In this document: piece after piece, positions 1-11,158 of the stretch | Layout of the letters: every line of letters starts with the position of its first letter | How positions within the stretch are numbered: the stretch's first letter is position 1 | DNA from: an uncultured bacterium | GTDB taxonomy: Bacteria > DUMJ01 | Length of the DNA: 11,158 nt | Reading direction: 5' to 3' | Assembly (NCBI GenBank): GCA_937958695.1 | Contig: CALGNK010000015.1 | Span: 1-11,158 of the forward strand | Notes under the pieces: model-generated | Seen by the model: the letters and a program-made list of their open reading frames with translations, nothing else | The model's database searches: none | What the model was told of the DNA's origin: nothing | Made by a program: the position numbers and the translations under genes

Positions 1-47
1 GAGGTATTAAAGAGTAAAATAGAATACCTCTTACCCTTTAATACCTC
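1..47 (-). terminator. Hairpin downstream of the left solute-binding protein gene
   Basis: Positions 1-17 and 31-47 form inverted arms matching at 16 of 17 positions around a 13-nt loop. In minus-strand RNA the one imperfect position is a G-U wobble, so the 17-bp stem is unbroken. In plus-strand RNA it would be an A-C mismatch. This favours function in the transcript of the gene ending at position 67, 20 nt upstream of the stem. The loop contains another AATACCTC (23-30) that can also pair with 1-8, so two foldings compete. Any following U-tract lies outside the window, so an intercistronic stabilising or attenuating hairpin before permease genes is equally possible. Confidence 0.5.
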
Positions 48-66
48 TTTATATTAAAGCCATCAT

Positions 67-1650
67 CTATTTCATTACCATGTCATAAGCCTTCTGTTTT
101 AATTCGAGCCACTTATCTAGCCCTAACTTTTTACAGTTAGCCACAAAATCATCCCATTCTTTATCTATTTCTCCCTTACCGGAGATCCATTTTGCAAATG
201 TAACTTTACGTAAATTAGTAAGGTCTGTACCTATCTGATTCATAAGCTCTGTTTCTTCCTTCGATAGAGTTCCGCCGGCATAGCTAAACTCTCTTGGATA
301 TACGTTATTCTTGTAGATACGTTCAAAGTTCCAAGCACGAGCCCCTTCTATCTCTTTATATTTATTGTGATATAGTTTTGAATGGAATCTTCTATCCCTT
401 AAGGCAATAAAGCTATTCCATAAGCCTAACTGCTTGGAATATTTAGCCATCTTATCAGGTGATTCTTCCCAAAAGATATCTATAACCTTACCATCTTTTG
501 TAAAGTCCCATACGATACCTTTAATTCCACGTGAAACCGTCATCATATTTTCCAAAGCTGAAACCATCCACTCTGCAAAAGCTAAGGTAGCCTCAGGATA
601 GGGATTTTTAGAAAATATCATAAATGCATGGGATGGATTTGGTATATAGAGTTGACGCCTCATAAAAGGTTTCTTACCTGTAGGAGACATAAGAGGTGGT
701 ATAGCCACAAAAGCTGCTAAATTACGATTTTCATAAGAAAAATATGAACCTACCATAGGCGGGCTAGCATTTGTTTTTGACAAATAAGTACTAAAGTCAT
801 CAGTAAAAACTTCCGGAGGTATCAATCCTTCAGCATATAAATCTCTTAGATACTTTAGTGGTTCTTTTATAGCTGGATTAACAGCTTGATATCTTACTCT
901 ACCTTTTTCCACGGTTAGATAATCCCCATTTGTTACTATTACACCAAAAGTGCCGTATATATCGAATTGTCCTCCAACCCAATTATCAAACACAAAATAG
1001 AATGGAAGGACATTTCTAGGAATACTTCCCTTACCGGCATTATTTTTAAATGCACGCAGTATTTCTTTAAATTCTTTAGTCGTTTTAGGAATCTTGAGTC
1101 CTAATTCTTTTATCCAGGTAGCGTTGATAAACCACTGATCACGCAAGTCTCTATCATAAGGGGCAAAATCTATAAAAGGTAAAGTATACCGTTTCCCATT
1201 AATCAGTGAGACTTTGTTAGCTAAATTATTTTCTTTAGCTTTAAAGAAGTTATACCAGGTAGGAGCATAAACAGGTAATAAATCGTCTAGGCAAACTATA
1301 TCACCCGCATTAGCAGCTTCAATCAGCAAATTAATAGATGCCCCAATATTAAATGCCACATCAGGAAAATCACGACTAGCAAACATCAAATTAACCTGAT
1401 CTTGATTCTTTAAAACTGTAATCTCAAATTCAATACCAGTCTTATCCTTAACATATTTCCAAATATCAGAAGTATCCATATTTGGCCGAAGACTAGTATA
1501 CATTACTACCGCCTTAAGTTTAATCGGTTTTTTAGGGTCAAGCAAAGTTTGCCACTTCTTAGTAGCTGCAATAGAAGAAAAATTCACTAATAACATTGTT
1601 AAGAAAAGAACTACAAAGACGTATATAAATCTTCTATTTCTAGTAAACAT
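67..1650 (-). CDS. Extracellular solute-binding protein of a carbohydrate ABC transporter (LplA/YtcQ-like)
   Basis: The product is 527 aa. I chose the ATG at 1650 because GAGGAGG lies about 9 nt upstream; the longer frame to 1698 would begin with TTG and lacks such a site. The N-terminus has a basic stretch (RNRR, residues 4-7), a hydrophobic core (about 8-25) and a likely signal peptidase I site after SIAA (about 26-29). There is no lipobox cysteine. The mature protein begins with a beta strand (KLKAVVMY), then a WKYVKDKTGIEFE segment and an FPDVAF segment, the arrangement of large (about 500 aa) binding proteins of the LplA/YtcQ group that serve oligosaccharide importers. The gene follows the LacI-type regulator by 68 nt on the same strand and is probably co-transcribed with it. 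Permeases would be expected past position 1. The ligand cannot be told from sequence. It is not closely similar by eye to the binding protein at 9208-10674. Confidence 0.85.
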   Translation of the reverse strand: MFTRNRRFIYVFVVLFLTMLLVNFSSIAATKKWQTLLDPKKPIKLKAVVMYTSLRPNMDTSDIWKYVKDKTGIEFEITVLKNQDQVNLMFASRDFPDVAFNIGASINLLIEAANAGDIVCLDDLLPVYAPTWYNFFKAKENNLANKVSLINGKRYTLPFIDFAPYDRDLRDQWFINATWIKELGLKIPKTTKEFKEILRAFKNNAGKGSIPRNVLPFYFVFDNWVGGQFDIYGTFGVIVTNGDYLTVEKGRVRYQAVNPAIKEPLKYLRDLYAEGLIPPEVFTDDFSTYLSKTNASPPMVGSYFSYENRNLAAFVAIPPLMSPTGKKPFMRRQLYIPNPSHAFMIFSKNPYPEATLAFAEWMVSALENMMTVSRGIKGIVWDFTKDGKVIDIFWEESPDKMAKYSKQLGLWNSFIALRDRRFHSKLYHNKYKEIEGARAWNFERIYKNNVYPREFSYAGGTLSKEETELMNQIGTDLTNLRKVTFAKWISGKGEIDKEWDDFVANCKKLGLDKWLELKQKAYDMVMK

Positions 1651-1718
1651 TGTAAAATACCTCCTCAAAATATTTTTGCTTCTAACAAAGAGGCTCAAAA
1701 CTTACTCTCTCTTTCCCC

Positions 1719-2723
1719 TCATCTCTTCCCCCTTCTGCTTGATTCTCTTATAATAAGTGTTGGCTTTAGGATTACCACCTCCTTCCTTAATTTTTGGCTC
1801 CTTCCAAGCCTCCTTAAGAGTAATTGGGCCGATGTTGTGCCAATTGAGTATATGGGCTGAGAAATTGTTGTTAATGGAGGATCCATAAGAGGAGCCCACT
1901 CTAAATCATCGAAACCTACAATACCTAACTCATCTGGAATTTTAAGGCCAAGCTCTTTAATAGCTAGAAGTGCTCCTGTAGTCATTACATTATTTGTCAC
2001 AAATATAGCATCTGGCTTTTCTCTCTTTATAAGATTCTTAGCAGCCCTGTATCCACCATCTTGCGTATATTTTCCAAACTCTACAAGGGCTTCGTCAAAT
2101 GCTACCCCATTATCCATAAGAGCCTTCTTGTATCCTTCGAGTCTCTCCCTTGCGGTCATTACCTCTAAGGGACCAATAATTATACCTATTCTCCTATAAC
2201 CTTCTGAGATAAGATGTGAAACACCTTCATAAGCCCCACTTACATTATCTATAATCACTGCATCTACATCTAAACCATTTATCAATCTATCTACCAATAC
2301 CAGTGGGATACCCTTGTTTACTATATCTTTGATACCCTTATGGTCCCCACCTGCCGGAACTAGAATAATTCCATCAACATTTTTATCCTGAAGAACCTTA
2401 AGATAATGAATCTCCTTCTCTATATTTTCATCCGCATTACAGAGTAAAAGACTATAACCAGAATAGCTTAAGACATCTTCAACGCCTCTAACGATCTGTG
2501 TAAAGAATGGATTTGTTATGTCAGAGACGATTACCCCCACTAGGCTAGTCTTTGTTTTACTAACTTCTCTATCTTTATACCTCTCGTATCCTAGAGCATC
2601 TGCCACTTCTACTATCCTTCTACGAGTTTCCTCACTGACATAACCAGTATTATTTAATGCCCTAGATACGGTGGCTACCGAAACACCTAACTTTTCTGCT
2701 ATCTCTTTTATAGTAACACTCAT
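1719..2723 (-). CDS. LacI/GalR-family transcriptional regulator
   Basis: The product is 334 aa, full length for the family. Residues 3-24 form the LacI helix-turn-helix (VTIKEIAEKLGVSVATVSRAL), followed by the hinge region to about residue 60. The periplasmic-binding-protein-like core begins at LVGVIVSDITNPFF (61-74), a RbsR/PurR-like opening. It includes DR at 145-146, the TARERLEGY segment (190-198) and VGFDDLEWA (269-277) followed by PPLTTISQP (282-290). These are typical effector-pocket and dimer-interface motifs. The ATG at 2723 has GAGGAT 6 nt upstream. The gene is divergent from the pentulose kinase and upstream of a binding-protein gene, so it probably represses both in response to a sugar or sugar phosphate. 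The C-terminal tail (SSRRGKR) is basic and may be non-conserved. Family assignment is firm; the effector is unknown. Confidence 0.95.
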   Translation of the reverse strand: MSVTIKEIAEKLGVSVATVSRALNNTGYVSEETRRRIVEVADALGYERYKDREVSKTKTSLVGVIVSDITNPFFTQIVRGVEDVLSYSGYSLLLCNADENIEKEIHYLKVLQDKNVDGIILVPAGGDHKGIKDIVNKGIPLVLVDRLINGLDVDAVIIDNVSGAYEGVSHLISEGYRRIGIIIGPLEVMTARERLEGYKKALMDNGVAFDEALVEFGKYTQDGGYRAAKNLIKREKPDAIFVTNNVMTTGALLAIKELGLKIPDELGIVGFDDLEWAPLMDPPLTTISQPIYSIGTTSAQLLLRRLGRSQKLRKEVVILKPTLIIRESSRRGKR

Positions 2724-2736
2724 TCATCTATCCTCA

Positions 2737-2756
2737 TTACATAATTTTCTATGTAA
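2737..2756. promoter_or_regulatory. Candidate operator in the LacI-type gene leader
   Basis: TTACATA and TATGTAA form a perfect 7-bp inverted repeat around a 6-bp spacer. The site lies just downstream of the predicted start point of the regulator transcript (about 2758) and upstream of its ribosome binding site, a usual place for autorepression. It lacks the central CG common in LacI-family operators, so the assignment is tentative. Confidence 0.4.
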
Positions 2757-2764
2757 CTATTAGA

Positions 2765-2793
2765 ATTTTACACTGAAAATTAAAGTATGTCAA
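2765..2793 (-). promoter_or_regulatory. Sigma-A-type promoter of the regulator/binding-protein operon
   Basis: Reading the minus strand, a perfect -35 box TTGACA (2793-2788) is followed after 17 bp by a -10 box TAAAAT (2770-2765), five of six to consensus. The predicted start is near 2758, about 35 nt upstream of the regulator ATG. Confidence 0.65.
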
Positions 2794-2800
2794 GAGGTCT

Positions 2801-2829
2801 TTGTAGTTAGATAGAAGTTATGTTATAAT
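2801..2829 (+). promoter_or_regulatory. Sigma-A-type promoter of the pentulose kinase gene
   Basis: TTGTAG (2801-2806), 17 bp, then a perfect TATAAT (2824-2829) preceded by an extended -10 TG at 2821-2822. The predicted start is near 2836, about 29 nt upstream of the kinase ATG. The -35 box lies only 7 bp from the -35 box of the opposing regulator promoter. Confidence 0.7.
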
Positions 2830-2838
2830 TCATTATAA
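2823..2838. promoter_or_regulatory. Candidate operator over the kinase -10 box and start point
   Basis: TTATAAT and ATTATAA form a perfect 7-bp inverted repeat separated by TC, covering the -10 box and predicted start of the kinase promoter. A repressor bound here would block initiation. Because the sequence is all A/T and includes the -10 hexamer, part of the symmetry could be chance. Its centre is 84 bp from that of the palindrome at 2737-2756. Confidence 0.35.
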
Positions 2839-2864
2839 ACTAAATTCTTTAGGAGGAGGTTCCT

Positions 2865-4361
2865 ATGTATTTTATAGGCATCGACTGTGGAACTCAGAGT
2901 TTAAGGACAGGTATATTTGATGAAAAGGGAAAACCATTGGCATTTGCAACAAAGGATTATCCAATCTATTATCCCTCTTCTGGTTGGGCAGAGCAAGATC
3001 CCAATGATTGGTGGATAGCATTGAAATTTACAGTGAAAAAAGTCTTACAAGATTCAGGGATCGATCCTAAACTAGTTAAAGGGATAAGTTTAGATGCTAC
3101 TGCATGTACGGTAGTTCCTTTAGATGAAAATGGTAATCCTCTACGAAAAGCCCTTCTCTGGATGGATGTAAGGGCATTTAAAGAGGCCCAAGAAGTAACA
3201 GCAACGAAGGATGAAGTTCTAAGATACGCTGGAGACGACGAATCTGCTGAATGGATGATTCCAAAAGCCATGTGGCTAAAAAGGAATGAAACTGAAATAT
3301 ACAATAAAGCCAAGTATATAGTGGAATCAACAGACTATCTAATGCATAAACTTACAGGAAGATGGACAATCTCACTCTGTAACGCTACATGTAAGTGGAA
3401 CTATGTATCTGTATTGGGCGGATTTCCTAAAAATCTGCTTAAAAAATTAGATATGGAAGAGCTACTAGAAAAATGGCCTAAAGACATACTGAGTATTGGA
3501 GAGGTCTCCGATTATCTATCACCTTCTGTGGCTGAAGAATTAGGATTGCCTCCCAATATCCCTGTAGCTGAAGGGGGAATAGATGCTTATCTAGCAATGG
3601 TTGGGATAAATATCACTACTCCTAACAAGATGGGAATAATTATGGGGTCGTCTACCTGCCATATGGTTATCACCGATACTGCAGTATTTGGCACTGGCGT
3701 TTGGGGTCCATATCCAGATGCCCTCATAAAAGGCAAGTGGGTCCTTGAGGGAGGACAGACATCTACTGGTTCTGTTATCAAATGGTTTACCGACCAATTT
3801 ACAAATGCATCTTATGAAGAACTAGACGATAAAGCAAGTAAAATTCCACCCGGTTCTGAAGGACTTGTCCTTCTGGAATATTGGCAGGGGTATAGAAGCC
3901 CAATTAGGGATCCTCTTGCTAGAGGAATCATCTGGGGCTTGAGTTTAAAACATACTCCTTATCATATACACAGAGCCATATACGAAGGAACCGCCTATGG
4001 AACGAGAAATATTATAGAAGCCATTAGTTCAAAAGGGGTAAATATTGGCGAGATTTATGCCTGTGGCGGAGGAACAAGAAGCAGATTATGGCTCCAGATA
4101 AACGCAGATGTATGTGGAATACCTATCTATATACCAGAAGTTGAAGAAGCTGGATGTCTCGGATCTGCCATAGCTGGTGCAGTTGGAGCAGGATATTTTA
4201 AAAACTTAGAGGAAGGGGCTAGCCAGATGGTGAAGATAAAAAGTATTATAGAGCCTAATATAAAGAATAAGCCTATTTACGATTTCTACTTTGATAAATA
4301 TAAGAGAACTTATATGCAGCTAAAAGACCTTATGCACGAGGTGACTAGTGTTACATTATAA
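2865..4361 (+). CDS. FGGY-family pentulose kinase, D-ribulokinase-like
   Basis: The product is 498 aa, normal for FGGY kinases. Reaction expected: ATP-dependent phosphorylation of a ketopentose (or related ketose) in the cytoplasm. Motifs: phosphate-binding loop GIDCGTQSLRTGIFD (5-19), SGWAEQDPNDWW (39-50), WMDVRA (99-104), a GGIDAYLAMVG segment (237-247) whose D240 fits the catalytic base, and a C-terminal nucleotide site CGGGTRSRLWLQINAD (400-415). The segment GSSTCHMV (261-268), with GVWGPY (278-283) and LEGGQTSTG (294-302), is characteristic of the pentulose-kinase branch that includes D-ribulokinase rather than ordinary xylulokinase. The ATG has AGGAGGAGG ending 5 nt upstream. It is transcribed alone, divergent from the LacI-type regulator. 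The exact sugar cannot be fixed from sequence. Confidence 0.88.
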   Translation: MYFIGIDCGTQSLRTGIFDEKGKPLAFATKDYPIYYPSSGWAEQDPNDWWIALKFTVKKVLQDSGIDPKLVKGISLDATACTVVPLDENGNPLRKALLWMDVRAFKEAQEVTATKDEVLRYAGDDESAEWMIPKAMWLKRNETEIYNKAKYIVESTDYLMHKLTGRWTISLCNATCKWNYVSVLGGFPKNLLKKLDMEELLEKWPKDILSIGEVSDYLSPSVAEELGLPPNIPVAEGGIDAYLAMVGINITTPNKMGIIMGSSTCHMVITDTAVFGTGVWGPYPDALIKGKWVLEGGQTSTGSVIKWFTDQFTNASYEELDDKASKIPPGSEGLVLLEYWQGYRSPIRDPLARGIIWGLSLKHTPYHIHRAIYEGTAYGTRNIIEAISSKGVNIGEIYACGGGTRSRLWLQINADVCGIPIYIPEVEEAGCLGSAIAGAVGAGYFKNLEEGASQMVKIKSIIEPNIKNKPIYDFYFDKYKRTYMQLKDLMHEVTSVTL

Positions 4362-4390
4362 AACCTATCTAAAATTAGATTTTTAAAAGC

Positions 4391-4418
4391 AGGGGGGCAC
4401 TTTATAAATCGCCCCCCT
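4391..4418 (-). terminator. G/C-rich intrinsic terminator between convergent genes
   Basis: AGGGGGGC (4391-4398) and GCCCCCCT (4411-4418) form a perfect 8-bp stem with a 12-nt loop. On the minus strand the stem is followed by GCTTTT, so it best serves the corrinoid-protein operon, whose last stop is at 4487. On the plus strand it stands 29 nt after the kinase stop but is followed by ACAAAAATAAA, so without a U-run it is a weaker stop for the kinase. A small AT hairpin (4367-4380) followed by TTTT may help there. Confidence 0.75.
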
Positions 4419-4486
4419 ACAAAAATAAATTATGGACTCTAGAGTTTAATCCTATCTCAATTACTCAATAATATCAAAATTAACCA

Positions 4487-5125
4487 TTAATTCAATCCCA
4501 ATAATTCTCTCGCTTTCTCTACTGCGGTAGCTGCATCTGGAGCATATCCATCTGCCCCTATCTCATCAGCATATCTCTGAGTTACTGGAGCTCCTCCTAT
4601 CATAACCTTAACCTTGTCTCTTATTCCAGCTTCCTTAAGTGCATTTATTGTATCTCTCATAGCAAGCATTGTAGTGGTTAGTAGAGCAGACATAGCCACT
4701 ATGTCAACATTTTCATTCTTAGCTGCATCTACAAACTTCTCTGGGGGGACATCCACTCCAAGATCTATTATCTGAAAACCAGCCCCCTCTAACATCATAG
4801 CAACTAGATTCTTTCCAATATCATGAAGATCTCCTCTTACTGTTCCGATAACAACTTTACCAACATAACTAGCACCCGTCTGAGTCAAAAGTGGCTTTAT
4901 AAGGTCCATACCAGCATGCATAGCCCTTGCTGCTATAAGGACCTCTGGAACATAGTACTCATTGTTTTTAAACTTCTCCCCAACTACATTCATCCCAGGT
5001 ACTAAAGCCTTATCTAAAATCTCCTTAGGGGATACCCCATCCTTCAATGCCTGCTCAACAAGCTCTCTCACCTTTTTCGCATTTCCTACAATCAAAGCTT
5101 CTGAAATTTCTTGTAAATTTACCAT
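4487..5125 (-). CDS. Corrinoid (methylcobamide)-binding protein of a methyltransferase system
   Basis: The product is 212 aa, the usual size for MtaC/MtbC/MttC-type corrinoid proteins. Residues about 1-85 are the helical cap domain, including the typical VPEVLIAARAMHAGM run (59-73). Residues about 88-212 are the Rossmann B12-binding domain with the DxHxxG signature DLHDIG: D99, H101 (the lower cobalt ligand) and G104. Further B12-site segments are ALLTTTM (near 147-153) and IGGAPV (176-181). The protein carries a cobamide that accepts a methyl group from a substrate and passes it to a second acceptor. The ATG at 5125 has GGAGGTG 7 nt upstream. It is the last gene of the operon, 65 nt after the second URO-D-like gene, its probable partner. 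Family certain; methyl donor and final acceptor unknown. Confidence 0.94.
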   Translation of the reverse strand: MVNLQEISEALIVGNAKKVRELVEQALKDGVSPKEILDKALVPGMNVVGEKFKNNEYYVPEVLIAARAMHAGMDLIKPLLTQTGASYVGKVVIGTVRGDLHDIGKNLVAMMLEGAGFQIIDLGVDVPPEKFVDAAKNENVDIVAMSALLTTTMLAMRDTINALKEAGIRDKVKVMIGGAPVTQRYADEIGADGYAPDAATAVEKARELLGLN

Positions 5126-5156
5126 CTATTTACACCTCCAAGAAGTATTTTCACAT

Positions 5157-5185
5157 ATTCTATCATATTATATAAATGATTTAAA
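5157..5185 (-). promoter_or_regulatory. Possible internal promoter for the corrinoid-protein gene
   Basis: On the minus strand TTTAAA (5185-5180) lies 17 bp before TAGAAT (5162-5157), with an extended -10 TG at 5165-5164. It sits in the 65-nt gap before the corrinoid gene, the widest gap in the downstream half of the operon. It could boost production of the corrinoid protein relative to the methyltransferases. The surrounding AT richness makes chance resemblance likely. Confidence 0.3.
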
Positions 5186-5190
5186 GAAGA

Positions 5191-6240
5191 CTAATCGAAT
5201 CTGGTATTCCAAGCAGTCTCTACCATAGCTAAAACATTCTCCAGTCTGGCACCATTATCTAACTCTGTTGTAGAACCTATAAAATATCCCGGATATCCTA
5301 TCCTGATTGCTTCTCTACAAACCTCTCTAACTTCTTCTGGTGTCCCATTAGAGAGAAGCTGACTCACATCTATTCCACCTGTTATAAAAAGTTTATCTCC
5401 GTAGAGTCTCTTTACTTCTTTTAGATTCATTCCTGCTACCGTTTCTATAGGATTTATCCCATCTATTTCTGTATCAATAAGATCTGGTATTACATCCATT
5501 ATATACCCATCCGAATGGAAGAGACATTTTATCCCATGTTCGTGCCAGGCATCATTTAGCCTCTTTAATCTAGGAAAGAATTCTCTCCTAAGCCAATCTG
5601 GAGAATGCAATAATCTCTCCTTATAAGCTATATCACCATAGGTAAGGGCACAAGGGGATAGTTCTCTATTAGCTATCTTATGTATAAACTTAACTTGCAG
5701 ATCAGTGTACACATCAAGGTATTCGGAGATAAGTCCAGGTTCATCAGCTGAAAGATAAGAGAACAATTCTATGCCAAGAGCGTGCCTTAATTCATCAAGA
5801 CCTGTTCCAGTTTGGGCATGTAAAACTACTGTGTCCCCCACATAACTTAGTATCTTATTAAAGTAAAACATATATCTATTAGCCATCTCTTCTTTATCTA
5901 TCCTTTTTAATCTCTCAATACTCTCAATCAACCACTTTTTTGCTTCTTCCTCATCCTTAAAAGGTTTTTCTTCTATCCAAGATGTCCACCTCTCCTGCCT
6001 AATAACAAGCCCATCTTCCCTCTTATAAACCCTAGGTTCCGATGGTCCAGTAACGCCTCTTGTCATATCTAACATCTTAGATATAGCTTCACAGGTTATC
6101 TTTAAGCCTTCTTCTCCAGCTGGTGGAATTCTTCCGGTAAAGTACTCTATTACAGAATCATTATAGAGTAAGTCATATATAGGGACCCTATCTGTTTCTT
6201 GTAAATTCAGAGTTCTCTCTACCCTTTCTCTCTTAGTCAT
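5191..6240 (-). CDS. URO-D-superfamily corrinoid methyltransferase-like protein (second paralogue)
   Basis: The product is 349 aa, full length for the uroporphyrinogen decarboxylase/cobalamin methyltransferase superfamily. The start MTKRERVERTLNLQETDRVP is the usual opening of these proteins. Later landmarks are LFHSDGYI (240-247), GINPIE (261-266), LFITGGIDV (284-292) and a C-terminal GYFIGSTTELDNGARLENV. Adjacency to a corrinoid protein and a paralogue argues for methyl transfer to or from cobalamin, not haem synthesis. At the position where MtaA/MtbA-type enzymes have a zinc-binding HxC it has H242-S-D244. The ATG at 6240 directly abuts the stop of the upstream gene, with GGGGAGG inside the end of that gene, so the two are translationally coupled. 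It could be a substrate:corrinoid methyltransferase or a corrinoid:acceptor enzyme; sequence alone does not decide. Confidence 0.85.
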   Translation of the reverse strand: MTKRERVERTLNLQETDRVPIYDLLYNDSVIEYFTGRIPPAGEEGLKITCEAISKMLDMTRGVTGPSEPRVYKREDGLVIRQERWTSWIEEKPFKDEEEAKKWLIESIERLKRIDKEEMANRYMFYFNKILSYVGDTVVLHAQTGTGLDELRHALGIELFSYLSADEPGLISEYLDVYTDLQVKFIHKIANRELSPCALTYGDIAYKERLLHSPDWLRREFFPRLKRLNDAWHEHGIKCLFHSDGYIMDVIPDLIDTEIDGINPIETVAGMNLKEVKRLYGDKLFITGGIDVSQLLSNGTPEEVREVCREAIRIGYPGYFIGSTTELDNGARLENVLAMVETAWNTRFD

Positions 6241-7326
6241 CTATAACCTCCCCTCTACCAAATCTTTTAATCTTCTCATATAGTAACAATAATTATTAAA
6301 CGACACATCTGGTGGAAGACTATGATCTGGGGCTGGTATGTATCCTCCTTCCTCTACCAATGGGGCTACTCTCTTAAGTTCCTTGTCTATCGCCTCTGGA
6401 CCTTCCGCTATAGCCCTCTTATCAATTCCTCCCAGCATCCTTAACTCTCTTCCAAATATCCTTCTGACTTTTACCACATCCATACCCGATTGAACTTCAA
6501 AAGGATATATAAAATTTATCCCTGCATCTAGCCAGATAGGGATTAAAGATGTTATATCCCCATCACTATCTAAAGATATCCATTTTACTCCACGAGAATA
6601 CAAGAAATCTACCACTCTCCTATACCTAGGAAACATATATTTTCTAACAAACTCCGGACTAATTAATGGACCTGTCTTATAACACATATCCTCCCAAAAC
6701 CCATACATATCTATATCAGTATAACTTAAGATCTGATCCATCATTGCTATTATAAAATCAGCTATAGCATCCATCATCTCTTCCACAAATGAAGGATCAT
6801 CGTAGAAAAGCATACATAATTTCTCTACACCAGTCAGATTCCTTAGAGGGCCAAAGAATCCTCCCCATCTATCGGAGATGATTATTAAAGGATAATCTCT
6901 GTCTCTGTAGCTTTGTAACTTTTCAATATAGTCCTTTCCTATTCTGCTTGCAAGGTCTGGTTGCATTCTTTCTTCCATAAACTTACGGAAGTCTTCTCTG
7001 GTCTCAACAGGAAATCTAATGAACTGTGGCATTGAAGACATTGGATTATCTTTTCTTTCTCTCATAAGTATTCCTTCGTGGTTTATGTAAAGGATAGTCC
7101 TATCATCCTCGGCAATTATCTTCTTTTCAAATGGTGGGTTAGGAAAGAACCAATGTCCTATCCATACCCAACGATCTGTATCGAAAAGTGGTTCCTTAGA
7201 AGGGTCATAACCTTCAGACTTCCACCTCTCAATAGTTTCGGGCCAAGCACCCATTCCCACCCCGTATATACATCTATCTACTGGCTTGTACTCCAAGATA
7301 TTTAGAAATCGCTCGCGAGAAGTCAT
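6241..7326 (-). CDS. URO-D-superfamily corrinoid methyltransferase-like protein (first paralogue)
   Basis: The product is 361 aa from the ATG at 7326. The frame is open for another 59 codons upstream, but that part only overlaps the permease gene, and MTSRERFLNILEYKPVDRC is the canonical URO-D-family start. A GAAGG lies 10 nt upstream. Landmarks: ISDRWGGFFGPLRNLTG (150-166), ISLDSDGDI (250-258), YPFEVQSGMDV (274-284), LGGIDKRAI (298-306) and PAPDHSLPPDVSF (331-343). At the zinc-site position it has D253-S-D255 instead of HxC or the paralogue's HSD, so metal binding, if any, must differ. It starts 5 nt after the stop of the permease gene, placing it firmly in the transporter operon. Likely role: methyl transfer between the imported compound and the corrinoid protein. 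A decarboxylase role in haem synthesis is unlikely here. Confidence 0.83.
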   Translation of the reverse strand: MTSRERFLNILEYKPVDRCIYGVGMGAWPETIERWKSEGYDPSKEPLFDTDRWVWIGHWFFPNPPFEKKIIAEDDRTILYINHEGILMRERKDNPMSSMPQFIRFPVETREDFRKFMEERMQPDLASRIGKDYIEKLQSYRDRDYPLIIISDRWGGFFGPLRNLTGVEKLCMLFYDDPSFVEEMMDAIADFIIAMMDQILSYTDIDMYGFWEDMCYKTGPLISPEFVRKYMFPRYRRVVDFLYSRGVKWISLDSDGDITSLIPIWLDAGINFIYPFEVQSGMDVVKVRRIFGRELRMLGGIDKRAIAEGPEAIDKELKRVAPLVEEGGYIPAPDHSLPPDVSFNNYCYYMRRLKDLVEGRL

Positions 7327-7331
7327 AAGAA

Positions 7332-8159
7332 CTATACCTTCAGAGCTCCAGAAGTTAAGCCAGCAATAAAGTAACGCATGGTAAAGAAGAAAAGAACTAT
7401 TAACGGTATAGATGCTATCACATATCCTGCAAACATAGGTCCCCACATTTCTAGTCCTCCGTATTGAGATGAAAAACTCACTATGCCAACAGTTATAGTC
7501 CACATTCTTCCGTCAGGTATAGTAACTAAAGGCCATACATAATCATTCCAGGTACCTAATACATTCATAATAGCAACAGTAACTAGGATAGGTTTAGAAA
7601 GCGGTATAGCTATATTAAAGAATGATTTCAATGTTGTAGCTCCATCAACTCTGGCAGCTTCAAATAATTCTTCAGGTAAAGAAGCGATAAAACTTCTCAA
7701 GATAAAAATAGCAAATACTTGTCCTCCAGAAATATAAGGAAGTATCAATACCCAGTAAGTATTTAGTAATCCTAATCTTTTTACCAAAAGGAAGGCAGGC
7801 ACAAGAGTCAATATACCAGGAATCATTAAAAGAGAAAGGATGCAGAGAAAGAGGAATTCTCTACCAGGAAAATTAAATCTAGCAAATACAAAAGCAGAAA
7901 TACTAGCTACAGCTAATACCCCAAAGGCAGAAATTGTAGTTACTATACCGCTATTCAAGATATATCTACTTATTCTACTCCAGGCATCAGTATAATTTGA
8001 AAAGTGTAGAGGCAAGGTAATCCCCCAAAAATTATGAATGAACTGGAAATTATCTTTAAAAGAAGTTATTATAGTGAACGCAAATGGATAAAATGTTAAA
8101 ATACCTAAAATGATCAGAATTATGTGGATCAAGAAATCATGTTTAAGGTCTTTATTCAT
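7332..8159 (-). CDS. Carbohydrate ABC transporter permease, CUT1 MalG/UgpE-type
   Basis: The product is 275 aa with about six hydrophobic segments, the first at about 10-33. The cytoplasmic EAA loop that docks the ATPase is clear: EAARVDGATTLKSFFNIAIPL (E167-A168-A169, G173, then IPL). This is a strong match for the MalG-type inner-membrane subunit of CUT1 sugar importers. The ATG at 8159 follows AGGAGGGG, whose last base is 11 nt upstream. It pairs with the permease at 8203-9120. No ATPase gene is present; CUT1 systems often borrow a shared MsmK/UgpC-type ATPase encoded elsewhere. Its 3' end is only 5 nt from the first methyltransferase-like gene. Confidence 0.93.
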   Translation of the reverse strand: MNKDLKHDFLIHIILIILGILTFYPFAFTIITSFKDNFQFIHNFWGITLPLHFSNYTDAWSRISRYILNSGIVTTISAFGVLAVASISAFVFARFNFPGREFLFLCILSLLMIPGILTLVPAFLLVKRLGLLNTYWVLILPYISGGQVFAIFILRSFIASLPEELFEAARVDGATTLKSFFNIAIPLSKPILVTVAIMNVLGTWNDYVWPLVTIPDGRMWTITVGIVSFSSQYGGLEMWGPMFAGYVIASIPLIVLFFFTMRYFIAGLTSGALKV

Positions 8160-8202
8160 ACAATAAAATTCCCCTCCTAATAGGATAAATTTTCTTCTTT
8201 TT

Positions 8203-9120
8203 CTATGCCTGATACTCTATCCCTGATCTTAGGTATTTAAGATTTAAATAGGTTAATACTATAATTATAAGGAATAAAAATGTTCCTATAGCGCAAGCAT
8301 ATCCCATTTTATTGTAATACATAGCATTCCTATAGAGATATAATCCTGGCACCATAGTAGCTTCACCAGGACCACCATTAGTCATTACCATAATATTTAC
8401 AAAACCTTGGATACTACCTATTAGAGTAAGGATAACAATCAACTTTATTTGTCCCATAATAAGAGGTAGCTCAATTTTCCAAAACCTAGTCCAAGTGGAT
8501 GCACCATCAATAGCAACAGCATCCAGTAATTCTGGAGGTATATTTTGAAATCCAGCTAAGTATATCAAAGTAGATGTCCCTGCTACCCAAGGAAAGCCTA
8601 CAAAAATTACAGCATAAAGAGCCAAGTCAAAATCTCCTAACCACGGACGAGTTAAATGTTCTAGACCGATTGTCCTTAAAAGCTGGTTAAGTAATCCGGT
8701 AGTTGGACTATATATAAATCTCCATATCATAAATATAACCATAGCTGGAACTACCATCGGAATAACAAATAAGACTCGATAAAAATATGCATATCTTAAA
8801 TTTCTTAAGTGAAAAATAAGAGAAGCGGCTAATAAGGGAAATGTAAGGTTAATAAGAAGTGAAGCAATAGTTATTCTAAGAGTATTGAGAAAGGAGAGAG
8901 GAATTGTAGGGTCATGAAAAAGAAGATTTATAAAATTACCAAGACCTATAAATCTTATAAAATTTGCTCCATCCCATTCAAATAAACTGTGGTAAATTGC
9001 TGAAAGGGCAGGATAATAATTAAAAGTGAGAAGTAGCAGAAAAGTTGGAAGTAAAAGTAAATAGCATTCCTTTTTCCTTATTATCTCCGATAGGATACTT
9101 CTTCTGTTATCATTCACCAC
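8203..9120 (-). CDS. Carbohydrate ABC transporter permease, CUT1 MalF/UgpA-type
   Basis: The product is 305 aa with about six membrane segments, the first at about 19-40 (YLLLLPTFLLLLTFNYYPAL), followed by the family-typical SLFEWDG and GLGNF segments. The EAA loop is degenerate in its first residues, DAVAIDGASTWTRFWKIELPL (200-220), with the invariant glycine at 206 and the terminal LPL kept. This is common in the MalF-like partner. Start codon is GTG at 9120, supported by AAGGAAGGTG ending 5 nt upstream; a second GTG is the next codon, so the start could shift by one residue. It is separated from the binding-protein gene by an 87-nt gap holding a strong hairpin, and followed 43 nt later by the second permease. 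Confidence 0.92.
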   Translation of the reverse strand: MVNDNRRSILSEIIRKKECYLLLLPTFLLLLTFNYYPALSAIYHSLFEWDGANFIRFIGLGNFINLLFHDPTIPLSFLNTLRITIASLLINLTFPLLAASLIFHLRNLRYAYFYRVLFVIPMVVPAMVIFMIWRFIYSPTTGLLNQLLRTIGLEHLTRPWLGDFDLALYAVIFVGFPWVAGTSTLIYLAGFQNIPPELLDAVAIDGASTWTRFWKIELPLIMGQIKLIVILTLIGSIQGFVNIMVMTNGGPGEATMVPGLYLYRNAMYYNKMGYACAIGTFLFLIIIVLTYLNLKYLRSGIEYQA

Positions 9121-9148
9121 TTATTCACCTTCCTTGAAGGAAATTTAA

Positions 9149-9189
9149 AGGATTAGCTGAGAAGAAATGTATTCCCCTCAGCTAATCCT
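9149..9189 (-). promoter_or_regulatory. Intercistronic hairpin between binding-protein and permease genes
   Basis: AGGATTAGCTGAG (9149-9161) and CTCAGCTAATCCT (9177-9189) form a perfect 13-bp stem with a 15-nt loop, 18 nt after the binding-protein stop. In the minus-strand transcript it is followed by UUUAAAUUU, too short a U-run for a strong terminator. Such hairpins in sugar-importer operons commonly stabilise or partly terminate the message so that the binding protein is made in excess over the permeases. Confidence 0.7.
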
Positions 9190-9207
9190 GAGAATAAAAT
9201 AAAACAA

Positions 9208-10674
9208 CTATTTAGCCCACTCTGGATACTGAGCTAGAAGTTGATCCGCTGCTTTAACCATCTCTTTTTGCACTTCATCTGTCATCTTTTCTATATCTAT
9301 TTTGCCGGCTAAAAACTGCTGTAATAACTTCCATAAATTATCTACAAACTCTCTAGTAAGCATACTATCAAAAGGCTCAATTCTTTCTGTTCCATACTTT
9401 ACCATTTGATCAACGTAAACCTTTAGTGACGGATCAGCTCCTTTAGTATCTTTAGTACCTGGAGCACACCCGCCATGATCATTAAGAAGCGGGATTAAAT
9501 TCTGCGGCGCAGTAATAAATCTCATCCAGTCTATAGTTTCCTTAAGAACACCGCGTTTTTCAGCAGAGCTAGCTATGGCATATTGGAAAACTCCACCTAC
9601 ACCAGCCATAGCTGGGAAATCGATTCCTCCGTAGGGAGAAGTCTCTTTAGTAATCCTTGGAATCTTAGGGAAGATTCCCCATTCAAACTTAAGTAAAGGA
9701 TCAAATCGAACAGGCTTATTCATCCAGCTTCCCAACCATACCATAGATGCTTTCTCAGTAACCCAGAGTCTATATACTTCATCTGGAGGTAAAGCCCAGA
9801 ATCCACTAGGCCAGTATTGTGACCACTCTTTAAGAATTCTTAGCATCTCTTTCCACTCTGGATCTTTAGCACCATATTTCCCGTTCTTTATAGCCTTAAC
9901 CATAACTTGAGGAGGTAAGTTTTCTCCAGGCTTCCAAGTACGTTTTACTGGTTCTTTTGTACCCTTTATTTCAGACATCTTGTGGTCATAAAGTACATCT
10001 TGCAGTATCCTAGTACACCAGCTACCCCAAAGCTGTACTCCTCCTGATAGATCCATACTAATCGAAAAAGGAATATACCCTGCTGCTTTTATTTTCTTCT
10101 GGATAGTAAGAAATTGACTCCAAATAGAAGGAACAGAGACTCCTACTTTTTTAAACATATCTTTATTATAAAAGACACCAGTACCTACTATATCACCTGT
10201 TATCATGTAGATATTACCATCAGGAGCAGTTCCGCTAGCTATTACAGGCGGCTGAAAGATATCTATCCACTTTTTGTTACCCTTTACATAAGGATTAGGC
10301 TCATTTAAATATGGGGTAAGATTTACAAACCAACCCTTCTTATAATCTCTAGCTATATAACCACGTTGGTACCAAACTATTTCAGGAGATGTAGCACCAG
10401 TCATTTGTGTAACAAGCCATTCTTCATAGCCAGTAGGAATTCCAGGGACAAATTGAATATCTACGTCTGGATGAAGTTTTTCATATTCTTTTTCTAATGT
10501 CCACATATACTTTGGAGGATCCCAGCGGTCAGCTTCTAATCTTTCCCTAGGAGTCAAGGTTTGTGCATACATTTTTACAACCTTTTTCTCTGCCCCAAAA
10601 CCGATAGAAGCGTTTAAACATAAAATTAATAACACTACTAAAATTGATTTAAAAGGTCTTTTTATATAATTCAC
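9208..10674 (-). CDS. Extracellular solute-binding protein, family 1, of the CUT1 transporter
   Basis: The product is 488 aa. Start codon GTG at 10674 is backed by GGAGGTGA ending 6 nt upstream, a near-perfect Shine-Dalgarno site. A basic N-terminus (KRPFK) is followed by a hydrophobic core (about 11-20) and a probable cleavage after GFGA (25-28). The C19 is preceded by LIL and does not make a proper lipobox, so a secreted rather than lipid-anchored form is likelier. The body shows family-1 features: WTLEKEYEKLHPDVDIQFVPG near the N-terminus, MTGATSPEIVWYQRG, and a C-terminal LWKLLQQFLAGKIDIEKMTDEVQKEM helix run. It is the first gene of the transporter/methyltransferase operon. The many tryptophans in the middle (e.g. 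SGFWALPPDEVYRLWVTEKASMVWLGSW) fit a carbohydrate-stacking site. Ligand unknown. Confidence 0.93.
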   Translation of the reverse strand: MNYIKRPFKSILVVLLILCLNASIGFGAEKKVVKMYAQTLTPRERLEADRWDPPKYMWTLEKEYEKLHPDVDIQFVPGIPTGYEEWLVTQMTGATSPEIVWYQRGYIARDYKKGWFVNLTPYLNEPNPYVKGNKKWIDIFQPPVIASGTAPDGNIYMITGDIVGTGVFYNKDMFKKVGVSVPSIWSQFLTIQKKIKAAGYIPFSISMDLSGGVQLWGSWCTRILQDVLYDHKMSEIKGTKEPVKRTWKPGENLPPQVMVKAIKNGKYGAKDPEWKEMLRILKEWSQYWPSGFWALPPDEVYRLWVTEKASMVWLGSWMNKPVRFDPLLKFEWGIFPKIPRITKETSPYGGIDFPAMAGVGGVFQYAIASSAEKRGVLKETIDWMRFITAPQNLIPLLNDHGGCAPGTKDTKGADPSLKVYVDQMVKYGTERIEPFDSMLTREFVDNLWKLLQQFLAGKIDIEKMTDEVQKEMVKAADQLLAQYPEWAK

Positions 10675-10698
10675 ACCAAATCACCTCCAAAAATTTTA

Positions 10699-10770
10699 TA
10701 GATTTTCGGAAACCCTAAAACCTCTTGCAACCACGATTCTAAAGATAATATTACTTTGCTTCACCCCCAT
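10699..10770 (-). repeat. Leader direct repeat, copy nearer the operon
   Basis: This 72-bp segment matches 10817-10888 without gaps at 57 of 72 positions; 13 of the 15 differences are transitions. In the minus-strand RNA it ends 10 nt before GGAGGTGA, the ribosome binding site of the solute-binding protein gene. Its 3' part can fold as GGTTTTAGG and CCGAAAATC around GTTT, with one A-G mismatch. It also holds a palindrome TTTCGGAAA (10704-10712), and an open frame of 24 codons from ATG 10770 to TAA 10696 with an AAGGA 9 nt upstream. Candidate roles are a regulatory RNA element, a leader peptide or a duplicated operator. Confidence 0.7.
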
Positions 10771-10816
10771 AATAGGTTATCCTTTATTTTTCTATCTCAC
10801 CTCCTCTTACAATAAG

Positions 10817-10888
10817 TAGATTTTCGGAAACTCTAAAACCCCTTGTAGTCTCAGTCCTAAAGATAACCTTACCTCGTTTCACCCCCAC
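10817..10888 (-). repeat. Leader direct repeat, upstream copy
   Basis: Second copy of the 72-bp element, offset 118 bp. Like its partner it is followed, after 12 nt in the minus-strand RNA, by GGAGGTGA (10804-10797), but here no gene starts at normal spacing. The palindrome TTTCGGAAA is kept (10822-10830). The equivalent open frame starts with GTG at 10888 and runs 34 codons to TAA at 10784; it shares RGFRVSENL with the other copy. The hairpin is weaker here because an A-C mismatch replaces a G-C pair. Confidence 0.7.
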
Positions 10889-10903
10889 AGCCCAAACTTG
10901 CTT

Positions 10904-10956
10904 TTATCACCTCGCCCCCTTATCCTAGTATTAAAAACCAGGAAAGGAGGCGATAA
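10904..10956 (+). promoter_or_regulatory. Hairpin that buries the transposase ribosome binding site
   Basis: In plus-strand RNA, 10904-10913 pairs with 10947-10956 (nine of ten, one A-C). After a 5-nt bulge, CTT/TCCT (10919-10926) pairs with AGGA/AAG (10940-10946), leaving a 13-nt loop. The Shine-Dalgarno AAAGGAGG (10943-10950) is wholly inside the stem. Insertion sequences are known to use such structures to block translation from read-through transcripts. In minus-strand RNA the A-C becomes a G-U pair, so the same element could also fold in transcripts entering the solute-transport operon. Confidence 0.55.
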
Positions 10957-10958
10957 TT

Positions 10959-11158
10959 ATGCTAAGATCACAACACTGGACTCAGCATTCATTATACCAA
11001 AAGAATCTCATTAATTCGCTAAAATCACTCTATGATTCCTATAAAGATAGAATCAATGAATACTCCGAGCTCATCGATAAATTATACTACCTTAACTTGG
11101 ATCATGCTTACAAAGTCTTAGCCCCCTATTATTCTCATACCGGTAGACCCGCTAAGTT
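10959..11158 (+). CDS. Probable insertion-sequence transposase, N-terminal fragment cut by the window edge
   Basis: An open frame begins at ATG 10959, with AAAGGAGG ending 8 nt upstream, and runs without stop to the end of the window (66 complete codons). It opens with MLRSQHWTQHSLYQ, has a helical middle (LINSLKSLYDSYKDRINEYSELIDKLYYL) and ends in LAPYYSHTGRPAKL. The YYSxTGRPxK motif is typical of the N-terminal part of DDE transposases of the IS5/IS1182/ISNCY kinds, in which this short domain precedes the catalytic core. No catalytic residues are visible because the gene leaves the window. The terminal inverted repeat cannot be located. A non-transposase protein cannot be ruled out from 66 residues. 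Confidence 0.6.
   Translation, partial: MLRSQHWTQHSLYQKNLINSLKSLYDSYKDRINEYSELIDKLYYLNLDHAYKVLAPYYSHTGRPAK

Follow-up and report, generated by a model that had tools for sequence, protein, structure and literature searches.

Gene layout of the window

The window, the whole 11,158-nt stretch of DNA that was analysed, is contig C15 in its entirety; the genome, that of a deep-branching bacterium, is 2.09 Mb in size and 98% complete. Open reading frames and Pfam matches confirmed all the parts named in an earlier note on this DNA, including the series of six minus-strand genes and an FGGY kinase divergent from it. Two congeners (G001 and G002) were used for comparison. The features are as follows.

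67-1698, minus strand: SBP_B, a second family-1 solute-binding protein (PF01547; syntenic in G002)
1719-2723, minus strand: LacI-family regulator (PF00356 and PF00532; syntenic in both congeners)
2865-4361, plus strand: FGGY pentulose kinase, ribulokinase/xylulokinase-like (PF00370/PF02782; NCBIfam matches below cut-off; syntenic in both congeners)
4487-5125, minus strand: CP, stand-alone corrinoid protein (PF02607 and PF02310, TIGR02370)
4814-4831, minus strand: DxHxxG lower-ligand motif of CP, D99-L-H101-D-I-G104 (from the translation)
5191-6240, minus strand: MT2, URO-D superfamily, H242-S-D244-G (PF01208, predicted structure)
6241-7326, minus strand: MT1, URO-D superfamily, DSDG subfamily, proposed substrate:corrinoid methyltransferase (PF01208, predicted structure, 61-sequence alignment)
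6559-6570, minus strand: D253-S-D255-G of MT1, at the position of the MtaA zinc motif H-x-C
7332-8159, minus strand: CUT1 permease, MalG/UgpE type (PF00528, BPD_transp_1; NCBIfam)
8203-9120, minus strand: CUT1 permease, MalF/UgpA type (PF00528, BPD_transp_1; NCBIfam)
9149-9189, minus strand: 18-bp hairpin in the SBP_A/permease gap
9208-10674, minus strand: SBP_A, CUT1 solute-binding protein, oligosaccharide type (PF01547/PF13416, SBP_bac_1)
10701-10895, plus strand: dispersed repeat, two diverged copies (occurs also at the end of contig C25)

From SBP_A to CP, the intergenic gaps are 87, 43, 5, 0, and 65 nt. Both tight junctions (7332/7326 and 6241/6240) are real and hold with the MT1 ATG at 7326. 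The hairpin and the dispersed repeat are additions to the earlier note. The hairpin is a possible attenuator or mRNA stabiliser, and an Rfam scan of the window found no riboswitch or other RNA. A perfect palindrome, TTACAT-N8-ATGTAA, lies in the LacI-FGGY gap; it is not intact in the congeners and therefore no operator is claimed. At 10959-11156 there is a partial ORF that has no match in Pfam and thus does not establish a transposase. Partner permeases of SBP_B, if they exist, would be located past the contig end.

Placement of the importer

A family-1 solute-binding protein and two MalF/MalG-type permeases make up the CUT1 importer set. The nearest PDB relatives of SBP_A are chito- and arabino-oligosaccharide binding proteins. 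The MalK-type ATPase is encoded outside the window; the genome holds a single OB_MalK protein, on contig C30, which presumably is common to several importers.

The earlier note described the importer as wired directly to the methyltransferases and held an accidental neighbourhood to be unlikely. In other words, the importer would serve specifically for the methylated compound on which MT1/MT2 act, and import and demethylation would form a single functional operon. The co-directional genes with their 5- and 0-nt junctions and the resemblance of SBP_A to oligosaccharide binders agree with this model. Further agreement comes from an unrelated locus in Anaerolineales (Chloroflexota) with the order isomerase-importer-MT1-MT2-MT2-FGGY, although its binding protein differs from SBP_A. 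However, this is the only importer adjoining MT1 among 78 non-congener MT1 loci. Furthermore, both congeners, whose MT1 is 93% identical, keep the MT1-MT2-CP-FGGY-LacI order but have no importer upstream of MT1. A divergent Zn-dehydrogenase occupies its place, and a search for an SBP_A orthologue gave at best a 39% paralogue in one congener and none in the other.

In the window genome, this Zn-dehydrogenase, the ancestral MT1 flank, is found on contig C25, which ends in the same dispersed repeat that borders the far side of the importer. The presence of the repeat at both places indicates that the ancestral neighbour was displaced and that the 5-nt junction is lineage-specific. A conserved importer-methyltransferase operon was thus rejected on the basis of its absence in both congeners, the repeat-flanked displacement, and the single occurrence elsewhere. 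For the importer-methyltransferase pairing, these results amount to the first of the outcomes that the earlier note itself had named as refuting its reading. The importer upstream of MT1 is a recent, lineage-specific placement and not the conserved partner of the module. The importer-methyltransferase link is weak, and a dedicated importer is doubtful. The placement may nevertheless bring MT1-MT2-CP under the importer promoter.

The corrinoid protein and its putative methyltransferases

MT1 and MT2 both adopt the URO-D fold of methyltransferase I of corrinoid O-demethylase systems in AF2 models. The MT1 model (pLDDT 95.8) has MtaA (4ay8) as its top Foldseek match and gives VIA Z of 20-23 against MtaA and UroD; the MT2 model (pLDDT 96.1) likewise has MtaA (4ay7) as its top match. 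Profiles were needed at the sequence level because single-sequence phmmer searches of MT1 or MT2 against the PDB returned only noise. Fold and superfamily are shared with the methylcobamide:thiol methyltransferases MtaA, MtbA, and CmuA (TIGR01463), but the HxC...C zinc ligands of these enzymes are replaced by DxD...H in MT1, where H335 (6322-6324) stands at the position of the third Cys ligand, and by HxD...T in MT2. TIGR01463 scores are far under the cut-off of 235.4 bits (MT2 51.2, MT1 39.2). Thiol (SCMT) chemistry was rejected for both proteins because the HxC...C site is missing. The alignment of 61 MT1 sequences shows invariant residues, and no characterised enzyme of the MT1 subfamily was found. 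One member of the family is encoded by a culturable relative, Caldicoprobacter algeriensis.

CP passes TIGR02370 (222.2 bits, curated cut-off 215.3), has both B12-binding domains as well as the DxHxxG motif, and has 1y80 as its nearest structure. The genome encodes 25 URO-D proteins but one CP, one Pterin_bind protein, and one RACo. CP was the sole B12-binding_2 protein in a genome search; as the only corrinoid carrier found, it is probably a common hub. The only Pterin_bind protein, a 571-aa Hcy/pterin protein unlinked to the module, spans MetH 1-593 whereas CP spans MetH 650-838. The 571-aa protein is therefore MetH-like without exactly its cobalamin module. A single corrinoid protein together with MetH modules lacking the cobalamin domain is also the arrangement of the MtgC-type hub. 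No CdhC/ACS (acetyl-CoA synthase) was found in the genome, and a Wood-Ljungdahl acetogen scheme was rejected for this reason.

Does CP serve methionine synthesis only? It could be just the cobalamin module of a split methionine synthase, with MT1 and MT2 being corrinoid-independent, URO-D-like sugar-breakdown enzymes that adjoin it by accident. CP is the one protein that could supply the missing part of MetH, the HxC...C zinc site is absent from most URO-D paralogues, and close MT1 homologues seldom adjoin CP (0/27 at 56-73% identity, with 1/27 adjoining a close MT2). However, more distant MT1 relatives are linked to corrinoid genes: CP was present in 9 of the 78 loci fetched, where ~0.5-1 would be expected, MeTr in three, and one locus carries CP, MT1, MeTr, and RACo together. 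In another genome (G026), MT1, MT2, CP, and a separate MeTr are clustered. The MT1-MT2-CP order is common to all three species. RACo, unlinked to the module in the window genome and present in both congeners, occurs in 40/43 MT1-bearing genomes versus 11/35 MT1-negative genomes (p=8e-9), a statistic that overstates certainty because MT1-bearing genomes are URO-D-rich and not phylogenetically independent. Apart from HemE, the superfamily members that have been characterised are mostly methyl- or alkyl-transferases (PMC10418091, PMC13222342). Corrinoid methyl transfer by MT1-MT2-CP is thus supported, and a CP confined to methionine synthesis appears unlikely.

Sugar context and proposed methyl transfer

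In a congener, the cluster consists of D-lyxose isomerase, class II aldolase, and Zn-dehydrogenase genes followed by MT1-MT2-CP, FGGY, and LacI. The earlier note had regarded the kinase as a neighbour outside the operon; its link to the module is stronger than that, as all three species have retained both the kinase and LacI next to MT1-MT2-CP, and in Chloroflexota, too, MT1 relatives repeatedly have FGGY kinases nearby. The Chloroflexota operon in which an isomerase, an importer, and an FGGY kinase accompany MT1 and MT2 proteins belongs to the same sugar context. Other URO-D genes of the genome adjoin GH4, GH42, fucosidase, apiosidase-like, and L-fucose isomerase genes. Glycosidases number 7/82 around URO-D genes compared to 1/82 around control genes of the same genome (p=0.06), an enrichment that is only suggestive; in the same comparison SBP_bac_5 showed no significant difference and Gfo/Idh was equal. 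A methoxyaromatic, methylated amine, or sulfur compound as substrate, with the sugar genes being incidental, is improbable: characterised URO-D O-demethylases do use methoxyaromatics, and CdmB chloromethane (PMC13222342), but the conserved neighbours here encode an FGGY kinase, a LacI regulator, a lyxose isomerase, and an aldolase, and no aromatic-degradation gene was seen near the module. The sugar setting of MT1-MT2-CP is supported but indirect. Of what the earlier note envisaged, corrinoid methyl transfer among sugar genes is supported; the direct wiring to the importer is not.

We give a probability of roughly 0.52 to the reading that MT1-MT2-CP is an O-demethylase-type corrinoid methyl-transfer module within sugar catabolism, with CP as a probable hub. 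Gene content, folds, the single CP, the split MetH, the co-occurrence with RACo, and synteny are computational results; methyl transfer, the sugar substrate, the sharing of the hub, and the direction of flow are inferred from them. The module probably takes methyl groups off sugars without oxygen, and an O-methyl sugar is the best guess for the MT1/MT2 substrate. MT1 and/or MT2 would bind a methylated carbohydrate and use it to methylate the Co(I) of CP; the plain sugar set free in this step would undergo isomerisation before the FGGY kinase phosphorylates it. Several other URO-D proteins may feed methyl groups to CP; the 571-aa Hcy/pterin protein would hand the CP-borne methyl to tetrahydrofolate or homocysteine, and RACo would re-reduce the CP cobalt. 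Alkyl ethers resist cleavage more than aryl ethers, which counts against sugar O-demethylation.

The three-component O-demethylases of acetogens (MtvB/OdmB/VdmB) and CdmBCA likewise combine a URO-D-fold methyltransferase I, a stand-alone corrinoid protein, and a RACo-type activator, and they use a pterin methyl acceptor, as is predicted here (PMC13222342). In the window genome, in contrast, the putative MeTr and the activator are encoded away from the module, a MetH-like Hcy/pterin protein would be the acceptor, the neighbours are sugar genes, and acetyl-CoA synthase was not found. In Ruegeria pomeroyi, MtgC is a corrinoid hub common to glycine betaine demethylation and a split methionine synthase (PMC12478193). 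The predicted dual role of CP resembles this hub in that one corrinoid protein would serve demethylation and methionine synthesis, possibly with several methyltransferases. However, the MtgC system uses MttB-type methyltransferases and betaine instead of URO-D-type enzymes and sugar loci, and its Hcy and pterin modules are not fused as they are here. An aerobic P450 system also takes the methyl group from a methoxy sugar, 6-O-methyl-galactose (PMC10033563); it needs oxygen, gives off formaldehyde, and involves no corrinoid, unlike the proposed CP route. It was the only sugar-demethylation system found in literature searches, which found no corrinoid route for sugars.

O-methyl sugars are frequent in plant, algal, and bacterial polysaccharides. 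Tentatively, in Armatimonadota, Omnitrophota, Chloroflexota, Planctomycetota, and the lineage of the window, one or two corrinoid proteins and RACo might serve dozens of URO-D methyltransferases scattered in sugar-breakdown loci. This would be a general oxygen-independent removal and assimilation of O-methyl groups from sugars that feeds folate and methionine directly, an economy not yet described. In that case, the invariant DxD...H of MT1 would be a metal site that activates the alkoxide. If true, an anaerobic URO-D route with a common CP would explain the dozens of 'uroporphyrinogen decarboxylase' genes without an assigned role among glycosidases, and a large annotated-but-unknown URO-D family would become testable with a single assay format.

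Gene order around the proposed methyltransferases and the placement of the importer

The window is contained in a 2.09-Mb genome (98% complete) as a whole contig of 11,158 bp, C15. Among the genomes compared, only two congeneric species (G001 and G002) are related to it above domain level. An earlier note described an operon in which a CUT1 importer is tied to a corrinoid methyltransferase module, and its genes, strands and junctions are all there.

Operon features, in order on the minus strand
9208-10674, minus: importer binding protein (SBP_A)
next, minus: two CUT1 permeases
6241-7326, minus: URO-D superfamily protein (MT1)
5191-6240, minus: URO-D superfamily protein (MT2)
4487-5125, minus: corrinoid protein (CP)
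Successive gaps: 87 (containing an 18-bp hairpin), 43, 5, 0 and 65 nt

No importer ATPase is present in the window; the single MalK-type ATPase of the genome is on contig C30.

The MT1-MT2-CP block, together with the divergent FGGY kinase and the LacI regulator, is also present in both congeners, where MT1 is 93% identical. However, the claimed link between importer and methyltransferases is not conserved. The gene directly upstream of MT1 in G001 and G002 is a divergent Zn-dehydrogenase, with genes for a class II aldolase and a D-lyxose isomerase before it, and neither species has an SBP_A orthologue. In the window's own genome this dehydrogenase-aldolase-isomerase block is located on contig C25, which is collinear with G002 until 592 bp short of its end. 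The end of C25 shares a dispersed repeat (85% over 112 bp) with positions 10788-10895 of the window, beyond the importer. Most simply, an insertion in the window's lineage would have put the importer and repeat sequence between the dehydrogenase and MT1, with the junction now split across C15 and C25. Loss of the importer in both congeners, instead of a gain in this lineage, is a less simple explanation.

Further evidence comes from 78 non-congener loci, each with an MT1 relative. A CUT1 importer adjoins the MT1 relative at only one, the Anaerolineales locus L172, where genes for an isomerase, a binding protein and two permeases accompany MT1, a further pair of URO-D genes and an FGGY kinase. 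Since the L172 binding protein does not resemble SBP_A, this locus is an independent assembly. With one such case among 78 loci, the pairing is rare and recurrent, not conserved. The earlier note saw something real but emphasized a junction that is not the stable one. What stays together is MT1-MT2-CP with the sugar kinase and regulator, whereas the importer arrived next to them recently.

The apparent sugar operon of L172 (2334-12811) also includes a DeoC-type aldolase, and its isomerase resembles the sulfoquinovose isomerase SftI with a score below the cut-off. A second family-1 binding protein (SBP_B, window 67-1698) has no permeases before the contig end; it also lies past LacI in G002, whose contig likewise stops shortly past this gene. 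The LacI-FGGY intergenic region contains a perfect inverted repeat, TTACAT-N8-ATGTAA (2737-2756), of which both congeners retain the right half alone.

One corrinoid protein and many URO-D genes

The corrinoid activator RACo was found in 40 of 43 genomes with an MT1 relative versus 11 of 35 MT1-negative genomes (p = 8e-9), and in 26/27 for the closest MT1 homologues. CP occurs in 9 of the 78 loci, all with distant relatives, versus about 0.5-1 expected; it adjoins none of the 27 closest homologues. Some other distant loci carry RACo or a pterin-binding methyltransferase (MeTr), and a Dehalococcoidia locus (L163) holds CP, URO-D genes, MT1, MeTr and RACo together.

The window's genome encodes 25 URO-D proteins, and a search of it found one B12-binding_2 protein (the window's CP), one Pterin_bind protein, one RACo and no CdhC/ACS. 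The Pterin_bind protein is a 571-aa relative of methionine synthase (MetH) that spans MetH positions 1-593, while CP aligns to MetH 650-838. As the only B12-binding_2 protein, CP is therefore the sole candidate for the missing cobalamin module.

Related features outside the window
Window's genome (G000), C1, L082:9566-11281, minus: MetH-like protein that has homocysteine and pterin domains but lacks a cobalamin or reactivation domain
G001:C107:39760-41076 and G002:C358:25059-26375: protein of about 595 aa that fuses URO-D and B12-binding_2 in a layout like that of CmuA; none found in the window's genome

Across 52 genomes with MT1, URO-D proteins have a median of at least 27.5 per genome, a lower bound since the search limited this count to about 32; for PF02607 proteins, which take in whole MetH enzymes, the median is 2. 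CP directly adjoins RACo in several MT1-bearing genomes, as if the pair were a separate hub operon; these include G098, G100, G113, G114 and G117 (the genomes behind L102, L104, L117, L118 and L121), each with at least 25 URO-D genes. CP may be a corrinoid subunit common to URO-D-driven demethylation and a split methionine synthase. In Ruegeria pomeroyi, a corrinoid subunit common to demethylation and split methionine synthase was shown experimentally (PMC12478193); the same logic is proposed here, with URO-D enzymes.

Putative metal site and sugar context of the URO-D enzymes

MT1 and MT2 both belong to PF01208, and their AlphaFold2 models (pLDDT 95.8 and 96.1) resemble uroporphyrinogen decarboxylase and the URO-D-fold thiol methyltransferase MtaA. 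The HxC...C zinc site of thiol methyltransferases is missing from both. Invariant across 61 MT1 relatives are R6, W35, R128, R162, E212, D213, D253, D255, E277, K303, D334 and H335. D253-x-D255 and H335 align with the three residues that bind zinc in MtaA. They would form a hard-ligand site, better suited to oxygen than to a thiol as the leaving group.

Conserved next to the module are the pentulose kinase and LacI regulator and, in a congener, also D-lyxose isomerase and aldolase. At L172 the URO-D genes share a cluster with a sugar isomerase, an importer and a kinase. Elsewhere in the window's genome, URO-D genes lie beside genes for GH42, GH4, alpha-L-fucosidase, apiosidase-like, L-fucose isomerase and SBP_bac_5 proteins. 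Against a control sample this neighbourhood is only suggestive (glycosidases at 7/82 versus 1/82, p = 0.06). Some URO-D genes, on contigs C13 (L066:10122-15560) and C8 (L060:6947-9319), adjoin housekeeping genes (two Clp-type ATPases; a RelA/SpoT-like and a Dtd-like gene), and therefore not all paralogues are in sugar loci. O-methyl pentoses or deoxyhexoses as substrates are guesses.

The literature searched described O-demethylase, chloromethane and methyl-sulfur/selenium systems and no corrinoid route for sugars, an absence that is not proof of novelty. The larger pattern worth testing is that one corrinoid hub may serve many URO-D enzymes in sugar loci, in several phyla.
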